DNA of 64,000 nucleotides, from NCBI RefSeq assembly GCF_023897015.1, contig NZ_JAMHFY010000020.1, positions 1 to 64,000 on the forward strand, given 5' to 3'. The notes under the pieces were generated by a model, which saw nothing but the letters and a program-made list of their open reading frames with translations, made no database searches and was not told the origin of the DNA. The stretch's first letter is position 1. Each line of letters starts with the position of its first letter. Both the position numbers and the translations under genes were made by a program. Shown here piece after piece: positions 1 to 64,000 of this stretch. This stretch comes from Desulfosporosinus nitroreducens. Lineage in GTDB: Bacteria; Bacillota; Desulfitobacteriia; Desulfitobacteriales; Desulfitobacteriaceae.

Positions 1-10
1 TATTTATCCT

Positions 11-49
11 CCTCCGAGTCCTGTTAACTCACTATACTTCTCTCGGAGG
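11..49. repeat. 8-bp inverted repeat at the left edge
   Basis: CCTCCGAG at 11-18 and CTCGGAGG at 42-49 are perfect inverted repeats around a 23-nt spacer. No U tract follows, so a terminator is not supported. It may be a regulatory hairpin or the tail of something outside the window. Confidence 0.35.
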
Positions 50-149
50 TCCATGACAACTATTCTAACTCAGGGGGGGAATCAATGAAAACTATCTCAG
101 TTAATGAGGTGTTTTTTTTGTTGGTAAATACTTTGTTATATATTTCCCA

Positions 150-178
150 TTGACCCAATTACCACGGGGGGGTATAAT
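150..178 (+). promoter_or_regulatory. Sigma-A promoter with G-tract spacer
   Basis: TTGACC at 150-155 and TATAAT at 173-178 are separated by exactly 17 bp. The spacer ends in seven Gs that abut the -10 box. CsoR/CstR-family repressors often bind C/G-tract operators overlapping promoters, and the downstream gene handles persulfides, so the tract may be an operator. That part is inference. The leader to the start codon is about 110 nt. Confidence 0.7.
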
Positions 179-293
179 AAGAATCGACTTAAGCAAGTAA
201 GTTTGCAGTCGAAGCCCGAAGCGGAATCGAAATAAAGTTAGCACTTAAATTCTCAAACTATAATTTACTAAGCATTTATGGAGGTATATTTCT

Positions 294-2744
294 ATGACAA
301 AAAAGGTACTCATTGTCGGTGGAGTAGCTGGGGGAGCCTCCGCTGCTGCGCGTCTTAGAAGACTTGATGAAAAAGCCCAGATCATATTGTTTGAAAGAGA
401 TGACTATATTTCTTTCGCCAACTGCGGTCTGCCCTATTACATCGGTGAAACTATCAAGGAACGAGAGAAACTTCTCGTCCAAACTCCTGCGGATATGAAA
501 GCAAGGTTTAACATTGATGTGAGGATCCATAGTGAAGTCGTTGGTATCGACACAGAAAAGAAAATGGTGACGGTCAGAAGTAAGGATCAAGGGATTTACG
601 AAGAATCTTATGATGCTCTCGTATTATCACCGGGAGCCCAAGCTCTCCGGCCCAATATCCCAGGGATAGACAGTTCGAAGATATTTACCTTGAGAAACAT
701 TCCGGACACGGATAGAGTCAAGGCCTACGTTGATCAAAAGGGTACCAATAGCGCCATAGTGATCGGCGGAGGTTTCGTCGGAGTTGAAATGGCTGAAAAC
801 CTTATCGAGAGAGGTTTGAAAGTTACTTTAGTCGAAGCCGCCCCCCATATTTTAGCTCCTTTTGATTCAGACATGGTGGTAATGGCTGAAAAGGAATTAG
901 TTGAAAATGGTGTGGATCTTATCTTAGGTGACGGCGTAAAAGCCTTTAAAGAGGTTGGCAGCAAAATCGAAGTAAGGTTGAGCAGTGAAAAAATGGTGAC
1001 TGCTGATCTAGTCATTCTGGCCATTGGGGTAGCACCTGACACTGCTTTTTTGAAAGACTCGGGAATAGGGTTAGGGTCGAAAAGCCATATTGTCGTTGAT
1101 GAAAGAATGCAAACCAATGTAAAAGATGTTTACGCAGTAGGAGATGCCATAGAGGTTGTCGACTTTATTACCGGAGAAAAGACGGCTGTCCCTTTGGCGG
1201 GACCGGCAAATAAGCAGGGAAGAATCGCTGCTGATAATATTGCGGGTTTGAATTCGATTTATAAGGGCACTCAAGGAACCTCGATCCTTAAAGTTTTCAG
1301 CTTAACGGCGGCAAGCACAGGGGCCAATGAGCGAAGCCTGAAAAAAGCCAATCTGCCTTATCGGGTGGTATACGTTCATCCTGTAGCTCATGCATCCTAT
1401 TACCCGGCTGCTTTACAGCTGACCTTGAAACTGATTTTTAGTGATGAAGGCCAAGTATTAGGTGCACAGGGAATTGGTTATGATGGCGTTGACAAACGAA
1501 TTGATGTTATTGCTGCTGTCATTCGCTTAAAAGGCACAGTAGACGACTTAGCTGAATTAGAATTAGCCTACGCTCCTCCCTTTTCATCGGCAAAAGACCC
1601 TGTTAATATGGCCGGATTTTTAGCACAAAACGTCCTAGCAGGAAGAACTCATGTTGTAGCTTGGAAGGACCTTGAGTTGTCTACACTCAAGGATTCCATA
1701 CTTCTGGATGTGCGAACGGAAGAGGAATATAACAATGGGCACTTACCTGGTTCCATCAACATTCCCTTGGATAGTTTAAGAGACAGAATGGACGAGTTAG
1801 ATAGGAATAAACAGATCATAGAGTATTGCCAAGTGGGTTTAAGGGGATATGTAGCAGACAGGATTCTAAGTCAAAGTGGCTATAACGTATTAAATGTTAC
1901 AGGAGGGTATAAAACTGCCATGATACAGGAATTCCATCCGCAAACGATATGCTCTGAGAACCAACAGTCTAGTCAAGAACCAGTTGGAGTGGATACCCCT
2001 AAGGGCCATTTTGATAAAAGCATTGATGCCTGCGGGTTGTGTTGTCCTGGACCGCTGATGCAGGTCAAAGCTGCAATGGACCCTTTAAAGCAGGGCCAAA
2101 TTCTCAAGATTGTGGCGTCTGACCCGGGCTTTTATGAAGATATTAAAGCTTGGAGTAAGAGAACCAATAATCAACTAATCGACGTAGCCAAGGTCGGGGG
2201 TGTTATTACAGCTTTCATCAAAAAGGGTGCTCTAAATGACTCTGTTAAGCAAGAGTCGGGAGCAACATCTTTAAAGGATAATAAGACAATGGTTGTCTTT
2301 AGCGGAGATTTGGACAAGGCTATAGCCGCCTTCATCATTGCCAATGGAGCTGCGTCCATGGGCAAGAAAGTTACGATGTTTTTTACTTTTTGGGGACTAA
2401 ATATTCTCCGTAAACACGAGAAAGTCAACACTGAAAAGGGCTTTATGGATAAGATGTTCAGCATGATGATGCCGAGGGGGAGCAAACGGCTTAAGTTATC
2501 GAACATGAATATGCTGGGCATGGGCGGAAAAATGATCAGAAAAGTTATGAAGGACAAAAATGTTTCTTCCCTGGAAGAGCTCATCCAGGCCGCAATGAGC
2601 AATGGAGTAGAGGTAGTAGCTTGCCAAATGTCCATGGATGTCATGGGTCTAAAACAAGAAGAGTTGCTCGACGGCGTTAAAATTGGTGGAGTCGGTTATT
2701 ATTTAGGAGAAGCAGAGGATTCCAACGTGAATTTATTTATTTAA
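294..2744 (+). CDS. CoA-disulfide reductase/rhodanese/TusA/DsrE fusion
   Basis: A four-part sulfur-transfer protein of 816 residues. Residues 1-445 form an FAD/NAD(P)H disulfide reductase of the CoA-disulfide reductase/NADH oxidase type, with a GGVAGG dinucleotide site and the single redox Cys44 in the NCGLPYY motif. A rhodanese domain (about 455-555) carries catalytic Cys512. A TusA/SirA domain (570-640) has the CPGP motif at Cys584. The C-terminus (660-816) is DsrE/DsrF-like with Cys777. Established roles of these families are reduction of CoA or polysulfide disulfides and persulfide relay, so a cytoplasmic sulfane-sulfur channelling enzyme is inferred. GGAGG lies 8-9 nt before ATG. The gene stands alone behind a strong promoter. 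Confidence 0.9.
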   Translation: MTKKVLIVGGVAGGASAAARLRRLDEKAQIILFERDDYISFANCGLPYYIGETIKEREKLLVQTPADMKARFNIDVRIHSEVVGIDTEKKMVTVRSKDQGIYEESYDALVLSPGAQALRPNIPGIDSSKIFTLRNIPDTDRVKAYVDQKGTNSAIVIGGGFVGVEMAENLIERGLKVTLVEAAPHILAPFDSDMVVMAEKELVENGVDLILGDGVKAFKEVGSKIEVRLSSEKMVTADLVILAIGVAPDTAFLKDSGIGLGSKSHIVVDERMQTNVKDVYAVGDAIEVVDFITGEKTAVPLAGPANKQGRIAADNIAGLNSIYKGTQGTSILKVFSLTAASTGANERSLKKANLPYRVVYVHPVAHASYYPAALQLTLKLIFSDEGQVLGAQGIGYDGVDKRIDVIAAVIRLKGTVDDLAELELAYAPPFSSAKDPVNMAGFLAQNVLAGRTHVVAWKDLELSTLKDSILLDVRTEEEYNNGHLPGSINIPLDSLRDRMDELDRNKQIIEYCQVGLRGYVADRILSQSGYNVLNVTGGYKTAMIQEFHPQTICSENQQSSQEPVGVDTPKGHFDKSIDACGLCCPGPLMQVKAAMDPLKQGQILKIVASDPGFYEDIKAWSKRTNNQLIDVAKVGGVITAFIKKGALNDSVKQESGATSLKDNKTMVVFSGDLDKAIAAFIIANGAASMGKKVTMFFTFWGLNILRKHEKVNTEKGFMDKMFSMMMPRGSKRLKLSNMNMLGMGGKMIRKVMKDKNVSSLEELIQAAMSNGVEVVACQMSMDVMGLKQEELLDGVKIGGVGYYLGEAEDSNVNLFI

Positions 2745-2827
2745 ACCTGACAAAGCCCAACAGTCACCATCCCGTCAATGACATTCTTTGGGAATAATAT
2801 AATCTACCAGCTTAAGTAAAGAAGAAA

Positions 2828-3094
2828 ATGGAGCTGTCTCTAAAAAGAGCCGAAGAAGGCAAAGTGTACTCACATGAAGAAGTTTCCGCCTTTATCTATA
2901 AGGCGAAGGGACGAAAGTTTGACAATGTTTTTCTCATGCTTGATCAATTTAACCTTAGAACGGAGGAAGTAATACGACCGTTGTATGTTGCCATGACAAG
3001 GGCAAAACGTAACTTGACCATTCATTATAATTGGTATCAAAATCTTTGCACCAATGTTAAAATAGGGGCAGTGAAAGATAATACTGGTGGATAG
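2828..3094 (+). pseudogene. Chimeric remnant: SF1 helicase motif V/VI end
   Basis: Residues from about 25 to 68 match the C-terminal core of UvrD-like superfamily I helicases: an AKGR-FDNVFL motif, then RPLYVAMTRAKRNL (motif VI with the arginine finger). A real helicase is at least 600 residues, so only the very end survives. The first 20 residues (KRAEEGKVYSHEEV) look instead like the tail of a small antitoxin-type protein. The reading frame therefore seems to be a fusion made by deletion. The ribosome binding site is weak. Function as a helicase is not possible. Confidence 0.6.
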
Positions 3095-3160
3095 ATTAGT
3101 ATGTTTTCCTGAAATCATGAAGCAAGTTGAAGAGTATGCAGAATGGGAGTGTATTAGTTT

Positions 3161-3568
3161 ATGATTAATGAAAAAATGAAAAAACTATCGCCATCAATGG
3201 ATGAATGGCTTAAAGAAGCAAAAACTGATCCGTCGGCTTTACAGGAAGGGATGTTTTTAGTTCATAATGGTGTTGTGCGTCAAACGCCTAAAGCCAAGGT
3301 GCGCCAAGGAATTGATGATGGTTCGCTGGTAACGGGAATGGAATTTGCTTATGATGCAGCAAAGGTTGATTGGGCGATTGGTGAAACCTATAAGATGGAG
3401 GGTATCTTCTATGTCAGGGTTTGGCTTAATGAAGGCCAGCTTGAACTTGGCGACGACATCATGTATGTGCTGATAGGCGGTGACATCCGACCACATGTTA
3501 TTGATGCACTGCAATTTCTGGTTGAAAAGATTAAAAGCGAATGTGTTAGCGAAATCGAACAAAAATAG
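3161..3568 (+). CDS. MoaE-like molybdopterin synthase subunit family protein
   Basis: 135 residues resembling the MoaE-like proteins of Desulfitobacterium-type clostridia. It has a conserved SMDEWLKEAK start, a VHNGVVRQT segment, and a C-terminal VRVWLNEG/GDDIMYVLIGGDIRP stretch. MoaE is the large subunit of molybdopterin synthase. This branch lacks an obvious partner MoaD next door, so catalytic activity in cofactor synthesis is uncertain. GGGAG lies about 11 nt before the ATG. The assignment rests on remembered family resemblance. Confidence 0.55.
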   Translation: MINEKMKKLSPSMDEWLKEAKTDPSALQEGMFLVHNGVVRQTPKAKVRQGIDDGSLVTGMEFAYDAAKVDWAIGETYKMEGIFYVRVWLNEGQLELGDDIMYVLIGGDIRPHVIDALQFLVEKIKSECVSEIEQK

Positions 3569-3651
3569 TATCAATCAATGCATCCCGTCCGGCTAGAAGA
3601 GTATAAAGCATTTGATTTATCTCTGTGTATGGGGAGTGGATAAACAGCAGT

Positions 3652-4131
3652 ATGGATAGCGGAGATTTGAATATCAGAAAAGTGAAAAACGTTGATATAC
3701 CGCTGTTTGAAGAATGGTTGAATAAAGAACATATCCGAAAATGGTTTGGTGATCTAAGTGAATGGCTCAATGAAATATATAATCGCGAAGGCCAATATTA
3801 TTGGATAAACCATTATATTATCGAATATGAGGATAGACCTATCGGATTTTGCCAGTACTATGATTGCGGCAAAACTGATGAAGGGTATGCCTGGGACAAT
3901 GAGCCGGAAAGTACATTTGGTATTGATTATCTCATTGGAAATGAACATTTTTTAGGCAAGGGAATTGGGAATCAAATAGTTAAGAAACTAACTCAAATGA
4001 TTATTTATAAGGAAAATCCTGCCCAAATAATCGCAGATCCGGTTAAAGACAATATTGCATCAAGCAAAGTACTTGAGTATAACAGTTATTTCTTCGATGA
4101 TTATACCGGGCTTTATAAACTAAAGCTCTAA
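3652..4131 (+). CDS. GNAT acetyltransferase, AAC(6')-like
   Basis: About 159 residues with the layout of GCN5-related N-acetyltransferases close to aminoglycoside 6'-acetyltransferases and RimJ types. It has an N-terminal IRKVKNVDIPLFEEWLN strand-helix, a central YIIEYEDRPIGFCQYYD core, and the acetyl-CoA loop GKGIGNQIVKKL. The substrate is not deducible. A GTG at 3625 would add nine residues but has no ribosome binding site. ATG 3652 follows a GGGGAG 16 nt upstream, so neither start is ideal. Confidence 0.75.
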   Translation: MDSGDLNIRKVKNVDIPLFEEWLNKEHIRKWFGDLSEWLNEIYNREGQYYWINHYIIEYEDRPIGFCQYYDCGKTDEGYAWDNEPESTFGIDYLIGNEHFLGKGIGNQIVKKLTQMIIYKENPAQIIADPVKDNIASSKVLEYNSYFFDDYTGLYKLKL

Positions 4132-4132
4132 T

Positions 4133-4218
4133 GAGTTTTTGTTAGCTGATGGAGAGAGTACAGGTCAAGTATTGACCGAGTTTTTGAAAGACCAAAATAC
4201 GAGAGTCATAACCGTTTG
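4133..4218 (+). pseudogene. Possible C-terminal gene remnant
   Basis: In a frame overlapping the acetyltransferase end there is an open stretch without a start codon. It reads like a protein tail (…STGQVLTEFLKDQNTRVITV, then stop) and is followed by a good terminator. I do not recognise the family. It may be the left-over end of a deleted gene. Confidence 0.25.
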
Positions 4219-4235
4219 ATTCTCCAGACGAGGTA

Positions 4236-4277
4236 ACATCAACTTGCTAGAGGAAGCCGGCAGGTTGATGTTTTTTT
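4236..4277 (+). terminator. Intrinsic terminator
   Basis: ACATCAAC (4236-4243) pairs with GTTGATGT (4264-4271), followed by a run of Ts. It closes the upstream unit before the TetR gene. Between it and 4448 I see nothing further. Confidence 0.75.
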
Positions 4278-4448
4278 GGCATAAAGTAGGTTTTTGCTGG
4301 AATTCAGCGAAATATAGAGGAGTCGGCTAAAGTCAAATTAAACCGTTAACTATTGCTCTGAACTCTTTTGTAGAGATACTCAAAGGAGATAATGAGATGT
4401 GTTCGTTATGAAAGATATCTGTACCAAGCAGAGGTTGATTTGGGCTAT

Positions 4449-4477
4449 TTGACAATAAACGAATGATCGTTTATTAT
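4449..4477 (+). promoter_or_regulatory. TetR promoter with overlapping palindromic operator
   Basis: TTGACA (4449-4454) and TATTAT (4472-4477) lie 17 bp apart. Almost the whole interval is a perfect 9-bp inverted repeat (4454-4462 and 4467-4475, spacer ATGA). The core reads TAAACGA-N4-TCGTTTA. An operator between -35 and -10 of a TetR gene implies autorepression. A close match precedes lon at 5181-5198. Confidence 0.8.
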
Positions 4478-4517
4478 AGATTTATCATCAATTTTATCTA
4501 AAAGTTAGGCGGCGCGC

Positions 4518-5087
4518 ATGAGAAAAAAAGATGACGAAAAGCAAAGATGCATTAAAATTGCAGTAGTGCAGTTGATTCTGGAGGAGGGGTTTCAGGGCAC
4601 ATCTATTTCAAAAATAGCCAAGGCCGCTGGCGTATCTCCGGCGACAGTATACATCTATTATGAAAATAAGGAGACCATGCTTAGAGAAATTTATCTGGAA
4701 TATTCTGAAGATGCGATTCAATATTTGCTTCAATGTTTAAGCCCCAATATGGTTGGAGAAGAAATCATTGCGGAACTGATCCGACGGTATTATTTCTTCA
4801 TTATTGAAAACAAAGAAGTTTTTCATTTTATTGAACAATTTAGTACCTGCCCTGTTCTTCAGAGCAGTTGTGGTTCGATGAAGGGACCGGCGGATTTAAA
4901 TCAGTTGCTGACGGATTTAAAGAAACAGCAGATATTAAATAACTTTAACAATGATAATTTGTACGCTATTCTGTTTGCCCCTGTAAAAATGATTGCAGTG
5001 AAAAGTTGTGAGTCTGAAAGCATGGCCATGGAACGTTTGGACGAATTGATTTATATCATTCAAAAGGCACTTCTTAAAAATTCTTAA
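4518..5087 (+). CDS. TetR/AcrR family transcriptional regulator
   Basis: 189 residues. The N-terminal DNA-binding domain (about 10-55) is typical: a TSISKIAKAAGVSPATVYIYY helix-turn-helix followed by ENKETMLREIYLEY. The rest is the variable ligand-binding helical domain, so the inducer cannot be named. It is 130 nt upstream of a Lon protease. Its own promoter carries a palindrome with the same TAAAYGA-N4-TCRTTTA pattern as the one ahead of lon, so it probably represses itself and lon. The ribosome binding site is GC-rich and poor. Confidence 0.85.
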   Translation: MRKKDDEKQRCIKIAVVQLILEEGFQGTSISKIAKAAGVSPATVYIYYENKETMLREIYLEYSEDAIQYLLQCLSPNMVGEEIIAELIRRYYFFIIENKEVFHFIEQFSTCPVLQSSCGSMKGPADLNQLLTDLKKQQILNNFNNDNLYAILFAPVKMIAVKSCESESMAMERLDELIYIIQKALLKNS

Positions 5088-5141
5088 AATCTAGTCTGAG
5101 CTAGGTTCATTCGGTCCCAAACGATTAGATTTCTAGTTCTT

Positions 5142-5163
5142 AAGCGAGGGTAATAGCTCGCTT
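5142..5163 (+). terminator. Hairpin between tetR and lon
   Basis: AAGCGAG (5142-5148) pairs with CTCGCTT (5157-5163). No clean U tract follows, so it may be a weak terminator or part of the lon upstream region. Confidence 0.4.
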
Positions 5164-5180
5164 CCCTATTTAAAAATTAT

Positions 5181-5198
5181 TAAATGAGCATTCATTTA
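5181..5198 (+). promoter_or_regulatory. Palindromic TetR-type operator ahead of lon
   Basis: TAAATGA-GCAT-TCATTTA is a perfect 7-bp inverted repeat with a 4-bp spacer. It has the same half-site pattern and spacing as the palindrome inside the tetR promoter (4456-4473). It ends 20 nt before the preferred lon start, a position suited to blocking transcription. Confidence 0.65.
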
Positions 5199-5218
5199 TG
5201 AAAGAGGAGACAATTTAT

Positions 5219-7567
5219 ATGATATTAGCCATAGAAAATCTTGTTTTATTACCTGGAATGACTTATCCATTAAGAATAGACCGCTTCAGCGAGGATGAGC
5301 TAGCCTGTATTCGAGACAAAAATCAAGAGATTGTGGCGTTGCCGTTAAAACGGCATAGGGACCGACACGAAATCAATGAGGAGGATTTCTACTCAACAGG
5401 CGTTGCCCTTAAGATACTAGAGGTGAACCCCAGCGAAAAAGGATACCATGTTCAAGTTAAGGTCTTAGACCGTGTGGAAGTTTCGGACATCAACATTGCC
5501 GAAAACATGATCACTGGAAAAACGGTATCAGCGCAGGAGGTCATCGACCTTAACGAAACCGGTCAGAAAGAAATGATGACCTATATTCAAAATATATCTC
5601 ATCAAATTGGAGCCAAATTCAGAGAGTCAGAGGGCATTGTAAAAGCAATTGATGAGATAAAGGATCTTAATGTGCTAATAGGATATATCTCACGGTTTCT
5701 TCCATTTTCAAAGGAAGAGAAATATACCTTGATGGAAACAGCGTCATTAAAGGAGCGCAGTTTGACGTTTATTGATTATTTCTTACATTATAAAGAAGCG
5801 ATTCAGCTCCAGATTGAAATGTCGGCACGGTTTTCTGAAAAAGCGAATAAAAATTATCGTGAAACGGTCTTGAGGGAACAGCTGAGAGAGATTCAGAAAG
5901 AACTGAATGAAGACGAACCAGCCGGCAAAAAGAAGAAAGATTATAAAACGCGTATTGAAGAGGCACACATGCCTGAAGAGATTCTAACAGCTTCACTAGA
6001 AGAGTTAAGCAAACTGGAAAGTCAGAATCCTGCGAGCTCGGATTATCATGTTATTCAAAATTATTTAGATATTCTTGTACAATTACCTTGGGAAATGCAA
6101 GCGGAGAAACCCGTCGATATTGGAGAAGCCCGGCGTGTCCTAGATGAGCAGCATTATGGCTTGGAAAAAGTAAAGGACCGTATCATACAGCATCTTGCGG
6201 TCATGCAATTAAAGAAAGATAAACATGGTTCTATCCTTCTGCTCGTGGGTCCTCCTGGAACCGGGAAAACAAGCCTGGGCAAGAGTATCGCGGGAGCATT
6301 GGGCCGAAAATATACGAGACTCAGTCTGGGGGGTATCCGCGACGAGGCTGAAATCCGTGGGCACCGCAGAACTTATGTAGGTGCAATGCCCGGACGCATC
6401 CTGCAAAGCATCAAAAAGGCTGGTGTAATGAATCCTGTTATGGTTTTAGACGAAGTGGATAAATTGATTACGGGTTATAACGGGGACCCAGCAAGTGCGT
6501 TACTCGAGGTGTTGGATCCTGAACAAAACAATACCTTTACAGACCATTATTTGGATTTGCCTTACGATTTGTCCAACGTATTTTTTATTGCAACAGCAAA
6601 CTCCCTGGAAAGCATTCCTGGCCCCTTGCTGGACCGCATGGAAGTCATCCAGCTTTCAAGCTATACTACAAATGAAAAGTTTAACATTGGTAAAAATCAT
6701 TTAATTAAGGAAGCACTAGAAGAACATGGTTTAACGGAGGCTGATGTCCAAGTCAGTGATGAAACCTTAAAGAACATTATTTCAGACTACACCATGGAGG
6801 CAGGGGTCAGGGGACTGAAAAAACAATTGGCCGCCATTGCCAGAAGTGTCGTGGAAAAGATTGTACTGGGAACTATTGAAAAACCTTATGTTGTAGAAGT
6901 GGATGCCTTGGAGGAGATTCTGGGCAGAAAAATGTCCAGGCATGACATGGCTCAGGAAATTAATCCGCCGGGCGTTGTCACTGGATTAGCGTGGACGCCG
7001 GTGGGGGGCGAGATTTTGTTTATCGAAGCAACAGAAATGCCTGGAAACGATCACATCCTCTTAACAGGTCAGTTAGGAGATGTTATGAAGGAATCGGCAA
7101 GGATCGCTTTAAGTCTTCTGAAATCTCGGTTGCCTATGAATGCCATTCAGTTTAAAGATAAAGACTTGCATGTTCATGTACCGTCCGGAGCCGTTCCCAA
7201 GGATGGGCCGTCAGCAGGAATCGCTCTATTTACAGCATTTGCATCTCTGATTACCGGTATCATGGTGGATGCGAAACTCGCCATGACGGGGGAGATCACG
7301 CTTAGAGGTGTTGTTCTTCCGATCGGGGGATTAAAAGAAAAATTGATAGCTGCGGAACGTGCTGGGATCACCAAAGTCTTGATTCCCAAAGATAATGTTG
7401 CCGATCTAAAGGATGTCCCAGAAGAAGTTAAGAATAAGGTTCAAATTGTAGCAGTGGAAACCATAGAAGATGTATTGAAAGAGGCGTTAGGGATCGCATT
7501 GCCTAAAATTGAACAAGTCTTGACAGGACCTGGATTTTTCACAAAGCTAATAGATCAACAAGATTAA
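5219..7567 (+). CDS. lon: ATP-dependent protease LonA
   Basis: A complete LonA of about 782 residues. An N-terminal substrate domain (LVLLPGMTYPLRI start) is followed by a coiled helical region and an AAA+ module. The Walker A GPPGTGKT is near residue 344 and the Walker B VMVLDEVDK follows. The C-terminal protease domain has the Ser665 (DGPSAG) and Lys708 (GGLKEK) dyad. It degrades misfolded and regulatory proteins in the cytoplasm. ATG 5219 is preferred because AGAGGAG precedes it by 9-10 nt. An in-frame ATG at 5198 has no ribosome binding site and sits on the operator. The adjacent TetR probably controls it. Confidence 0.95.
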   Translation: MILAIENLVLLPGMTYPLRIDRFSEDELACIRDKNQEIVALPLKRHRDRHEINEEDFYSTGVALKILEVNPSEKGYHVQVKVLDRVEVSDINIAENMITGKTVSAQEVIDLNETGQKEMMTYIQNISHQIGAKFRESEGIVKAIDEIKDLNVLIGYISRFLPFSKEEKYTLMETASLKERSLTFIDYFLHYKEAIQLQIEMSARFSEKANKNYRETVLREQLREIQKELNEDEPAGKKKKDYKTRIEEAHMPEEILTASLEELSKLESQNPASSDYHVIQNYLDILVQLPWEMQAEKPVDIGEARRVLDEQHYGLEKVKDRIIQHLAVMQLKKDKHGSILLLVGPPGTGKTSLGKSIAGALGRKYTRLSLGGIRDEAEIRGHRRTYVGAMPGRILQSIKKAGVMNPVMVLDEVDKLITGYNGDPASALLEVLDPEQNNTFTDHYLDLPYDLSNVFFIATANSLESIPGPLLDRMEVIQLSSYTTNEKFNIGKNHLIKEALEEHGLTEADVQVSDETLKNIISDYTMEAGVRGLKKQLAAIARSVVEKIVLGTIEKPYVVEVDALEEILGRKMSRHDMAQEINPPGVVTGLAWTPVGGEILFIEATEMPGNDHILLTGQLGDVMKESARIALSLLKSRLPMNAIQFKDKDLHVHVPSGAVPKDGPSAGIALFTAFASLITGIMVDAKLAMTGEITLRGVVLPIGGLKEKLIAAERAGITKVLIPKDNVADLKDVPEEVKNKVQIVAVETIEDVLKEALGIALPKIEQVLTGPGFFTKLIDQQD

Positions 7568-7599
7568 TTAACTAAATATAAAGAAAAGAGGAAATGAAA

Positions 7600-7797
7600 A
7601 TGACCGTAACAAAGAGTACTTTAATTGGGGAAATTCTAAAGGCAGATCAAACTACGGCACCTTATTTTTTAGAGATGGGAATGCATTGTCTGGGTTGTCC
7701 TTCTTCCACTAGCGAAAGTCTGGAGCAGGCTTGCATGGTGCATGGTGTTTCGGTACAGGAATTGATTGATAAACTAAACAAGCATATTTCAAAATAA
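7600..7797 (+). CDS. DUF1858 redox-disulfide domain protein
   Basis: About 65 residues forming a single DUF1858 domain of the type found near hybrid-cluster proteins. The conserved GMHCLGCPSS motif supplies a Cys-x-x-Cys pair, and VHGVSVQELIDKLNKH ends it. The biochemical role is unproven; a redox-active disulfide has been suggested for the family. It starts about 30 nt after lon and is probably co-transcribed. ATG 7600 is 9 nt from AAGAGG; ATG 7594 is too close to it. Confidence 0.85.
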   Translation: MTVTKSTLIGEILKADQTTAPYFLEMGMHCLGCPSSTSESLEQACMVHGVSVQELIDKLNKHISK

Positions 7798-7989
7798 GAC
7801 GGAGAGAAGATATATAGGGTTTCCATAGACTGGAGGATTATTCCGGTTTCCTTAAGAAGTATTAAAGATCCTTCTTGGATTCGGTTCATATCTTCTATCC
7901 ACTGTACAATTATAGTATGGTGGATTGTTTTTTTGTAAGTGTAAAATGACGCACACCTTGACGTAGATGAAGTACTAAATATTACAACA

Positions 7990-8023
7990 GCCCACATTTC
8001 TCTCAATAGTTAGAAATGTGGGC
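7990..8023. terminator. 12-bp stem-loop between convergent units
   Basis: GCCCACATTTCT (7990-8001) pairs perfectly with AGAAATGTGGGC (8012-8023). It lies between the lon operon and the convergent Rrf2 gene. The flanking T runs are short. Nothing else was seen in 7798-8101. Confidence 0.5.
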
Positions 8024-8101
8024 GTTCGTATTGGGGTAGGCTGTTTATATACGGTTTATCACATCGAGTGTCTGGCACTATATCTATGAATAAAAGATAA
8101 T

Positions 8102-8521
8102 TCAAGCCTCTATTTTATGTTTTAAAATATCTTCTATAGTAAAGCTATCAAGAACAGACTGAAACTTATCTTCCGCTTTTGAAATTATTAATGATATAAA
8201 TAATTCTGCTCCTGTTGCAGGTACAGAAGAAACAGGTGTTGGGGGGTATAATCCAAGAGCAGTATAGACATTTTTCACTGTAATTTCATTAGGCTCTTTG
8301 GCTAAACAATATCCTCCATAGCGTCCTCCATGAGTTTGGATGAGATTTGCTTTGGCCAGTCCCGCCAATATCTTGCGAAGAAAAGTAGGGTCTTCACCAA
8401 TCGCTTCTGCCATATAATTACTTTTTAACAAAGTTTTAGATTCGCCCATCATTACCATTGCTCTTAAAGCGACATGAAACCATTTGGGGCCAAGATCTCC
8501 TGACTGGACCATTAGTTGCAT
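8102..8521 (-). CDS. Rrf2 family transcriptional regulator
   Basis: 139 residues with the Rrf2 winged helix: a FHVALRAMVMMGE first helix, YMAEAIGEDPTFLRKILAGLAKANLI recognition helices, and the GGRYGGYCLAKEP wing. Iron-sulfur Rrf2 members (IscR, NsrR) carry three clustered cysteines after the wing. Here only one Cys is visible, so a cluster is unlikely. ATG 8521 is preferred with GGGAG 8 nt upstream; a TTG at 8527 is too close. It is divergent from the esterase across a perfect 22-bp inverted repeat that overlaps both promoters. Confidence 0.85.
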   Translation of the reverse strand: MQLMVQSGDLGPKWFHVALRAMVMMGESKTLLKSNYMAEAIGEDPTFLRKILAGLAKANLIQTHGGRYGGYCLAKEPNEITVKNVYTALGLYPPTPVSSVPATGAELFISLIISKAEDKFQSVLDSFTIEDILKHKIEA

Positions 8522-8561
8522 GATCAAATCTCCCTTTAAAACTTATGTTAGTAAATCCCTA

Positions 8562-8590
8562 TTGACTATTATACAATAAGTTACTATAGT
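8562..8590 (+). promoter_or_regulatory. Esterase promoter (with opposed Rrf2 -10)
   Basis: TTGACT (8562-8567) and TATAGT (8585-8590) are 17 bp apart and point to the esterase. On the minus strand TATAAT occupies 8568-8573 and can serve the Rrf2 gene. The two promoters therefore interlock. Confidence 0.65.
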
Positions 8591-8630
8591 TTAATTGTGA
8601 TTATTTATTCACAATTAAACTATAGTAACT
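8579..8630. promoter_or_regulatory. Perfect 22-bp inverted repeat, candidate Rrf2 operator
   Basis: The arm at 8579-8600 is the exact reverse complement of 8609-8630, with an 8-bp AT spacer. The left arm contains the esterase -10 box. Its length and position suit a dimeric or double-dimer regulator such as the adjacent Rrf2 protein. As RNA it would form a long hairpin in the esterase 5' leader. Confidence 0.65.
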
Positions 8631-8649
8631 ATGCAAAGAAGGAATTAGC

Positions 8650-9606
8650 ATGGAAAAAAGAGTCCATCCAGATCTTAGAAAAATGTTCTCTGTTATGCCA
8701 GCACAATCGGACAGCTTTAATGAAGAGAATATATATGAGCTTAGAAAAAACCTAGATGCAATGATAATCGAAATGAATAAATCAATACCAAAGAATGATT
8801 TATTATTAATTAATGAAAGATTAATTCTGGGACCAGAAGGTAATCCAGAAGTCAAAGTGAGACTATATGAACCGAAAAAGAAGGATAAACTCCTTCCGGG
8901 CGTACTCTATCTTCATGGTGGCGGATATATTATGGGCTCTCCGGAGATTTATGAGAATCAATGTCTAGGAATCATATCGGAAATGGAATGTGTAATAATA
9001 TCAGTGGATTATCGGCTGGCACCAGAACATCCTTTTCCAGCTCCACTAGAAGATTGCTACGCTGCCTTAAAGTGGTTTTCTGAGAATGCTGAAGAGTTGG
9101 GCGTTGATTCAGCCAGAATTGCAGTTGTTGGCGGTAGTTCTGGTGGGGGCTTAACAGCAGCAGTATCTTTATTAGCAAGAGATCGAAAGGGCCCTTCTAT
9201 AGCATTTCAAATGCCTCTTTACCCGATGATTGATGATCGAATCATGACACCATCCAGTAACGAAATAATTGATGGAAGAGTATGGAATAAAAGATCTTGT
9301 CAAAAGGCCTGGAAAATGTATTTAGGAAGTAATAAAGGAGATGTATCTCCCTATGCTGCTCCAGCCCGTGCCGCTGATTTATCAGGGCTTCCGCCCACAT
9401 ATACTTGTGTAGGTGATTTAGATCCATTTCGCGATGAAACCATGGATTATGCAGCAAGACTAAGGCAGGCTGGTGTACCTACGGAATTTCATTTATATCC
9501 CGGGTGCTTTCATGGCTTTGATGGAATTGTTCCTACTGCTGAAATCAGCCAACGAGCTCGAAAAGAATATATTACAGCTTTAAAACTTGCATTGCAAAAT
9601 AATTAG
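8650..9606 (+). CDS. HSL-family alpha/beta hydrolase (esterase/lipase)
   Basis: 318 residues of the hormone-sensitive-lipase (bacterial family IV) fold. The oxyanion motif HGGGY is at 89-93. The nucleophile is Ser164 in GGSSGG. The acid (VGDLDPFRDE) and base (CFHGFDG) follow in the usual order. These enzymes hydrolyse short acyl esters in the cytoplasm; the native substrate is unknown. No signal peptide is visible. Divergent transcription from an Rrf2 regulator suggests control by it. GAAGGA precedes the ATG by 6 nt. Confidence 0.9.
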   Translation: MEKRVHPDLRKMFSVMPAQSDSFNEENIYELRKNLDAMIIEMNKSIPKNDLLLINERLILGPEGNPEVKVRLYEPKKKDKLLPGVLYLHGGGYIMGSPEIYENQCLGIISEMECVIISVDYRLAPEHPFPAPLEDCYAALKWFSENAEELGVDSARIAVVGGSSGGGLTAAVSLLARDRKGPSIAFQMPLYPMIDDRIMTPSSNEIIDGRVWNKRSCQKAWKMYLGSNKGDVSPYAAPARAADLSGLPPTYTCVGDLDPFRDETMDYAARLRQAGVPTEFHLYPGCFHGFDGIVPTAEISQRARKEYITALKLALQNN

Positions 9607-9627
9607 CTGGATAAAGAAATATACCCC

Positions 9628-9666
9628 GCCGCCAAGAGCTTATCAGCTTCAAGCGGCATTTTTTTG
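9628..9666 (+). terminator. Intrinsic terminator after esterase
   Basis: GCCGC (9628-9632) pairs with GCGGC (9652-9656), with an inner AGCT pairing, followed by a run of seven Ts. Confidence 0.75.
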
Positions 9667-9828
9667 TCCCCTCAAGGCGTTGCGGTGGCAGATTTGCTGT
9701 TTCATCAATTAGCAATAAGAAGCTAGGGCTTTGATTTTTTTTGCTTTTTTTCAATGTCTTGGAAGGGAATGAACAAATCACGCGGAAATATTAAAGGATA
9801 ACTCGAAAAGAAAAGATTAGTGTCTGAA

Positions 9829-9945
9829 ATGGGTTTATTTGACATCATACCAAGGATCAAAAACAAAGAGAAATGTGACAAAGCATGTAGAGACGGTGGT
9901 AATGTTGGAGCGGGCAAGGGTATTTCGAAAAAATTAAAAGGATGA
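9829..9945 (+). CDS. Small ORF, 38 residues, coupled to next gene
   Basis: The ORF encodes MGLFDIIPRIKN…, rich in Lys and Gly, with two Cys (KCDKAC) and a Gly-rich tail. Its stop overlaps the ATG at 9942 as ATGA, which suggests translational coupling to the hydrolase downstream. The ribosome binding site is weak. I do not recognise it. It could be a small structural or peptide product, or a leader ORF. Confidence 0.35.
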   Translation: MGLFDIIPRIKNKEKCDKACRDGGNVGAGKGISKKLKG

Positions 9946-9953
9946 TTAAGATT

Positions 9954-10589
9954 ATGATTAGAGAGATAGCTTACAATGATGTAAAAGACAGCCTCAAAAC
10001 CGGGGATCTGATTTTATTCCATGGTGTTCAAACGACAAGTAAGTTGATCGAATTGACTGAATGGTCCTACTGGTCACACGTGGGTATGGTTGTTTTACCC
10101 AAGGACATCGGCATGACGGTTGAAGACCCTCTTTTTTGGGAGTCGACAGCCTCCGGTGACGGCCTTACGGATTACCTGACAGGCAAACCCAAAGAAAACG
10201 GCCCCATGCTCGTATCACTGTATGATCGTATCCAGGTGGATGTAAATCAACATTACGATACGCATTTTCTGGTGAAATATTTAAATCGTTCGTTGAAGCA
10301 ACCGGAGCTGGAACAGCTTAAGGCTTTCATATACAAAGTTCATGATCGTGGATTTCCAACGGCTGAAAATGCCTTGAAATACTATATAGAAGGCAGGTCT
10401 TTTAATAAACCAGCGCCCAATACGGAAGTGTTTTGCAGTGAATTATCGGCAGAGACTTTCATGGCGATGGGATTTATCTCTACAGAATACGTACCAAACG
10501 GGTATTGTCCGGATGACTTTAACAAAGGCGACAATATGCCCTCCTTGCAGCCTTTTCACTTTATTGATGGGGCCAGACTGAATAAGTAG
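9954..10589 (+). CDS. YiiX-like permuted papain (NlpC/P60) hydrolase
   Basis: About 211 residues of the circularly permuted NlpC/P60 group (YiiX/YebB-like). The catalytic His is in the early TGDLILFHG…YWSHVGMVV block. The catalytic Cys comes late in VFCSELSAETF, the order opposite to papain. Known relatives act on acyl, amide or peptide bonds; the substrate here is unknown. No signal peptide is visible. ATG 9942 would overlap the preceding small ORF; ATG 9954 sits 12 nt after AAAGG. It is 10 nt upstream of a diguanylate cyclase and probably co-transcribed. Confidence 0.75.
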   Translation: MIREIAYNDVKDSLKTGDLILFHGVQTTSKLIELTEWSYWSHVGMVVLPKDIGMTVEDPLFWESTASGDGLTDYLTGKPKENGPMLVSLYDRIQVDVNQHYDTHFLVKYLNRSLKQPELEQLKAFIYKVHDRGFPTAENALKYYIEGRSFNKPAPNTEVFCSELSAETFMAMGFISTEYVPNGYCPDDFNKGDNMPSLQPFHFIDGARLNK

Positions 10590-10599
10590 AGATGATATT

Positions 10600-12435
10600 A
10601 TGAGAAAGAAAATCGCTGCGATATTTGTAATTATAGCGCTAATCATCCTTTTATCAGCTACATTATTTTTAAATAAACCAACTGCCGCGCAACCACCAAA
10701 ACCCATCAACGGTGTCCTGGATTTAAGCAACTGGTCATTTGAGAAAAATGGAATTATTAGCTTAGAAGGCGCGTGGTCATTCTACTTCAATCGGTTTCTG
10801 ACTCATGAAGACTTTGTGAAGGGCGTTGACGTTATTCCAACACCTATTGAAATACCCAGCACCAAAGAGAGCATGACGCCCTTCAAGCCCTTTGCGGAAA
10901 ACAAATTCTACGGTACGATGAGGCTCGTTATAAAACTGCCTGAGGGTAGGTCGACATATGGACTAAGGACAGATATCATACTGACATCCTTTAAACTTTA
11001 CATTGACGGCAATCTACACGGTGAAGTGGGAAAAGTCGGAACGAGCCGGGAGAATAGCGTACCTTACTACAATATACTTACCACCTACTTTAACCCGGAA
11101 AGTAATGAAGTGGAGCTATTTTATCATACATCAGATTTTACAGCGGAAGATTGTACCATCGTAGCGCCCAGAATCGGATTAGCCTCCCAGATTTCCCAAG
11201 CAGTACAGTTGGGTTTAGGGAGGGATTTGTTCCTTTTTGGTATGCTGCTAATTATGGGAATCTATCATTTTGGTCTGTATATTATGAGGACAAAGGATCG
11301 TGCACCGCTTTATTTCGGGGTTTTTTGCCTCTTGTTTGCACTCCGTATGTTATTGGTAGGAGAACGCTTTTTACCAAGTCATTTGAATCTCGGTTTTTTT
11401 GTTTACGGACGAATGGCTTATCTATCTGTGTTTATCGGTTTTGCAGCTTTGTGTGGATTCTTATACTATGCTTTGGATGGCCTATTCGCTAAATGGTTTG
11501 TCAAGTTCAGTATCGCTCTGGGATCATTGTTTGGTTTTCTCATCCTCTGGATTCCCTATAGTTCAGCGGATAGGTTATTGATGATTTATGCTGTATTTGC
11601 ATTTGGATTATTAGGCTATGCAATGATACGCTTGGTTATTGGCGTATTTAAAAGTATTCCTTTTGCAAATATCGTATTTCTGGGTTTCGCTTTTTTAGGG
11701 ATAACATTCATCAATGATTTTATTTATCAAATCACACTTGCCAATACACCTTCACTCATTCCCTTCGGTGTTTCAGTATTTACCTTTACGCAGGCCTATA
11801 CCTTGTCTGCCAGATTTTCCAATGCTTTTACAAGAGCTGAGCAGCTCTCTTTAGAGAATAAAGCTATTTTGTCAGAGCTTAAGCTTATGAACAGTAATCT
11901 TGAATCCCTGGTTAAGGAACGGACTTCCGATTTACAGAAGGCTCTGGAGGAAATGGAAGTCATGTCTAAAACAGATTATCTGACTAAATTACCCAACAGA
12001 CGGTTGGTGCTTGCAAAAATTAAGGAACTTATTGAGCAGAAAAAGGACTTTTACATTGGCTTAGCTGATATTGATCATTTTAAAGAGATTAATGATCAGT
12101 TCGGGCATGTTAAAGGCGACGAAATCCTTGTGCTTTTATCAGCAATATTAAGGGCAGCTATTGGCAACGGTGGTTTTGTTGGTCGGTGGGGCGGCGAGGA
12201 ATTCTTAATAGTACTGGAGACGGAGCAATTGGATACGATTCATGGCAAGGCCGATGAGATACGCAGGGCAGTAGCTGAATACTGCCACGCAGACATCGGC
12301 AAGAGCGTTACGATTACCCTTGGATTATGTCAATACCGGGAAAACACCTCCTTGGACATACTAATAGCCAGCGCAGATGAGGCTCTTTATCGGGGCAAAT
12401 TAGCTGGAAGAAACCAGTGTATGATTTCCGCGTAA
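10600..12435 (+). CDS. 7TM-DISM diguanylate cyclase
   Basis: 611 residues. An N-terminal signal or anchor helix is followed by an extracytoplasmic beta-rich sensor domain (about 35-200) of the 7TMR-DISM type. Seven membrane helices span about 205-405, then a short coiled coil leads to a GGDEF domain (about 455-610). The active motif is GGEEF, so cyclic di-GMP synthesis from GTP is expected. The RxxD inhibitory site is absent, as the residues before GRWGGEEF are Gly/Asn-rich. The extracellular ligand is unknown; this family often binds carbohydrates. No PilZ or other effector lies nearby. Confidence 0.9.
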   Translation: MRKKIAAIFVIIALIILLSATLFLNKPTAAQPPKPINGVLDLSNWSFEKNGIISLEGAWSFYFNRFLTHEDFVKGVDVIPTPIEIPSTKESMTPFKPFAENKFYGTMRLVIKLPEGRSTYGLRTDIILTSFKLYIDGNLHGEVGKVGTSRENSVPYYNILTTYFNPESNEVELFYHTSDFTAEDCTIVAPRIGLASQISQAVQLGLGRDLFLFGMLLIMGIYHFGLYIMRTKDRAPLYFGVFCLLFALRMLLVGERFLPSHLNLGFFVYGRMAYLSVFIGFAALCGFLYYALDGLFAKWFVKFSIALGSLFGFLILWIPYSSADRLLMIYAVFAFGLLGYAMIRLVIGVFKSIPFANIVFLGFAFLGITFINDFIYQITLANTPSLIPFGVSVFTFTQAYTLSARFSNAFTRAEQLSLENKAILSELKLMNSNLESLVKERTSDLQKALEEMEVMSKTDYLTKLPNRRLVLAKIKELIEQKKDFYIGLADIDHFKEINDQFGHVKGDEILVLLSAILRAAIGNGGFVGRWGGEEFLIVLETEQLDTIHGKADEIRRAVAEYCHADIGKSVTITLGLCQYRENTSLDILIASADEALYRGKLAGRNQCMISA

Positions 12436-12640
12436 GGCTATTATCACAATATCAAATGGTTGGAATATAGACATTGCCGTTTGGTTTAGGAAATGTCTGA
12501 AAGGGGCTTAAATTTCTGCTCGAGGAGGAGGGCTTAAGGCCGCCCATAAACAGTATATCCGGCAGACTGGTACAAACAACTGAGCACCTTCTAGTTCCAA
12601 TTACATAACCTATATAAAATGGAATAGGAGGTAATTGTTG

Positions 12641-12946
12641 GTGAATTATAATGCGGATTTATTTCACGTTCATAAGTATTGCTTTCCCACATCGTTTGAT
12701 CACGGTCACTCCCACAGAATTATCGGTGTATCCAGTCTAGGAATTAGAAGAGGGAATACCCATGTCCACTGCTATCGTGGGGTCACCACCCTAGACAATG
12801 GTCATGTTCATAACTACGGAGGTGAAACTGGACCTGCTTTACACCTTCCTGGTGGTGGGCATATTCACTGCTACAGGGGAATAACAACCTTTGAAGATGG
12901 CCATAGGCATGCTTATGAAGGAACAGATTTTCCTTCTTGTTCCTAG
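12641..12946 (+). CDS. YmaF family His-rich protein
   Basis: About 101 residues made of repeated HxHxY/CYRG units (FDHGHSHR, NTHVHCYRG, NGHVHNYGG, GHIHCYRG, DGHRHAYEG), the hallmark of YmaF. The function of the family is unknown; the histidine spacing suggests metal binding, which is inference. AGGAGG at 12626-12631 favours GTG 12641 (9 nt) or TTG 12638 (6 nt) over TTG 12635. No signal peptide is visible. Confidence 0.85.
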   Translation: MNYNADLFHVHKYCFPTSFDHGHSHRIIGVSSLGIRRGNTHVHCYRGVTTLDNGHVHNYGGETGPALHLPGGGHIHCYRGITTFEDGHRHAYEGTDFPSCS

Positions 12947-13340
12947 TCAAAGATAACTGGCAGGATTAAATTTCCCGTCTTATGAAAAATGAATTTCTCT
13001 CGTCCTACTCATTTAAAACCCCCATTTCCAGCATTGTCACTGGTACCTTCAGAATAAAGAAAGATATGGCACCTGCTTAATTAGCATCTTACTAATAATT
13101 CATAGTTTTAATATTTTCATTGGCCACAAAGATAAGGATATTTCCTTATCCTTTTTTTACCTGCAATATAAGTATTATTAATATCAGGCTTCATTTTGCA
13201 AAGATGAAATAGAGTAGCCCCGGGGAGCGCGTATGGAAAATATTACATTAACTATTTGATATTACTTTGTAACACTGATTAATAAGTTTAAGGTATTAAT
13301 CTTCGCTTTATGTTATTGCCAGATAAATAGGGGGGATACT
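12947..13340. other. Intergenic region between ymaF-like gene and oxidoreductase
   Basis: Apart from the terminator at 13131-13158 it holds a possible promoter: TTGATA (13256-13261), 17 bp, TTAATA (13279-13284), about 60 nt before the oxidoreductase. A CCCCGGGG tract at 13218-13225 is unexplained. No gene is seen. Confidence 0.4.
13131..13158 (+). terminator. Intrinsic terminator
   Basis: GATAAGGA (13131-13138), loop TATT, TCCTTATC (13143-13150), then a T tract. It ends the YmaF transcript. Confidence 0.85.
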
Positions 13341-14408
13341 TTGGATGTCGTGAAACCTACAATAACTCCTTTTTTAACTACCAGAAAATTGAACCCTGAA
13401 AACCAGGAAACTCCTATTCATTTTCTCCCTCAAACGATTACGCCTAAGGAGTATTTCTTCATAAGAAATCACTTTGAATACCCTACCCAAACACAAGAGG
13501 CTTATTTCCTTCCTATAGTGGGAGAAGTAATCAGACCTATTATTTTTAAATTAGAAGATATAATGCGAATGCCCTCAAAACACCTGATGCTACCACTTGA
13601 ATGCTCAGGTAATAATAGGGCGTTTTTTCATCCGAAGGTCTATGGAGAACAATGGGAAGATGGGGCTATCAGTCAAGGATTATGGAAGGGGGTACCTCTG
13701 AAGGATCTCTTGGCTTTGATAGGATTGAAAAGAACTGCTTTAGAGGTAGTCTTTGAGGCATATGATTACGGCAAAAGAATGGATTTGGAAGGTGATTTCC
13801 ATTTCGCCAGAAGCTTACCTATTCAGAAGGCACTCCATCCCGATACACTTATTGCCTATGAACTAAATGGGAAGCCTATTCCCTTTAAGCATGGCTACCC
13901 TTTAAGGCTGATTGTACCCCAATGGTATGCCATGGCTTCAATAAAATGGGTTAAAAGAATTGTTGTTATTGATCATCTCTTCAAAGGGCCATTTCAGGAA
14001 ATTGATTATAACTATTACCCATATAAAGATAGTGATAAAGGAAAAACACCGGTAGCTCAGATTAACGTTAGTTCAATTATTCAGCAGCCACAAAGCTATT
14101 CAATTCTGGATAACGGGAAACATGTTGTTGAAGGTATCGCATGGACAGGGACGGGTGTAATTATAGAAGTTGAAGTGAGCACAGATGGAGGTGAAAGCTG
14201 GCATAAGGCTATTCTTGGTCAAGAGCAATCACACCTTTATTCATGGACATTCTGGAAATACGACTGGAAAGTGTCTAGTAAAGGCGAGTATCTAATTATG
14301 TCGAGAGCCAGGGATTCTTTTGGAAATATCCAACCCTTTAAAGCAAAGTGGAATAGAAAAGGTTATGGGTATAATGCAGTATATACTGTAAAAGTCAAGG
14401 TGGAATAG
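13341..14408 (+). CDS. Sulfite-oxidase-family molybdopterin enzyme
   Basis: 355 residues, the length of a sulfite-oxidase-type catalytic domain (about 50-225) plus the C-terminal Mo-cofactor dimerisation domain (about 245-350). The molybdenum ligand is Cys88 in LECSGNNR. Downstream landmarks WKGVPLKDLL and HGYPLRLIVPQWYAMASIKW are canonical. No heme or cytochrome domain and no twin-arginine leader are present, so a cytoplasmic enzyme is suggested; the substrate (sulfite or another oxo-transfer substrate) is undetermined. The start is TTG with GGGGGGA 5-6 nt upstream. It is a single-gene unit. Confidence 0.85.
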   Translation: MDVVKPTITPFLTTRKLNPENQETPIHFLPQTITPKEYFFIRNHFEYPTQTQEAYFLPIVGEVIRPIIFKLEDIMRMPSKHLMLPLECSGNNRAFFHPKVYGEQWEDGAISQGLWKGVPLKDLLALIGLKRTALEVVFEAYDYGKRMDLEGDFHFARSLPIQKALHPDTLIAYELNGKPIPFKHGYPLRLIVPQWYAMASIKWVKRIVVIDHLFKGPFQEIDYNYYPYKDSDKGKTPVAQINVSSIIQQPQSYSILDNGKHVVEGIAWTGTGVIIEVEVSTDGGESWHKAILGQEQSHLYSWTFWKYDWKVSSKGEYLIMSRARDSFGNIQPFKAKWNRKGYGYNAVYTVKVKVE

Positions 14409-14441
14409 TATTCAACGCTCTGAAACAAGAAGGTGAAGAAA

Positions 14442-14470
14442 GGGTCCATCGACTTTCAGCCGATGGACCC
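14442..14470. terminator. Terminator between convergent genes
   Basis: GGGTCCATCG (14442-14451) pairs with CGATGGACCC (14461-14470). On the minus strand it is followed by a T-rich stretch, so it mainly ends the small exported-peptide gene. Confidence 0.75.
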
Positions 14471-14484
14471 CAAATTGATAGGTT

Positions 14485-14670
14485 CTATTCGTTACAAGTC
14501 GGGTTTTGAGTACACTCAGATACGCCTTTATCCATTGTCTGAGCACATTGTGCTACTGTTTGGACTCCTTTGTTTCTAGCCATTTCGGATACAGCTGTAG
14601 ATGCAAAAGCAGTGCTAGAGAAAGCTAAAACCATAAGTCCTGTTGTAATTACTGTTGCGATCTTTTTCAT
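14485..14670 (-). CDS. Small exported Cys-containing peptide
   Basis: 61 residues. A classic signal peptide (MKKI, a hydrophobic core, then STAFASTA with an AxA-type cleavage site near residue 24) leaves a mature peptide of about 37 residues. The mature part has three Cys in AQC, SEC and PTCNE, and several Gln/Thr. GGAGGG precedes the ATG by 6 nt and a terminator follows, so it is likely a real gene. The function is unknown; an exported redox or metal-binding peptide is possible. Confidence 0.65.
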   Translation of the reverse strand: MKKIATVITTGLMVLAFSSTAFASTAVSEMARNKGVQTVAQCAQTMDKGVSECTQNPTCNE

Positions 14671-14776
14671 TATTACCCTCCATTTTCTTGGGACAAGTTA
14701 TATTTGTACTATAACGAATTGAATTGAAGAACTGATGAATAAGTTGTGAAAAAGTAATGAATTTTATAGTTCAAAA

Positions 14777-14814
14777 GAAATACCACAGCGAAAAAATTCT
14801 CGCTGTGGTATTTC
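14777..14814. terminator. 14-bp stem with T-rich flanks, orphan
   Basis: GAAATACCACAGCG (14777-14790) pairs perfectly with CGCTGTGGTATTTC (14801-14814) and is followed by TTTTTA. No gene ends beside it: the exported-peptide gene starts to its left and the DUF6323 gene starts to its right. It may be a barrier terminator or the end of an unannotated transcript. Confidence 0.6.
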
Positions 14815-14956
14815 TTTTTACTTGGAAAAATGCTATTATAGATACTAATCAATAATTTTAAATAACAAAATACAATACAAATTAATCATATCACACTTAA
14901 GGGTATATGTCAACAAATTTTTCGGGAAAATACTTTTTTGATGGAGGTGGTTGCTA

Positions 14957-15454
14957 TTGTCTTTCGAAATAATGGGTATATCCTCAGCACTAATTCAAAA
15001 ACAATCGGTAGCAGAACTTGAAAAATGTAACGACCTAACTGCGCAATTCGGTTTAAGATTGTCTCAATGTGATGCGGTTGACTTGGTTAAAACGCGTAAC
15101 TTGGCCTTAAAAGACAACGGGCGAATCGAGTTCGGAGGAGGAGTGATCGAGAAAATCATCCGAGAGTTTTGTAACTCTCCTTATCTTTCTATGCACAACT
15201 ATGCTGAATCACTTCATGACTTAACGGATATGTTTTATTATTACAAAAACGAAACCCTCGATCTAATGAGCGATGACGATTTGATCAAATTCATGAAACA
15301 AAGATTTGACGGCATATGTCAGGGATCACTCGAGTTGCTTTCGGGGCGAGAACTTGCTAATATGGCACGCAATATACGATTCGGATATACTTCTGAATAC
15401 TCGGAAGATTTAGCTTGTAATGAGGAGGGTGAAGATGACGATGGCGAATCTTGA
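14957..15454 (+). CDS. DUF6323 family protein
   Basis: About 165 residues, acidic at the C-terminus (EEGEDDDGES). I recognise the DUF6323 type, which in clostridia travels with DUF6179 as here. Its function is unknown. There is no signal peptide, membrane segment or catalytic motif. GGAGGTGG at 14943-14950 favours TTG 14957 (MSFEIMG) over TTG 14951, which is too close. Its 3' end overlaps the next gene, so the two are translationally coupled. Confidence 0.65.
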   Translation: MSFEIMGISSALIQKQSVAELEKCNDLTAQFGLRLSQCDAVDLVKTRNLALKDNGRIEFGGGVIEKIIREFCNSPYLSMHNYAESLHDLTDMFYYYKNETLDLMSDDDLIKFMKQRFDGICQGSLELLSGRELANMARNIRFGYTSEYSEDLACNEEGEDDDGES

Positions 15455-16808
15455 AAAGCGACATCTCATTGACAGCAAAAATTTGAGCGGTGAATCCTAT
15501 TTTACTTCAATTCTACACGAGGCATATGCCTACGGTCTCTTAAATGATTCCGAAATCGAAAATATTCAACTACAATGTATTAAGTTTTTAGCCTATAAAA
15601 GTGAACGATACAACGACGGTGAAAGTAGCTCAATAAGAGTCGAAGCCGCCGAAAGCATCATGAAATCCAATCTCTATACAATTGGGCTCTACTTAAAATC
15701 CTTGCCAGATGCCGATTGTGCGGTCAGTGAACTTAAAATAGGTAAGATTCCCGAAATGTATCAAAAAGGAAGAGTATTAATCAATGGCAAAGTACACTCT
15801 GCAAAACATTTCTATATAATGGCTAAAGCCAATAAAATAACGACTTTAAACTACACCTATAACGCAACGCTCGACGAGGGCATTGGAATTTTCTTCAAAG
15901 CTTACAACCCTGATTATGCAGCGCATGAAGTAATGGCATCAATAGATTATCAGCTCTGCAATCCCGTTACCGATTTGACGGGAGTAGAGTTTGTTCTAAA
16001 ATACCTAGAGAACTTATTTATCGAAAATGAATTTTGCAGTTATTTCGATGCCGAGGATATACATCATTTGCTTAGCGGGTATGATGAGGGGTACAAAGAT
16101 TTATTGATTAATATCTTTGAACAGTTAGTGACAGCAACATTGAGGTGCACGCTTGCAAACCGCAGCGTTTTAAAATTAGATAGTTTGAAGGAGGAAATTG
16201 AACGTCTGCAGGATGAACTGGCGGAAGATGATGATTATTTAATTGCTTTGAAGATTCACAAGGCCACTGAAAAAGTACTCCGAGAGTTGAGGATTACAAC
16301 TCTTTCCCTTCGTAGATACATTGAAAACAGTTTGCCGAGAATCACATCGAGTATCGTCAATGCAGTCAGAACAAATACCCTGGGCAAAACGTTTGTATCT
16401 CCCACTAATCCAGACTTGAAACCCAAAATCCAGTTTTTATCCAGTGCGAAAATGGATGATAAAGACTATAGAGAATTCATTAATGAATTGTTAATATGCC
16501 GATATTCTTCGGATAAGCTTGCGCTTATCAAAGAAAAAGTAAAATCTTTTGGTGATATCGAAGATCTACTGTTTGATGCACGGTTGAGCGAAGAGGAAAT
16601 CACCTCAGTTCTAGACATCTTTCGAGACGTTGAAATCGCCGAATTGATTAGAAGGCACCCATTCAAATCGAGTATTCAAGCTGTGGATTTATCAGAAACG
16701 GAACAGACATTAAGGTTATATGTAAAAAGCTATGTTGATCAACTTACGACTGAGCGACAAGAACGGATTTTTGGGCTCGTGAATCATCTTATGGTGGATG
16801 AGAGATAA
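15435..16808 (+). CDS. DUF6179 family protein
   Basis: 457 residues, helical and charged, with no signal peptide or membrane span. It pairs with the DUF6323 gene it overlaps by 20 nt. The fold and function are unknown to me. ATG 15435 is preferred because GGAGGG lies 5 nt upstream, inside the previous coding region; the ATG at 15420 precedes that site. Helical segments near 235-290 could form a coiled coil. Conserved pairing suggests the two proteins form a complex. Confidence 0.7.
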   Translation: MTMANLEKRHLIDSKNLSGESYFTSILHEAYAYGLLNDSEIENIQLQCIKFLAYKSERYNDGESSSIRVEAAESIMKSNLYTIGLYLKSLPDADCAVSELKIGKIPEMYQKGRVLINGKVHSAKHFYIMAKANKITTLNYTYNATLDEGIGIFFKAYNPDYAAHEVMASIDYQLCNPVTDLTGVEFVLKYLENLFIENEFCSYFDAEDIHHLLSGYDEGYKDLLINIFEQLVTATLRCTLANRSVLKLDSLKEEIERLQDELAEDDDYLIALKIHKATEKVLRELRITTLSLRRYIENSLPRITSSIVNAVRTNTLGKTFVSPTNPDLKPKIQFLSSAKMDDKDYREFINELLICRYSSDKLALIKEKVKSFGDIEDLLFDARLSEEEITSVLDIFRDVEIAELIRRHPFKSSIQAVDLSETEQTLRLYVKSYVDQLTTERQERIFGLVNHLMVDER

Positions 16809-16984
16809 AGACTAAAGACTCTCAAGTGAATAAATGTATCGCATTATTCTAGATATCCTTATACGAATTCAAAAAAGGAATTCATTTTGCTTCTTCAACT
16901 GAAATGAACATTTCCAGGGAGGAATATGACGGGCAAAGGGATCTTAATATTGGCTATGTTTAATAATTGTGTTGATATTATCAT

Positions 16985-17020
16985 GATATAAGGGAAGCCA
17001 GAGATGGCTTCCCTTATATC
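16985..17020. terminator. 16-bp terminator between convergent genes
   Basis: GATATAAGGGAAGCCA (16985-17000), loop GAGA, TGGCTTCCCTTATATC (17005-17020). It serves both the DUF6179 gene and the minus-strand sensor gene, whose stop it overlaps. Confidence 0.8.
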
Positions 17021-19595
17021 ACAAAATACCGTCTGAAGATGCGTTGATAACTTTGTCAATGAAGAGGGTCACTAAATCAGGGTCGAATTGAATTCCTGCA
17101 TTCTTTTGAAGTTCTACGATAGCTGCTTTATTAGGTAAAGCGGCTCGATAGCTTCTGGCACTCGTCATGGCATCATAGGCATCTGCAATGGCAATAATCC
17201 TAGGTTGAAGGGGTAACTCCTCACCCTTTAAACCCCTCGGATAGCCTAAACCATCCCATCGTTCATGGTGAGCCAGCACATATTCCGCTATTTCTACCAT
17301 ACCATTGACCGTACTCAGAATGCGATAACCGATTTCTGGATGCCGTTTGATTTCTTCCCATTCTTCATGGGTTAATTTTCCGGGTTTGTTGAGTATTTCT
17401 TCGTCGATTGCTATCTTGCCAATATCATGAAGTAAGCCAACGTTTTTTAGTTCCTGAACTTCTCCTTCCAGCAGACCAAGGGCTTCCCCCATACTTTGGC
17501 AGAGAGCGGAAACTCGGTATGAGTGCTGTTCTTCTCGTTTATTCTTTTCGTGAAGGGTTCGGATAATCGTCTCGATGGTTTTTCCACGTATACTTGGGCC
17601 TTCAAAGAGTTTTCTCTTGTACATATAATCTTCGGCTTTTTTTAAAAGTTCACGGATATCCTCTTTCTCGTAACGCTTTGTTTCATAGCCAAACGAAATA
17701 GATAATTCGATTGAACCAACTCTTTCCTGTGAAGCTAAGGTATTGATTCGTTTGAGAATTTGTTCAGTTTGAGCAGCATTTGTATTGGGCAAAAGGATGA
17801 CAAATTCATCTCCACCGAGTCGGGCAATAATATCATCTCCTCGGCAGCCTTTGCGAAGCACTAGGGCAACGTTTTTTAGGAGTTCATCTCCGACGGCATG
17901 ACCGAAGGAATCATTAATTAGTTTAAGCCCATTAACATCAGCCATTACTAGAGTGAAGGGATAATTCCTTACAACATCGAGTCGTTTTAATTCCTCTTCA
18001 AAAAAGCGCCGGTTATAGAGACCAGTCAATTGATCATGGAAGCTTAAATATATGATTTCCTCTTCGGTACGCTTGCGATCGGTCACATCCTGAATCATGC
18101 CAATCAATCGAACCCTGTTGACTTGTTGATCAAATTCAACTTTTCCAAGCTCATGCACCCAGCGTTCCTCTCCATCATTCATACGTATGATTTTGTATTC
18201 AAAATCGAAGCGCTGCTGTGCATTTTTAATCTGCAAAAAATAATTAGAAAGGGGGGCCCTCCAATCTGGATGAACAATTCTCATCCATCCTTCCTTCGTG
18301 TGTGGATAGATTGGATCAATCCCCAAAATTTCTTCAAGCGCTGGTGAACACTGCCATTCTCTCGTTATGAGATCTGTAACATAGCTCCCCAGACGGGCCA
18401 CTCTTTGTGATTCGCTTAACAAAGCATTGTGTTGCGCCAATATTTTATTGAGCTGATCTAACTGACTTGTACGCATTCTTATCTTATCTTCAAGCTCCTC
18501 ATTCAAGGCTCTGATCTCTTCTTCTACGTTCTCACGCTTGACAATCTCTTCCTCAAGCAGCGCATTACTTTCTTCAAGCTCACTATTAAGGTCCTCCAGC
18601 TGTGAGGTTCTTTCAATGACTCTGTTTTCAAGTTCAGCATTTAACTCTCTGATTTCAGCTTCAACTTGTTCTTTTGTTCTAAGGGCACTCCTTAGCTCAT
18701 TGGTTTTTTGTTGTACCATGCGCCGAAGCGTCCTATTCCAGATAAATAATAGCAATGCCACCAGAAAAACTGCGCCTACGACGATGACAGAAACTCTGAA
18801 TAAGGGATGTTCATAGAAAGGTATATTCGTTAAACCAAACCACTTTTTATCAATGGCTTCATATTCACTCTCGGAAATCTGGGCAAATCCATTATTAATG
18901 GCAGGCATAAACCCCGAATGCCCCTTGTAAATGGCTCTGAAAAATTGGCTGGTGTATAATGACGAACTTGAATAATTGAAGTTATCTTGTATTCCCAATT
19001 TATACAGATAGTAGAGGGCAGGGGATTTTCCTATCGTAAATATTACGGCCTTCTGATCTTTAGCTGCTTGGACGATCGCCTCAGCCGTATCATATTCTTC
19101 AATATTGGTGATGCCATTTTCTTTAAGAAAATGGATACTGTTATCCCCTTTTTTCACTGCCACAGTAAATCCCTTCAAAGATTTAACATCAGTAATCCCG
19201 GATATACTTTTGTGAAAAAATATGGGGACATCAATTGTTGCATAAGGATTTGAATAATCAAAGATCTTGGCTCTGTCAGCATTATAAGAGATCGTATCAA
19301 TGACATCGAATTCACCATTTATCATACTCTCATAGGCTTTATTCCAGTTCATCCCGGTGATAGTCACTTTTATTCCAGTCTTTTGCTCAAATAGTTTCCA
19401 CTGGTCAAGCGTGATTCCTTGTAAATTACCCTGACTGTCGCGAAAAGCATAAGGGGGATAGCTGTCATCCATAACTACGCTGATCGTTTTTATTTCAGGG
19501 AGGGTTGCATTGACATGGGTCGCTTGAATTAGCAAAAATGCCAAACTAAGAATCCAAAAAAGAAAATAGTTTTGCCGATTCAAAAACGGCCTCAT
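17019..19595 (-). CDS. SBP-3/PAS/GGDEF/HD-GYP cyclic di-GMP sensor
   Basis: 858 residues. A signal or anchor helix (about 10-30) precedes a family-3 solute-binding domain outside the membrane (about 35-265), starting MDDSYPPYAFRDSQGNLQG. A single membrane helix (270-290) and a long coiled coil (295-400) connect to a PAS domain, a GGDEF domain and a C-terminal HD-GYP domain. GGDEF is intact (ARLGGDEF) with an upstream RGDD inhibitory site. HD-GYP has LLHDIGKI and HHERWDGLGYP intact. It can in principle make and break cyclic di-GMP. The ligand may be an amino acid or similar small solute. Confidence 0.92.
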   Translation of the reverse strand: MRPFLNRQNYFLFWILSLAFLLIQATHVNATLPEIKTISVVMDDSYPPYAFRDSQGNLQGITLDQWKLFEQKTGIKVTITGMNWNKAYESMINGEFDVIDTISYNADRAKIFDYSNPYATIDVPIFFHKSISGITDVKSLKGFTVAVKKGDNSIHFLKENGITNIEEYDTAEAIVQAAKDQKAVIFTIGKSPALYYLYKLGIQDNFNYSSSSLYTSQFFRAIYKGHSGFMPAINNGFAQISESEYEAIDKKWFGLTNIPFYEHPLFRVSVIVVGAVFLVALLLFIWNRTLRRMVQQKTNELRSALRTKEQVEAEIRELNAELENRVIERTSQLEDLNSELEESNALLEEEIVKRENVEEEIRALNEELEDKIRMRTSQLDQLNKILAQHNALLSESQRVARLGSYVTDLITREWQCSPALEEILGIDPIYPHTKEGWMRIVHPDWRAPLSNYFLQIKNAQQRFDFEYKIIRMNDGEERWVHELGKVEFDQQVNRVRLIGMIQDVTDRKRTEEEIIYLSFHDQLTGLYNRRFFEEELKRLDVVRNYPFTLVMADVNGLKLINDSFGHAVGDELLKNVALVLRKGCRGDDIIARLGGDEFVILLPNTNAAQTEQILKRINTLASQERVGSIELSISFGYETKRYEKEDIRELLKKAEDYMYKRKLFEGPSIRGKTIETIIRTLHEKNKREEQHSYRVSALCQSMGEALGLLEGEVQELKNVGLLHDIGKIAIDEEILNKPGKLTHEEWEEIKRHPEIGYRILSTVNGMVEIAEYVLAHHERWDGLGYPRGLKGEELPLQPRIIAIADAYDAMTSARSYRAALPNKAAIVELQKNAGIQFDPDLVTLFIDKVINASSDGIL

Positions 19596-19701
19596 TATTT
19601 ATCCCTGCCTTCCAAAAAACGACTCGAATCATTCTTATCAGAAGTATTCTTCGTAATATCGAGAAATCCTGCAGTTTATTTTACAAATAACTGTGGAGGC
19701 T

Positions 19702-19740
19702 CAAGCCCTTTCTAGATCCAAAAAGAAAGGGCTTGTTATT
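19702..19740 (+). terminator. Hairpin with T-rich tail
   Basis: CAAGCCCTTTCT (19702-19713) pairs with AGAAAGGGCTTG (19724-19735), followed by TTATTTTTG on the plus strand. No plus-strand gene ends here, so it may be a barrier or an unannotated transcript end. Confidence 0.5.
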
Positions 19741-19817
19741 TTTGTAAATCATTCTTTCTTTGAGGTATGGAGCGGTACTAAATGCAAATGCAATATGGTG
19801 ACAATTCCCACCAAGTA

Positions 19818-19855
19818 AAAAAGGATACTGACGACTTTAATCGTCCGCATCCTTT
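19818..19855 (-). terminator. Terminator of the DUF4342 gene
   Basis: On the minus strand AAAAGGAT…GACGA pairs with TCGTC…ATCCTTTT and runs into a T tract, just after the stop of the DUF4342 gene. Confidence 0.75.
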
Positions 19856-19878
19856 TGGATTCAATCATCCAGATTTCC

Positions 19879-20394
19879 TTAGATGTTTATGGATTTTTTT
19901 AGGTTTTCAGCAACGTTAGCCGCACTATTCATCGCGTCATTGACTGTGTTATTATTAAACTCAGGTCCGACGAACCGATAACGCAAACCAAAGAATAATC
20001 CGATAATGATCAGTGGAATGGCAACCCAGAATGCGAAGATCAGCAGCAATCCAAGGACAATCACGGGAAATGAGGCTTTGATTTCCTCACCCTTGAGTAC
20101 TTCAAAGGAATTTGTGTTGCCTTTGCGAATCATTTTCAGGCAAAACTGACCAATTTTCTTCAGGCCAGAAAAAAAGTGATTCCCATTGTGACAGTGATGG
20201 TGCCCATGATGATGATGAGTTTTTTCACCACTGTAATAACCGTCTCCAGTTGGCGCTGTTACCTTTCCTTGTTTCTCCAGATAGATAATGGCTTCAAGTA
20301 AATCTCCGTTTGTTGCGTCTAGAGCAACCTTGGCCTCTTCGTAGCTAATTTTAGCTATTGCACATAGTTTTTCCACTTGTTCTAAAGTTGTCAT
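19879..20394 (-). CDS. DUF4342 protein with UBA-like domain
   Basis: 171 residues. A UBA/TS-N-like three-helix bundle (about 3-42, KISYEEAKVALDATNGDLLEAIIYLEKQG) resembles the EF-Ts N-terminal domain. A His-rich linker follows (HHHHGHHHCHNGNH, about 60-73), then basic residues and two adjacent membrane helices (about 108-140). This is the DUF4342 layout. The function is unknown; the His tract may bind divalent metal. GGGGGAA precedes the ATG by about 6 nt. It is a single-gene unit with its own terminator. Confidence 0.7.
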   Translation of the reverse strand: MTTLEQVEKLCAIAKISYEEAKVALDATNGDLLEAIIYLEKQGKVTAPTGDGYYSGEKTHHHHGHHHCHNGNHFFSGLKKIGQFCLKMIRKGNTNSFEVLKGEEIKASFPVIVLGLLLIFAFWVAIPLIIIGLFFGLRYRFVGPEFNNNTVNDAMNSAANVAENLKKSINI

Positions 20395-20584
20395 GATAAG
20401 TTCCCCCTTGGTTTTTGTTTAAATACTGCTTTGCGTAAAGCTTGATGTTCGTTGTTTTCTACAATTGAGTATGTCTAAATTCTAACCAAAAAAACTTCAA
20501 GGAAAATTTGCCTAAAATTAAAATTCTATTAAAAACAATTTGTTAATCTTCCGATCATTGCAGTCGGTAAAATAAGCTGACCCA

Positions 20585-20776
20585 TTGGACGCCGAACTAA
20601 GTCTTCGGGAGGGTAAGTGCGATCTGGTAGCAGTTGGCAGAGCAATCTTAGTCGATCCCCAGTGGCCTAATAAAATAGCTGCCAGTAGAAACGTTGTGCG
20701 CTGTATAGGTTGTAACGACTGTATTAACTCTCTGGCTAAAGGGGCCTTGAATTGCCGAGTTAACAGGACGTTATAG
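20585..20776 (+). pseudogene. Old yellow enzyme/enoate reductase fragment
   Basis: 63 codons matching the end of the FMN barrel of NADH:flavin oxidoreductases of the 2,4-dienoyl-CoA reductase type: CDLVAVGRAILVDPQWPNK, then the iron-sulfur motif CIGCNDC and NCRVN. About 320 N-terminal residues and the C-terminal FAD/NAD domains are missing. There is no credible start signal. It is a decayed remnant. Confidence 0.75.
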
Positions 20777-20850
20777 TATTAATATTTATGGAGTATATTG
20801 GTTATGGGACAAGAGTGATTTGACACGATAACCAGGGGTAATAAGTTGTA

Positions 20851-20886
20851 AACACCGAGGATAGGGCAACTATCCTTGGTGTTTTT
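20851..20886 (+). terminator. Intrinsic terminator
   Basis: CACCGAGGATA (20853-20863) pairs with TATCCTTGGTG (20871-20881), followed by TTTTT. It probably once ended the old-yellow-enzyme gene. Confidence 0.75.
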
Positions 20887-20928
20887 GTAGTTCATTAGAT
20901 CAATATTTTTAAGAAGCAATAAAAAGTA

Positions 20929-20958
20929 TTGACACACAAATAGCTAATAGGAGATAAT
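20929..20958 (+). promoter_or_regulatory. Promoter of TetR-dikinase unit
   Basis: TTGACA (20929-20934) and GATAAT (20953-20958), 18 bp apart, about 95 nt ahead of the TetR start. Confidence 0.6.
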
Positions 20959-20977
20959 GAATAAAATACACATTGTG

Positions 20978-21002
20978 TAACATTACCATTAGTGTAATGT
21001 TA
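20978..21002. promoter_or_regulatory. Candidate TetR operator
   Basis: TAACATTAC (20978-20986) and GTAATGTTA (20994-21002) form a perfect 9-bp inverted repeat with a 7-bp spacer, 20 nt past the -10 box. It suits autoregulation by the TetR protein encoded just downstream. Confidence 0.6.
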
Positions 21003-21051
21003 AATTTAACATAATTGGTTGTAATGAAACAAATACATAGGAGGCGTAACA

Positions 21052-21675
21052 ATGGAACCAAGGGATGTACTGGTGGAAGGCAGGATAGAGCGCAAGAAAA
21101 AGGAAACACGGCAGAAAATCATTAAAGCTGCCATGGATTTGATTCAGCGCCAGAGGTTTGACAATACCACTATGGAGCAAATAGCCGAAGAAGCTGATGT
21201 TGCAAGAAAAACTTTATATAATCACTTTCCTGTCAAAGAAGCTATTGTTGACGAATATGTCAGAAGCCTTTCCAGGGAGTTCACTCAAGAGGCCTTCGAT
21301 AAATTGCAAAACCTGCCCGATACAAGGTCGCGCTTACTGGAGACACTCGACAAAGTATATGAACAGGTGGAAATTAACCCGGAGATTATAGGAATTTCAA
21401 TGGGTTATCGACTGAAAAATATGTTTCAAGGGGAAGGTTACAGCAGTGGCGGTACTCAAAGCCTTATTGCCGAGATTATTAGGCTTGGCCAGCAGGCGGG
21501 TGAAATTCGACAGGATATTCAGGCTAAACTTCTGGTGAAACAATTAGATATTCTACGAGGTGCCGTTGTCGTGGATTGGTTAAATGATCCGTCTAGGTTA
21601 GAACTTCGCAAAGAAATGGCTTTGCTGGTAGACCTATTTCTGAATGGAGCCACCGGTAAGGATGTAAAAAAATAG
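21052..21675 (+). CDS. TetR/AcrR family regulator
   Basis: 207 residues. The N-terminal helix-turn-helix is clear (TMEQIAEEADVARKTLYNHF followed by PVKEAIVDEYV, about 40-75). The remainder is the helical ligand domain. AGGAGG lies 7 nt before the ATG. A 9-bp palindrome precedes it. The dikinase gene follows within 40 nt, so the regulator and enzyme form one unit. That arrangement is common for drug-inactivating enzymes induced by their substrate, which is inference here. Confidence 0.85.
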   Translation: MEPRDVLVEGRIERKKKETRQKIIKAAMDLIQRQRFDNTTMEQIAEEADVARKTLYNHFPVKEAIVDEYVRSLSREFTQEAFDKLQNLPDTRSRLLETLDKVYEQVEINPEIIGISMGYRLKNMFQGEGYSSGGTQSLIAEIIRLGQQAGEIRQDIQAKLLVKQLDILRGAVVVDWLNDPSRLELRKEMALLVDLFLNGATGKDVKK

Positions 21676-21713
21676 AAACGGCGTGAGGAGTATTTAAGCA
21701 AGGGGTGGTTTAT

Positions 21714-24386
21714 GTGCTAGTATCTACAGCAAAGTACTTTTTGACATGGGATGAAGCTGTTCAATCCGGAGTACAAGTGGCTGGAGGCAAGGGCTGGAAT
21801 TTGGGGCGACTGGCTCAGTATGGTTTTAAAATTCCCATTGGAGGAATCCTTACTACCTGCGCCTACGAGGAGTTTATCAAGCACAACAGCTTACAGGACA
21901 TGGTTAATAACATTCCCCAGTCAGTAACTGGGGAAAATATTGATGAAATTAATAATCAGGACAGTTTAAATCAACTAAGACAAAAAATCAAAGCGGGCTC
22001 TATACCCCCTCTAATCGTGGAAGAACTAAAAACTAAGCTTGACAGCATGGGCATACTTGAAAGACCATTGGCCGTAAGATCGTCCGCTTCAGCGGAAGAT
22101 TCGGCAAAGGCATCCTTTGCGGGTATCCATGAATCATTTCTAAATGTCTGTGGTATAGACAATATTCTGGAGTCTGTGACAGGGTGTTATGCCTCCCTCT
22201 GGTCTAATCGAGCTATAGCCTACCGCCGGAAACTACATATCAAGGATGACGAGGTAATGACTGGTGTAGTTGTGATGGAGATGGTGGATGCTCAAGCCGC
22301 AGGAGTAGGTTTTACCTGCGACCCCCAGACAGGGCGCCAAGACACTTTAGTTATTAACGCTAACTTTGGCCTGGGCGAAACGATTGTCACAGGCACAGTA
22401 GAGCCTGACACCTATTATCTGGATGCCAGTCCATGGAACTCAGTACCTCGCCTAGTTGAGCGGAAAACCGGGAGGAAGGAGGGAGTGACCTGTCTCAATC
22501 AGAATGGGGGAACTCAATTTCTGATGACCCCTGACTCTTCTAGCAAGCAGGTGTTGTCAGACGAGAACATTGAAAAGCTGGGCTTACTTCTGTCAAGGGT
22601 TTTCGAAGCTCTGGGGGATTGTGATCAGCACCAGGATGTAGAATGGGTTTTTGACGGTCGAGATTTTATTCTAGTCCAGTCCAGACCGGTAACTGCCTTG
22701 CCCAGGAGAACCTTTGCTTCCTTAAAGAACCAACCTGATATTTGGTCCAACGGAAACTACAGGGATGCAGTGCCAATGGTCCTGTCACCACTCATCCGAC
22801 GTTTAACGATTAATACAATCGATGAAATTCTCAAATCGAATTATACAGAGACTGGTTACACTCTGCCGGAAGGGTTACAGTTCTCCAGGTTTTTCAACGG
22901 ACGGCTGTATTGTAATCTATCAGCCCTGCAATGGGCTATGTATGATGCGCTGGGTTCATTGCCCAGTGCCTTCAATATTGGTTGGGGAGGCCATCAGCCC
23001 GAAATTGAGTTAAAGGATCCCAAACCCTTTAAAGGGCTTAGCGGTTTGAAACGGTTATGGCGCGGAATAAGGGGTGTCACTTTGATTAACCGGGCGACGA
23101 AAAAAGCTCCGGAAACCCATGCCAGGGTCTTGCATTCCATTGAGAGCTTAACTCAAAAGGGGTTTAGCCATTTACAAGATAAGGATTTAATTCAACGGTA
23201 TAATCAACTTAGCAAGATTTCCATAGAATTTACAGGGGAATTCTCGTTTTTAAGTGGAGCTGCTTCCATACCCATCGGGGGATTAATTAAAATTCTACCC
23301 AAATATTTTGGCGAGAGGGCCCCTATGGTTTTAAATGCCTTAATGGTGGGGGGATCGGCGGGTATAACTAGTGCGGATCACGGATACAGACTTGTAGAAC
23401 TGGCCGAAATTGCCCGTCGGGACAATGACGCAGCGCAATATTTTGACGACACAGCTTTCGACCCCATTGATTGGGAAGATCAATTACCTGAACGGTCAAC
23501 CTTTAAACAAGCTTTCCGTGAGTTTATCAAAGAATACGGGCATCGGGCTGTCTACGAGCTGGATATCATTAACCCCAGGTGGAATGAAGACCCTTCCTAC
23601 TTGCTAAACATCATACACAGCACTATCAATACTGCAGATCTTAGTCAATTGAAGGCAAAGCAAAAAGGAAAATTTGAGCAAGCTTGGCAGGAAGTTAAGA
23701 ATAAAGTCCCTTCAAAGAAGCATTCAACGATCAAAAAACTGATCAGTAAGGCCCAGGAAGGGGCAGCAGTGCGGGAAAAGACTAAATCAGTACTGGCCGT
23801 GATGATGGAGGCATACCGGAAAATAGCTCAAGAGTTAGGTTCCCGTTTTTGCCAACGGGCTATCATCGAGGAACAGGCCGATATTTACTTCTGTACCTGG
23901 CCTGAACTGGTTTCGATATTAAACGGTCAATGGGATGGTGTCGGGATCAAGGCATTGATTACTAAAAGAAAAGTCTTTATGAAAGAAATGGAGTCCATTG
24001 CACCACCGGACATTATTATGGGGGATACTCCTAAGTATACTGAACCTGCTCCCCGGTCTTCTGGTAATTACCTGACGGGTGTGCCTGTTGCCGCCGGAAA
24101 AGCGTCCGGTAAAGCTCGATTGATCAGTCATCCGGCTGAAGGAAACAGGCTGCAGCCGGGAGATGTTATGGTAGCGCCATCTACCGATCCGGGTTGGACG
24201 CCGTTGTTTTTAAAAGCCAGTGCCGTGATTATGGAAACCGGAGGCTTCTTGTCCCACGGGGCCATCGTGGCCAGAGAATATGGAATTCCCGCCGTGGTGA
24301 ATATACCCGGTGTCATGAGAGTCATTAAAGAGGGCTGGGAAGTTGATGTCGATGGAGATGAAGGGAAGGTATTCTTAAAAGGTTGA
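21714..24386 (+). CDS. Rifampicin-phosphotransferase-like ATP-grasp dikinase
   Basis: About 890 residues. Residues 1-330 are the ATP-grasp domain of PEP synthase/PPDK type (GGKGWNLGRL, RSSASAEDSAKASFAGIHESFLNV, and the VQSRPVTALP end). A divergent middle region (330-780) follows. The phosphohistidine swivel domain comes last, with His848 in GGFLSHGAIVAREYGIPAVV. PEP synthase and PPDK place this domain in the middle before a pyruvate barrel; here no barrel is present. That is the order of rifampicin phosphotransferase (about 867 residues). Phosphorylation of an unknown hydroxyl substrate is inferred. GTG 21714 has AAGGGG 8 nt upstream. Confidence 0.75.
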   Translation: MLVSTAKYFLTWDEAVQSGVQVAGGKGWNLGRLAQYGFKIPIGGILTTCAYEEFIKHNSLQDMVNNIPQSVTGENIDEINNQDSLNQLRQKIKAGSIPPLIVEELKTKLDSMGILERPLAVRSSASAEDSAKASFAGIHESFLNVCGIDNILESVTGCYASLWSNRAIAYRRKLHIKDDEVMTGVVVMEMVDAQAAGVGFTCDPQTGRQDTLVINANFGLGETIVTGTVEPDTYYLDASPWNSVPRLVERKTGRKEGVTCLNQNGGTQFLMTPDSSSKQVLSDENIEKLGLLLSRVFEALGDCDQHQDVEWVFDGRDFILVQSRPVTALPRRTFASLKNQPDIWSNGNYRDAVPMVLSPLIRRLTINTIDEILKSNYTETGYTLPEGLQFSRFFNGRLYCNLSALQWAMYDALGSLPSAFNIGWGGHQPEIELKDPKPFKGLSGLKRLWRGIRGVTLINRATKKAPETHARVLHSIESLTQKGFSHLQDKDLIQRYNQLSKISIEFTGEFSFLSGAASIPIGGLIKILPKYFGERAPMVLNALMVGGSAGITSADHGYRLVELAEIARRDNDAAQYFDDTAFDPIDWEDQLPERSTFKQAFREFIKEYGHRAVYELDIINPRWNEDPSYLLNIIHSTINTADLSQLKAKQKGKFEQAWQEVKNKVPSKKHSTIKKLISKAQEGAAVREKTKSVLAVMMEAYRKIAQELGSRFCQRAIIEEQADIYFCTWPELVSILNGQWDGVGIKALITKRKVFMKEMESIAPPDIIMGDTPKYTEPAPRSSGNYLTGVPVAAGKASGKARLISHPAEGNRLQPGDVMVAPSTDPGWTPLFLKASAVIMETGGFLSHGAIVAREYGIPAVVNIPGVMRVIKEGWEVDVDGDEGKVFLKG

Positions 24387-24479
24387 GTAACTTTAATCTT
24401 TGTTTGTTCACTGACATTTTCATTATAAAAAATATACCTTTCGTTTATTAAAGGATTAAGGTCTCAAAAAACGAATTGA

Positions 24480-24512
24480 CTCGTTGTAAGTAATAATATG
24501 ATTCACAACGAG
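24480..24512 (+). promoter_or_regulatory. Inverted repeat overlapping ribosome binding site
   Basis: CTCGTTGT (24480-24487) and ACAACGAG (24505-24512) can pair. The right arm runs into AGGAGGAAGG, the ribosome binding site of the cell-wall-binding protein. It could be an operator or an RBS-occluding hairpin. Confidence 0.4.
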
Positions 24513-24522
24513 GAGGAAGGTA

Positions 24523-27500
24523 GTGAAAGGATCAAACAGAAGACAATTAGGCATATCAATAGTTCTAAGCCTACTGTTAATTATGTTTTTTTCACCGGCC
24601 CTTGTATTAGCCGGAACGAACTCAAGCGCGGAACAAGCTTCTGATTTGGAAAACTCTATTTTACGTTTTGGTGGAATCGACCAGTATGAAACAGCTGCTA
24701 AGATTGCTGAAGCCGGTTGGAAAGAAACTTGTGATGCTGTGATTCTTGCTGCCGGAACACAACCGAACTTAATTGATGCCATGTCGGCAGGTCCGCTTGC
24801 AGCTGTGCTCAAGGCGCCGATCGTTTTAACAGATAATGGGAACTCATTGAACCCTTTTGCAAAGCAAGAAATAGCCCGCCTGAAACCGAACAAAGCCTAT
24901 ATAACCAGCGGACAGGCCGTAATCAAACCTACTGTTCTTGCAGAGCTGATATCTATGGGAGTAACACCGGTTGAATTAGGAGGCTATGACCAGTATGAGA
25001 CAGCCGTAAACATTGCCAAAGAGATGCAAGTGTTGGGCAAAACGTTTACAAAACTAGCCGTGGTCGCCGGTTGGGTTAGTCCTGCCGATGCTCTTTCCAT
25101 CAGTTCTATAGCCGCCTCCGAGCAAATACCGGTCTTAGCTACAACGAAAAGCGAACTTCCGCCTATAGTTAAAGAATATCTTCTCACACTAGAAGGCTCA
25201 ATTAATGATAGCTATGTTATTGGCGGGACGGCTGTGGTTTCAGATGCAGTCAAAGAAAGTCTTCCCGGTAATCAGCAACGGTTTTTTGGTAATAGCAAAT
25301 ACGATACTAATTTGGATGTCCTCAAAAAATTTACCGATAACCTAAATTACAAGGCCGTTTATGTAGCAAACGGAGAAACTTTGGTCGATGCGCTAGCCGG
25401 TGTTCCACTTGCTGCTCAAGATGCCTCGCCAATCATTCTAACCGATAAATCAATGGATCCAACTCTTTTAAACTATGCAAAAACCAATCTTTCACCTGTC
25501 GTAATAGCCTTAGGTGGAGAAGTAGTTGTTAATCAAGAGACACTAAATCAGTTGTCTTCTTATGATATAGAAACCGAAAATGACCAAACGATTGGTTCAG
25601 ACAACTCTGATTTGCCGGAGACGTTACAGAAAACCCTGGTTATATCGGGAGATGACGTGACCGTACAAAATGCCACTGAAAATTTCAGTATATATATTAA
25701 TGGGAATAACGGTACTCTGAAAAATGTTAAGATCAAAGGAACCTTATTTATTGATCCGGGAGTGAACGGAACGTTTAACCTGGACAATGTTACCGCTGCT
25801 CATACAGTGGTTTTATCAGGCGCCGAAGATGGTATTCGGTTTAAAGATGTCCAGATAGATGATCTAAGAGTAGCAAGCAGTACTAAAATCGTAATTGCGC
25901 CAACTGGGAACTCCTTTATTTCAAACACCACTGCTTCTTCTGATGCGGTTATCGATGCTTCCCAGGGAACTTGGGGTAATATCCGTCTGGCCGGAATGAC
26001 CTCGCCTGATAATGTGGTCGAACTCATTGGGACATTTAATCATAATGTATCTGTATTAAGCTCTGGTATCCTCAAGGCTGATCAGAATGCTGCCGTTAAC
26101 AAAGTAATCGTTATGCCGCAGGCTAAGGGACTGATTACACTTGACGGTACATTTAATGTGTTACAGATCGAACGTCCTGCCCAGGTTTCTTTGCTAGCTA
26201 CAACAAAAGTTAATGATCTGGTCACTCACGCTCAAACATCATTAAATGTTGATAAAGGGGCAACAGTTGGACACTTATATAACGGGGATTTCAGCACGCT
26301 TACTGGTGACGGTGCTCAGGACCTTCCGGCAGTAGATTTTAACGATCATTTTTCTATTCTAAACCCGGAAGGGTATCAGACTAAAAATCCGGTCTTGAAG
26401 ATTTCTGCACCTCAGGATGGGGCAGTATTGGACTATGAAGATACAACTATCACCTGGGTTGAAGTTCCCGGTGCAACAGAATATATGGTAGAAGTCAAGG
26501 ATTTGGACAATCCCTATCCCTACCTTAGTAATAAGGTTGCAAATATTCCTGCTGGAAGTCTAACCTTTACTTTATTGAAAAACCAAATTGCGTCAGGTCA
26601 TCATTATAAAATCACAGTTTACTATACTATGCCAATCGATCCCGAGGTTGGCTATGGTGCAAGTGGATCATTGCCCCCAATTCAGGTTCAGATCGGCAAG
26701 ACACCCGTCGTTCTTCCGTTGGTTATTACGTCCCCAAGCACTAATGCAACTTTTTCCTTCGGCACCCAAATTCCTCTCAAGTGGATCAATCCGTCAGATG
26801 CCAACAATCTAAATGCCGAAGCCCTCGTCCAAGGCTCAGTTGTCAAAGATTTTTCTGTTCAGAATGGACAAGACATTTCGCAACATTTATATCCTGGTAA
26901 AAACCAGGTTACCGTTTCCCTTAAAAGAGGGGAAGATGTATTATATCAAGGTACTATTGATATAATGATGACTCCAAGTTCCTCTCCGAGCTCTACCCCA
27001 GATATTCTGACTCCAGCCAACGGTTCAACAATAGATCCGAACCAAAATCTAAAGATAACTTGGAGACCTGTTCTGGGTGCGACCAACTATACAGTTAATG
27101 TTTTTAAAAAAAGCGGGGAAATTTCTGAACTGATAAGTACTTTTCATGCCGGTACTTTAACAAGCTACCAACTCACACCTCTATCTGATGGAAAGTATGA
27201 AATAAATATTCGAGCAGTAGTTGATAACTTCCTGAGAGATGGTCAGCGAATTACTGTCAACGCCCCAAAGGCAGATCCGAATATTGTACCGGAACCACCT
27301 GTAAACATTATGCCCTTACAGATTGTTTCCCCAAGCAATAATTTAATAGTTACTGGGAATGAACCGGTTATTCTTCGATGGAATGAACCCATCTATGGAA
27401 AGTACTCGAACGTCAATGTAAAAATAACTTCTCCGACTAGTTTACTCGTAGGAAGTGGGCATTACGGGGAAAACCTGAATCAGGAAAGGCAGAAAGGTTA

Positions 27501-27603
27501 TAGAGCCTTCGTTCCAGGTGTAAATCACATTACAGTGACACTTAGCGAACGAGGCAACCTTACTCAGTATCAAGGAACTGTTCATATAATATATATACCG
27601 TAG
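24523..27603 (+). CDS. Cell-wall-binding repeat 2 (CWB2) surface protein
   Basis: 1026 residues with a GTG start and AGGAGG upstream. A signal peptide (about 1-30, ending FSPALVLAGT) is followed by three CWB2 repeats (about 45-345; landmarks RFGGIDQYETAAKIA, ELGGYDQYETAVNIA, RFFGNSKYDTNLDVL). These anchor clostridial S-layer proteins to wall polymer. Residues 365-610 form a parallel-beta or pectate-lyase-like segment. Three Ig/fibronectin-like modules fill 620-1026, including ILTPANGSTIDPNQNLKITW. No catalytic motif was seen, so a structural or adhesive surface protein is likely. Confidence 0.9.
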   Translation: MKGSNRRQLGISIVLSLLLIMFFSPALVLAGTNSSAEQASDLENSILRFGGIDQYETAAKIAEAGWKETCDAVILAAGTQPNLIDAMSAGPLAAVLKAPIVLTDNGNSLNPFAKQEIARLKPNKAYITSGQAVIKPTVLAELISMGVTPVELGGYDQYETAVNIAKEMQVLGKTFTKLAVVAGWVSPADALSISSIAASEQIPVLATTKSELPPIVKEYLLTLEGSINDSYVIGGTAVVSDAVKESLPGNQQRFFGNSKYDTNLDVLKKFTDNLNYKAVYVANGETLVDALAGVPLAAQDASPIILTDKSMDPTLLNYAKTNLSPVVIALGGEVVVNQETLNQLSSYDIETENDQTIGSDNSDLPETLQKTLVISGDDVTVQNATENFSIYINGNNGTLKNVKIKGTLFIDPGVNGTFNLDNVTAAHTVVLSGAEDGIRFKDVQIDDLRVASSTKIVIAPTGNSFISNTTASSDAVIDASQGTWGNIRLAGMTSPDNVVELIGTFNHNVSVLSSGILKADQNAAVNKVIVMPQAKGLITLDGTFNVLQIERPAQVSLLATTKVNDLVTHAQTSLNVDKGATVGHLYNGDFSTLTGDGAQDLPAVDFNDHFSILNPEGYQTKNPVLKISAPQDGAVLDYEDTTITWVEVPGATEYMVEVKDLDNPYPYLSNKVANIPAGSLTFTLLKNQIASGHHYKITVYYTMPIDPEVGYGASGSLPPIQVQIGKTPVVLPLVITSPSTNATFSFGTQIPLKWINPSDANNLNAEALVQGSVVKDFSVQNGQDISQHLYPGKNQVTVSLKRGEDVLYQGTIDIMMTPSSSPSSTPDILTPANGSTIDPNQNLKITWRPVLGATNYTVNVFKKSGEISELISTFHAGTLTSYQLTPLSDGKYEINIRAVVDNFLRDGQRITVNAPKADPNIVPEPPVNIMPLQIVSPSNNLIVTGNEPVILRWNEPIYGKYSNVNVKITSPTSLLVGSGHYGENLNQERQKGYRAFVPGVNHITVTLSERGNLTQYQGTVHIIYIP

Positions 27604-27652
27604 TTAACATGATTTTAGGATTTTTAAATCCGTTTATATTCTCCTTTTAATC

Positions 27653-27683
27653 GCATCTGCGGAATAAGGCAGGTGCTTTTTTT
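27653..27683 (+). terminator. Intrinsic terminator
   Basis: GCATCTGC (27653-27660) pairs with GCAGGTGC (27669-27676), with seven Ts after it. It ends the surface-protein gene. Confidence 0.8.
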
Positions 27684-27805
27684 CTAAGAATCTGACGTTC
27701 AAAACATCTAAGTACTGTGTTGTATAATTTCCCAGCCATGTAAAAGAAAGAAGAATCTCTCGATAATGGTTAATCGAAACTGAATCTGAAATAGAAGTAA
27801 AGCCT

Positions 27806-28109
27806 GTGGAACAGACTGATACGGATAAGGTGCAACCAGCCCAAAACCAACTCCTGCCCCCCGTACCAACGCTTTATACCCTTTGTCGGTGGGCTTTATT
27901 ATTCCTTAGTCGACCTAATGATGCATATGTATATTTACCCCATGTTAGTCACCTTCAGACTATCCGTGGCGCAGATCTACAAAAATGCTTTAATATTTTC
28001 GATTATCAAATTCGTTCCTAATCTGGGGATACTCGTTTTGTGTGTTATACTGACCGCCTTGCCACTGTTGCTATTCCCAAGCTCAGGAGGATTATATTAT
28101 AGAGAATAA
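27806..28109 (+). pseudogene. Frameshifted DUF624 (YesL-like) remnant
   Basis: Two overlapping frames together resemble a YesL/DUF624 membrane protein. The first gives TLYTLCRWALLFLSRPNDAYV; the second, from 27918, gives MYIYPMLVTFRLSVAQIYKN and a membrane helix. A frameshift near 27918 and loss of both ends make it a remnant. Confidence 0.5.
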
Positions 28110-28146
28110 TGGCTAAAAATGGTAGAGAATCTTTTCTAAACTACTG

Positions 28147-28175
28147 TTGACAAAATTTATGAATTATTCTATCAT
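28147..28175 (+). promoter_or_regulatory. Promoter of the ECF operon leader
   Basis: TTGACA (28147-28152), 17 bp, TATCAT (28170-28175), just upstream of the cobalamin riboswitch. Confidence 0.75.
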
Positions 28176-28189
28176 AAGGGCAATTGAAT

Positions 28190-28345
28190 ACCTTATTTAA
28201 TAGGTGCCCGCAAGGGATAATAGGGAACCAGGTTGTAATCCTGGACGGACCCACCACTGTAAGTAGATGTTGAAAATGTACATTTGCCACTGGGAAACTG
28301 GGAAGGCGTACATTCTAGTCTATAAGTCAGGAAACCTGCCTATGA
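28190..28345 (+). promoter_or_regulatory. Cobalamin (adenosylcobalamin-class) riboswitch
   Basis: The conserved B12-box landmarks occur in order. GGTGCCCGCAAGGGATAATA lies at 28203-28222, then GGGAA and an AATCCTGGACGGACCCACC stretch at 28238-28256. The CACTGTAA segment is at 28254-28261. GCCACTGGGAAACTGGGAAGGC spans about 28286-28307, and AGTCAGGAAACCTGCC about 28325-28340. It controls the downstream ECF transporter, repressing it when cobalamin is bound. An intrinsic terminator follows. Confidence 0.95.
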
Positions 28346-28367
28346 AATATTGCATAAGGACAAAGGT

Positions 28368-28402
28368 AAAGTTCTAGCTTATTAAAGCTGGAACTTTTTT
28401 TA
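28368..28402 (+). terminator. Riboswitch expression-platform terminator
   Basis: AAAGTTCTAGCTT (28368-28380) pairs with AAGCTGGAACTTT and is followed by Ts, 22 nt before the ATPase start. Its place between riboswitch and first gene marks it as the regulated terminator. Confidence 0.85.
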
Positions 28403-28424
28403 ATTCTATACTTTAGGAGTTGCT

Positions 28425-29975
28425 ATGAAAAAGATTGGGAATAAAATTGCGAAAGTTACAATTGAAAAACTCGTCTTTCCGCATGAAGAGAAACCTGCGC
28501 TTAAAAATATTGATTTTGAAATCAATCAGGGGGATTTTATTGTCATTACCGGGGGGGTAGCCTCTGGAAAATCGATTTTACTGCATTCCATCACAGGCGC
28601 TATCCCTCACTACCATAACGCGGAATTAACGGGAAGAGTCACAATCATGGGGCAAAACATTAAAGATATGCGCCTCAATAAAATGTCTGATTATGTGGGA
28701 TATATGATGCAAGAACCCCAAAATCAAATTATTGGTTTGGATGTTTACGAGGATGTTGCATTCGGCCTCGGTAATCTGGAAATTCCCTTAAAAGAAATTG
28801 ATCAGAGGGTTAAAGACACCTTGGAATTTGTGGGTCTATCGGGCTATGAAAGTAGGCAAACCGCTTCTCTTTCAGGCGGTCAAGCTCAACGAGTCGTTTT
28901 GGCCAGTGTTTTAGCCCTCAACGCCCCGATTTTAATTCTTGACCAGCCAACCGCTGAGCTTGATCCCCAGGGCCGAAATGAGCTTTATAAGCGGTTAGGT
29001 CAATTGAATAAAACTCAGAATCTAACCATTGTTTTGGTTATGGATCGAATTGAAGAAGTCCTCAACTATGCCAACAGAGTCTTCTATATTCAATCAGGTG
29101 AAATTGTTAAACAGTATTCGCCAGAGGAATATTACATGGAGCAAATCGAACATCGCAAAGAAAAGATAAAATACCTCACTTCTTTCAATTTGAATCATGT
29201 TAAGTCTAGTGAAATGATTGCGAAGATTACCGATGTCTTCTATCAGTACAAAAATGATTTGCTGGGTTGTGAAGACATTAATTTAGATATTTTTAAGGGG
29301 GACTTTTTAGCGATCATAGGTTTAAACGGCTCTGGAAAATCAACCTTAGCTAAGCTGCTTATCGGTCTCTTAAAGCCCTCTAAAGGCGAGATTAAAGTGT
29401 TTAACCAGCCTCTGAGTAAGGAAAAACTGGCAGAGATCCGGTCACGGGTGGGCTTTCTATTTCAAAACCCTGATTATCAGATCTTTGCAAGCACAGTAGA
29501 AGAAGAAGTTGGATTTTCACTGAAGCTAAGGGGTGATGTTAATGAAAAAATAGAACAGAAGATTGAGGAGTCATTGGAATTTGTGGGATTGCTGGAATAC
29601 AAGAAAATGCACCCTCATCGCTTAAGCCGTGGCCAGCGCCAGCTTTTGGCATTAGCCTCCATCCTCGTCAGTGATCCAGAATTCATTATCGCCGACGAAC
29701 CGACTTCAGGACTTGACGAGAACCAAGGGTATATGATCATGGATAAACTCTTTCATTTATCGAAAAATGGCAAAACAATCCTACTTATCACCCACGATCT
29801 GACCATGGCAAAAGACTATTCTAATAGGTTAGTTGCCCTGCATAATCACCGCATTCAACTAGATATTCCGACAAGAGATCTCGATCAACATCTAGATACG
29901 CTTAAAGAGATTGGTCTGAATTTCCATAATCTTATTTCATTCAGGGAGGTTCAAGATGGGACTTTCGAAGCTTGA
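28425..29975 (+). CDS. ECF transporter fused ATPase (EcfA1A2)
   Basis: 516 residues with two complete ABC ATPase modules (about 8-240 and 265-500). Module 1 has Walker A GGVASGKS, signature LSGGQ, and a Walker B reading LILDQPTAELD, where Gln replaces the catalytic Glu. Module 2 has GLNGSGKS, signature LSRGQ and the normal IIADEPTSGLD. One ATP site is therefore probably degenerate. The fused ATPase next to its own T and S subunits is typical of a dedicated (group I-like) energy-coupling-factor importer. It overlaps the EcfT gene by 20 nt. Confidence 0.9.
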   Translation: MKKIGNKIAKVTIEKLVFPHEEKPALKNIDFEINQGDFIVITGGVASGKSILLHSITGAIPHYHNAELTGRVTIMGQNIKDMRLNKMSDYVGYMMQEPQNQIIGLDVYEDVAFGLGNLEIPLKEIDQRVKDTLEFVGLSGYESRQTASLSGGQAQRVVLASVLALNAPILILDQPTAELDPQGRNELYKRLGQLNKTQNLTIVLVMDRIEEVLNYANRVFYIQSGEIVKQYSPEEYYMEQIEHRKEKIKYLTSFNLNHVKSSEMIAKITDVFYQYKNDLLGCEDINLDIFKGDFLAIIGLNGSGKSTLAKLLIGLLKPSKGEIKVFNQPLSKEKLAEIRSRVGFLFQNPDYQIFASTVEEEVGFSLKLRGDVNEKIEQKIEESLEFVGLLEYKKMHPHRLSRGQRQLLALASILVSDPEFIIADEPTSGLDENQGYMIMDKLFHLSKNGKTILLITHDLTMAKDYSNRLVALHNHRIQLDIPTRDLDQHLDTLKEIGLNFHNLISFREVQDGTFEA

Positions 29976-30693
29976 TCCCAGGACTAAACTCGCCTGGTAT
30001 GTTCTGATGATCTATTTTTCACTGATTAGTGGGACTGTTGTTCAGTTGTGTCTGGTTTTATTGGCAGGCATTATGGCCTCGCTAATCTTAACAGGTTCGT
30101 TGAAACAGTATAAGGTTGTCATTTTAATCTTATTGTTTTTGGGACTTCAGATATTGGTCGTGCAGCTGATCTTCTGCCGGGAAGGCGTTCTAATCTACCA
30201 ATGGGGAATTCTTAAAATATACAGTGAAGCTTTACCACTAGCGATCACTGGCCTCCTTAAGGCTAGCATTATTGTTTTTGCAAGTATGCAATTTTTCACC
30301 TCGGCCTCACCTCAAGAGTTTACCTTGATGCTCATGAAATTCAAAATACCTTACCGTTTTGCCATGTTAGTAGGACTAAGCGTCCGTTTCCTCCCGCTCA
30401 TGAAAGCAGAATATATATCCATAATCGATAGCCAACGTACTCGGGGCCTTAGAATGGAAAGCGCCTGGGACAATCTCAAAGGTATTTTCCCAACCTTTCT
30501 ACCTTTTTTATATCGTTCCGTTCGACGTGCCACGGAAACTGCACTGGCCATGGAGTTAAGAGGTTACGGACGAACTAAAACCCGTACCTTTACTTCAAAT
30601 ATAGCGCTTAAGCCTTACGATACTGTTTTAATTTCTGCGATGTTAGTGGTGATAATCATTAGCCTTACTAGCAAGGTATTACCATTAATATAA
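29956..30693 (+). CDS. ECF transporter transmembrane coupling protein EcfT
   Basis: 245 residues with five to six membrane helices and the CbiQ/EcfT family pattern. The start LDPRTKLAWY is typical. Two coupling-helix motifs with Ala-Arg-Gly-type sequence are visible (SQRTRGLRME and AMELRGYGRTKTR), which contact the ATPases. GGGAGG lies 6 nt before the ATG, inside the ATPase gene. It couples ATP hydrolysis to the substrate-binding protein. Confidence 0.9.
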   Translation: MGLSKLDPRTKLAWYVLMIYFSLISGTVVQLCLVLLAGIMASLILTGSLKQYKVVILILLFLGLQILVVQLIFCREGVLIYQWGILKIYSEALPLAITGLLKASIIVFASMQFFTSASPQEFTLMLMKFKIPYRFAMLVGLSVRFLPLMKAEYISIIDSQRTRGLRMESAWDNLKGIFPTFLPFLYRSVRRATETALAMELRGYGRTKTRTFTSNIALKPYDTVLISAMLVVIIISLTSKVLPLI

Positions 30694-30720
30694 TTAGATC
30701 AATTTAGGAGGAGAATTTAA

Positions 30721-31254
30721 ATGAACGAAAAAATCTTCAGAACTGACACAAAAGCACTAGTAGGCTCTGTCATCATCGGGATTGTAATGCTAATTATGAT
30801 GCAGGTTACAGGTCGTATCGATGCAATATTGGATCCAACCCTCTTACTTCTTAATGGTACATGCTGGGCATTCTTTACAGGTCTGATTGTCTTAATGTAC
30901 AGACAACCCGCGGGTATTATCGCTGGAGTAGTAGAAGCCGTAGTAGCCATGGCTACGGGCTATTCACCACTGGGTTTTTTCTTCTTATTCGCCAATGTCA
31001 TCGGATCGATTGTCTACTCACTAATTTCCAGTAGATTTTCTATGGAGAAATTAAGCCACCATATAATAGCAATGCTGGGGACTGCAGTGACAGGCAACCT
31101 TTGCGTTATGGTAGGATTGATTTATGTCTTTCACCTTGACTGGAAGATCGCACTATTATCTTCAAGCATAACCGCCTTCGTTGGAACAATTGTTGCAGGA
31201 ATCCTGACAAAGAGTATCTACGGCTCCTTACAAAAATCAGCATTGCTTCAATAA
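30721..31254 (+). CDS. ECF transporter S component, predicted cobalamin/cobinamide
   Basis: 177 residues, about five to six membrane helices, weakly conserved as is usual for S components. The upstream B12 riboswitch predicts that the substrate is cobalamin, a corrinoid precursor or cobalt. CbiM/CbiN cobalt proteins are absent, which favours a corrinoid importer of the CbrT sort. That is inference from context. AGGAGGAG precedes the ATG by 7 nt. It is the last gene of the operon. Confidence 0.75.
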   Translation: MNEKIFRTDTKALVGSVIIGIVMLIMMQVTGRIDAILDPTLLLLNGTCWAFFTGLIVLMYRQPAGIIAGVVEAVVAMATGYSPLGFFFLFANVIGSIVYSLISSRFSMEKLSHHIIAMLGTAVTGNLCVMVGLIYVFHLDWKIALLSSSITAFVGTIVAGILTKSIYGSLQKSALLQ

Positions 31255-31338
31255 AAAGTTGGCTTTTGTTGTTTCGTCGTTCTCGTACACTTCTGGTTCA
31301 GTAAATACTTTCAACGGATAAACATTGCAAAGGAGTAT

Positions 31339-31370
31339 CGCCCATCACTTTTTCACATAAGTGGTGGGCG
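31339..31370 (+). terminator. 12-bp stem after ECF operon
   Basis: CGCCCATCACTT (31339-31350) pairs with AAGTGGTGGGCG (31359-31370), with one wobble. The U tract is missing, so it may be a weak terminator or 3'-end stabiliser. Confidence 0.5.
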
Positions 31371-31379
31371 CAACTATAA

Positions 31380-31406
31380 TTGACATATGCCACAGAAATG
31401 TAATAA
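31380..31406 (+). promoter_or_regulatory. Promoter of the mutS2-like/rsgA-like operon
   Basis: TTGACA (31380-31385) with TAATAA at 31401-31406, preceded by TG. The 15-bp spacing is short, so the -10 call is tentative. The leader from here to the first gene is about 460 nt. Confidence 0.5.
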
Positions 31407-31432
31407 ACTAGGTTATACCTAAAAATGAGAGG

Positions 31433-31477
31433 ATGGTTTTTTTGTTAAATGTGTCTGTAATGGTGATTTTCAACTAA
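31433..31477 (+). CDS. Short upstream ORF in attenuator-like leader
   Basis: ATG 31433 opens a 14-residue hydrophobic peptide, MVFLLNVSVMVIFN, ending at TAA 31477. GAGAGG abuts the ATG but lies 9 nt before TTG 31442, which would give a 12-residue peptide. Hairpins begin about 30 nt after its stop. Short upstream ORFs like this sense ribosome-stalling antibiotics in erm, ABC-F and tet(M)-type leaders. The same role here is inference. Confidence 0.5.
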   Translation: MVFLLNVSVMVIFN

Positions 31478-31505
31478 ACAGTTGAGAGAGGTTACTTTAT
31501 AAAAC

Positions 31506-31564
31506 GTGGGTTTTAAACCTGCTTTTTTAAGTGTACCTTTCTGAAAGCGCAACGTTTGCGCTTT
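31506..31564 (+). terminator. Two successive leader hairpins
   Basis: The first stem pairs 31506-31511 with 31517-31522 and is followed by six Ts (31523-31528), an intrinsic-terminator form. The second pairs AAAGCGCAA (31544-31552) with TTGCGCTTT (31556-31564) and is followed by one more T. They lie just after the short ORF and could attenuate transcription. Confidence 0.55.
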
Positions 31565-31686
31565 TGGATAACGCCTTACAGATTACTTCCTACAATAACC
31601 ATTTGAGTTATATCAGTGTCAACCTTTGTCGATAAGACAACAAAGCTGACATTGAAACTATTGCGATTATTATCGTATAGTTTTGT

Positions 31687-31727
31687 AGAGTGTAACGGGC
31701 ATGTCCTGTTACACTCTATTTATTTTT
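31687..31727 (+). terminator. Strong leader terminator
   Basis: AGAGTGTAACGGG (31687-31699) pairs over 13 bp (one wobble) with CCTGTTACACTCT (31705-31717). ATTTATTTTT follows. It sits 150 nt ahead of the first gene, so the operon must be read through it. Confidence 0.75.
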
Positions 31728-31768
31728 CTCAATATAGTTATGGTGATTTTATCGTCAGTTAAAATCAT

Positions 31769-31841
31769 TGCCCACAGGAGTATTCTGCGTGTTTTTGGGA
31801 ATTAAATGATCCTGAAAATAAGGTAATCTCTCTTGTGGGCA
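31769..31841 (+). promoter_or_regulatory. Long-range 12-bp leader stem before ribosome binding site
   Basis: TGCCCACAGGAG (31769-31780) pairs with CTCTTGTGGGCA (31830-31841) across a 49-nt loop, then TTTTC. It closes 14 nt before AAGGAGG of the MutS2-like gene. It may be a final attenuator or translation-control element. Confidence 0.5.
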
Positions 31842-31868
31842 TTTTCATTGTTATAAGGAGGATTTTTG

Positions 31869-33818
31869 ATGAACGCAAACAATACACTGGAATTTAATGT
31901 TATACTTGAAACTTTAGCCGAACACGCACTTTCCCAAAAGGCAATGGAAAAATTGCTCTCACTAAAGCCATTTTTAAGTGAGCGAGAGTGCAAATCCAAA
32001 ATGCAGGAAACAACAGAGGCGCGCAAAATTTTAGAGGGTATAGGCACGCCGCCACTGGCATCAATGAAAGAGCTTGATAAAATTTTGGATTTAACTGTGA
32101 AAGGCTCTATGCTGACCCCTGAACAGCTCACAAGTATCTGTAGTTTTATTTCTTCAGGCAAAAGAATGAAGAAATATCTTAAAAAGGCTGAGTCTTTCAA
32201 TGCGGACATAGCGTTTTATGGTCTTTCTTTCAGTCCGCTGGATATGCTTTTTGAGGAAATTGAGCGCTGTATCAGAAATGAAGCGGTTGACGATGGTGCT
32301 TCTCCTGTCCTTCGTGATATACGCAGAAAAATAGAGAACACAAAATCTGCCGTTAAAATGAAGCTTGATGGTATCCTGCGCAGTAAAAAAGAATGGTTCA
32401 CAGATGGATATGTCACCATCCGTAATGGTCGGTTTGTATTGCCGGTTAAAAAGGGCTATAAAAATCAGTTAAGCGGAACAGTCATTGATACTTCAAGCAC
32501 TGGCAGTACCTGTTTTATTGAGCCTACTGCAGTTAGAAAGCTGCAGGAGGAACTGGCCATTTTACAAATTGATGAAGATAATGAGATTAGAAAAATATTA
32601 TATACCCTTACGGTACTTGTTGATGAGCATATTAATGAGTTGAGAATAAACAAGGACTGCATGGAAACATTGGACTTTATATTTGCCAAGGCAAAGCTGT
32701 CTATAGAGATGAAAGCAGTGCCTGTGTCCATTACAACGGAACGAAAAATCATCATAAAGCAGGGAAGACACCCTTTATTGAAGCCAGACCTATGCGTTCC
32801 TCTTGATTTTGAAATCCGAGGGGGTCTGGGTGATGACGCCATTAACGGAGTTGTGATTACTGGGCCGAATACAGGCGGAAAAACCGTTGCCTTAAAAACC
32901 ATTGGCTTACTATCAATTATGGCACAAAGTGGACTTCATGTTCCTGTGTCGGTTGGCAGCGTATTTTGTATGCACAATAGCATTTTTTGCGATATCGGTG
33001 ATGGGCAAAGTATTTCAGAAAATCTATCCACTTTTTCATCCCATATCCAAAATATTGTAGCTATTCTAAAAGAGGTATCGGGGGAAAGTCTTGTTTTGCT
33101 TGATGAGTTAGGCTCCGGTACAGACCCTGCTGAGGGAATGGGACTGGCAATTGCAATTTTAGCTGAATTAAATCAGAGAGGCTGTCTTTTTGTTGCGACC
33201 ACCCATTACCCGGAAATAAAGGATTTTGCCAAGAACACAAAAGGACTTATGAATGCACGAATGGAGTTTGATCGCGAAAACTTACAGCCTTTATACAAGC
33301 TGCAAATTGGTGAGGCTGGAGAAAGCTGTGCCTTATACATTGCCCAAAGATTAGGATTTCCGGGCCATATGCTGAAGCGTGCCCAAATGGAAGCCTATGG
33401 CGGTAGATCCTCTGGGTCAAGAGATAGACCAACGATTCTGTTTGAGGAGGATAACCCTAAGATAGAGACTGTTTCCAAGAGCAAAATTCAAAAAGAAATT
33501 CCAAAGGAAAAATCACCCACACGGAGCGAAAGCTTTAATATAGGTGACAGTGTAAGGGTTTACCCCCAAAAATTGCTGGGTATTATTTACAAGAGGACCA
33601 ATGAAAAAGGCGAGCTTGGAGTGCAGATAAAAGATAAGAAGCAGATTATCAATCACAAGCGGATTAAGCTTTTTATCCCTGCAAGCGAACTTTACCCTGA
33701 GGATTATGATTTTTCGATTATTTTTGATACGGTGGAAAACCGCAAGGCAAGACACCAATTAGAAAAAGGGCACGATGTAGTGATAGAATATGAGGAGGAT
33801 TTGAATTTTAATGATTAA
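31869..33818 (+). CDS. MutS2-like ATPase lacking the Smr domain
   Basis: 649 residues. The N-terminal lever/clamp region (1-290) is MutS2-like. The ABC ATPase carries Walker A TGPNTGGKT near residue 335, Walker B LVLLDELGSG near 411, and TTHYPEIKD. A KOW-like small barrel (about 545-605) follows, then a short acidic tail. Full MutS2 is near 785 residues and ends with a Smr nuclease domain; that domain is absent here. MutS2 in Bacillus binds and splits collided ribosomes. A nuclease-free version acting on ribosomes is inferred. ATG 31869 has AGGAGG 7 nt upstream; TTG 31866 is also possible. It overlaps the rsgA-like gene by 8 nt. Confidence 0.85.
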   Translation: MNANNTLEFNVILETLAEHALSQKAMEKLLSLKPFLSERECKSKMQETTEARKILEGIGTPPLASMKELDKILDLTVKGSMLTPEQLTSICSFISSGKRMKKYLKKAESFNADIAFYGLSFSPLDMLFEEIERCIRNEAVDDGASPVLRDIRRKIENTKSAVKMKLDGILRSKKEWFTDGYVTIRNGRFVLPVKKGYKNQLSGTVIDTSSTGSTCFIEPTAVRKLQEELAILQIDEDNEIRKILYTLTVLVDEHINELRINKDCMETLDFIFAKAKLSIEMKAVPVSITTERKIIIKQGRHPLLKPDLCVPLDFEIRGGLGDDAINGVVITGPNTGGKTVALKTIGLLSIMAQSGLHVPVSVGSVFCMHNSIFCDIGDGQSISENLSTFSSHIQNIVAILKEVSGESLVLLDELGSGTDPAEGMGLAIAILAELNQRGCLFVATTHYPEIKDFAKNTKGLMNARMEFDRENLQPLYKLQIGEAGESCALYIAQRLGFPGHMLKRAQMEAYGGRSSGSRDRPTILFEEDNPKIETVSKSKIQKEIPKEKSPTRSESFNIGDSVRVYPQKLLGIIYKRTNEKGELGVQIKDKKQIINHKRIKLFIPASELYPEDYDFSIIFDTVENRKARHQLEKGHDVVIEYEEDLNFND

Positions 33819-34875
33819 TTTAATGGATTATGGTTTTATACCAACAATGACCATAGAAGATACTAGCTGTATTCCGGCTAGAATAACAGCTGTGCACAAA
33901 GAACGGTATGAAATAGCCTGTGAATATGGGATAACCTATGCAAAGCCCAAGACAAGCATTTATTACGGTCGAGGAAATGAGACTTTTCCCACAACAGGTG
34001 ATTTTGTTCTGATTCAATATAACAACAGCGGTGATAGTTTAATAACGAAAACCTTAGAGCGAAAATCTTTCTTTTCCAGAAGAGATCCAACTCCCGGACG
34101 GGGTGAGCAGGCTGTCTCTGCTAACTTTGATTATGTGTTCATCATGGCTTCCCTCAATATGGATTTAAATGTTAAACGAATTGAACGATATCTTACACTT
34201 TCATGGCAAAGCGGAGGGATTCCTATAATAATTCTAACTAAAGCTGATTTAGGGGAAGATTATTCCGAACAGGTTCGAGCAATTAAAAAAATTGCTACTG
34301 GCACAGCAGTTTATGCCATCAGTACAAAAACAGGCTATGGACTCTCCGAATTAAGTGCTTATCTCAAACCACGCAAAACCATCGTTTTGTTAGGCTCATC
34401 CGGTGTTGGAAAATCAAGCCTTGTTAATGCACTTGCGAGAAAGGAAATCATGACTGTGAATTCTATTCGTGAGGATGACTCCAAAGGACGCCACACCACT
34501 ACCCACCGTCAACTAATCAGGCTAAACAGCGGTGTTATGATTATAGATACCCCAGGTATGCGTGAGCTGGGTATGTGGGACGTCAGTGTTGGCTTGGGAG
34601 AAGCGTTTGGTGATGTCGAAAGATATCTTGGTAGATGTAAGTTTTATGATTGCAAGCACAATAATGAACCTGGCTGTGCAATAAAATCAGCGATTGTAAA
34701 TAGTGAGCTTCCACAGGAACGCTGGGATAGCTACCTGAAGCTTAAAAAGGAAGCTAAGTTTTCCGATGATAAAGCCGGCTACATCCAAGAAAAAAACGAG
34801 TGGCATAAATCTATTGCTAGATATAGCAAACAACGCAAGAAAAATGGAGAATCCATGGGCAGAATGGGAAGATAA
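33811..34875 (+). CDS. RsgA-like circularly permuted ribosome GTPase
   Basis: 354 residues with the RsgA/YjeQ layout. An N-terminal OB-fold-type domain precedes a permuted GTPase with motifs in the order G4 (TKAD, 143-146), G1 (GSSGVGKSS, 185-193), G2 (THTTHR region) and G3 (DTPG, 246-249). The zinc knuckle has Cys276, Cys281, His283 and Cys289. RsgA matures and checks the 30S subunit. It is translationally coupled to the MutS2-like gene rather than sitting in a housekeeping cluster, so it may be a specialised paralogue. Whether another rsgA exists cannot be seen here. Confidence 0.85.
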   Translation: MINLMDYGFIPTMTIEDTSCIPARITAVHKERYEIACEYGITYAKPKTSIYYGRGNETFPTTGDFVLIQYNNSGDSLITKTLERKSFFSRRDPTPGRGEQAVSANFDYVFIMASLNMDLNVKRIERYLTLSWQSGGIPIIILTKADLGEDYSEQVRAIKKIATGTAVYAISTKTGYGLSELSAYLKPRKTIVLLGSSGVGKSSLVNALARKEIMTVNSIREDDSKGRHTTTHRQLIRLNSGVMIIDTPGMRELGMWDVSVGLGEAFGDVERYLGRCKFYDCKHNNEPGCAIKSAIVNSELPQERWDSYLKLKKEAKFSDDKAGYIQEKNEWHKSIARYSKQRKKNGESMGRMGR

Positions 34876-34877
34876 TT

Positions 34878-35003
34878 AAGGAAGATTGGTTTGCAGGGCC
34901 CACATCTTCCTCGGAAACGGATAAGCCAAAGAAGCGATCGGATGCAAGACTTAGAGGGTATGCTTTTATCCCACTTGAATCAAGTAAACCGGCAATGAGA
35001 TAG
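34878..35003 (+). pseudogene. Possible C-terminal gene remnant
   Basis: An open frame without a start codon reads like a protein tail (KPKKRSDARLRGYAFIPLE, then SSKPAMR and stop). The family is not recognised. It may be the scar of a deleted neighbour. The rest of 34876-35217 holds only the terminator below. Confidence 0.3.
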
Positions 35004-35071
35004 GGTAAGCAATTAAAAATAGTCGATTTTAAATCTCGAGTGTTAAAATCCCCAAGCTGGTAACTCAATAT

Positions 35072-35110
35072 AGACAATTTGACGCCCATATGCAGGGCGT
35101 CAAATTGTCT
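35072..35110 (+). terminator. 16-bp perfect stem, operon end
   Basis: AGACAATTTGACGCCC (35072-35087), loop of 7 nt, GGGCGTCAAATTGTCT (35095-35110). The following sequence is AACCTTTT. It probably ends the MutS2-like/RsgA-like transcript and may act in both directions. Confidence 0.7.
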
Positions 35111-35217
35111 AACCTTTTCCAAGCTCAAGCGATGTAAATTAGATTTGTTCAGGAACTATCTCTTCCCGTTGGTAAATGTAGAGGGTACAAGACAGCGAGA
35201 TTGATCATTTCAGTTCC

Positions 35218-35772
35218 CTAAGTAGTTGATAATTCTCGCTTACACTCGCTTAATAATTCCTTATTTTTTTTATATTTGAGGAATCCACCTACTCCTAGAA
35301 GCTCAGCATATTGAGCAAATTTCAAAAATCCTAAGTTAGTCCAAATATAGCCGAAATTATTAAATGATCCACCAGCTAGGAACTGTACATTCATAAACAT
35401 TGCTATAAGAGCAAACCAGAATATCCGAAATCCTAGTAGCATTGATAGGCCCACTAAAATTTCAAAAATTACTACTAAGGTATCAGTGACTCCTGGCATA
35501 CCAAGAAAGATATTTTGTGCAACCCAAGAAAATCCTTTGTTAATATAAAGTGGATCGAAACTAGAAACCTTTGGGCCTGCTATGTTAGTAACGAGACTTT
35601 CAATTTTCCCAGCCGAATTAAGTTTACCATCAGAAAACCAAACTAACTTGTGAGATGCGGATTCTACCCATGCCCATCCATAAATTAGTCTTGCTACAGT
35701 GAAGACGATCACTAAAAAGGCCACTTTCCGATCCTTAAATTGTGTTTTTACAGCTTCAAAATAAGACGACAT
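35218..35772 (-). CDS. DoxX-like membrane protein
   Basis: About 184 residues with four to five membrane helices and the DoxX/DoxD pattern: FLVIVFTVARLIYGWAWVES, then VVIFEILVGLSMLLGFRIFW and an NFGYIWTN loop. Archaeal DoxD is part of thiosulfate:quinone oxidoreductase; bacterial DoxX proteins act in redox stress in some species. The role here is unknown. GGAGGGG precedes ATG 35772 by 5 nt, so it is preferred over the ATG at 35814. A palindrome at 35849-35874 lies upstream. Confidence 0.75.
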   Translation of the reverse strand: MSSYFEAVKTQFKDRKVAFLVIVFTVARLIYGWAWVESASHKLVWFSDGKLNSAGKIESLVTNIAGPKVSSFDPLYINKGFSWVAQNIFLGMPGVTDTLVVIFEILVGLSMLLGFRIFWFALIAMFMNVQFLAGGSFNNFGYIWTNLGFLKFAQYAELLGVGGFLKYKKNKELLSECKRELSTT

Positions 35773-35848
35773 AAAATCCCCTCCTCTAATATAATAATGG
35801 ATTTTTTCTCTCACAAGGTTAAATCTAAAGAGAATACCAGTTTATATA

Positions 35849-35874
35849 AACAAGTGTTGACTAGTACACTTGTT
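35849..35874. promoter_or_regulatory. Palindromic operator upstream of doxX-like gene
   Basis: AACAAGTGT (35849-35857) and ACACTTGTT (35866-35874) are perfect inverted repeats with an 8-bp spacer. It lies about 80 nt upstream of the DoxX-like start. No regulator gene is adjacent. Between here and 36064 nothing else was seen. Confidence 0.5.
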
Positions 35875-36064
35875 GACTTTCTGAATGTGCTCTAAATTAT
35901 TAAATAACTCTACCGGATTCGAAAGTAAAATGTTCTGGCAGTCCAGGAGAAGGGGAATAGTAATTGGTAAAGAATAATATTTATATTATAATAATTATAA
36001 ACTAGGATGAAATATAAGTAAAGAGAAATATTAACAAATAGTATAGATAATAGGTTTTAGAATA

Positions 36065-36098
36065 TAAAAAAACGCTGAGACACAATGGCTCAGGCGTT
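36065..36098 (-). terminator. Terminator of MGMT-like gene
   Basis: On the minus strand AACGCCTGAG pairs with CTCAGCGTT (one bulge), followed by a T tract, 65 nt beyond the stop. Confidence 0.75.
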
Positions 36099-36162
36099 GG
36101 TGTATAAAGAAACTCTTTTCTTATAAACAATGCATGGGTTTCGTCCTTAAGACATGATAATA

Positions 36163-36486
36163 TTAAAGTGCTAAAAAAATGTTAAAATCAACGTCCCACA
36201 AATATTTCTTCAAATCCACGCACTCGTTTTCCTTTAAGTGAATACCTTCATTGGACAGGAGTTGTTTTTGATCTGTCCATCCGGGAGTTAAACGACCTTG
36301 GTGGTTTACAACCCGATGGCAAGGGATGTTGAGGGAATCTGGGGCATGATGCAGTGCTTGCCCAACCATTCTTGAACGTCGTGGGTAACCCGATAACATG
36401 GCAATCATTCCATATGTGGCAACCTTGCCGAAGGGGATATCTTTGACAATTTCATAAACTTTATTCGAGAATTCTTTTCTGTCCAT
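36163..36486 (-). CDS. MGMT/alkyltransferase-domain protein
   Basis: 107 residues comprising only the DNA-binding, active-site domain of O6-alkylguanine-DNA alkyltransferase. It has the VPFGKVATYGMIA-type helix-turn-helix (here IPFGKVATYGMIAMLSG), the arginine finger SRMVGQALHH, and the acceptor motif PCHRVVN with Cys present. Small alkyltransferase-like proteins of this length usually carry Trp in place of Cys. This one could still transfer an alkyl group. The C-terminal tail KYLWDVDFNIFLAL is unusual. No ada-type regulator is adjacent. Confidence 0.8.
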   Translation of the reverse strand: MDRKEFSNKVYEIVKDIPFGKVATYGMIAMLSGYPRRSRMVGQALHHAPDSLNIPCHRVVNHQGRLTPGWTDQKQLLSNEGIHLKENECVDLKKYLWDVDFNIFLAL

Positions 36487-36769
36487 TCATTTCACCTAGC
36501 CAATCTTTAAATATAGGTATCTTTGCCACACTAAATTAATCAGGCAATAGTCAATTTTAATTACTCATGCTGTCCTACCCTGAATAATTGGTTGTTTCGT
36601 ATCCATCATACATTAGACGTACTATATGCAACCCTACCCAAGGGCTTTATTTACTTTACTTTGGTAAAGATAGTTAAACATATATAAGTAAGAATATTGA
36701 CATGTACAGAATTTTGATAAGCTTGTTTGAGTGATAAGTATCAATCAAGTCACAAATTGGAGGAAAGAC

Positions 36770-37093
36770 ATGAATTGGAACTATGAAAAGGGACGTATTT
36801 ATAGCACCGATGAAAAAGGCGAATTGATGTGTGAGACTACTTTTATTCGTAAAGAAAATGGAGAGGTTAATATTGATCATACCTATGTTAATCCTGTTTT
36901 GAGAGGTCATGGGGTTGCTGGGCAGATGATGGAAGTAGTGGCTGAGTATTTTAGGAAAGAAGGATTTAAGGCTACTGCGACCTGTTCGTATGCCAATATC
37001 TGGCTAAGACGACATAAGAAGCAATATCCGGATATCCTATCTAAGGATACCTATGATCAAGCCGTGGCATGCAGGATTGACGGAAAGCATTAA
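36770..37093 (+). CDS. YjdJ-type GNAT acetyltransferase
   Basis: 107 residues of the small GNAT group (YjdJ-like): MNWNYEKGRIYSTDEKGEL, then HTYVNPVLRGHGVAGQMMEVV, which supplies the acetyl-CoA pyrophosphate loop RGHGVAG, and TCSYANIWLRRH. Members are thought to acetylate small molecules or proteins; the substrate is unknown. GGAGG lies 7 nt before ATG 36770; the longer frame from GTG 36731 has no ribosome binding site. Confidence 0.8.
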   Translation: MNWNYEKGRIYSTDEKGELMCETTFIRKENGEVNIDHTYVNPVLRGHGVAGQMMEVVAEYFRKEGFKATATCSYANIWLRRHKKQYPDILSKDTYDQAVACRIDGKH

Positions 37094-37123
37094 ATTAAGA
37101 AGTTCTTATAAGGGTAACAAAGT

Positions 37124-37155
37124 AAAAGAGTGACCACCTGTGTTCACTCTTTTGT
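37124..37155 (+). terminator. Intrinsic terminator
   Basis: AAAAGAGTGA (37124-37133) pairs with TCACTCTTTT (37144-37153). It separates the GNAT gene from the CO-dehydrogenase cluster. Confidence 0.8.
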
Positions 37156-37319
37156 TTATCTCGATCTAATCCTTTAACTACATCAACTAGTGGCTTTTTA
37201 GGTTGAATGATGCTTATGATACACCAAGACTTGTGAGGTTGGTGAAGCATATATCCTGTGTGATATACTTATTTCATGTACTACTTGGGTAATTAAACAT
37301 GCTAGGAGTTCTGTCAATC

Positions 37320-37985
37320 ATGAAGTTAAATGAACTGAGGGAAATCCCGCTTTTAAGAGCTTTAAGCGATGAACAATTGGAAATTCTTGAAGGCAATGCT
37401 CAGAAAAGAGATTATAAAAAGAATAAACGTATCTTTGAACCAGACAGCAAAGATAATTTCATCATGATCGTGCTGGAAGGTAAAGTCCGGATTTATCTCG
37501 CCTATCCGGATGGAAAAGAGTTCACCATCTCTTTTTTGGAACCAGGTGATATTTATAGCAGTCATTCAAAGACCTTTGCCGAAGCAAGAGAAGCTACTAA
37601 GATTCTAGCAATAAACGCTAAGGCTTTTCACTTATTTATGCTTAATAACCCTACCATACTCATTAGTATGGTTAAAGCTTTAGGAGATAGCTTAGGGAAT
37701 ACACTTCGGATCATTGAAAATCTGGCGTTCCTTGATATCGATAAACGACTTGCTCGCTTTTTACTGGATGCAGCCAAGGAAAAAGGAGTTATTGGACAAG
37801 AGGGCACGTTTATAAATCTAGGTTTATCAGTAGAGGATATTGCCCTAGCCGTTGGGAGTTCGCGGCAGACCGCTTCGATGCTCTTGAATCGGTGGGAAAG
37901 GGATGGGGTTATCAGACGTAATCGCAAAACAGTGTTCTTGCTGGATATGCTTAAGTTGCAAGAATTGGGAGGAAGAACTGAGTGA
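37320..37985 (+). CDS. cooA: Crp/Fnr family regulator, CooA-like
   Basis: 221 residues: effector domain (1-125), long dimer helix, and Crp-type helix-turn-helix (SVEDIALAVGSSRQTASMLLNRW, about 165-190). Sequence around EPGDIYSSHSKTFAEA aligns with the heme-binding loop of CooA, the CO sensor. The His77 equivalent (His82) is present. The Cys75 equivalent is Ser80. It precedes cooS, so CO-dependent activation is likely. The lost Cys would alter only the oxidised-heme ligand, if heme is bound. ATG 37320 has AGGAG 11 nt upstream; ATG 37299 is weaker. Confidence 0.7.
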   Translation: MKLNELREIPLLRALSDEQLEILEGNAQKRDYKKNKRIFEPDSKDNFIMIVLEGKVRIYLAYPDGKEFTISFLEPGDIYSSHSKTFAEAREATKILAINAKAFHLFMLNNPTILISMVKALGDSLGNTLRIIENLAFLDIDKRLARFLLDAAKEKGVIGQEGTFINLGLSVEDIALAVGSSRQTASMLLNRWERDGVIRRNRKTVFLLDMLKLQELGGRTE

Positions 37986-38020
37986 ACTCGTTCAGCTAAA
38001 ACTGAACATCGAAGTAGAAT

Positions 38021-38060
38021 AAGGAACACCCACTTGAAGTGGGAGTCTCGGAATTGATAA
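38021..38060. repeat. Hairpin repeat copy 1 (downstream of cooA-like gene)
   Basis: AAGGAACACCCACTTGAAGT starts this 40-bp element, and the palindrome CCCACTTGAAGTGGG lies inside. Related copies are at 40141-40181 and 40219-40260. All three sit in spacers of the cooA-cooS-cooC cluster. Similar hairpins form the ends of IS200/IS605-type elements; no transposase is present. Confidence 0.6.
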
Positions 38061-38087
38061 ATATATATTGTTGTCGAAAGAGTATGA

Positions 38088-38117
38088 AAACCGTCAGATA
38101 TTTGATGGTTTTTTTAT
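38088..38117 (+). terminator. Terminator upstream of cooS
   Basis: AAACCGTCA (38088-38096) pairs with TTGATGGTTT, followed by a T tract. It lies 60 nt before cooS, so either it ends the cooA-like transcript or cooS expression depends on read-through. Confidence 0.7.
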
Positions 38118-38177
38118 TTGTGATGACCTAAGATGATTGTCAGAGAAGAGAAACTTTTTCGACAAGGAGAGGATAAG

Positions 38178-40142
38178 ATGTCAAGACAAGTATTAGTTAC
38201 TGATCTTACAATGGATACTGGGGTACAGGAATTATTAGTGAAAGCAGAACTGGAAAATATAGAGACAGCTTTTCAAAGGGCGAAGGAGCAAGAACCCCAT
38301 TGTAAATTTGGATTAACGGGTGTTTGCTGCCGCCGTTGTCTTCAAGGACCCTGCCGAGTGACTTTTAATGGGAATAAAGGGGTAAAACGTGGAGTTTGTG
38401 GGGCTACAGCAGACCAGATTGTGGCTCGTAATTTACTGTCCCTGATTGTGGAAGGCACGACTCCCCACGTAGAACATGCTCGGGAAATACTCCACACCCT
38501 TTTGGAAACCGCCGAAGGGAAAGCTCCATATGAAATTAAGGGGAAAGAAAAACTTATCAGTATTGGCAAAAAACTAGGATTGACGGTTGATGGGGTAGAG
38601 TTAGATAAATTAGCCAAAGAAGTTGCTTTAATTGCTTTACAAGATTTTCAACAACAATCCGGAGTATCTAACTGGTTACGCCTTCGGGCACAAGATCAAT
38701 CGATTGAAACCTGGAAAAAACTGAATATATTGCCCTCCAACGCTCACTTAGAAATAGCCAATGCCATCAATAAAACAGCTATGGGCTGTGAGAGCGATCC
38801 TGTTAGTCTTTTGCTGGGGATTATGAAAATGGGATTAGTTGAAGGCTATGATGGCCTGCATCTTTCTACAGATCTCCAGGATATTTTGTTTGGTACTCCA
38901 CGGCTTGTCAAAACCCAATACAGAATGGGCGTTATTAAAGAGGAGTATGTCAATATTGCCGTTCACGGTCATATTCCCATGGTCTCTGAAAAAGTTCTAG
39001 AGTGGAGCCGAAAATTAAATAATGAGGCCAAAGCATTAGGGGCTAAAGGAATTAACATTGTAGGAATTTGTTGCAGTGCCAATGAACTTTTAATGCGTCA
39101 AGGAGTTTCCGTGGCGACAAACTATGCAAGTCAAGAATTAGCGATTATTACCGGTGCCTTAGAGGCAATGGTCGTAGATGCTCAATGTATCATGCCTGGC
39201 CTGGCTCAAGTGGCGGAATGCTATCACACAGAACTTATTTCGGCATTGCCAAATATTAAGATCGAAGGAGCAAGCCATGTAGATTGGACACCGGAAGATG
39301 CGGATAAAATGGGAGAGGAGATTGTCCGTCGTGCTCTTGCCCACTATCCGGAGAGAGACCAATCTAAAGTCCAGATTCCAGCGGGTACAGTAGAAGCCTA
39401 TGCAGGTTTTTCTGTTGAGCAGATTGTTGAGCTTTTGGCTACGTTAAATGGGCAAGATCCCTTACTCCCCCTGATAGAAGCCATCGCTACAGGCGACATC
39501 TTAGGTGTCGTTGCTATTGTGGGATGCACAAATCCCAAAGTAAAACAAGACTGGGCTAATACGGAAGTGGCCAAAGAACTTATGAGGAATAATGTTTTAA
39601 TCGTTGCTTCCGGATGTTCAGCTCACTCCTTAGGGAAAAATGGCTTATTGTCACCCAATGGCTTGCAATATTGCGGCGAAAAACTGGCCAATGTTCTGAC
39701 AGCCATTGGGCAAGCAAACGGTTTACCGGCCTTACCTCCTGCTCTTCATATGGGAAGTTGTGTTGATAATTCCAGAATTGATGATTTACTGGTTGCCCTA
39801 GGGGATAGAATGGGTGTGGCTGTGAGAGAATTACCCGTGGCAGGCTCCAGTCCTGAAAATCATAGTCCTAAAGCCTTATCCATTGGAACCTTCTTTATTG
39901 CTCAGGGAGTGGATGTTCACATTGGGGTTAATGCACCAATTACAGGTTCTCCTCTTGTTGAACAAGCCCTTACAGCTAATAAAGGCGAGTTCCCCGTGAC
40001 TACTGATGAGCTTTTCGGGGGAAAACTAATTTACGAAGCAGACCCCATTCAGGCTGCCCAAACAATGATTGGTCGTATTATTCAGAAACGTAAGGCTTTG
40101 GGACTTGTTTGCCCGGAAACCACGGAAAGTGCTAAAAAATAA
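38178..40142 (+). CDS. cooS: Anaerobic CO dehydrogenase catalytic subunit
   Basis: 654 residues, full-length for a monofunctional Ni-Fe CO dehydrogenase. It oxidises CO to CO2 with two electrons. The D and B cluster cysteines are Cys42, Cys50, Cys51, Cys54, Cys59 and Cys74. The C-cluster ligands are all visible: His in AVHGHIP, Cys in VGICCSAN, VDAQCIMPG, VGCTNPK, ASGCSAHS and HMGSCVDNSR. AAGGAGAGG precedes ATG 38178; the frame extends to 38133 without a ribosome binding site. CooF and an energy-converting hydrogenase are not adjacent, so the electron acceptor is unknown. Confidence 0.95.
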   Translation: MSRQVLVTDLTMDTGVQELLVKAELENIETAFQRAKEQEPHCKFGLTGVCCRRCLQGPCRVTFNGNKGVKRGVCGATADQIVARNLLSLIVEGTTPHVEHAREILHTLLETAEGKAPYEIKGKEKLISIGKKLGLTVDGVELDKLAKEVALIALQDFQQQSGVSNWLRLRAQDQSIETWKKLNILPSNAHLEIANAINKTAMGCESDPVSLLLGIMKMGLVEGYDGLHLSTDLQDILFGTPRLVKTQYRMGVIKEEYVNIAVHGHIPMVSEKVLEWSRKLNNEAKALGAKGINIVGICCSANELLMRQGVSVATNYASQELAIITGALEAMVVDAQCIMPGLAQVAECYHTELISALPNIKIEGASHVDWTPEDADKMGEEIVRRALAHYPERDQSKVQIPAGTVEAYAGFSVEQIVELLATLNGQDPLLPLIEAIATGDILGVVAIVGCTNPKVKQDWANTEVAKELMRNNVLIVASGCSAHSLGKNGLLSPNGLQYCGEKLANVLTAIGQANGLPALPPALHMGSCVDNSRIDDLLVALGDRMGVAVRELPVAGSSPENHSPKALSIGTFFIAQGVDVHIGVNAPITGSPLVEQALTANKGEFPVTTDELFGGKLIYEADPIQAAQTMIGRIIQKRKALGLVCPETTESAKK

Positions 40143-40181
40143 GGAACACCCACTTATAAAAGAGGGAGTTTCAGGATTGAT
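40141..40181. repeat. Hairpin repeat copy 2 (at cooS stop)
   Basis: Begins with the same 15 bases as copy 1 (AAGGAACACCCACTT) and keeps a GGGAGT…GGATTGAT tail. The stem is imperfect. It overlaps the last two bases of cooS. Confidence 0.55.
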
Positions 40182-40218
40182 GAACTCATTAACAATTGAC
40201 GAAACAGACAACGGGGCT

Positions 40219-40260
40219 CTCACTCCCACAATGTAGAAGTGGGAGCCTGCTATTGATAAA
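40219..40260. repeat. Hairpin repeat copy 3 (before cooC)
   Basis: CTCCCAC…GTGGGAG stem followed by CCTGCTATTGATAAA, matching the GAAGTGGGAG…ATTGATAAA part of copy 1. The cooC ribosome binding site AGGAGGGGG follows directly. Confidence 0.55.
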
Positions 40261-40275
40261 GGAGGGGGTGAGTAT

Positions 40276-41064
40276 ATGAGGGAAAAAAGCATCAAAATTG
40301 CAATCTCGGGTAAAGGTGGCGTGGGTAAAACGACGTTGTCATCACTACTATGCTATCTGTACGCACGAGATGGACAGAGAGTTCTGGCGGTAGATGCTGA
40401 CCCTGATGCCAATTTAGGAACGGCTCTAGGCTTTCCTCCAGAATTGTTGACAAAGCTAACCGCTATTTCTGAAGAGCGAAAACTTATCAAAGAACGTACC
40501 GGAGCAGAACCGGGAACGATTGGAGCCATTTACAGCCTTAATCCCCAGGTGGATGACATTCCGGATACCTATGTTGCTGAATATCGGGGAATTAAACTTT
40601 TACGGATGGGGTCGATTACCCAAGGAGGAACCGGCTGTGCCTGCCCGGAAAATACCCTCTTAAAAAGTCTCTTGGATCATATTGTCCTCGAAAGAAATGA
40701 AATTGCTATTCTGGATATGGAAGCAGGACTTGAGCATTTTGGACGGGGGACAGCCAGGGGTGTGGATGCCTTTATTGTAGTGGTAGAACCTGGACGACGC
40801 AGTATTGAAACAGCCCATGCCGTAGTAAAACTTGCCAATGATCTAGGGGTTCAGAATGTCTATGCAGTCGTTAATAAAGTGCATGAAGGGCAATTCGCTG
40901 AGCTTGAACAAGAGATTAACTTTCTGACGATTTTAGGACATTTCCCCTATGATCCGGTTGTTGTAGATGCTGATTTTCATGGCAAAAATCTTTTTGATCT
41001 AAGTGAAAGCTTTGTTCAAGAAGCTGAAAAGATTAAAGAGAAAATTGATTCCTTGCTAAGGTAG
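40276..41064 (+). CDS. cooC: CO dehydrogenase nickel-insertion ATPase CooC
   Basis: 262 residues, MinD/ParA-type P-loop ATPase. The deviant Walker A GKGGVGKTT is near residue 10-18. Walker A' AVDADPDANLG and a GCACPE Cys pair (about 119-121), which binds Ni/Zn at the dimer interface, follow. CooC uses ATP to load nickel into the C-cluster of CooS. It lies 133 nt after cooS with an AGGAGGGGG site before its ATG. A terminator closes the cluster. Confidence 0.92.
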   Translation: MREKSIKIAISGKGGVGKTTLSSLLCYLYARDGQRVLAVDADPDANLGTALGFPPELLTKLTAISEERKLIKERTGAEPGTIGAIYSLNPQVDDIPDTYVAEYRGIKLLRMGSITQGGTGCACPENTLLKSLLDHIVLERNEIAILDMEAGLEHFGRGTARGVDAFIVVVEPGRRSIETAHAVVKLANDLGVQNVYAVVNKVHEGQFAELEQEINFLTILGHFPYDPVVVDADFHGKNLFDLSESFVQEAEKIKEKIDSLLR

Positions 41065-41086
41065 AAACCAACGTTAAAAGAATAAG

Positions 41087-41135
41087 CCTCCTTCTGTAGA
41101 ATTTCAAACATCTGCAGGAGGAGGTTTTGCTATTT
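41087..41135 (+). terminator. Terminator after cooC
   Basis: A 13-bp stem, CCTCCTTCTGTAG (41087-41099) with CTGCAGGAGGAGG (41112-41124), then TTTT. Confidence 0.8.
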
Positions 41136-41219
41136 TAATGGAAGACGAAAACCACTAAAATCGTCAATGGTTTTAAATTCCAATTTCAGGGTTAACCGAG
41201 GATAATAGTGTAAAATGGA

Positions 41220-42581
41220 TCAGTCGTCTGCTTTCTTAGAGGTTTGAGCTTGCTCCCAAATACTATCGGCTACTTCTCCCCAAGCGGATGAAACATTCTG
41301 AAGTTTTTCCGTCAATTCCTCCACACTTTCCAGATCCAGAACTTGAGTGGAATGAGCACCGGATTTAGTGACCATCATTCTTAATTTATCCGGATTATCC
41401 ATGAGAGGACAAGGGCGCAAATGGTTCTGATTGAAAGGTTGATTTTCACGATATTGGGCAAATAGGGGGGATTTTAAGGCATCTAATAGGGTGCTGTCTC
41501 TAATGTTGGTATCAGAATAATGAATGAAAGCACAAGGTTCAATATCTCCATGGGCATTAATATGAAAATAGTTGCGTCCGCCTGCGATACAGCCTTCAAC
41601 GTATTCTCCGTCATTCCAAAAATCCAAGGCAAATATGGGCTTAGTATTTCTGATTTCTCGGATTCTATGATACATATACTTTCGTTGCTCTGGCAGGGCA
41701 ATTAAATCTAGAGCAGCATTTTTTCCAACGGGAACATAGGTGAAGTACCAAGCAAAAAGGCACCCTTTTTCAATCATTAAGTCTACAAATTCATCAGAAG
41801 CAACGGTATCCGTGTTTTGGCGATGGTAGCAGGAGGAATAACCAAAGCCTGCCCCTACCTCCTTCAATAAATCCATGGACTTAATAACTTTGTCATAGGT
41901 TCCAATACCCCGACGCTGATCCGTTGCTTCTCCGATCCCTTCAATACTGAAAGCCAGTACAAAATTACCAACTCGTACTAATTCATGAGCAAAATTCTCA
42001 TCCACCAATGTACCATTAGTAAAGGCTAAAAAAGCACAGTCTTGATGTTTTTCCGCTAAAGCAATCAAATCAGTTTTTCTTAAGAGGGGTTCTCCGCCAG
42101 AGTAAATATACATAAATATACCTAATTTTTTCCCTTGCTCAATGACATTGTTAAGTTCATCAAAGGATAATGAATGATGCTGATCATATTCACTCGCCCA
42201 ACATCCAATGCATTTCAGATTACATGACGAAGTTGGATCCATCAAAATTGCCCAGGGGATATTACAATCATGTAATTTAGCAGTTTTCAGTGCTTTTTCT
42301 CGTCCAAATAAAGTCGCTTTGATAAAAAAGTTTGTCAGGAACTTTTTGCGAACATTAGGAGCAAGCTGTGTAAATACAGCGTCAAATAGCTTATTAAAAC
42401 TACTCGAAGAATCCACTGAATAGTTCTGTAAATATCTTATGGCAGTTTTATGATCCTGATCACGGGCAATTCTACTAAACAAATTTAAAATCAGATTCAT
42501 ATCTTTTAGTCTATTTTTTTCTGCGTAACGTAATGCTCTTTTAAAAGCAAAAGTATAAACAAACTCCTTGATTCTTCCCAT
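41220..42581 (-). CDS. Radical SAM/SPASM-like protein
   Basis: 453 residues. A helical N-terminal region (1-105) is followed by the radical SAM core with Cys120, Cys124 and Cys127 (CNLKCIGC) and SGGEPLLRK. The C-terminal part has further cysteines in a SPASM-like arrangement (EGCIAGG, IEPCAFIHYSD, LRPCPLMDNP) that could hold an auxiliary cluster. The substrate is unknown and no peptide precursor gene is adjacent. Its family is widespread in clostridia and is not the heme or PQQ branch as far as I can tell. It converges with cooC. Confidence 0.85.
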   Translation of the reverse strand: MGRIKEFVYTFAFKRALRYAEKNRLKDMNLILNLFSRIARDQDHKTAIRYLQNYSVDSSSSFNKLFDAVFTQLAPNVRKKFLTNFFIKATLFGREKALKTAKLHDCNIPWAILMDPTSSCNLKCIGCWASEYDQHHSLSFDELNNVIEQGKKLGIFMYIYSGGEPLLRKTDLIALAEKHQDCAFLAFTNGTLVDENFAHELVRVGNFVLAFSIEGIGEATDQRRGIGTYDKVIKSMDLLKEVGAGFGYSSCYHRQNTDTVASDEFVDLMIEKGCLFAWYFTYVPVGKNAALDLIALPEQRKYMYHRIREIRNTKPIFALDFWNDGEYVEGCIAGGRNYFHINAHGDIEPCAFIHYSDTNIRDSTLLDALKSPLFAQYRENQPFNQNHLRPCPLMDNPDKLRMMVTKSGAHSTQVLDLESVEELTEKLQNVSSAWGEVADSIWEQAQTSKKADD

Positions 42582-42777
42582 ATCTTACTCTCCTCCATAA
42601 ATAGTTCGAATTAAATGAAATGCCACCTAGGTTAGAATAGGAACTTATAGGAGAGTACATAATATGCAATTATTCTGAAGGAGTGATTGGGTCTCTTGAT
42701 GAGGTTATAAGAGGTTTCAAGTATGACATATTCTTTATAGAACATTTTCTTGAATATGTATTATCCCAAATTAGAAC

Positions 42778-42812
42778 ACAAGATGAGAAGTGATTTCTTC
42801 CTCTCATCTTGT
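42778..42812 (-). terminator. Stem-loop after the 90-residue gene
   Basis: ACAAGATGAGA (42778-42788) pairs with TCTCATCTTGT (42802-42812). It is 35 nt beyond the stop of the minus-strand gene. No strong T tract is present on that strand. Confidence 0.55.
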
Positions 42813-42846
42813 TATCCGTGTTTTAGATTATAGTAGGTGATAATAA

Positions 42847-43119
42847 TTACATATTAACGGCCATGGTGTTGGGTGAGTTCATATCAGACCTGTGAATAAC
42901 ATGGTTTACTACTTTGACAATGGTGGCTGGTGAACAGGTTAGTTTTACAACTCGAAATTCTCTAGAAGTATCTCCGAATAATATTTTTAAGATATCTAGG
43001 ACTTTTTCCTTTGTGGCGATGAATTTTGCCTTATCATTAGCACCACGCGGTTCAGGTACCCAAAGTTGCTCAATTTCATAGGATAACCTTAATAGCTCTG
43101 TACGGAAATTCAAATACAT
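42847..43119 (-). CDS. Hypothetical protein, 90 residues
   Basis: Encodes MYLNFRTELLRLSYEIEQLW… with no recognised domain, signal peptide or membrane helix. AGGAGGTT lies about 5 nt before the ATG, which with the stem-loop after it supports a real gene. The hydrophobic TCSPATIVKVVNHVIH stretch is too short and polar for a transmembrane anchor. Function unknown. Confidence 0.5.
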   Translation of the reverse strand: MYLNFRTELLRLSYEIEQLWVPEPRGANDKAKFIATKEKVLDILKILFGDTSREFRVVKLTCSPATIVKVVNHVIHRSDMNSPNTMAVNM

Positions 43120-43508
43120 AAGAACCTCCTTGATCGGTTAATGATTTAGTGAACTCTTTTATCGAAAAGTGTTAATTCCAATTATCTACTTGTAAAGTGT
43201 TTGTAAATAATAAGCACACACGATGTTATTATATGCAGGAATATTCTTTTGTGAAATATGTCCTGGATCATGACCCCTAAGAAATACTAATAAGGGATCC
43301 GGGATGGACAAGCAACAGCCAGGTTGAACCGATTGTTTTTTATTTTTTTTTGTGGTATTATCCCATCTAAGGTAAAATCTACTTAACGCTTTAAGGCCAT
43401 TTCTTCAATAGTGCAGTTTTCTTGTATTAGCAATCCAGTGGTAACTTCGGTTATGAGGTTGTGCTTTTTATATAACAACCATAGGAAAGAGTTTTTAGGG
43501 GGATTATA
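43120..43508. other. Intergenic region upstream of DUF1456 gene
   Basis: AT-rich spacer between divergent genes. GGTTGT…ACAACC at about 43458-43481 can form a small hairpin near the start of the DUF1456 gene. A T-rich run lies at 43336-43351. No gene or clear promoter could be assigned. Confidence 0.4.
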
Positions 43509-44036
43509 ATGGATAATAATGATATATTAATTAGATTAAGATACGCATTAAATATAAGGGATATAGATATGGTAAAGATATTTAAACTTGGTGACGTTGA
43601 ACTAACAGTAGAAGAAGTGAGGAAATTGCTCATTAAATCGAAAGACACTTACCGTTACAATAATGCAGTTGACGATTATGACGAAATAGAAGAAAAAGAA
43701 GAGAATATTAAATGCAATAACAGAATGCTAGAGTCATTTTTAAATGGCCTTATAATATTTAAAAGAGGGAAACAAGATCCAAAACCAGGGCAACCAGAAA
43801 TACCAGTACTAAAAAATAGTGAAAATCCTAATAATATGATGCTTAAGAAATTGAAAATAGCGCTGTCACTAACAAGTGATGATATGCTTGATATATTAAA
43901 AGAGACAGGAGTTATTCTAACAAAAGGGGAATTAAGCGCACTATTTAGAAAAGAGGGCCATAAGCATTATAAAGAGTGTGGCGATAAATACGCTAGAAAT
44001 TTCATAAAAGGATTAGCTATAAAAAACAGGGGATAG
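43509..44036 (+). CDS. DUF1456 (YehS-like) protein
   Basis: 175 residues made of two DUF1456 repeats: NDILIRLRYALNIRDIDMVKIF…LTVEEVRKLL (1-50) and MLKKLKIALSLTSDDMLDIL…LTKGELSALFRKEGHKHYKECGD (110-160). Each is a helical unit of about 60 residues. YehS homologues have no established function. GGGGGAT lies 8 nt before the ATG. A long hairpin terminates it. Confidence 0.85.
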   Translation: MDNNDILIRLRYALNIRDIDMVKIFKLGDVELTVEEVRKLLIKSKDTYRYNNAVDDYDEIEEKEENIKCNNRMLESFLNGLIIFKRGKQDPKPGQPEIPVLKNSENPNNMMLKKLKIALSLTSDDMLDILKETGVILTKGELSALFRKEGHKHYKECGDKYARNFIKGLAIKNRG

Positions 44037-44066
44037 GCATAAAAAACGAGCCCGTAGAGTGAGCGG

Positions 44067-44125
44067 GGATCAGAATAAAGAGTGGTCAAGGATTCATCAT
44101 CCTCGACCACTCTTTATTCTGATCC
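44067..44125 (+). terminator. 21-bp terminator stem
   Basis: The stem pairs 44067-44087 with 44105-44125 without mismatch (GGATCAGAATAAAG…CTTTATTCTGATCC). Additional pairs extend into the loop. It ends the DUF1456 transcript and may work in both directions. Confidence 0.75.
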
Positions 44126-44250
44126 TATTTTCCTGATAACCCATTTAAGGTCAAAGCATGTTTCGGCTTGACCTAAAGGACATCTGCTTTTATGATTTAA
44201 TCGTGCATAAGTCAACATCTTTGGACATTTTGAAGGGGATAGACTAATAT

Positions 44251-44336
44251 GTAGGGTAGTAAATATTTTAAAAATAGCTTTAGAGAAACGGATATTATTG
44301 CAAGAATCGGTGGCGATGATTTTTTAGCAATTTTAT
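44251..44336 (+). pseudogene. GGDEF-domain remnant
   Basis: An open stretch reads SKYFKNSFRETDIIARIGGD, then DFLAILW. It matches the active-site hairpin of diguanylate cyclases, including an RETD inhibitory-site motif and GGDDF in place of GGDEF. About 25 codons survive with no start. The EamA gene begins right after it, so a deletion joined the two. Confidence 0.6.
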
Positions 44337-44352
44337 GGAGAGAGATGAGTTT

Positions 44353-45276
44353 ATGGCAAAAAGAGAAGAGACTACAGTAATTCTGGCATACATAGCGGTT
44401 TGCATCCTATGGGGGTCAACGTTTCTGGCGATTAGAATTGGAGTAAGTGACTTTCCACCAGCGTTATTCGCAGGTATAAGGTTCTTGATTGCAGGGTCTT
44501 TGGTGTTATTCTATGCTTATTATAAAGGGCACAAGTTTCCTGGAGATTTTACAGACGTACGGAGACAGGCAATTGTTGGTTTATTTCTGCTGGGTGGCAA
44601 CGGGCTTGTCGTTTGGGCGGAACAATGGGTTTATTCAGGAGTCGCAGCACTTCTTTTTGCGGTTGTCCCAATGTTCAATGCGATTCTAGAACGATTCCTG
44701 CCCAATGGCCCAAGGATTGGTTTGAAGGGGTGGCTCGGTTTACTCTTAGGGTTTTTCGGGGTTGGTCTTTTGGTCTTGACGAGTTCTGATACGAAAATAA
44801 TTGATGTTTCAGGCGGAATAATACTATTGCTGGGAGCTTTTTCATGGTCAGTAGGCTCTGTTTATTCGAAGACCTTTAAAGCATCAGGAACCATGATTGC
44901 CAATATTGGTTTACAAATGTTCGCTGGCGGGATTGGTTTGACCATTGCAGGGCTCTTTATGGGAGAGGCAAATAATATCCATCTAACCAGCAAAGGTCTT
45001 GGAGCACTGGCCTATTTGATCGTGTTCGGTTCTCTCCTTGGTTACAGTTCCTATATCTATATCTTACAAAAATGGCCGGCCTCAAAAGCCGGTACTTATG
45101 CTTACGTGAATCCAGTTGTCGGAGTTATCTTAGGCGCTGCGATTCTTGGCGAGCCAGTCTCACCGAAGGTGTTCATTTCAGCGGTCGTTATTTTAGGCGG
45201 GGTTGCATTAGTTCAGTTTTCGAAAACAAACAGGAATGGTGAACAGGAATCATCTTTAAGGAGTTTAGCAAAATGA
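44353..45276 (+). CDS. EamA-family DMT exporter
   Basis: 307 residues with ten predicted membrane helices in two EamA repeats (about 5-140 and 150-290). Landmarks are ILWGSTFLAIRIG at the first helix, PMFNAILERF between halves, and GEPVSPKVFISAVVILGGV near the end. Drug/metabolite transporters of this kind export amino acids or other metabolites. The substrate is unknown. ATG 44353 is preferred over ATG 44335, which starts inside the GGDEF remnant. It overlaps the next gene by 4 nt (ATGA). Confidence 0.85.
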   Translation: MAKREETTVILAYIAVCILWGSTFLAIRIGVSDFPPALFAGIRFLIAGSLVLFYAYYKGHKFPGDFTDVRRQAIVGLFLLGGNGLVVWAEQWVYSGVAALLFAVVPMFNAILERFLPNGPRIGLKGWLGLLLGFFGVGLLVLTSSDTKIIDVSGGIILLLGAFSWSVGSVYSKTFKASGTMIANIGLQMFAGGIGLTIAGLFMGEANNIHLTSKGLGALAYLIVFGSLLGYSSYIYILQKWPASKAGTYAYVNPVVGVILGAAILGEPVSPKVFISAVVILGGVALVQFSKTNRNGEQESSLRSLAK

Positions 45277-45863
45277 TAAATTCGACGGTCGATTTCTATA
45301 ACAAGAACGCCCAAGAATTTTATAAAAATACAGTAAATGTGGATATGAGCGAACACTACAGAAGATTTGAGGAATACCTGCTTCCTGAGAGCCGTATTCT
45401 AGATGCGGGCTGTGGCTCGGGCAGAGACAGTCTATATTTTCTCAGTAAAGGATACAATGTACATGCCTTTGATGCGTCGGTGGAAATGGTAAAATTGAGC
45501 TCTGAACTAACTGGATTGCCTGTCCAGCAGGCTAAATTTGAGGATGTCAAGTTCGACGTTATGTTTAATGGCATATGGGCTTCAGCATCCCTCTTGCATG
45601 TTGACAGAGGATCAATCATAGACACACTACAAAAGCTAGCCGCTACGCTTAGCGAGGATGGTGTGCTTTTTATGTCCTTTAAATATGGTGACAAAGTTTA
45701 TGAGAAGGACGACAGAGTATTTAATTGCTATGATGAGAGCTCCTTCAGTAAATTGTTTTCTGCCATTCCAATGCTGACAATTTTTGAATTATATAAAACA
45801 GCTGATGTAAGAGAAGAAAGAATCAATGAATATTGGCTTAGTGCTATTGTTAAGAAAGGTTAA
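45273..45863 (+). CDS. Class I SAM-dependent methyltransferase
   Basis: 196 residues. Motif I ILDAGCGSGRDSLYFLSKG (about 40-58) and the acidic ribose-binding residue in HAFDASVEM (about 65) are clear; the rest is a TehB/UbiE-like Rossmann fold (FNGIWASASLLHVDR, LFMSFKYGD). The methyl acceptor is unknown. The 4-nt overlap with the EamA exporter implies the pair acts together, possibly on one small molecule. Confidence 0.85.
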   Translation: MINSTVDFYNKNAQEFYKNTVNVDMSEHYRRFEEYLLPESRILDAGCGSGRDSLYFLSKGYNVHAFDASVEMVKLSSELTGLPVQQAKFEDVKFDVMFNGIWASASLLHVDRGSIIDTLQKLAATLSEDGVLFMSFKYGDKVYEKDDRVFNCYDESSFSKLFSAIPMLTIFELYKTADVREERINEYWLSAIVKKG

Positions 45864-45889
45864 GTACTAAAGGCACGAGTACGGCATGA

Positions 45890-45935
45890 GGGACGGTTCT
45901 TAGTTCCATTAATGGAATTGAGAACCGTCCCTTTG
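45890..45935 (+). terminator. Compound hairpin terminator
   Basis: GGGACGGTTCTTA (45890-45902) pairs with TGAGAACCGTCCC (45919-45931, one mismatch). An inner TTCCATTAATGGAA palindrome lies in the loop. TTTG follows. A degenerate relative may lie near 50716-50755. Confidence 0.6.
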
Positions 45936-45998
45936 TTCCTTATGTGTTCCGTGCATGAAAGGAATCGTCTTAGCGTGGGAGGATTTGACGCGCGGTTG

Positions 45999-46508
45999 CT
46001 AATCAATGGCGTACAATTCTATGATCTTAAGAATGACTTCAACTGACTTCTCCATAGCGAAGGTCGGAATAAATTCATACCGTCCATGGAAATTATGACC
46101 GCCCGTAAATAGGTTCGGGGTTGGGAGTCCCATAAAGGAGAGGCGGGCTCCGTCTGTGCCCCCACGAATCGGACGAATTTGTGGAGGTACCCCGACCGCT
46201 TCCATGGCTGTTCGCGCCTTATCGACAATGTGTATAACCGGTTCTATTTTTTCCTTCATGTTTTGGTATTGATCAGTAATTTCAATCTCAAATGTACCAG
46301 CACCATACTCTTTGTTGAGCTCCTCGACGAATAAGTGCATCTTCTTCTTGCGTTTCTCAAAAGAAGCTTGATCAAAGTCTCGGATAATATAATTAAGGGT
46401 CGTTAGCTCAACATCCCCAAGGATATCGTTTAAATGGTAGAAACCTTCATATCCTTCAGTATTTGCCGGTGTTTCAAGAAGCGGAAGAAGAGAGATATAG
46501 CTCCTCAT
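45999..46508 (-). pseudogene. pepT: Peptidase T C-terminal fragment
   Basis: About 160 residues match the last 40% of tripeptidase PepT. The segment [16 protein letters not shown] opens the dimerisation-domain part. [13 protein letters not shown] and [14 protein letters not shown] carry C-terminal metal-site residues including the terminal His. The first 240 or so residues with the other zinc ligands are missing, so it cannot be an active aminopeptidase. The 5' end runs into a small zinc-ribbon gene fragment, which marks a deletion junction near 46500. Confidence 0.8.
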
Positions 46509-46641
46509 TAGACTTTAAAATTTGAAATGAAACCTTAAGATCAACGCACATAGTCCAGAGAGGATACCATGCTGGGTTCACGGTTCTGCCAAGGCCACTG
46601 CACTTTGGACATTTTTTGTTAAGAATATCAAGGTCAATCAT
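46474..46641 (-). pseudogene. Truncated zinc-ribbon-like small gene
   Basis: 55 codons starting at ATG 46641 with GAGGGGGG upstream. The first 45 residues (KCPKCSGLGRT and further Cys/Trp) look like a genuine small CxxC protein. After [10 protein letters not shown] the frame enters the peptidase T remnant and stops. The native C-terminus is therefore probably lost. Confidence 0.45.
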
Positions 46642-47108
46642 TAGTAAACCCCCCTCTATCAACATCTTTAATAGCATCATATTCAAAACTAATATAAAAA
46701 GAAATGATTTTGTTATTGTATTATTTAATTAGCGTTAAGGGCAGCAAGTCCTTTGCGGTGGGGGGCGTTTTGAACATCACATCTAAAAGTGCCTATTGGA
46801 GTAAAAATTTTAACACGTTTTAATAGTAACAATACGAGATATGAACTATATAATAAGATATGAACGTTGCAACTATCGTACTTTACATACCCGATAGAGC
46901 GCGAAACCCTTACTTTCAAAAATACTTGGAGTTATATGCAGGCTTGCCAATGGTCTGGATACAGATATAATGCGCCTATAAAATAACAATTATATTACAA
47001 ACTGTGACAAACATTTTGCTTTATTTGTAATCCATCTTAGGTTACAATAATGTAGTAACACTCTATATAGAAAATTCAGAAAATTTAGATATCGAAAGGG
47101 GTAATAGT
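46642..47108. other. Intergenic region before small ORF
   Basis: AT-rich. ATTACAAA (46994-47001) and TTTGTAAT (47024-47031) form an 8-bp inverted repeat. A GTTAC…GTAAC pair occurs near 47041-47059. These could be regulatory sites for the small ORF at 47109. No gene was supported. Confidence 0.35.
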
Positions 47109-47216
47109 ATGACTGCACAGGAAAAGTGTATAATTGAAACTATACTTGCCGATGTTGGGTTGGAACCTTTATACGTCGGGGAGAAAGATGATGAATCGCA
47201 AAAAAAACAGAGATGA
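47109..47216 (+). CDS. Small ORF, 35 residues
   Basis: Encodes MTAQEKCIIETILADVGLEP, then LYVGEKDDESQKKQR. AAAGGGG lies 8 nt before the ATG and an intrinsic terminator starts at the stop codon, so it forms a complete transcription unit. The family is not recognised. It could be a real small protein or the truncated start of a larger gene. Confidence 0.5.
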   Translation: MTAQEKCIIETILADVGLEPLYVGEKDDESQKKQR

Positions 47217-47247
47217 AACAGGACAGCTTTGGCTGTCCTGTTTTTTT
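47217..47247 (+). terminator. Intrinsic terminator
   Basis: AACAGGACAG (47217-47226) pairs with CTGTCCTGTT (47233-47242) and is followed by Ts to 47247. It starts directly after the small ORF stop. Confidence 0.9.
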
Positions 47248-47310
47248 GACCACTTATTCAATTACCTTCCCAAGGCTAGATTTATAGAGTTAGGGAGGAC
47301 ATCACATTTC

Positions 47311-48309
47311 ATGAGTTTAATTGAAGTTAAACATCTCTCGAAGGAATTTCAAATTGCTAAACGCCAAGAGGGAATAAGAGGAGCTCTACGGAGTCTGTTT
47401 CACAGAGAATACACGACTAAACTGGCTGTTCAGGATATTTCCTTTGCAGTGAGCAAAGGGGAGATTGTCGGGTACATCGGTCCAAACGGAGCTGGCAAGT
47501 CCACAACCATTAAGATGCTGACAGGGATTCTCGTGCCGACTTCCGGCGATATCCGAGTCAATGGATTAATACCCTTTAAAGAACGTCAAAAAAACGCGCG
47601 GCAAATCGGGGTGGTCTTTGGGCAGAGAACGCAACTTTGGTGGGATTTACCGACTATTGAATCCTTTGAACTCTTACGGCAGGTATTTCAAATTCCTAAT
47701 GAGCAGTACCGGAAAAATATGGCCCGGTTTTCGGACATCTTAGGCCTGGAGGAGTTTCTTCAAACACCTGTCCGACAATTGTCACTGGGTCAAAGAATGC
47801 GGGCAGACATTGCCGCTTCCTTACTCCATGATCCAGCGATCCTATTTCTCGATGAGCCGACGATTGGCTTAGATGTGGTGGACAAGGAACGAATGCGGAG
47901 TTTTATCCGGGAAATTAACCAGGAGAGAGGGGTTACTGTCATTCTCACGACCCATGACATGTTGGATATCGAAAAGCTTTGTCAGCGAATGATCTTAATT
48001 GACCATGGCCAAGTAATGTATGATGGAGAATTAGCAAAGATCAAAGAGAGGTTTGGTAAGGAGCGCGTTTTGATCATTGATCTAGAAGAGGAGACAAACG
48101 GTTTTTCTATTAATGGGGCAGAAGTGATTAAACAAGAAGGAAAGCGTAAATGGTTGCAGTTTAACCGTGACGTGATGAGTGCATCCCAATTAATTAGCCA
48201 GATCTCAGAGCACTGCGAAATCAAAGATTTATCCATCCAAGACCCAGAGATCGAGGTTATGATTCGAAATATTTATGAAAGTGGACTCAATGAAGTTGCT
48301 TTAATGTAA
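47311..48309 (+). CDS. ABC-2-type transporter ATP-binding protein
   Basis: 332 residues. Walker A GPNGAGKST (about 60-68), Q-loop FGQRTQLWWDLP, signature LSLGQRMRADIA and Walker B ILFLDEPTIGLD are intact. The C-terminal 80 residues are the extra domain of DrrA/NatA-like ATPases. The WWDLP motif and REGIRGALRSLFHR start mark the YbhF/viologen-type exporter subgroup, which normally sits beside two ABC-2 permeases. Here no permease follows. ATG 47311 has GGGAGG about 11 nt upstream; the longer frame runs through the previous terminator. Confidence 0.88.
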   Translation: MSLIEVKHLSKEFQIAKRQEGIRGALRSLFHREYTTKLAVQDISFAVSKGEIVGYIGPNGAGKSTTIKMLTGILVPTSGDIRVNGLIPFKERQKNARQIGVVFGQRTQLWWDLPTIESFELLRQVFQIPNEQYRKNMARFSDILGLEEFLQTPVRQLSLGQRMRADIAASLLHDPAILFLDEPTIGLDVVDKERMRSFIREINQERGVTVILTTHDMLDIEKLCQRMILIDHGQVMYDGELAKIKERFGKERVLIIDLEEETNGFSINGAEVIKQEGKRKWLQFNRDVMSASQLISQISEHCEIKDLSIQDPEIEVMIRNIYESGLNEVALM

Positions 48310-48338
48310 GGGCTAAAATGTTGGCTGAATTTAGCCGC

Positions 48339-49292
48339 TTAAAGCATCTTATTATCAGTAAGAAATTGCTTGACTTTAGCTGTATATTCTTCCTTATTTG
48401 TAAGATAAGACATAGCATGTTCTGCACCAGGCGATATATAGATCCCCTTGGGTCCTTTGTTTCTTAAGTATAGTTCTAATGACATGAAAGCTGGTATAAA
48501 GGTATCATTACTGCCATGGATAAACATTATGGGGGTTTTTATATCAGCAATTACAGTGATTGGCGATACCGCATTTAGTGAAAAATTCGACTTCTTCAGT
48601 GCAACAATATTTGCATAAAACAATATAAATGCTCCGGCAGGTTGAAAAGTTGGTCTTAAATCACCTGCTAGTTTGATATTCAGTAATTCCCTTAAATCTG
48701 AATATGGGCAATCTGCTACATAAAAATTAACATCCTTATTTTGCTGATCCAATTCTGCTTGGAGCAGAGCAGTAATTGCCCCCAAAGATTCTCCATGTAC
48801 TCCTATAACAGCATTTGGATTAACCCATTTAACCCATTTTACTATGTTATCAAGGTCTGTCTTTTCAAAATAGCCAAGAGTTATGTCTTTCCCTCCACTG
48901 CTGCCATGTTTTCTTGAATCATAGGCCAATACATTAAAGCCCATATCAAGATACATATCTGAAAATTTCATAGATTGCCATCTGTCACCAGCTATGCCGT
49001 GAACTAGAATTACGGTATTGTTAGTAGGAGTGGGATTAAATATATATGTGCCTGAAAGCTGATAACCAAAACTTGATTTTATCGACACACTATAGGATTC
49101 CAGTCGTGTAAATCTCTCATAATTGAAGCTGGGTTTATAATACTCAAGCCCTGTTGTTGCGGGATCTATAGTTAGCTTGCTAACATTCTGATAATATATA
49201 TTTCCTATGTATAAGCCAAATATATTTGTGCTAATTGCAAAAAGAATAAAAATCACAATTAGTATTTTAGGCATTTTCCCCATTTTTCTCAT
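48339..49292 (-). CDS. Membrane-anchored alpha/beta hydrolase
   Basis: 317 residues. An N-terminal hydrophobic helix (about 8-30) anchors or exports it. The alpha/beta hydrolase core has an oxyanion HGIAGDRW, the nucleophile Ser in GVHGESLG (near 170), an acid in HGSNDTFIP and His in GAEHAMSY. The family resembles YqkD/BAAT-like serine hydrolases acting outside the membrane. The substrate is unknown. It is followed at 52 nt spacing, in the same direction, from the solute-binding lipoprotein. Confidence 0.82.
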   Translation of the reverse strand: MRKMGKMPKILIVIFILFAISTNIFGLYIGNIYYQNVSKLTIDPATTGLEYYKPSFNYERFTRLESYSVSIKSSFGYQLSGTYIFNPTPTNNTVILVHGIAGDRWQSMKFSDMYLDMGFNVLAYDSRKHGSSGGKDITLGYFEKTDLDNIVKWVKWVNPNAVIGVHGESLGAITALLQAELDQQNKDVNFYVADCPYSDLRELLNIKLAGDLRPTFQPAGAFILFYANIVALKKSNFSLNAVSPITVIADIKTPIMFIHGSNDTFIPAFMSLELYLRNKGPKGIYISPGAEHAMSYLTNKEEYTAKVKQFLTDNKML

Positions 49293-49344
49293 AGAAATCT
49301 TCTCACTGTTTCTGGTGCTTTCATTTTATACAGCTCCAATAATA

Positions 49345-50667
49345 CTATTTCAAGTTCATGTTGATATCCATTTCCTCCAAATAATCACTTACAGATAAAA
49401 GGCCTGTTATGAATGCTGTAGAAGCTTCTTCAATAGACTTTTCCTTATCAGGTGATAGATGGTATCCAAAAAGTCCTGTATTTATATTCCCTTTTTGCTT
49501 TACATTCATCATTAATTTACTAATACCCAGGTCTGAGTCTAAACTAGGTGTCCATCCCATGTTGTCCAAATTGTATATGATTGCATTATTGCCAAGCTTT
49601 TCGTACAGATACTTGTTATAGTATTTAGACATTTCTACTGCAAGTTTTACGGCTTCCGTGGGATACTTTGTTGCAGATGAAATTAATAAACCACAGTCTT
49701 TCTTAGTTCCACCAGAAACTATACATTTTGGAATTGATCCATTAGTTTGGCTTAGATGAGGATAATATAATACTGCAACTTTCCCATTCAATTGATTGCT
49801 AGCCATGTTTAATTTTTCAGAAGAAGTATAATAAATAGCTGCTTTGGAGGAATAAAAAAGATTTTCTGCTTCCTCATCGGTAATAGCTTCCGTTTTCTCC
49901 TGAAATGCACCTAATTCAATTAGTTGCTTGATCGATGTTGCAGCTCGGCTAAAAGTTTTCCCGGAAAATGCAACGTCATTGCTTATTAGTTTACTTGAAA
50001 TTTTATTATCCAAAGTACATGCGAAGCCCTCGATCATGTTATATACAGACCTCCCATCTTTGCCGCCAATGACGATGGGAATTATGCTCCTTTTTTTAAA
50101 CTGTTTAGAAGCAGTCTTAAGTTCTTCAAAACTTTCTGGAATTTTCACATTGTTTTCAGAAAAAATTTTTGTATTTATCAGCATAACGTTATAATTAACT
50201 TCATCAATAGGTATCGCATATATATGCTCAGTATCTCCAATTACCTTAGCGGTTGGAATAACCATATTCCAATAGTTTATATCATTTAGCTTTTTTCCCA
50301 AGAGTTGGATTTTCTTTGAGGAGTATAGTTCTTCAGTAAAATTTCCATCCCCAGAATAGAATATATCTGGAGGGGTATCAGAATACATCATGACTTTTAT
50401 TTTTGTATTATATGCATTTGCATTTCCCTTGACATAGGTTAAATGAATATCACAATCGGGGAATAGAGGTTTTATATCAGTTTCGAAATTTTTGAATGCT
50501 TCATTCTTTTTCTCATCGTCAAGAGGAACTACACATTCTAAAGCTACCTTTTCATTATGGTTTTTTACAGCTGGCATTGCCTCTTTATGTTCAATGCTAC
50601 AGGATATTAGGATTGGCAAAGCCATTATCGAACTTACAATATAAATTCTTTTAATTTTATTGAGCAT
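49345..50667 (-). CDS. Extracellular solute-binding lipoprotein (family 1)
   Basis: 440 residues. A lipoprotein signal ends LPILISC with the lipidated Cys near residue 23. The body is a family-1 ABC solute-binding protein (VPLDDEKKNEAFKNFE start, PDIFYSGDGN, and the PTEAVKLAVEMSKYYNKY C-lobe). Such proteins deliver sugars or oligosaccharides. No cognate permease or ATPase is adjacent, so it may use a remote transporter or sense a ligand. ATG 50667 follows GGGAG; TTG 50685 has no site. Confidence 0.8.
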   Translation of the reverse strand: MLNKIKRIYIVSSIMALPILISCSIEHKEAMPAVKNHNEKVALECVVPLDDEKKNEAFKNFETDIKPLFPDCDIHLTYVKGNANAYNTKIKVMMYSDTPPDIFYSGDGNFTEELYSSKKIQLLGKKLNDINYWNMVIPTAKVIGDTEHIYAIPIDEVNYNVMLINTKIFSENNVKIPESFEELKTASKQFKKRSIIPIVIGGKDGRSVYNMIEGFACTLDNKISSKLISNDVAFSGKTFSRAATSIKQLIELGAFQEKTEAITDEEAENLFYSSKAAIYYTSSEKLNMASNQLNGKVAVLYYPHLSQTNGSIPKCIVSGGTKKDCGLLISSATKYPTEAVKLAVEMSKYYNKYLYEKLGNNAIIYNLDNMGWTPSLDSDLGISKLMMNVKQKGNINTGLFGYHLSPDKEKSIEEASTAFITGLLSVSDYLEEMDINMNLK

Positions 50668-51041
50668 TAATAAGGCAACTCCCAACTAACCTACATTTTG
50701 GCAACTATATTAAGAGGGACGCAAATTCCTTGTCCCTTATTGCTCCTTAATGGAATCAAGTTACCCCTCGTTCGTAAAGAACAAGGGGTTAAAATATCCT
50801 ATATCTAGGATAATGCTTTTGGAGGTATGTTATTCATGATTTGCGGGCGCTTTGTGCTGATTGTGAGAATAATTGACTATAATTTTTTTAGCAGTTTCTA
50901 TAACCTTGAAGTCGACACCGCAAGGGAAGAAAATAATAGTGGTGTAGGTGTATAAAAGTAGTAGAAAAATATTTTTACTGTATATACTACAAGTATCTAT
51001 TTCCTGTTGCTAGATATTACACAGAAAGTTAAGGGAATCCT
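50668..51041. other. Intergenic region with two hairpins
   Basis: AAGGGAC-like arms near 50714-50737 and a TTACCCCTCGTTC/GAACAAGGGGTTAA stem (50761-50773 with 50779-50792) are present. The first shares GGGACG…TTAATGGAATCAAG with the hairpin at 45890, so both may be members of one degenerate repeat family. No gene is seen. Confidence 0.4.
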
Positions 51042-51866
51042 ATGAATGACTTAAAGTTTAAAGCCTTTGCAGTGACAAATGAAATCGATCTTAATAAGAT
51101 TGCTGTAGAATGCAACATCAGGAAAAAATATACATGGGAGGAGCCTCTGCTTCTTCAGGACGAAGTTCTTGGAATCATTATTGGAGAGGAACCTGAGGAA
51201 GAAGAGAAGATCCTAGTTTTTTCTTTTGGGAGTATTGTTTTTATTAATTCGACCAAACAGCATACAGAAATATTGATGCGCTATCTAAAAGGTATAAAGT
51301 CAGATATTGATATCGCACGTTATGACAGGTTTCAGGAAGACTATATACTTCATCCCGTTGAGGGCGAAGAAATTGAGTTTACAGACCGCTATGTTCAGAT
51401 TCCAAATATGGCGTTGTTTCACCCACAGCTAATTTCAATGGTGATTGCCAAATCTGTGGCGCTTGAGAGGATAGAAGAACAGCTGGGCAAAATTCTTGAT
51501 GATCTTGAAAGCAAAATTGATAATTTGGAAAAGGGCAAATTAAATATTGGAAACAAAGAACTTGCCAAGACAACTTCGAGGGTTGTCCGGCATGAATACA
51601 ATACCATTGCGTATATCATGATTCTTGATAAACCCGACATTACCTGGATTAATAGTGATGCAGCAGATTTTTACGAAAAGATGTCAGAGTTTTTCGAGCT
51701 AAATGACCGGTATGAGGTGATAAAAAGCAAGACTGAAATCCTAAAAAGTATCATTGACGGGTTGGCATCCATAAGCCATTCAATACGAGGATTGTTTGTT
51801 GAGTGGGTGATTGTTCTGCTGATTGTTATTGAAGTGGTGCTTATGGTGTTTGATTTAATCAGGTGA
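51042..51866 (+). CDS. RMD1/DUF155 family protein, first paralogue
   Basis: 274 residues. The DUF155 core (about 55-245) includes ILVFSFGSIVFIN, LVVEGEE-type HPVEGEEIEFTDRYVQIP, and the QLISMVIAKSVALERIE helix. A C-terminal membrane helix (about 250-272, VEWVIVLLIVIEVVLMVF) is typical of RMD1 proteins. Yeast Rmd1/Rmd8 and human RMND1 act in meiosis and mitochondrial translation; the bacterial role is unknown. The gene overlaps the second paralogue by 4 nt (GTGA). Confidence 0.8.
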   Translation: MNDLKFKAFAVTNEIDLNKIAVECNIRKKYTWEEPLLLQDEVLGIIIGEEPEEEEKILVFSFGSIVFINSTKQHTEILMRYLKGIKSDIDIARYDRFQEDYILHPVEGEEIEFTDRYVQIPNMALFHPQLISMVIAKSVALERIEEQLGKILDDLESKIDNLEKGKLNIGNKELAKTTSRVVRHEYNTIAYIMILDKPDITWINSDAADFYEKMSEFFELNDRYEVIKSKTEILKSIIDGLASISHSIRGLFVEWVIVLLIVIEVVLMVFDLIR

Positions 51867-52693
51867 AGACAGGTGTAAATATGGAAAAAGTAATCCTTAA
51901 TACTTATAAAGTTGCAACAAGACTTCCGCTTGCACAGATAGCGTTATTTATTAAATTAAGGCAGGACGTAGGGTGGAAGGAGTATATTAAATTCGACTGT
52001 GCAGATATTGAAAAGATCCTAAAATATGCTTCGGAAAATAAGGCAGTGTACTTATATAAATACGGGTGTATTACCTTTTTAAACTTCAATCAAGATGAGA
52101 TCTCTATTTTTCTTGAATATTTGAGGACGCTGTTCGTTGATTTAGATTATGAATTGATGTCTAAATTTAATGAGAACCATGAGATGGTCCTTTCAAGAGA
52201 AGCGTATGTAAACCTGTGGGAAGGCGATGAGGTAAAATTCCCTTATCAGCAGGACGTGGATGATATAGCTGCGACGGTTTTAGCAAAATCCACCGAACTT
52301 TACAAGATTGAAACCGAGCTTTCAGAGGTTTTAGATGAGGCGGGTACTTTCATAATGCAACTAAATAAGGGGCATCTAAGCGCAAATAGCAAAAAGGTAG
52401 CTTCAACTCTTGCCAAAAGCATCCGGTTTAAATACAGAAGCATTGAAAGTGTAAGGCTTCTTGACAGACCCTCAGAGTTTAAAAAAACCATTGAATCACG
52501 ACAAATATTTGATAAACTGAGCGAGTATTTTGAGCTCAATGAAAGATATGCAGCTTTATCAAATCAGATGGATATTCTAGACTCAATAACGGGAGATTAT
52601 TTAAGCTTTGGAAGCAAACAATCTGAAAGGAGACTTCTGTTATTTGAAATATTGCTTCTTGCTAGCTTTCCGCTTTTGCACATCCTGTCTTGA
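51863..52693 (+). CDS. RMD1/DUF155 family protein, second paralogue
   Basis: Up to 276 residues with the same layout as the protein before it: AVYLYKYGCITFLNF, ANVLWEGDEVKFPYQQDVDD-like segment (here YVNLWEGDEVKFPY), a long helix and a C-terminal hydrophobic stretch (LLLFEILLLASFPLLHIL). The two share perhaps a quarter to a third of residues by eye, so they are an old duplication and probably heteromeric. GTG 51863 and ATG 51881 are both possible starts; neither has a strong ribosome binding site. Confidence 0.78.
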   Translation: MKTGVNMEKVILNTYKVATRLPLAQIALFIKLRQDVGWKEYIKFDCADIEKILKYASENKAVYLYKYGCITFLNFNQDEISIFLEYLRTLFVDLDYELMSKFNENHEMVLSREAYVNLWEGDEVKFPYQQDVDDIAATVLAKSTELYKIETELSEVLDEAGTFIMQLNKGHLSANSKKVASTLAKSIRFKYRSIESVRLLDRPSEFKKTIESRQIFDKLSEYFELNERYAALSNQMDILDSITGDYLSFGSKQSERRLLLFEILLLASFPLLHILS

Positions 52694-52968
52694 TAATTCG
52701 CTCGCATTTTTCCCTTTTCATAACTAAAAATCTAGTTGATGTCCACTATGAACTATAGCCTTCTTGAATAGATTCTTATATTTATTTAACTGAACATGTA
52801 ATCGAGCTGTTATCTTCCGCGATCCGCCTCTACAGGGACTGCCATCGCAGGAGTTGCAAATATATTCCACTACTTATATAAAGATTTGCAAGTTATAATT
52901 GGGGCTATTAAGTTAACAGAACTTCTTTTTGTCATTTGCACTACGGGCTTGCGCAAGGGGGAAATCAT

Positions 52969-53253
52969 TTGATTAGATTTTTCTGGCTAACCTGTGGACT
53001 TTTATCGTTAATGATAGGCTTTATTGGCATTTTTCTTCCTTTAATTCCAACAGTACCTTTGGTTTTGTTTTCAGCAATAGCTTTTGCGAAAAGCTCACAG
53101 TTCCTTCATGATTGGTTAGTTAATCATAAATTTTTCGGTGTTATCATTAAAGATTGGCAACACAACAGGAAGATCCCTATTAGAGCTAAGATTTTCGGTG
53201 TAATGGCAATGGTTATTTCCATTACAATTTCTATAGTTTACTTGAGTAGATGA
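52969..53253 (+). CDS. DUF454 (YbaN-like) membrane protein
   Basis: 94 residues with three to four membrane segments and the YbaN signature: GFIGIFLPLIPTVPLVLFSAIAFAKSS, then FHDWL-like LHDWLVNHKFFG and IKDWQHNRKIPIRAK. Function unknown; it lies in the inner membrane. TTG 52969 has AAGGGGGA 8 nt upstream. A TTG at 52936 would add 11 residues without a site. Confidence 0.85.
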   Translation: MIRFFWLTCGLLSLMIGFIGIFLPLIPTVPLVLFSAIAFAKSSQFLHDWLVNHKFFGVIIKDWQHNRKIPIRAKIFGVMAMVISITISIVYLSR

Positions 53254-53321
53254 AAGAATACCTATTATGGTATGACACTGATTCTAAGTTTCAAGATGAT
53301 CCCAAAGTCCTTGACTTCTTT

Positions 53322-53360
53322 AACGAATGCGAATGTCTCAAAACTGAGGCATTCGTTTTG
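53322..53360 (+). terminator. Terminator after DUF454 gene
   Basis: AACGAATGC (53322-53330) pairs with GCATTCGTT, with an inner CTCA/TGAG pairing, followed by TTTTG. Confidence 0.7.
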
Positions 53361-53540
53361 ATTAGGGAGGGACTTATTTCCATAGGATAAGAAAATTGGC
53401 GAATTATGTACTGGAAAATAGAAGATTCATATTTAATCTTCTTCCAGACAAATTATAATCATGCTACACTAAGAGGAAATACTACTATACATATAGTTAT
53501 TGAAGAATATGAGGATCAAGTAACATCGGATGGGGGCCAA

Positions 53541-55682
53541 ATGTTGAAAAAAAGCTCAATTCCCTGGTGGATGCGCCTTAAAGTTCATTTTCTTTTATTT
53601 GGAATTACCATGTCCATTCTTCCTCTGTTCCTGCTTGGGAATTTAGGGTTTACATCTGTCCGACAAAATCTACAAAAAAATATTCATGAACAAGACTTTG
53701 CGCAGGTAACAGTAATCGCCAATGAAATACGAAACTTTGTCACAAATGTAGAGATCAGTTTAACCCCTACGAAGGCCACGAGTGCCTACGCTCTCGTGGG
53801 GAAAGATGAAACATCACGTCAGATTATTTTAGAAATACTTTTGCACCAAGAGTCTTTTATAGAAGAAATTAAGATAACTGATGAAAATTTTGTCGTTATC
53901 GATCAGATCACTCGTCAAGAGGGAATTTCCCCTCATACGTCTGCAACCATAATTGAAAATCCCGTATCCACGGTAAAGTCCTCAGCTATAAGTGAAGTGT
54001 TCTTTTCGAGTGATAGACGCCCAAAGATCTATTTGACTGTGGCGGTTCAAGACCCCTTGACTAAAGCCCGAATCGGATATTTGCAAGCTAAAGTTGACTT
54101 ACAAGGGATTATCAGTCGCTATGTTAATATGCTGTTAGGTGAGGAAGAGTATGTATTTATCGTTGACCAAGCCGGAAATTTAATTGGGCATACTGATTCC
54201 AATCTTGTTTTGCAGGATGAGGAAATCCGTCAAGATTCTGCAGTTCAAAGTTTTCTGGAGGGAGAGGACTTTTCCCAGGGAAGTGAGTATAAAAATCTGG
54301 ACGGTGTTTCCGTCATAGGGGCGTTTACTTCCATCGGTACTCCGAATTGGGCAGTATTTATTGAACAGCCTGCCCGAGAAGCGAATAAACCGATTTTGGA
54401 TTTTGCTTTTCGACTCATCATGATTGCCATCTTAATCATGGTTCTAGTCATGATTTTAAGTATTGCTTTTGGTTTGAAAGTAGTTCATCCAATTGAAAAT
54501 CTTGAAGGTCAAGTCAGACGAATTATTTCAACGGGAGACCTAGAATCCCATATTCCGATTGAGAGCTGGGATGAAATCGGGAGATTAGTTAAATCCTTTA
54601 ATCAGTTGTTAAATTCATTGGATCAAAAGAATGAAAACCTAAAAGATGAAAAGGAGCTGTTGACCACCGTCGTTGACGGGGTTGGCGCTGGAATGGTTCT
54701 CCTCAATCCTGATAAGAAGATCATTTGGTGGAATACGAAGTTTGCAGAATGGTTTGGACATCATTTAGAGAATCTCCCCTGTGATCAAGTTGTTAAAGGA
54801 CAGGGAATGGAGGGCGTTAACCACGAAAATTGCCGTAATATGTGTTCTGTTTTTGTGAACGAAGAACGCCGACATTTCCGTCAGATGTTTTATGAGTTAT
54901 CACCTGATAATCCTGAGAGTGCGGCTTACCTGTTACTGCTGGATGATGTTACCCAAGAGGTAGAAATGGAAGCCCGTATGATTGAGACGGATAAAATGGC
55001 GGCTATTGGACTTTTGGCCTCAGGAGTGGCTCATGAAATTAACAATCCATTGGCCATCGTTGCGGCACATAGTGAGGACTTACTGGACCGTCTGAATGAG
55101 GAAGAACCGGGGCCGACTCGAGAGGAAATTAAGACTGGTTTTAAGACCGTTTTGGGGCAAATCGTCAGATGTAAACAGATTACGGATCGTTTACTTGGTT
55201 TTGCCCGTCAGCGCATCAATGGGAGTGACCTTATCGAAATTGGTGCAGTCAGTTTACATACACTTGGACTGTTAGAACACAAGATAAAACAAAAGCAGAT
55301 TAAAATCGAGCTCCAAATGGAAAATAGTCTCTTTATCCTGGGTAATGAAAATGAGTGGCAGCAAGTGGTTCTCAATCTGATCAACAATGCCTTAGATGCC
55401 TCCTCTGAAGGAAAAGTGATCGAAGTTAAAGGATACCGCGAAGGGGAAAATACTCATTTTATGGTTAAGGATTACGGGGAAGGCATTCCTCAAATCAACC
55501 AGAAAAAGGTATTCGACCCGTTTTTCACAACGAAGTCCGTAGGGCAAGGAACAGGTTTAGGGTTATACGTAAGTTACGGAATTGTTCAGAAGATGCAAGG
55601 CGAGATGGCCTTAGAAAGTACGGAAGGACAGGGAACCTGTGTGAAGATAACCTTGCCTCTCCATAAAGGAGGGTTAAAGTAA
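53541..55682 (+). CDS. NtrB-type sensor histidine kinase
   Basis: 713 residues. Membrane helices near 15-35 and 280-305 flank an extracellular dCache-like sensor. A HAMP domain (about 305-360), coiled linker and PAS domain (about 375-470) follow. HisKA has phospho-acceptor His498 (GVAHEINNP). The HATPase has EWQQVVLNLINNALDA, DYGEGIP and GQGTGLGLYVSY. ATG 53541 follows GGGGG by 4-5 nt; an upstream ATG at 53406 has no site. The response-regulator gene starts directly after its stop. Confidence 0.88.
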   Translation: MLKKSSIPWWMRLKVHFLLFGITMSILPLFLLGNLGFTSVRQNLQKNIHEQDFAQVTVIANEIRNFVTNVEISLTPTKATSAYALVGKDETSRQIILEILLHQESFIEEIKITDENFVVIDQITRQEGISPHTSATIIENPVSTVKSSAISEVFFSSDRRPKIYLTVAVQDPLTKARIGYLQAKVDLQGIISRYVNMLLGEEEYVFIVDQAGNLIGHTDSNLVLQDEEIRQDSAVQSFLEGEDFSQGSEYKNLDGVSVIGAFTSIGTPNWAVFIEQPAREANKPILDFAFRLIMIAILIMVLVMILSIAFGLKVVHPIENLEGQVRRIISTGDLESHIPIESWDEIGRLVKSFNQLLNSLDQKNENLKDEKELLTTVVDGVGAGMVLLNPDKKIIWWNTKFAEWFGHHLENLPCDQVVKGQGMEGVNHENCRNMCSVFVNEERRHFRQMFYELSPDNPESAAYLLLLDDVTQEVEMEARMIETDKMAAIGLLASGVAHEINNPLAIVAAHSEDLLDRLNEEEPGPTREEIKTGFKTVLGQIVRCKQITDRLLGFARQRINGSDLIEIGAVSLHTLGLLEHKIKQKQIKIELQMENSLFILGNENEWQQVVLNLINNALDASSEGKVIEVKGYREGENTHFMVKDYGEGIPQINQKKVFDPFFTTKSVGQGTGLGLYVSYGIVQKMQGEMALESTEGQGTCVKITLPLHKGGLK

Positions 55683-57074
55683 ATGAAACACTGTCAAAAG
55701 ATTCTAATCTTAGACGATGAGGAAGCCTTGCGCGCGATTATTGCGCAGCGTTTAAAGCGTAAAGGTTATGAAATACTAGAAGCAGGCACAGCGGAAGAAG
55801 GTTTATCCCTTCTCAAAGATACTTTAATCGATGCTCTCTTGTTGGATATCAAGTTGCCGGACGGTGATGGGCTTATCCTTTTACCAGAGATTAAAAAATT
55901 ACAACCGGATCTCCAAGTCGTCATGTTAACTGGAAATGGTACGATCGAGTCAGCCATTGAAGCCATGAAACTTGGCGCGTATGATTATCTGACCAAACCG
56001 TGTAACTTGTCTGAGCTTGAAATCACGCTGCAAAAAGCTCTTGAGAAACAGAAACTATTGTTGGAAAATACAGGGCTTAGGCAGGTAGTGAACCGACAAA
56101 CTCCAGAACTTAAAATTATAGCCGTAAGTGCACCCATGGTCGCGCTTCTAGAGATGACCCGTAAAGTAGCTCAAACAGATGCATCGGTCCTCATACAGGG
56201 AGAGAGCGGCGTGGGTAAGGAGTTGATTGCCCAAGCAATCCATCACTGCAGCTCACGGTTTAATCGCCCTTGTGTTCCTGTAAACGCTGGCGCGATTCCA
56301 GAAACTTTAATAGAGAGTGAGCTTTTTGGACACGAAAAAGGAGCCTTTACTGGAGCTGGGTCTCAGAAAATCGGATTAGTAGAAATGGCCGATAATGGCA
56401 CGCTCTTTCTCGATGAAATCGGTGAAATGCCCTTGTCTATTCAAGTAAAGCTTCTCCGGTTTTTAGAAAGCGGAGAATTCCGGCGCGTCGGAGATACCCG
56501 ACTCCGTCAGGTAGATGTTCGGATTGTCGCAGCAACCAATAGAGATCTACAACAGGAAATTAATCACGGAAGATTTCGAGAAGATCTGTTTTATCGCTTG
56601 AACGGCTTAACCTTAATCGTCCCCCCTCTACGCGAGCGGCGAGATGATATTCTTCCTCTTGTAGAACAATTCCTTGAAACCCAGAACAAAAGAAAATTGC
56701 CTCATCAGGATTATAGTTTATTACCAGAAACTAGGGAGCAATTGCTGAATTATGATTTTCCGGGTAATGTTCGTGAACTCTTCCATCTCATTGAACGCGG
56801 ACAAATCTTGTCTATCGGTGGAAAGATCACACCTAAAGATATTTGGGGAAACTCAGAGCAAGTCGTTAAGACATTTCACTCTTCCGATTCGGAAGAAGGA
56901 TTCTTAGATATATTTCATGACAATCAATGTCCATCCTTAGAAGATGTAGAAAAGCGCTACATTTTAGCTACTCTTAAAAGAGTTAAGGGCAATAAGTCAC
57001 AAGCAGCAAGTTTATTAGGAATCAGTGTAAGGAATCTGTATCGAAAGTTACAGAGTTATGGGGTGGTTGAGTAA
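55683..57074 (+). CDS. NtrC-family sigma-54 response regulator
   Basis: 463 residues. A receiver domain (1-120) has Asp55 as phosphorylation site. The AAA+ domain (145-375) carries Walker A GESGVGKE (173-180) and the sigma-54 loop GAFTGA (220-225), both intact. A Fis-type helix-turn-helix ends it (NKSQAASLLGISVRNLYRKL). It activates sigma-54 promoters when phosphorylated by the adjacent kinase. It overlaps the next gene by one base (TAATG), so the transporter is co-transcribed. I saw no clear GG-N10-GC promoter nearby. Confidence 0.92.
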   Translation: MKHCQKILILDDEEALRAIIAQRLKRKGYEILEAGTAEEGLSLLKDTLIDALLLDIKLPDGDGLILLPEIKKLQPDLQVVMLTGNGTIESAIEAMKLGAYDYLTKPCNLSELEITLQKALEKQKLLLENTGLRQVVNRQTPELKIIAVSAPMVALLEMTRKVAQTDASVLIQGESGVGKELIAQAIHHCSSRFNRPCVPVNAGAIPETLIESELFGHEKGAFTGAGSQKIGLVEMADNGTLFLDEIGEMPLSIQVKLLRFLESGEFRRVGDTRLRQVDVRIVAATNRDLQQEINHGRFREDLFYRLNGLTLIVPPLRERRDDILPLVEQFLETQNKRKLPHQDYSLLPETREQLLNYDFPGNVRELFHLIERGQILSIGGKITPKDIWGNSEQVVKTFHSSDSEEGFLDIFHDNQCPSLEDVEKRYILATLKRVKGNKSQAASLLGISVRNLYRKLQSYGVVE

Positions 57075-58426
57075 TGGGCTATGTATCCTCTGCAAAGAAA
57101 TCAACGACTCCTTCCGGGGGCTGGTCCGACCTGTGGAGACAGGAAGATTATTGGGCTGTGTGGCTTGGCCTGACGATCATAGTGTTAGCAATCGTGTTCT
57201 GGAGTAATGGGATTAACTTTATGAATTGGATTGTACTGAAGATCCCAAGCTATAGCAACTACAATACGGCCATAAGTTATGTTAGCAGCCATAAGATTAC
57301 TCTCTTAACACTCTATTTGTTTTTTCTTATTTTGTTTTCAATCGCGGTTAAAGCCCTGACTGGAGAAGTTAAACGGTTTTTAGTGGGATTCACGTTTCTT
57401 TTTTTACTAAGTGCTCTTGTTTCGGTATGGGGTTCTTGGGATGTCATGAAACGGTATAACATTGAAACCCCGCTTCTCGCACTCGTAGTAGGACTCATAA
57501 TTAGTAACCTATTTAAGATTCCGAATTGGCTAAGCACCGCACTCCAGACCCAATTTTACATTAAGCTGGGAATTGTGTTAATGGGTGCTTCCTTACCCTT
57601 TACTTTAATCGTCAAAGCTGGTACGACTGCTTTTGCTCAAGCAACTATTATTGCACTCGCTACTTTCCTCACCATTTACTGGACAGGAACAAGAGTTTTC
57701 TCACTTGATAAGCGCTTTGCTGCGACTCTGGCAGCTGGTGGTTCAATCTGCGGAGTTTCTGCTTCGATTGCTATTGGTGGTGCCGTTAAAGCAGAAAAGC
57801 AGCACGTGTCAATTGCAATTTCTCTGGTTATTCTTTGGTCCATCATTATGATTTTTATCCTCCCCTTAGCGATTAAAGCATTACATATTCCACCCGGCCC
57901 CGCAGGTGCTTGGATTGGAACAGCAGAATTTGCTGATGCTCCGGGTATGGCAGCTGCGGCTGCTATCAATGAACAAGCAATCAAAACGTTTACCCTGATG
58001 AAAGTCGTAGGTCGTGACATGTTCATTGGGATCTGGTGTTTTATCATGGCTTTTACTTCGGTCACAAGATGGGAGAAAAGGTATGTCGGTACCAAACCGG
58101 ATGCTCTTGATGTCTGGATACGCTTTCCGAAATTCGTTATAGGGTTCTTTGTAGCCTCAATTATCATAACCTTCTTAGCTGCTTCTCCGCATGTAGTGAC
58201 TTCCAAAGCGCTTGATAATAGAATCATTAATCCGATTATAGAATTGAGAAATTGGGCCTTCATCTTTACTTTTCTCTCCATTGGCCTAACCAGTCGCTTG
58301 AAGGACCTTGCTTCAGTCGGTTGGAAGCCGTTTGCAGCTTTTACTGCCGGTGTATTGGTAAATATTCCACTTGGATATCTGTTAGCAGTTGTAATTATGG
58401 GGAACTATTGGATAACAGTTAAGTAA
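57074..58426 (+). CDS. YeiH/UPF0324 putative sulfate exporter
   Basis: 450 residues with about ten membrane helices. UPF0324 landmarks are LLALVVGLIISN, QFYIKLGIVLMGASLPF, AAGGSICGVSASIA, EFADAPGMAAAAA and FLSIGLTSRLKDL. The family includes a transporter linked to taurine/sulfonate-derived sulfite or sulfate export, and is often called putative sulfate exporter. It is coupled to a sigma-54 two-component system, so its expression likely responds to an external ligand sensed by the kinase. Confidence 0.85.
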   Translation: MGYVSSAKKSTTPSGGWSDLWRQEDYWAVWLGLTIIVLAIVFWSNGINFMNWIVLKIPSYSNYNTAISYVSSHKITLLTLYLFFLILFSIAVKALTGEVKRFLVGFTFLFLLSALVSVWGSWDVMKRYNIETPLLALVVGLIISNLFKIPNWLSTALQTQFYIKLGIVLMGASLPFTLIVKAGTTAFAQATIIALATFLTIYWTGTRVFSLDKRFAATLAAGGSICGVSASIAIGGAVKAEKQHVSIAISLVILWSIIMIFILPLAIKALHIPPGPAGAWIGTAEFADAPGMAAAAAINEQAIKTFTLMKVVGRDMFIGIWCFIMAFTSVTRWEKRYVGTKPDALDVWIRFPKFVIGFFVASIIITFLAASPHVVTSKALDNRIINPIIELRNWAFIFTFLSIGLTSRLKDLASVGWKPFAAFTAGVLVNIPLGYLLAVVIMGNYWITVK

Positions 58427-58454
58427 GATCTGGGCACTCTATTCCTCAAGAAAA

Positions 58455-58476
58455 GCCACCTTTGCAGGTGGCCTTT
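58455..58476 (+). terminator. Intrinsic terminator
   Basis: GCCACCT (58455-58461) pairs with AGGTGGC (58466-58472), then TTTA. It closes the exporter operon. Confidence 0.65.
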
Positions 58477-58530
58477 AGGTTGTTTTGGACCAAGAGAGAC
58501 ATTGAATTATCTTGCAAAGGAGACCTATCG

Positions 58531-58899
58531 ATGAATCCGAATAATGAAACCTGTGTTCAGAGAACGCGTTTTGTCTTTAATTATTACGAAAAAAAAGAGT
58601 GGTTGGCTGGAGAAAAACCACCCCTGGTTGACATAATTAAGGTAAAGGATGTTCAGCCGGAAAATTTAAGATATTTCGCTGAGTTTATGCATACTCGATT
58701 AAATCGTATAGCCGAAATGATGGACATTCTTTTAAAGGTACATGATGATTGGGCAATCACAGGTTGGAAAGACCACATTCTTATGGAGACGGAGTCTTTT
58801 GATTTTAATGACTCCCTTAAGGCCTTGAAGGAACATGGTTACCATGATGATGAGTTTGTTTTGAAGGTGGAATATAAGCGCAAATGGGGTGTGCTTTAG
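58531..58899 (+). CDS. Hypothetical protein, 122 residues
   Basis: Soluble, charged protein starting MNPNNETCVQRTRFVFNYYE. No domain is recognised. AAAGGAGA lies 7 nt before ATG 58531 and a hairpin follows the gene, which supports reality. Helix-rich middle (LRYFAEFMHTRLNRIAEMMD). The longer frame to 58462 runs through the upstream terminator. Function unknown. Confidence 0.65.
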   Translation: MNPNNETCVQRTRFVFNYYEKKEWLAGEKPPLVDIIKVKDVQPENLRYFAEFMHTRLNRIAEMMDILLKVHDDWAITGWKDHILMETESFDFNDSLKALKEHGYHDDEFVLKVEYKRKWGVL

Positions 58900-58976
58900 A
58901 TGTCGCGTTTAATGAAATTTGATTTGTACGCTGCAAGTTGATTGTTTGGGGTTAGACCTCGGAGGTGGGTAAAAAG

Positions 58977-59014
58977 ACAAGGTGATTCGTATGAAAATAT
59001 GCGGAGCACCTTGT
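58977..59014 (+). terminator. Hairpin after the 122-residue gene
   Basis: ACAAGGTG (58977-58984) pairs with CACCTTGT (59007-59014), with an inner CGTAT/ATGCG stem, followed by TTAACTTTT. The rest of 58900-59203 appears empty. Confidence 0.65.
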
Positions 59015-59203
59015 TTAACTTTTCATAGTGTTATTTAGACATTATGCAATTGTCATTCGTAAAAGATATTTTTAATCTTATAGTGAAAATTCATGTGAAG
59101 TTGAGAAAAAACCAAGATGAGATCTGTCTCTTGTCGGTTGGGTACTTATTCTGAAGTGACAAGCATAGGGTATTTACAAGCTATTAACTGGAGGTGGATA
59201 ATC

Positions 59204-61717
59204 TTGGAGACTTATTTTTACGATGATCCTAGAATTAGAAAATGGATTAATCAGATCATTGAAAGAATCTTCACCGTTTGCATATTAACGGGGGTTGGTT
59301 CGGATGAAGAATTTCAAAAGGGTTGTCAAATCGTCATGAAACTTACAATGTTATTACAGGATATCCCAAGTTTTCCGTCGGAATTCTTAACTGATGGAGT
59401 TAAACAACTGATAGAACAACAGCTTCCTGATTCCCGTGTTATTAATAATTTTCCTAAATTCCAAGTTACCATGGATAGAATGTTACATGAGGGAATATTG
59501 AAAGTCACTGATTCCCAAAAGAAAGAGGCTTTCAATAGCATTTTGACTACTGTAAATACTAAAGATAATAACATAAAACCTCATGATAGCTATACCGAGG
59601 GTCTTGTGGAAGCATCTTGCATAGAGGGCGTGACCAATTCTGTACTTCCTTACCCTGCCAAGCTTCCTATATCGTACTCAGACATACAGCATACAAAAGC
59701 AGAAACCCAAGCCCAGGCGAAAGCAGATGTCCAGGCACTCAAAGAGGATCTAGCGCAGGCAGAAGCCGAAGCGAAAGCAGATACCCAGGCACTCGAAGAG
59801 GCTCTACCCCAAGCAGAAGCCCAAGCGAAACAAGATATCCAGGCACTCGAAGAGGCTCTGGCCCAGGCAGAAGCCGAAGCGAAAGCAGATACCCAGGCAC
59901 TCGAAGAGGCTCTGGCCCAAGCAGAAGCCCAAGCGAAAGCAGATACCCAGGCACTTGAAGAGGCTCTAGCCCAGGCAGAAGCCCAAGCGAAAGCAGATAT
60001 CCAGGCACTCGAAGAGGCTCTAGCCCAAGCAGAAGCCCAGGCGAAAGCAGATGTCCAAGCACTCGAAGAGGCTCTGGCCCACGCAGAAGCCCAAGCGAAA
60101 GCAGATACCCAGGCACTCGAAGAGGCTCTAGCCCAAGCAGAAGCCCAAGCGAAAGCAGATACCCAGGCACTCGAAGAGGCTCTAGCACAGGCAGAAGCTC
60201 AAACCAAAACAGATGCTCAGGCACATAAAGAGTCTCTAGTCCAAGCAGAAGCCCAAGCGAAAGCAGATACCCAGGCGCTCAAAGAGGCTCTAGCCCAGGC
60301 AGAAGCCCAAGCGAAAGCAGATACCCAGGCACTCGAAGAGGCTCTAGCCCAAGCAGAGATGCAGGCGAAAGCAGATGTCCAGGCACTCGAAGAGGCTCTG
60401 GCCCAGGCAGAAGCCCAAGCGAAAGCAGATACCCAGGCACTCGAAGAGGCTCTAGCACAGGCAGAGATGCAGGCGAAAGCAGATGTCCAGGCACTCGAAG
60501 AGGCTCTGGCCCAGGCAGAAGCCGAAGCGAAAGCAGATACCCAGGCACATAAAGAGTCTCTAGTCCAAGCAGAAGCCCAAGCGAAGGCAGATGTCCAGGC
60601 ACTCGAAGAGGCTCTAGCGCAAGCAGAAGCCCAAGCGAAGGCAGATGTCCAGGCACTCGAAGAGGCTCTGGCCCAGGCAGAAGCCCAAGCGAAAGCAGAT
60701 ACCCAGGCACATAAAGAGTCTCTAGTCCAAGCAGAAGCCCAAGCGAAAGCAGATACCCAGGCGCTTAAAGAGGCTCTGGCCCAGGCAGAAGCCCAAGCGA
60801 AAGCAGATACCCAGGCACTCGAAGAGGCTCTGGCCCAGGCAGAAGCCGAAGCGAAAGCAGATACCCAGGCACATAAAGAGTCTCTAGTCCAAGCAGAAGC
60901 CCAAGCGAAGGCAGATGTCCAGGCACTCGAAGAGGCTCTAGCGCAAGCAGAAGCCCAAGCGAAGGCAGATGTCCAGGCACTCGAAGAGGCTCTGGCCCAG
61001 GCAGAAGCCCAAGCGAAAGCAGATACCCAGGCACTTGAAGAGGCTCTGGCCCATGCAGAGGCCCAGGCGAAAGCAGATATCCAGGCACTCGAAGAGGCTT
61101 TAACCCAAGCAGAACAAGCCAAGGGAGAAGTACAGTCCCTAGAAGAGGCTCTAGCTCAAGCAGAGATGCAAGCAAAAGCGGACGCCTTGGCATTTGCTGA
61201 TGCACTTGCCCAGGTTGAAACGAAGCTAGAAGCTATAACCAAGCTAGAACGCGATGAATTAGCTAGAGCTAAGTCTAGCACGAATGATTATTTCATAGAA
61301 CACTTGCGTAAGGCAAATAGTTCGTTCACTGGAAATGAGCATCAAACGGTTGAACTTATTAAAGTCTCAGATTTATTTACATCTATAGACTCCAAAATTT
61401 CTCAATTATTCAGCACTTCTCTAGTTCCTCCGCAGGCGGATCTTCTAGGACAGGTTCTAACTAATATTTTCCCAAAAGGGACTGTCTATTGGAACAAAAC
61501 TTTAATGGGTCAGAAGTTCCTGGCCCAAATTGAAGATATCTTAATTTACCTTTATGATCCCGAGCATCCGTGTGATCTGAAAAAGTTTAATAGGGTTGGC
61601 TGGAAGGTCTTAGTTTGCAGTAATGAAGATCTAACGTTTCCTCGCAGATTGGAAAGACAAATTAGACAAATTCAGCGTTCAGGAAAGGTGTCCGCAACAG
61701 GGGGGACATCTCTGTGA
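59204..61717 (+). CDS. Protein with about 28 tandem 18-residue helical repeats
   Basis: 837 residues in three parts. The N-terminal helical domain (1-170) starts METYFYDDPRIRKW. The middle (about 180-680) is about 28 copies of an 18-residue unit, consensus KADTQALEEALAQAEAQA, with variants such as AHKESLVQAEAQ. The C-terminal domain (about 690-837) is globular-looking (DLLGQVLTNIFPKGTVYWN, then EDILIYLYDPEHP). Eighteen residues equal five alpha-helix turns, so a long straight helical rod is predicted. No signal peptide. GGAGGTGG precedes TTG 59204 by 6 nt. The function is unknown. Confidence 0.8.
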   Translation: METYFYDDPRIRKWINQIIERIFTVCILTGVGSDEEFQKGCQIVMKLTMLLQDIPSFPSEFLTDGVKQLIEQQLPDSRVINNFPKFQVTMDRMLHEGILKVTDSQKKEAFNSILTTVNTKDNNIKPHDSYTEGLVEASCIEGVTNSVLPYPAKLPISYSDIQHTKAETQAQAKADVQALKEDLAQAEAEAKADTQALEEALPQAEAQAKQDIQALEEALAQAEAEAKADTQALEEALAQAEAQAKADTQALEEALAQAEAQAKADIQALEEALAQAEAQAKADVQALEEALAHAEAQAKADTQALEEALAQAEAQAKADTQALEEALAQAEAQTKTDAQAHKESLVQAEAQAKADTQALKEALAQAEAQAKADTQALEEALAQAEMQAKADVQALEEALAQAEAQAKADTQALEEALAQAEMQAKADVQALEEALAQAEAEAKADTQAHKESLVQAEAQAKADVQALEEALAQAEAQAKADVQALEEALAQAEAQAKADTQAHKESLVQAEAQAKADTQALKEALAQAEAQAKADTQALEEALAQAEAEAKADTQAHKESLVQAEAQAKADVQALEEALAQAEAQAKADVQALEEALAQAEAQAKADTQALEEALAHAEAQAKADIQALEEALTQAEQAKGEVQSLEEALAQAEMQAKADALAFADALAQVETKLEAITKLERDELARAKSSTNDYFIEHLRKANSSFTGNEHQTVELIKVSDLFTSIDSKISQLFSTSLVPPQADLLGQVLTNIFPKGTVYWNKTLMGQKFLAQIEDILIYLYDPEHPCDLKKFNRVGWKVLVCSNEDLTFPRRLERQIRQIQRSGKVSATGGTSL
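59710..61150 (+). repeat. 54-bp tandem repeat array
   Basis: The DNA unit is 54 bp (18 codons), consensus around GCGAAAGCAGATACCCAGGC, tandemly repeated about 26-28 times. Many neighbouring copies are identical or nearly so, which implies recent expansion and likely length variation by recombination. Long open frames on the other strand are a by-product of the period. Confidence 0.9.
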
Positions 61718-61790
61718 GAGATGTGAAATCTACTATATAGAAAGATTGTTGAAGAATCATTCTTACACTTGAATAATGGAACGGTTGAGG

Positions 61791-61823
61791 TGTTAACATC
61801 GGCGAGCATCGCCGATGTTAACA
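61791..61823. terminator. 15-bp perfect stem between convergent genes
   Basis: TGTTAACATCGGCGA (61791-61805), loop GCA, TCGCCGATGTTAACA (61809-61823). It lies between the repeat protein and the minus-strand dehydrogenase; no long T run is present. Confidence 0.6.
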
Positions 61824-61860
61824 TGTTATAGAACTTTAGCCCGGAAAAACTGATATAGCA

Positions 61861-63033
61861 CTAGAATGCTGCTTTATAGAGGCTAATAATGTCTTCTAGC
61901 AAGCCTTGTCTTGGATTTGTAAAGAAACAGATATCTTTTAAGGCATTCTGAGAGAGTGTTTCAATATCACTTTCCTTTAGCCCCATCTCACTTAATTTGC
62001 TGGGGATTTCAAGTTTGGAACGTAATTTATCAACCGAGTCAATAATTAAATCGACAGCTTGTGATCTGTTATGGGTAATGGTCCCCATGGCTTCACATAA
62101 TTTCAAAATTCTTTGTTCAGGTATAGAGACGGAATTAAACTCAAACACATAAGGCAGCAAGACAGCGTTATAGTCGCCATGGCTTTGCTGATAAAATCCA
62201 CCCAATTGATGGGCCATACAATGCACATAGCCCAATCCGGCATTATTAAAAGCCATGCCAGCCATTATATTTGCGAACATCATCTTTTCCCTGGCCTCCA
62301 AATCATTGCCATTATCATAGGACCTCGGAAGATACTCAAAAACCAGTTTTAATGCTTCAAGGGCTAAAGAGTCTGTTATTGGAGAAGCTTCGGTGGATAC
62401 ATAAGCTTCTATGGCATGGGAAACAACATCAATACCTGAGCTGGCGGTAACTTCTTTGGGCATTGTTGTCATAAATATTGGGTCGTTGACTGAAATAAAT
62501 GGTGTCAAAAATGGCGAAGAGATCACCATTTTTACCTTTCTTGATTCATCGACTATTATGCTATACATAGTTAATTCGGCTCCGGATCCGGCGGTTGTAT
62601 TGATGGCAATTTGAGGTATTCCTAGTTTGGTTATTTTATTATATCCTTCATAATCAATAATCGAACCACCATTTGTAGCCACTGTAGCGATTGCTTTAGC
62701 ACAGTCATGATTTGTTCCACCTCCGATGGAAATTAACAAGTTGTAATTTCGTTTGAAGACATTGAGCCCTTTATTTAGATAAGTTAAGCCGTCCTCGACA
62801 AAAGAAACAGTAGGGTTTGGATGTAATATTCCGTCAAAAATATCGTATGAAATAAATAGACTTTTTAGGATTTTTTCTACATTTTCGACATATCCGAGAC
62901 TTATCATGTTTTTATCTGTAACAATCAGGACCTTGCTAAGCTTCCATGACAATAATTCGTTTGGAAGGTCTTTGATGGACCCAGTACCGATAAGATTTTT
63001 TTTCGGCAAAATGAAATTATGTGTGTTTTCCAA
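61861..63033 (-). CDS. Iron-containing alcohol dehydrogenase
   Basis: 390 residues, full length for group III dehydrogenases. The NAD-binding half has SIGGGTNHDCAKAIA, where the usual GGGSP reads GGGTN. Metal ligands are visible: Asp and His in SGIDVVSHAIEAY, His in GYVHCMAHQLGG, and His in QSHGDYNAVLLP. It reduces aldehydes or oxidises alcohols in the cytoplasm; the substrate is unknown. It is single-gene and faces the repeat-protein gene. Confidence 0.9.
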   Translation of the reverse strand: MENTHNFILPKKNLIGTGSIKDLPNELLSWKLSKVLIVTDKNMISLGYVENVEKILKSLFISYDIFDGILHPNPTVSFVEDGLTYLNKGLNVFKRNYNLLISIGGGTNHDCAKAIATVATNGGSIIDYEGYNKITKLGIPQIAINTTAGSGAELTMYSIIVDESRKVKMVISSPFLTPFISVNDPIFMTTMPKEVTASSGIDVVSHAIEAYVSTEASPITDSLALEALKLVFEYLPRSYDNGNDLEAREKMMFANIMAGMAFNNAGLGYVHCMAHQLGGFYQQSHGDYNAVLLPYVFEFNSVSIPEQRILKLCEAMGTITHNRSQAVDLIIDSVDKLRSKLEIPSKLSEMGLKESDIETLSQNALKDICFFTNPRQGLLEDIISLYKAAF

Positions 63034-63089
63034 CTAGCATATCCTCCGTTATTGTTGATTAAAATCAATATGATGTTGGGTATTTTAAG

Positions 63090-63614
63090 TTATTCTTTAG
63101 TAGTATTCCGTGACTTTTGCACGTATCGCTTTAATTTAATTGAAACTACTCTTCTTGTTTTACGTTCTATGAAACTATTTAATTTATAAAAGCCCCATGT
63201 GGCTATGGAAAACCAAGCAGAAAAACCAAGTAAAGGCAATATAAACCTACTAACGGATTTTAAAATACCCAAATCAAGGAGCATTGTATGGTACAATGCG
63301 GAAAAAAATATTCCAACAACAGCAAATATATAATTTAAGGGCTTCTGTTTTGGCAAAAAATAAAAATATAAAATAAAAAATATTGACCATGATAAACTGG
63401 GAAAAAGATGTACGCCTATGAATCCAAATGGGCCGTAATTTATCCAAGAAAATAGTCCAGTAACATATCCAAAACTATGAACCAGAACATCAATTACTCC
63501 ACCGAAAATGATTCCATAAATAGACAAACGTTGAATTTCTTGTCGCGGTACATTTGCCATTAAGATTATTGCAAAAATTACTGTAAAGATAGGATAGATA
63601 AAGTAATCGGGCAT
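63090..63614 (-). CDS. CBO0543-type membrane protein
   Basis: About 174 residues with five to six membrane helices and the CBO0543 pattern: PIFTVIFAIILMANVPR, then GGVIDVLVHSFGYVTG, INYGPFGFIGVHLFPSLSW and a basic tail (ERKTRRVVSIKLKRYVQKSR). These proteins occur in spore formers and have no known function. AAGGGG precedes ATG 63614; ATG 63641 lacks a site. Confidence 0.7.
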   Translation of the reverse strand: MPDYFIYPIFTVIFAIILMANVPRQEIQRLSIYGIIFGGVIDVLVHSFGYVTGLFSWINYGPFGFIGVHLFPSLSWSIFFILYFYFLPKQKPLNYIFAVVGIFFSALYHTMLLDLGILKSVSRFILPLLGFSAWFSIATWGFYKLNSFIERKTRRVVSIKLKRYVQKSRNTTKE

Positions 63615-63815
63615 GAATGTTAACCCCTTTTTGCATTGCATTGAGAATTTTAGTTATAATATCCACATCTAAGCTTAATATTCTGGCGAGAGCTGTATTT
63701 ATACTTTAGACGTTTATATAGAGGGTTGGAATGTTTACCCAATAGGATGATTCCAAAGAAACTACCCCCAATCAATGGAGCCAGGCCTCCAGATTAGGGG
63801 ATTGCAATGAATAAA

Positions 63816-63857
63816 AAATAGATAGCAGTCTGGATTTTTCAGATTGCTATCTATTTT
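63816..63857 (+). terminator. Stem-loop near right edge
   Basis: AAATAGATAGCA and TGCTATCTATTT can pair across an imperfect loop (63816-63831 with 63841-63857), with Ts after it. No gene ends just upstream on the plus strand. Confidence 0.5.
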
Positions 63858-63892
63858 AATATTCCCTTATAAAAGTCGATAAGGAATCGTAC

Positions 63893-64000
63893 TTGTTAAC
63901 TCTGCAAAGACTAGAAAGCAAAGGATTATTTAAGATTGCTGACGAGAAAAGTGAGGAATTAGAAAGAGTGTTGCTCAAAGCAAGTGATAACGGAAAATAT
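63893..64000 (+). CDS. Possible partial ORF at right edge
   Basis: An open frame runs off the window from TTG 63893 or earlier, reading LLTLQRLESKGLFKIADEKS, then EELERVLLKASDNGKY. It looks like coding sequence (helical, charged) but no start signal is visible and the family is not recognised. It may be a gene fragment or the start of a gene continuing to the right. Confidence 0.3.
   Translation, partial: MLTLQRLESKGLFKIADEKSEELERVLLKASDNGKY

Follow-up and report, generated by a model that had tools for sequence, protein, structure and literature searches.

Bacteria usually sense antibiotics that block protein synthesis by means of a ribosome stalled on a tiny upstream ORF (uORF). The hflXr/rli80 leader of Listeria monocytogenes was reported to combine such a short uORF, of 14 amino acids and with an RLR motif, with alternative structures and premature termination ahead of the gene for a ribosome-splitting-factor paralogue (PMC6310831). 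Very short uORFs were likewise reported for the cplR, vmlR, vmlR2 and lsaA leaders, with the consensuses MR[I/M] for CplR, MIN for VmlR, MK[L/Q] for VmlR2 and MAGN for LsaA; in the cplR leader, the uORF is sequestered in a stem, a terminator lies near the gene and induction occurs through antibiotic stalling, by what was reported as translational attenuation for which premature termination is not essential (PMC10201436). Finally, the uORFC-6-1 motif upstream of hflX, described mostly from Bacillales, is a covarying structure that follows a drug-type uORF encoding an RLR peptide (PMC8632094).

Here, we analyzed a leader located within a 64,000-nucleotide stretch of Desulfosporosinus nitroreducens DNA (hereafter, the window), ahead of an operon that encodes a MutS2-like ATPase and an RsgA-like GTPase. 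Comparison and folding supported a layout with a uORF, a helix P1 between this uORF and a downstream strand, a competing helix AT2 in which that strand pairs with the 5' arm of the second terminator (T2), and a pair of terminators ahead of the gene, and we read the leader as a ribosome-mediated transcription attenuator over the MutS2-like/RsgA operon, with a probability of about 0.8. It resembles hflXr/rli80 in its short uORF, its alternative structures and its predicted premature termination before a putative ribosome-splitting-factor paralogue, but its target is a MutS2 relative, its two terminators share one antiterminator strand and the peptides of its class are MSxVVLN-like, with no RLR (PMC6310831). 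With cplR it has in common a very short uORF that a stem sequesters and a terminator close to the gene, and it differs from the reported translational mode and in the family of the target (PMC10201436); with uORFC-6-1 it shares a covarying structure after the uORF, but neither the RLR peptide nor the hflX target (PMC8632094). The mechanism itself is of an established kind; what appears to be new is this class of leader, which many Gram-positive bacteria share, together with its target and the one-strand, two-terminator layout. Searches of titles, abstracts and passages of the open-licence PMC literature returned no description of this leader, of its peptides or of attenuation of a Smr-less MutS2, and the names mutS, bpsA and rsgA do not occur in the main text of the uORFC-6-1 paper (PMC8632094).

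The features of the locus are as follows, all on the + strand.

31380..31409, +, promoter TTGACA-18-TAAACT (promoter scan and leader comparison), the left-hand limit of the conservation between genomes
31427..31432, +, Shine-Dalgarno (SD) sequence GAGAGG of the uORF (sequence)
31442..31477, +, uORF of 11 codons with a TTG start, MLNVSVMVIFN and stop (leader alignment and uORF rule test)
31454..31463, +, P1 5' strand TCTGTAATGG within the uORF, pairing with 31574-31582
31506..31522, +, T-tailed hairpin between the uORF and the switch strand (terminator scan)
31573..31580, +, AT1 5' strand, computed only, pairing with 31691-31700 in the T1 5' arm
31574..31582, +, P1 3' strand CCTTACAGA (comparison of 15 rows)
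31574..31589, +, switch strand CCTTACAGATTACTTC (P1/AT2 comparison), overlooked in the original prediction
31579..31589, +, AT2 5' strand CAGATTACTTC, overlapping the P1 3' strand at 31579-31582
31685..31719, +, terminator T1 (terminator scan and fold)
31769..31841, +, 12-bp long-range stem, best read as terminator T2 (fold; counterparts in related leaders)
31777..31787, +, AT2 3' strand GGAGTATTCTG in the T2 5' arm (comparison of 15 rows)
31869..33818, +, Smr-less MutS2-like ATPase of 649 amino acids (profiles, structure model and tree)
33811..34875, +, RsgA-like GTPase paralogue, second gene of the operon (profiles; one other RsgA match in the genome)

Promoter, terminators and upstream ORF

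Given that the region 31255-31870 carries seven promoter-like sites on both strands, compared with 1.8 ± 1.4 in shuffled sequences, a promoter-like site alone is little proof. The TTGACA promoter that had been proposed ahead of the gene was present, and its TTGACA stood at the same place in 18/18 compared leaders (that of the window included), with mostly differing DNA upstream. The alignment of these 18 leaders, i.e., that of the window and 17 others, begins at the promoter and was good among 16 and partial for two distant ones. A second promoter-like site, TTCACA-17-TATAAT (11/12), lies just upstream, at 31352-31380, outside the conserved stretch.

Between the uORF and the gene, intrinsic terminators were found by scan (T1) and by fold (T2), and related leaders also contain hairpins with T-runs. 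The terminator scan returned two terminator-like sites, the T-tailed hairpin at 31506-31522 and T1, compared with 0.4 ± 0.8 in shuffles; they correspond to the T-tailed hairpin (31506-31528) and the strong terminator (31687-31727) of the original prediction. A second hairpin, placed by it at 31544-31564, was also present, and in the minimum-energy fold both hairpins lie inside the P1 loop. The predicted 12-bp stem at 31769-31841 was recovered by folding. It is missing from the scan list because its loop is too long for the rule of the scan, and the U-tract of T2 is weak in the genus of the window (CAUUUUCAUU) and stronger in several distant relatives. The hairpin at 31506-31522 may be an RNA polymerase pause site, which we raise as an idea only: a U-rich-tailed hairpin followed the uORF in 22/43 leaders compared with 100/645 shuffles at a threshold of -3 kcal/mol, in a count whose script did not pick up the T-tailed hairpin of the window itself.

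A reading in which ordinary terminators accompany a chance ORF, and the MutS2-like gene is transcribed from a promoter of its own after T2, could draw on the promoter-like hexamers also present at 31646-31681. These precede T1, however, and the scan of 31255-31870 returned no promoter-like site on the + strand after T1. Furthermore, conservation starts at the promoter, upstream of which the DNA differs between most genomes, and both the compensated pairs described below and the occurrence of the leader in distant taxa speak against chance. We therefore rejected this reading as very improbable.

The whole leader folded at -155.5 kcal/mol (z = -9.87 against 100 shuffles), and so long and structured a leader might also be expected of a small-molecule riboswitch or a T-box. 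Against this, Rfam at the gathering score gave no match in the window leader nor at the leaders of 11 related loci, and the conserved core consists of the SD, the uORF and the complement of the uORF; this alternative was likewise discarded, its chances being slight in the extreme. Elsewhere in the window, a cobalamin riboswitch (RF00174, 96.7 bits) was found at 28185-28357, ahead of an operon that looks by eye like one for a cobalt/ECF-type transporter (28425-31254) and that ends just before the leader of the MutS2-like gene. Elsewhere again, at 37299-41064, genes that look by eye like those for a CooS-like carbon monoxide dehydrogenase and a CooC-like ATPase stand behind one for a CRP/FNR-type regulator, and an ORF of 866 residues (59117-61717) contains AQAKADxQALEEALAQAE-like repeats, nearly identical to each other, in a long array.

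With regard to the short ORF, which had been placed at 31433-31477, the frame held and the start did not. The in-frame ATG at 31433, which would give 14 codons, sits directly against the SD at 31427-31432; the TTG at 31442 is GTG in locus L007, and the corresponding place after the SD is ATG in distant relatives, so that the uORF is better read as starting at 31442. As a rule drawn from these same leaders, we defined a uORF as an SD followed by 5–12 codons with M[SL], a Val and an Asn before the stop. This was found in 50/64 leaders with enough upstream DNA (16 of the 64 being near-identical), in 25/1280 dinucleotide shuffles and in 0/10 sequences upstream of canonical mutS2; in all 50 leaders, the ORF matching the rule was the one expected from the alignment. 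Four loci whose upstream DNA was absent, short or wrongly started (L091, L223, L227 and L228) were excluded from the count. The 14 leaders failing the rule have, by eye, an SD-preceded ORF starting with M-S, M-L or M-T: twelve of 3–9 codons (MLEVVLN, MSASVQI, MSEVVHYRL, MSAVGTK, MSV, MSVASI, MSESVFR, MSAVVQNQP, MSVSL, MSDLVL, MTTGVLN and MSVIVLL) and two longer ones of 20 and 26 codons (L095 and L092).

Two uORF layouts were distinguished. Type I uORFs have 11 codons (e.g., MSVLSVMVVLN) and characterize the clade of the window except L236, while type II uORFs mostly have 7 codons (e.g., MSEVVLN or MLGVVLN). In both types, an Asn codon stands just before the stop, in 41/50 listed uORFs altogether. 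The RLR motif of HflXr-type macrolide leaders was found in none of these 50 uORFs nor in those listed from the pattern scan described below.

Many of these peptides are rich in Val, Leu or Ile (MLNVSVMVIFN, MSVVVLN), as would befit a uORF that senses a shortage of charged tRNA, for instance for valine or leucine, in the manner of the trp/ilv-type amino-acid attenuators. Several others have only one or two such codons, however (MSESVTN, MSGVVHN, MSAVVQN, MSVSL), and the targets, namely MutS2-like proteins, RsgA, the branched-polyamine synthase BpsA, GNAT and a methyltransferase with an MFS pump, include no amino-acid synthesis. We consequently rejected this explanation as improbable.

Competing helices in type I and type II leaders

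The type I comparison comprised 15 distinct rows of three segments, obtained from 26 leaders. P1 was paired in 95.6% of 135 cells, compared with 20–42% in slid registers, and AT2 in 97.3% of 150 cells, compared with 32–57%. Since positions 31579-31582 are common to both, the two helices are mutually exclusive. The P1 pair 31459-31577 occurs as AU, UA, UG and CG across rows, and on its uORF side it falls at the third position of valine codons (GTA, GTT or GTC; Glu GAA in L079), so that the substitution leaves the peptide unaltered and is answered by a fitting base in the partner strand. In AT2, seven rows have A-U at 31585-31781, another seven have G-C and one has G-U. Covariation scores were 0.138 for P1 compared with 0.032 in shuffles (0/500 as high) and 0.130 for AT2 compared with 0.082 (3/500 as high). 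Only one pair per helix changes on both sides, and the two measures least fooled by relatedness showed no excess: pairs changed on both sides numbered 1 compared with 1.0 in shuffles for P1 (499/500 as high) and 1 compared with 0.7 for AT2 (331/500), and further pair types numbered 3 compared with 2.0 for P1 (94/500) and 3 compared with 3.1 for AT2 (500/500). With one compensated pair in each of P1 and AT2, the covariation check that had been proposed across homologous leaders did not refute the prediction.

Folding simulations of the window leader agreed with an exclusive switch, with P1 in the free transcript and AT2 when the uORF was masked. The free transcript gave a P1 probability of 1.0 and an AT probability of 0. 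When the uORF was masked as by a ribosome, AT1 reached 0.97 with only the T1 5' arm out, and AT2 reached 1.0 with only the T2 5' arm out. Once the hairpins were complete, T1 and T2 won at equilibrium even with the uORF masked; antitermination would therefore have to be kinetic, i.e., take place before each 3' arm emerges. In the 15 type I leaders, P1 was at least 0.9 in 13 when free, and AT2 exceeded 0.5 in 11 when the uORF was masked, compared with 5/300 when the switch strand was shuffled. L070, L074 and L220 did not switch, L071 reached 0.45, and in L219 AT2 already stood at 0.41 in the absence of a ribosome.

In type II leaders, the last uORF codons and the stop (GTTCTTAACTAA and variants) pair with a downstream strand ending in GAACA or similar. 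Cognate pairing between uORF and complement scored 513, compared with 474.9 ± 10.2 for permutations, none of 20000 being as high in a test that ignores relatedness, and 230/294 cells were paired compared with 218.2 for strands dealt among leaders. This test comprised 21 distinct uORF ends from 26 leaders; uORFs of any length other than 7 codons were left out, as were L039, L082 and L093. The continuing strand, paired with the 150 nt that immediately precede the gene and contain T2, scored 275 compared with 246.4 ± 10.4, an excess reached by 102/20000 permutations, again with relatedness ignored. Here, 19 distinct cores from 27 leaders were used, leaving out L039, L082, L086, L093, L096, L097, L229, L236 and the 11-codon leaders. 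Anchors were placed by hand for L038 and L088 in both tests and for L075 in the continuing-strand test; in the uORF/complement test the L075 anchor was misplaced, which lowered the score, and the row was retained. Compensated examples are L231 (ATGAACAC/GTGTTCAT), L234 (GGATACAC/GTGTATCC) and L235 (GGACACAC/GTGTGTCC). In L082 (positions 868-1517), the complement lies, by eye, unusually far from the uORF, as if about 150 bases had been inserted.

No cognate excess was found between the type II strand and the T1 region (16486/20000 permutations as high), so that support for the part assigned to T1 comes from the folding of the window leader. Duplex energies between the uORF and downstream sequence in single leaders, compared with 300 shuffles, were mostly weak (rank 3 or better in 10/50 leaders and 15 or better in 19/50, median z of -1.4, the window leader ranking 27th) and our case is therefore not built mainly on them.

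A stalling attenuator requires helices that exclude each other, compensated pairs and an SD-preceded uORF that is conserved in distant genomes; these features support the ribosome-stalling architecture originally proposed. By analogy with the hflXr, vmlR and cplR leaders, from which stalling, inducer and read-through are carried over, such an attenuator would work as follows. Without an inhibitor, the ribosome would leave the uORF, P1 would form, and T1 and T2 would end transcription. With an inhibitor, a stalled ribosome would cover the uORF and leave the switch strand free; this strand, acting as a kinetic antiterminator, would capture the 5' arms of both terminators as soon as these emerge, and RNA polymerase would then read into the MutS2-like/RsgA operon. 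On the same analogy, the attenuator is probably induced by an antibiotic, and a ribosome-targeting inhibitor would be the expected trigger of the window leader.

The Smr-less MutS2 paralogue and its operon

In Bacillus subtilis, MutS2 was reported to split stalled ribosomes, with its ATPase as the most critical part; its absence was reported to cause hypersensitivity to chloramphenicol, tetracycline and erythromycin, and KOW or SMR mutations only a very modest sensitivity to erythromycin (PMC10897456). The MutS2-like protein of the window passed the TIGR01069 (MutS2) cut-off of 400 with 582.7 bits, over profile positions 5-509 of 790 only. A search for a C-terminal Smr domain gave no match in this protein, for which Pfam returned MutS_V only, at E values up to 0.001. 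KamC, a lysine 5,6-aminomutase reactivase, scored 201 bits, below its cut-off of 300, and MutS relatives without Smr may serve several roles.

The closest solved structures were MutS2 chains (8QPP/8R55 and 7QV3). A structure model built with 20 relatives (mean pLDDT 83) contains the MutS2 core and ATPase, followed by a linker of low confidence (512-553); a small C-terminal domain made up of five strands lies where MutS2 has its KOW domain, and the model ends after a helix; judging from the model, this small domain may be a KOW domain. The first 13 Foldseek hits of the model were MutS2 entries, including MutS2 on a collided disome (7qv3), and identity was 41% over the Foldseek-aligned part of 7qv3_w. 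The protein is therefore like B. subtilis MutS2, a member of a ribosome-rescue family, in its core and ATPase fold (7QV3 and 8QPP chains), but unlike it has no SMR domain, carries the low-confidence linker and small beta domain instead, and belongs to a separate clade of patchy distribution. A tree built from 10 canonical and 40 Smr-less proteins separated all of the latter from the former by a branch supported at 100/100, in keeping with a clade of their own as judged from these sequences. Rows from the same genus (L001 compared with L016/L018) and from the same family (f18) are scattered in this tree, which suggests horizontal transfer.

Smr-less MutS2 proteins were identified, by alignment of the C-terminal domain, in 31/398 sampled Bacillota genomes (29/356 good ones), and in narrower samples in 21/54, 1/35, 1/10 and 9/100 genomes. 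Among 60 relatives, 14 genomes besides that of the window hold 15 copies of 87–95% identity, three more have relatives of 58–59% identity, and G001, G004 and G014 have fragments; G006, from the genus of the window, has two copies of leader and gene on different contigs (L006 and L031). The leader DNA had no match in plasmids; the protein matched 27 plasmid records, of which the best four, Smr-less relatives, were the starting point of the comparison. Two annotated records list these genes as 'endonuclease MutS2' and as 'DNA mismatch repair protein MutS'. PADLOC returned no match for the MutS2-like protein and weak GTPase/ATPase matches only for RsgA.

The genome of the window contains three further matches to the MutS2-like protein, including a full-length MutS2 frame, besides the other RsgA match, so that both genes of the operon look like accessory paralogues. 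RsgA was considered as a constant partner and rejected, as among the loci checked only that of the window (L001, L040), L002 and L156 have RsgA. By analogy with B. subtilis MutS2, the Smr-less protein most likely splits or clears stalled ribosomes; as an inducible copy, it would be a putative dedicated version for resistance or tolerance, much as HflXr is of HflX (PMC6310831).

Genes behind the leader class

For a search blind to the downstream gene, we scanned 257 billion bases with the pattern GTTCTTAACTAN{78,108}GTTAAGAACA, which comprises only a type II uORF end and its complement and is strict enough not to match the type I leader of the window itself. At least 118 stretches were found, compared with a chance expectation of about 4 by our own arithmetic for even base composition, and the 80 titled ones are, judged by their titles, Bacillota. 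The pattern was present in 5/398 genomes, all 5 among the 31 with a MutS2-like gene, and a reversed-pattern control was found in 0/398.

Among the 118 matches listed, 91 have a Smr-less MutS2 family match within 4 kb on the same strand (tblastn), 15 have a BpsA-like gene downstream (tblastn, with Pfam BpsA_C checked in L156 only), 7 end before a gene and 5 are others. Of the latter, L164 has a BpsA-like gene on the other strand, L132 precedes a GNAT acetyltransferase (PF13527), L120 a gene that looks by eye like GNAT, and L153 a methyltransferase (PF13649) with an MFS pump (PF07690), while L195 ends within a gene that has no Pfam match. The L156 operon encodes BpsA (PF01861), SpeD (PF02675) and RsgA (PF03193), the last of which recalls the second gene of the window operon; in this locus, from Virgibacillus salexigens (L156:2600-4075), a leader of this class thus stands ahead of BpsA and then SpeD and the RsgA paralogue, a 30S GTPase.

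That the targets include paralogues of ribosome factors would also fit a general sensor of translation stress, in which ribosome-repair genes (MutS2-like, RsgA) are induced whenever a ribosome is slow or has collided on the leader, with no drug specificity; the uORFs are very short and variable, mostly of 5–11 codons, and RNA pairing explains part of their conservation. However, Asn precedes the stop in the 41/50 uORFs noted above although the segment of the uORF that pairs is not the same in types I and II; this points to selection acting on the codons or the peptide, and families that often modify or export drugs also stand behind this leader. We consider such a general sensor unlikely, although it keeps an appreciable share of the probability. 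Returning to the attenuator as a drug-responsive one, the company of these genes, together with the analogy to known leaders, suggests antibiotic induction and resistance. More tentatively, at somewhat less than even odds, this previously unreported drug-sensing leader class, with a uORF close to MSxVVLN-stop, may control an accessory resistance regulon of Bacillota. Its members would be a Smr-less MutS2 that splits ribosomes stalled by the drug, a paralogue of RsgA, BpsA, in one case accompanied by SpeD, and enzymes of modification or efflux, and a single strand would disarm the two tandem terminators.

If this is true, MutS2 relatives would be the second family, after HflXr, of inducible ribosome-splitting resistance factors, and branched polyamines would be linked to the protection of the ribosome from an inhibitor. 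A widespread ribosome-rescue or resistance factor, present in the 31/398 sampled Bacillota genomes, is predicted among genes named as MutS or MutS2. The leader could be used as a sensor to find the inducing antibiotic, and leader searches of this kind can reveal resistance genes with no prior knowledge of the protein family.
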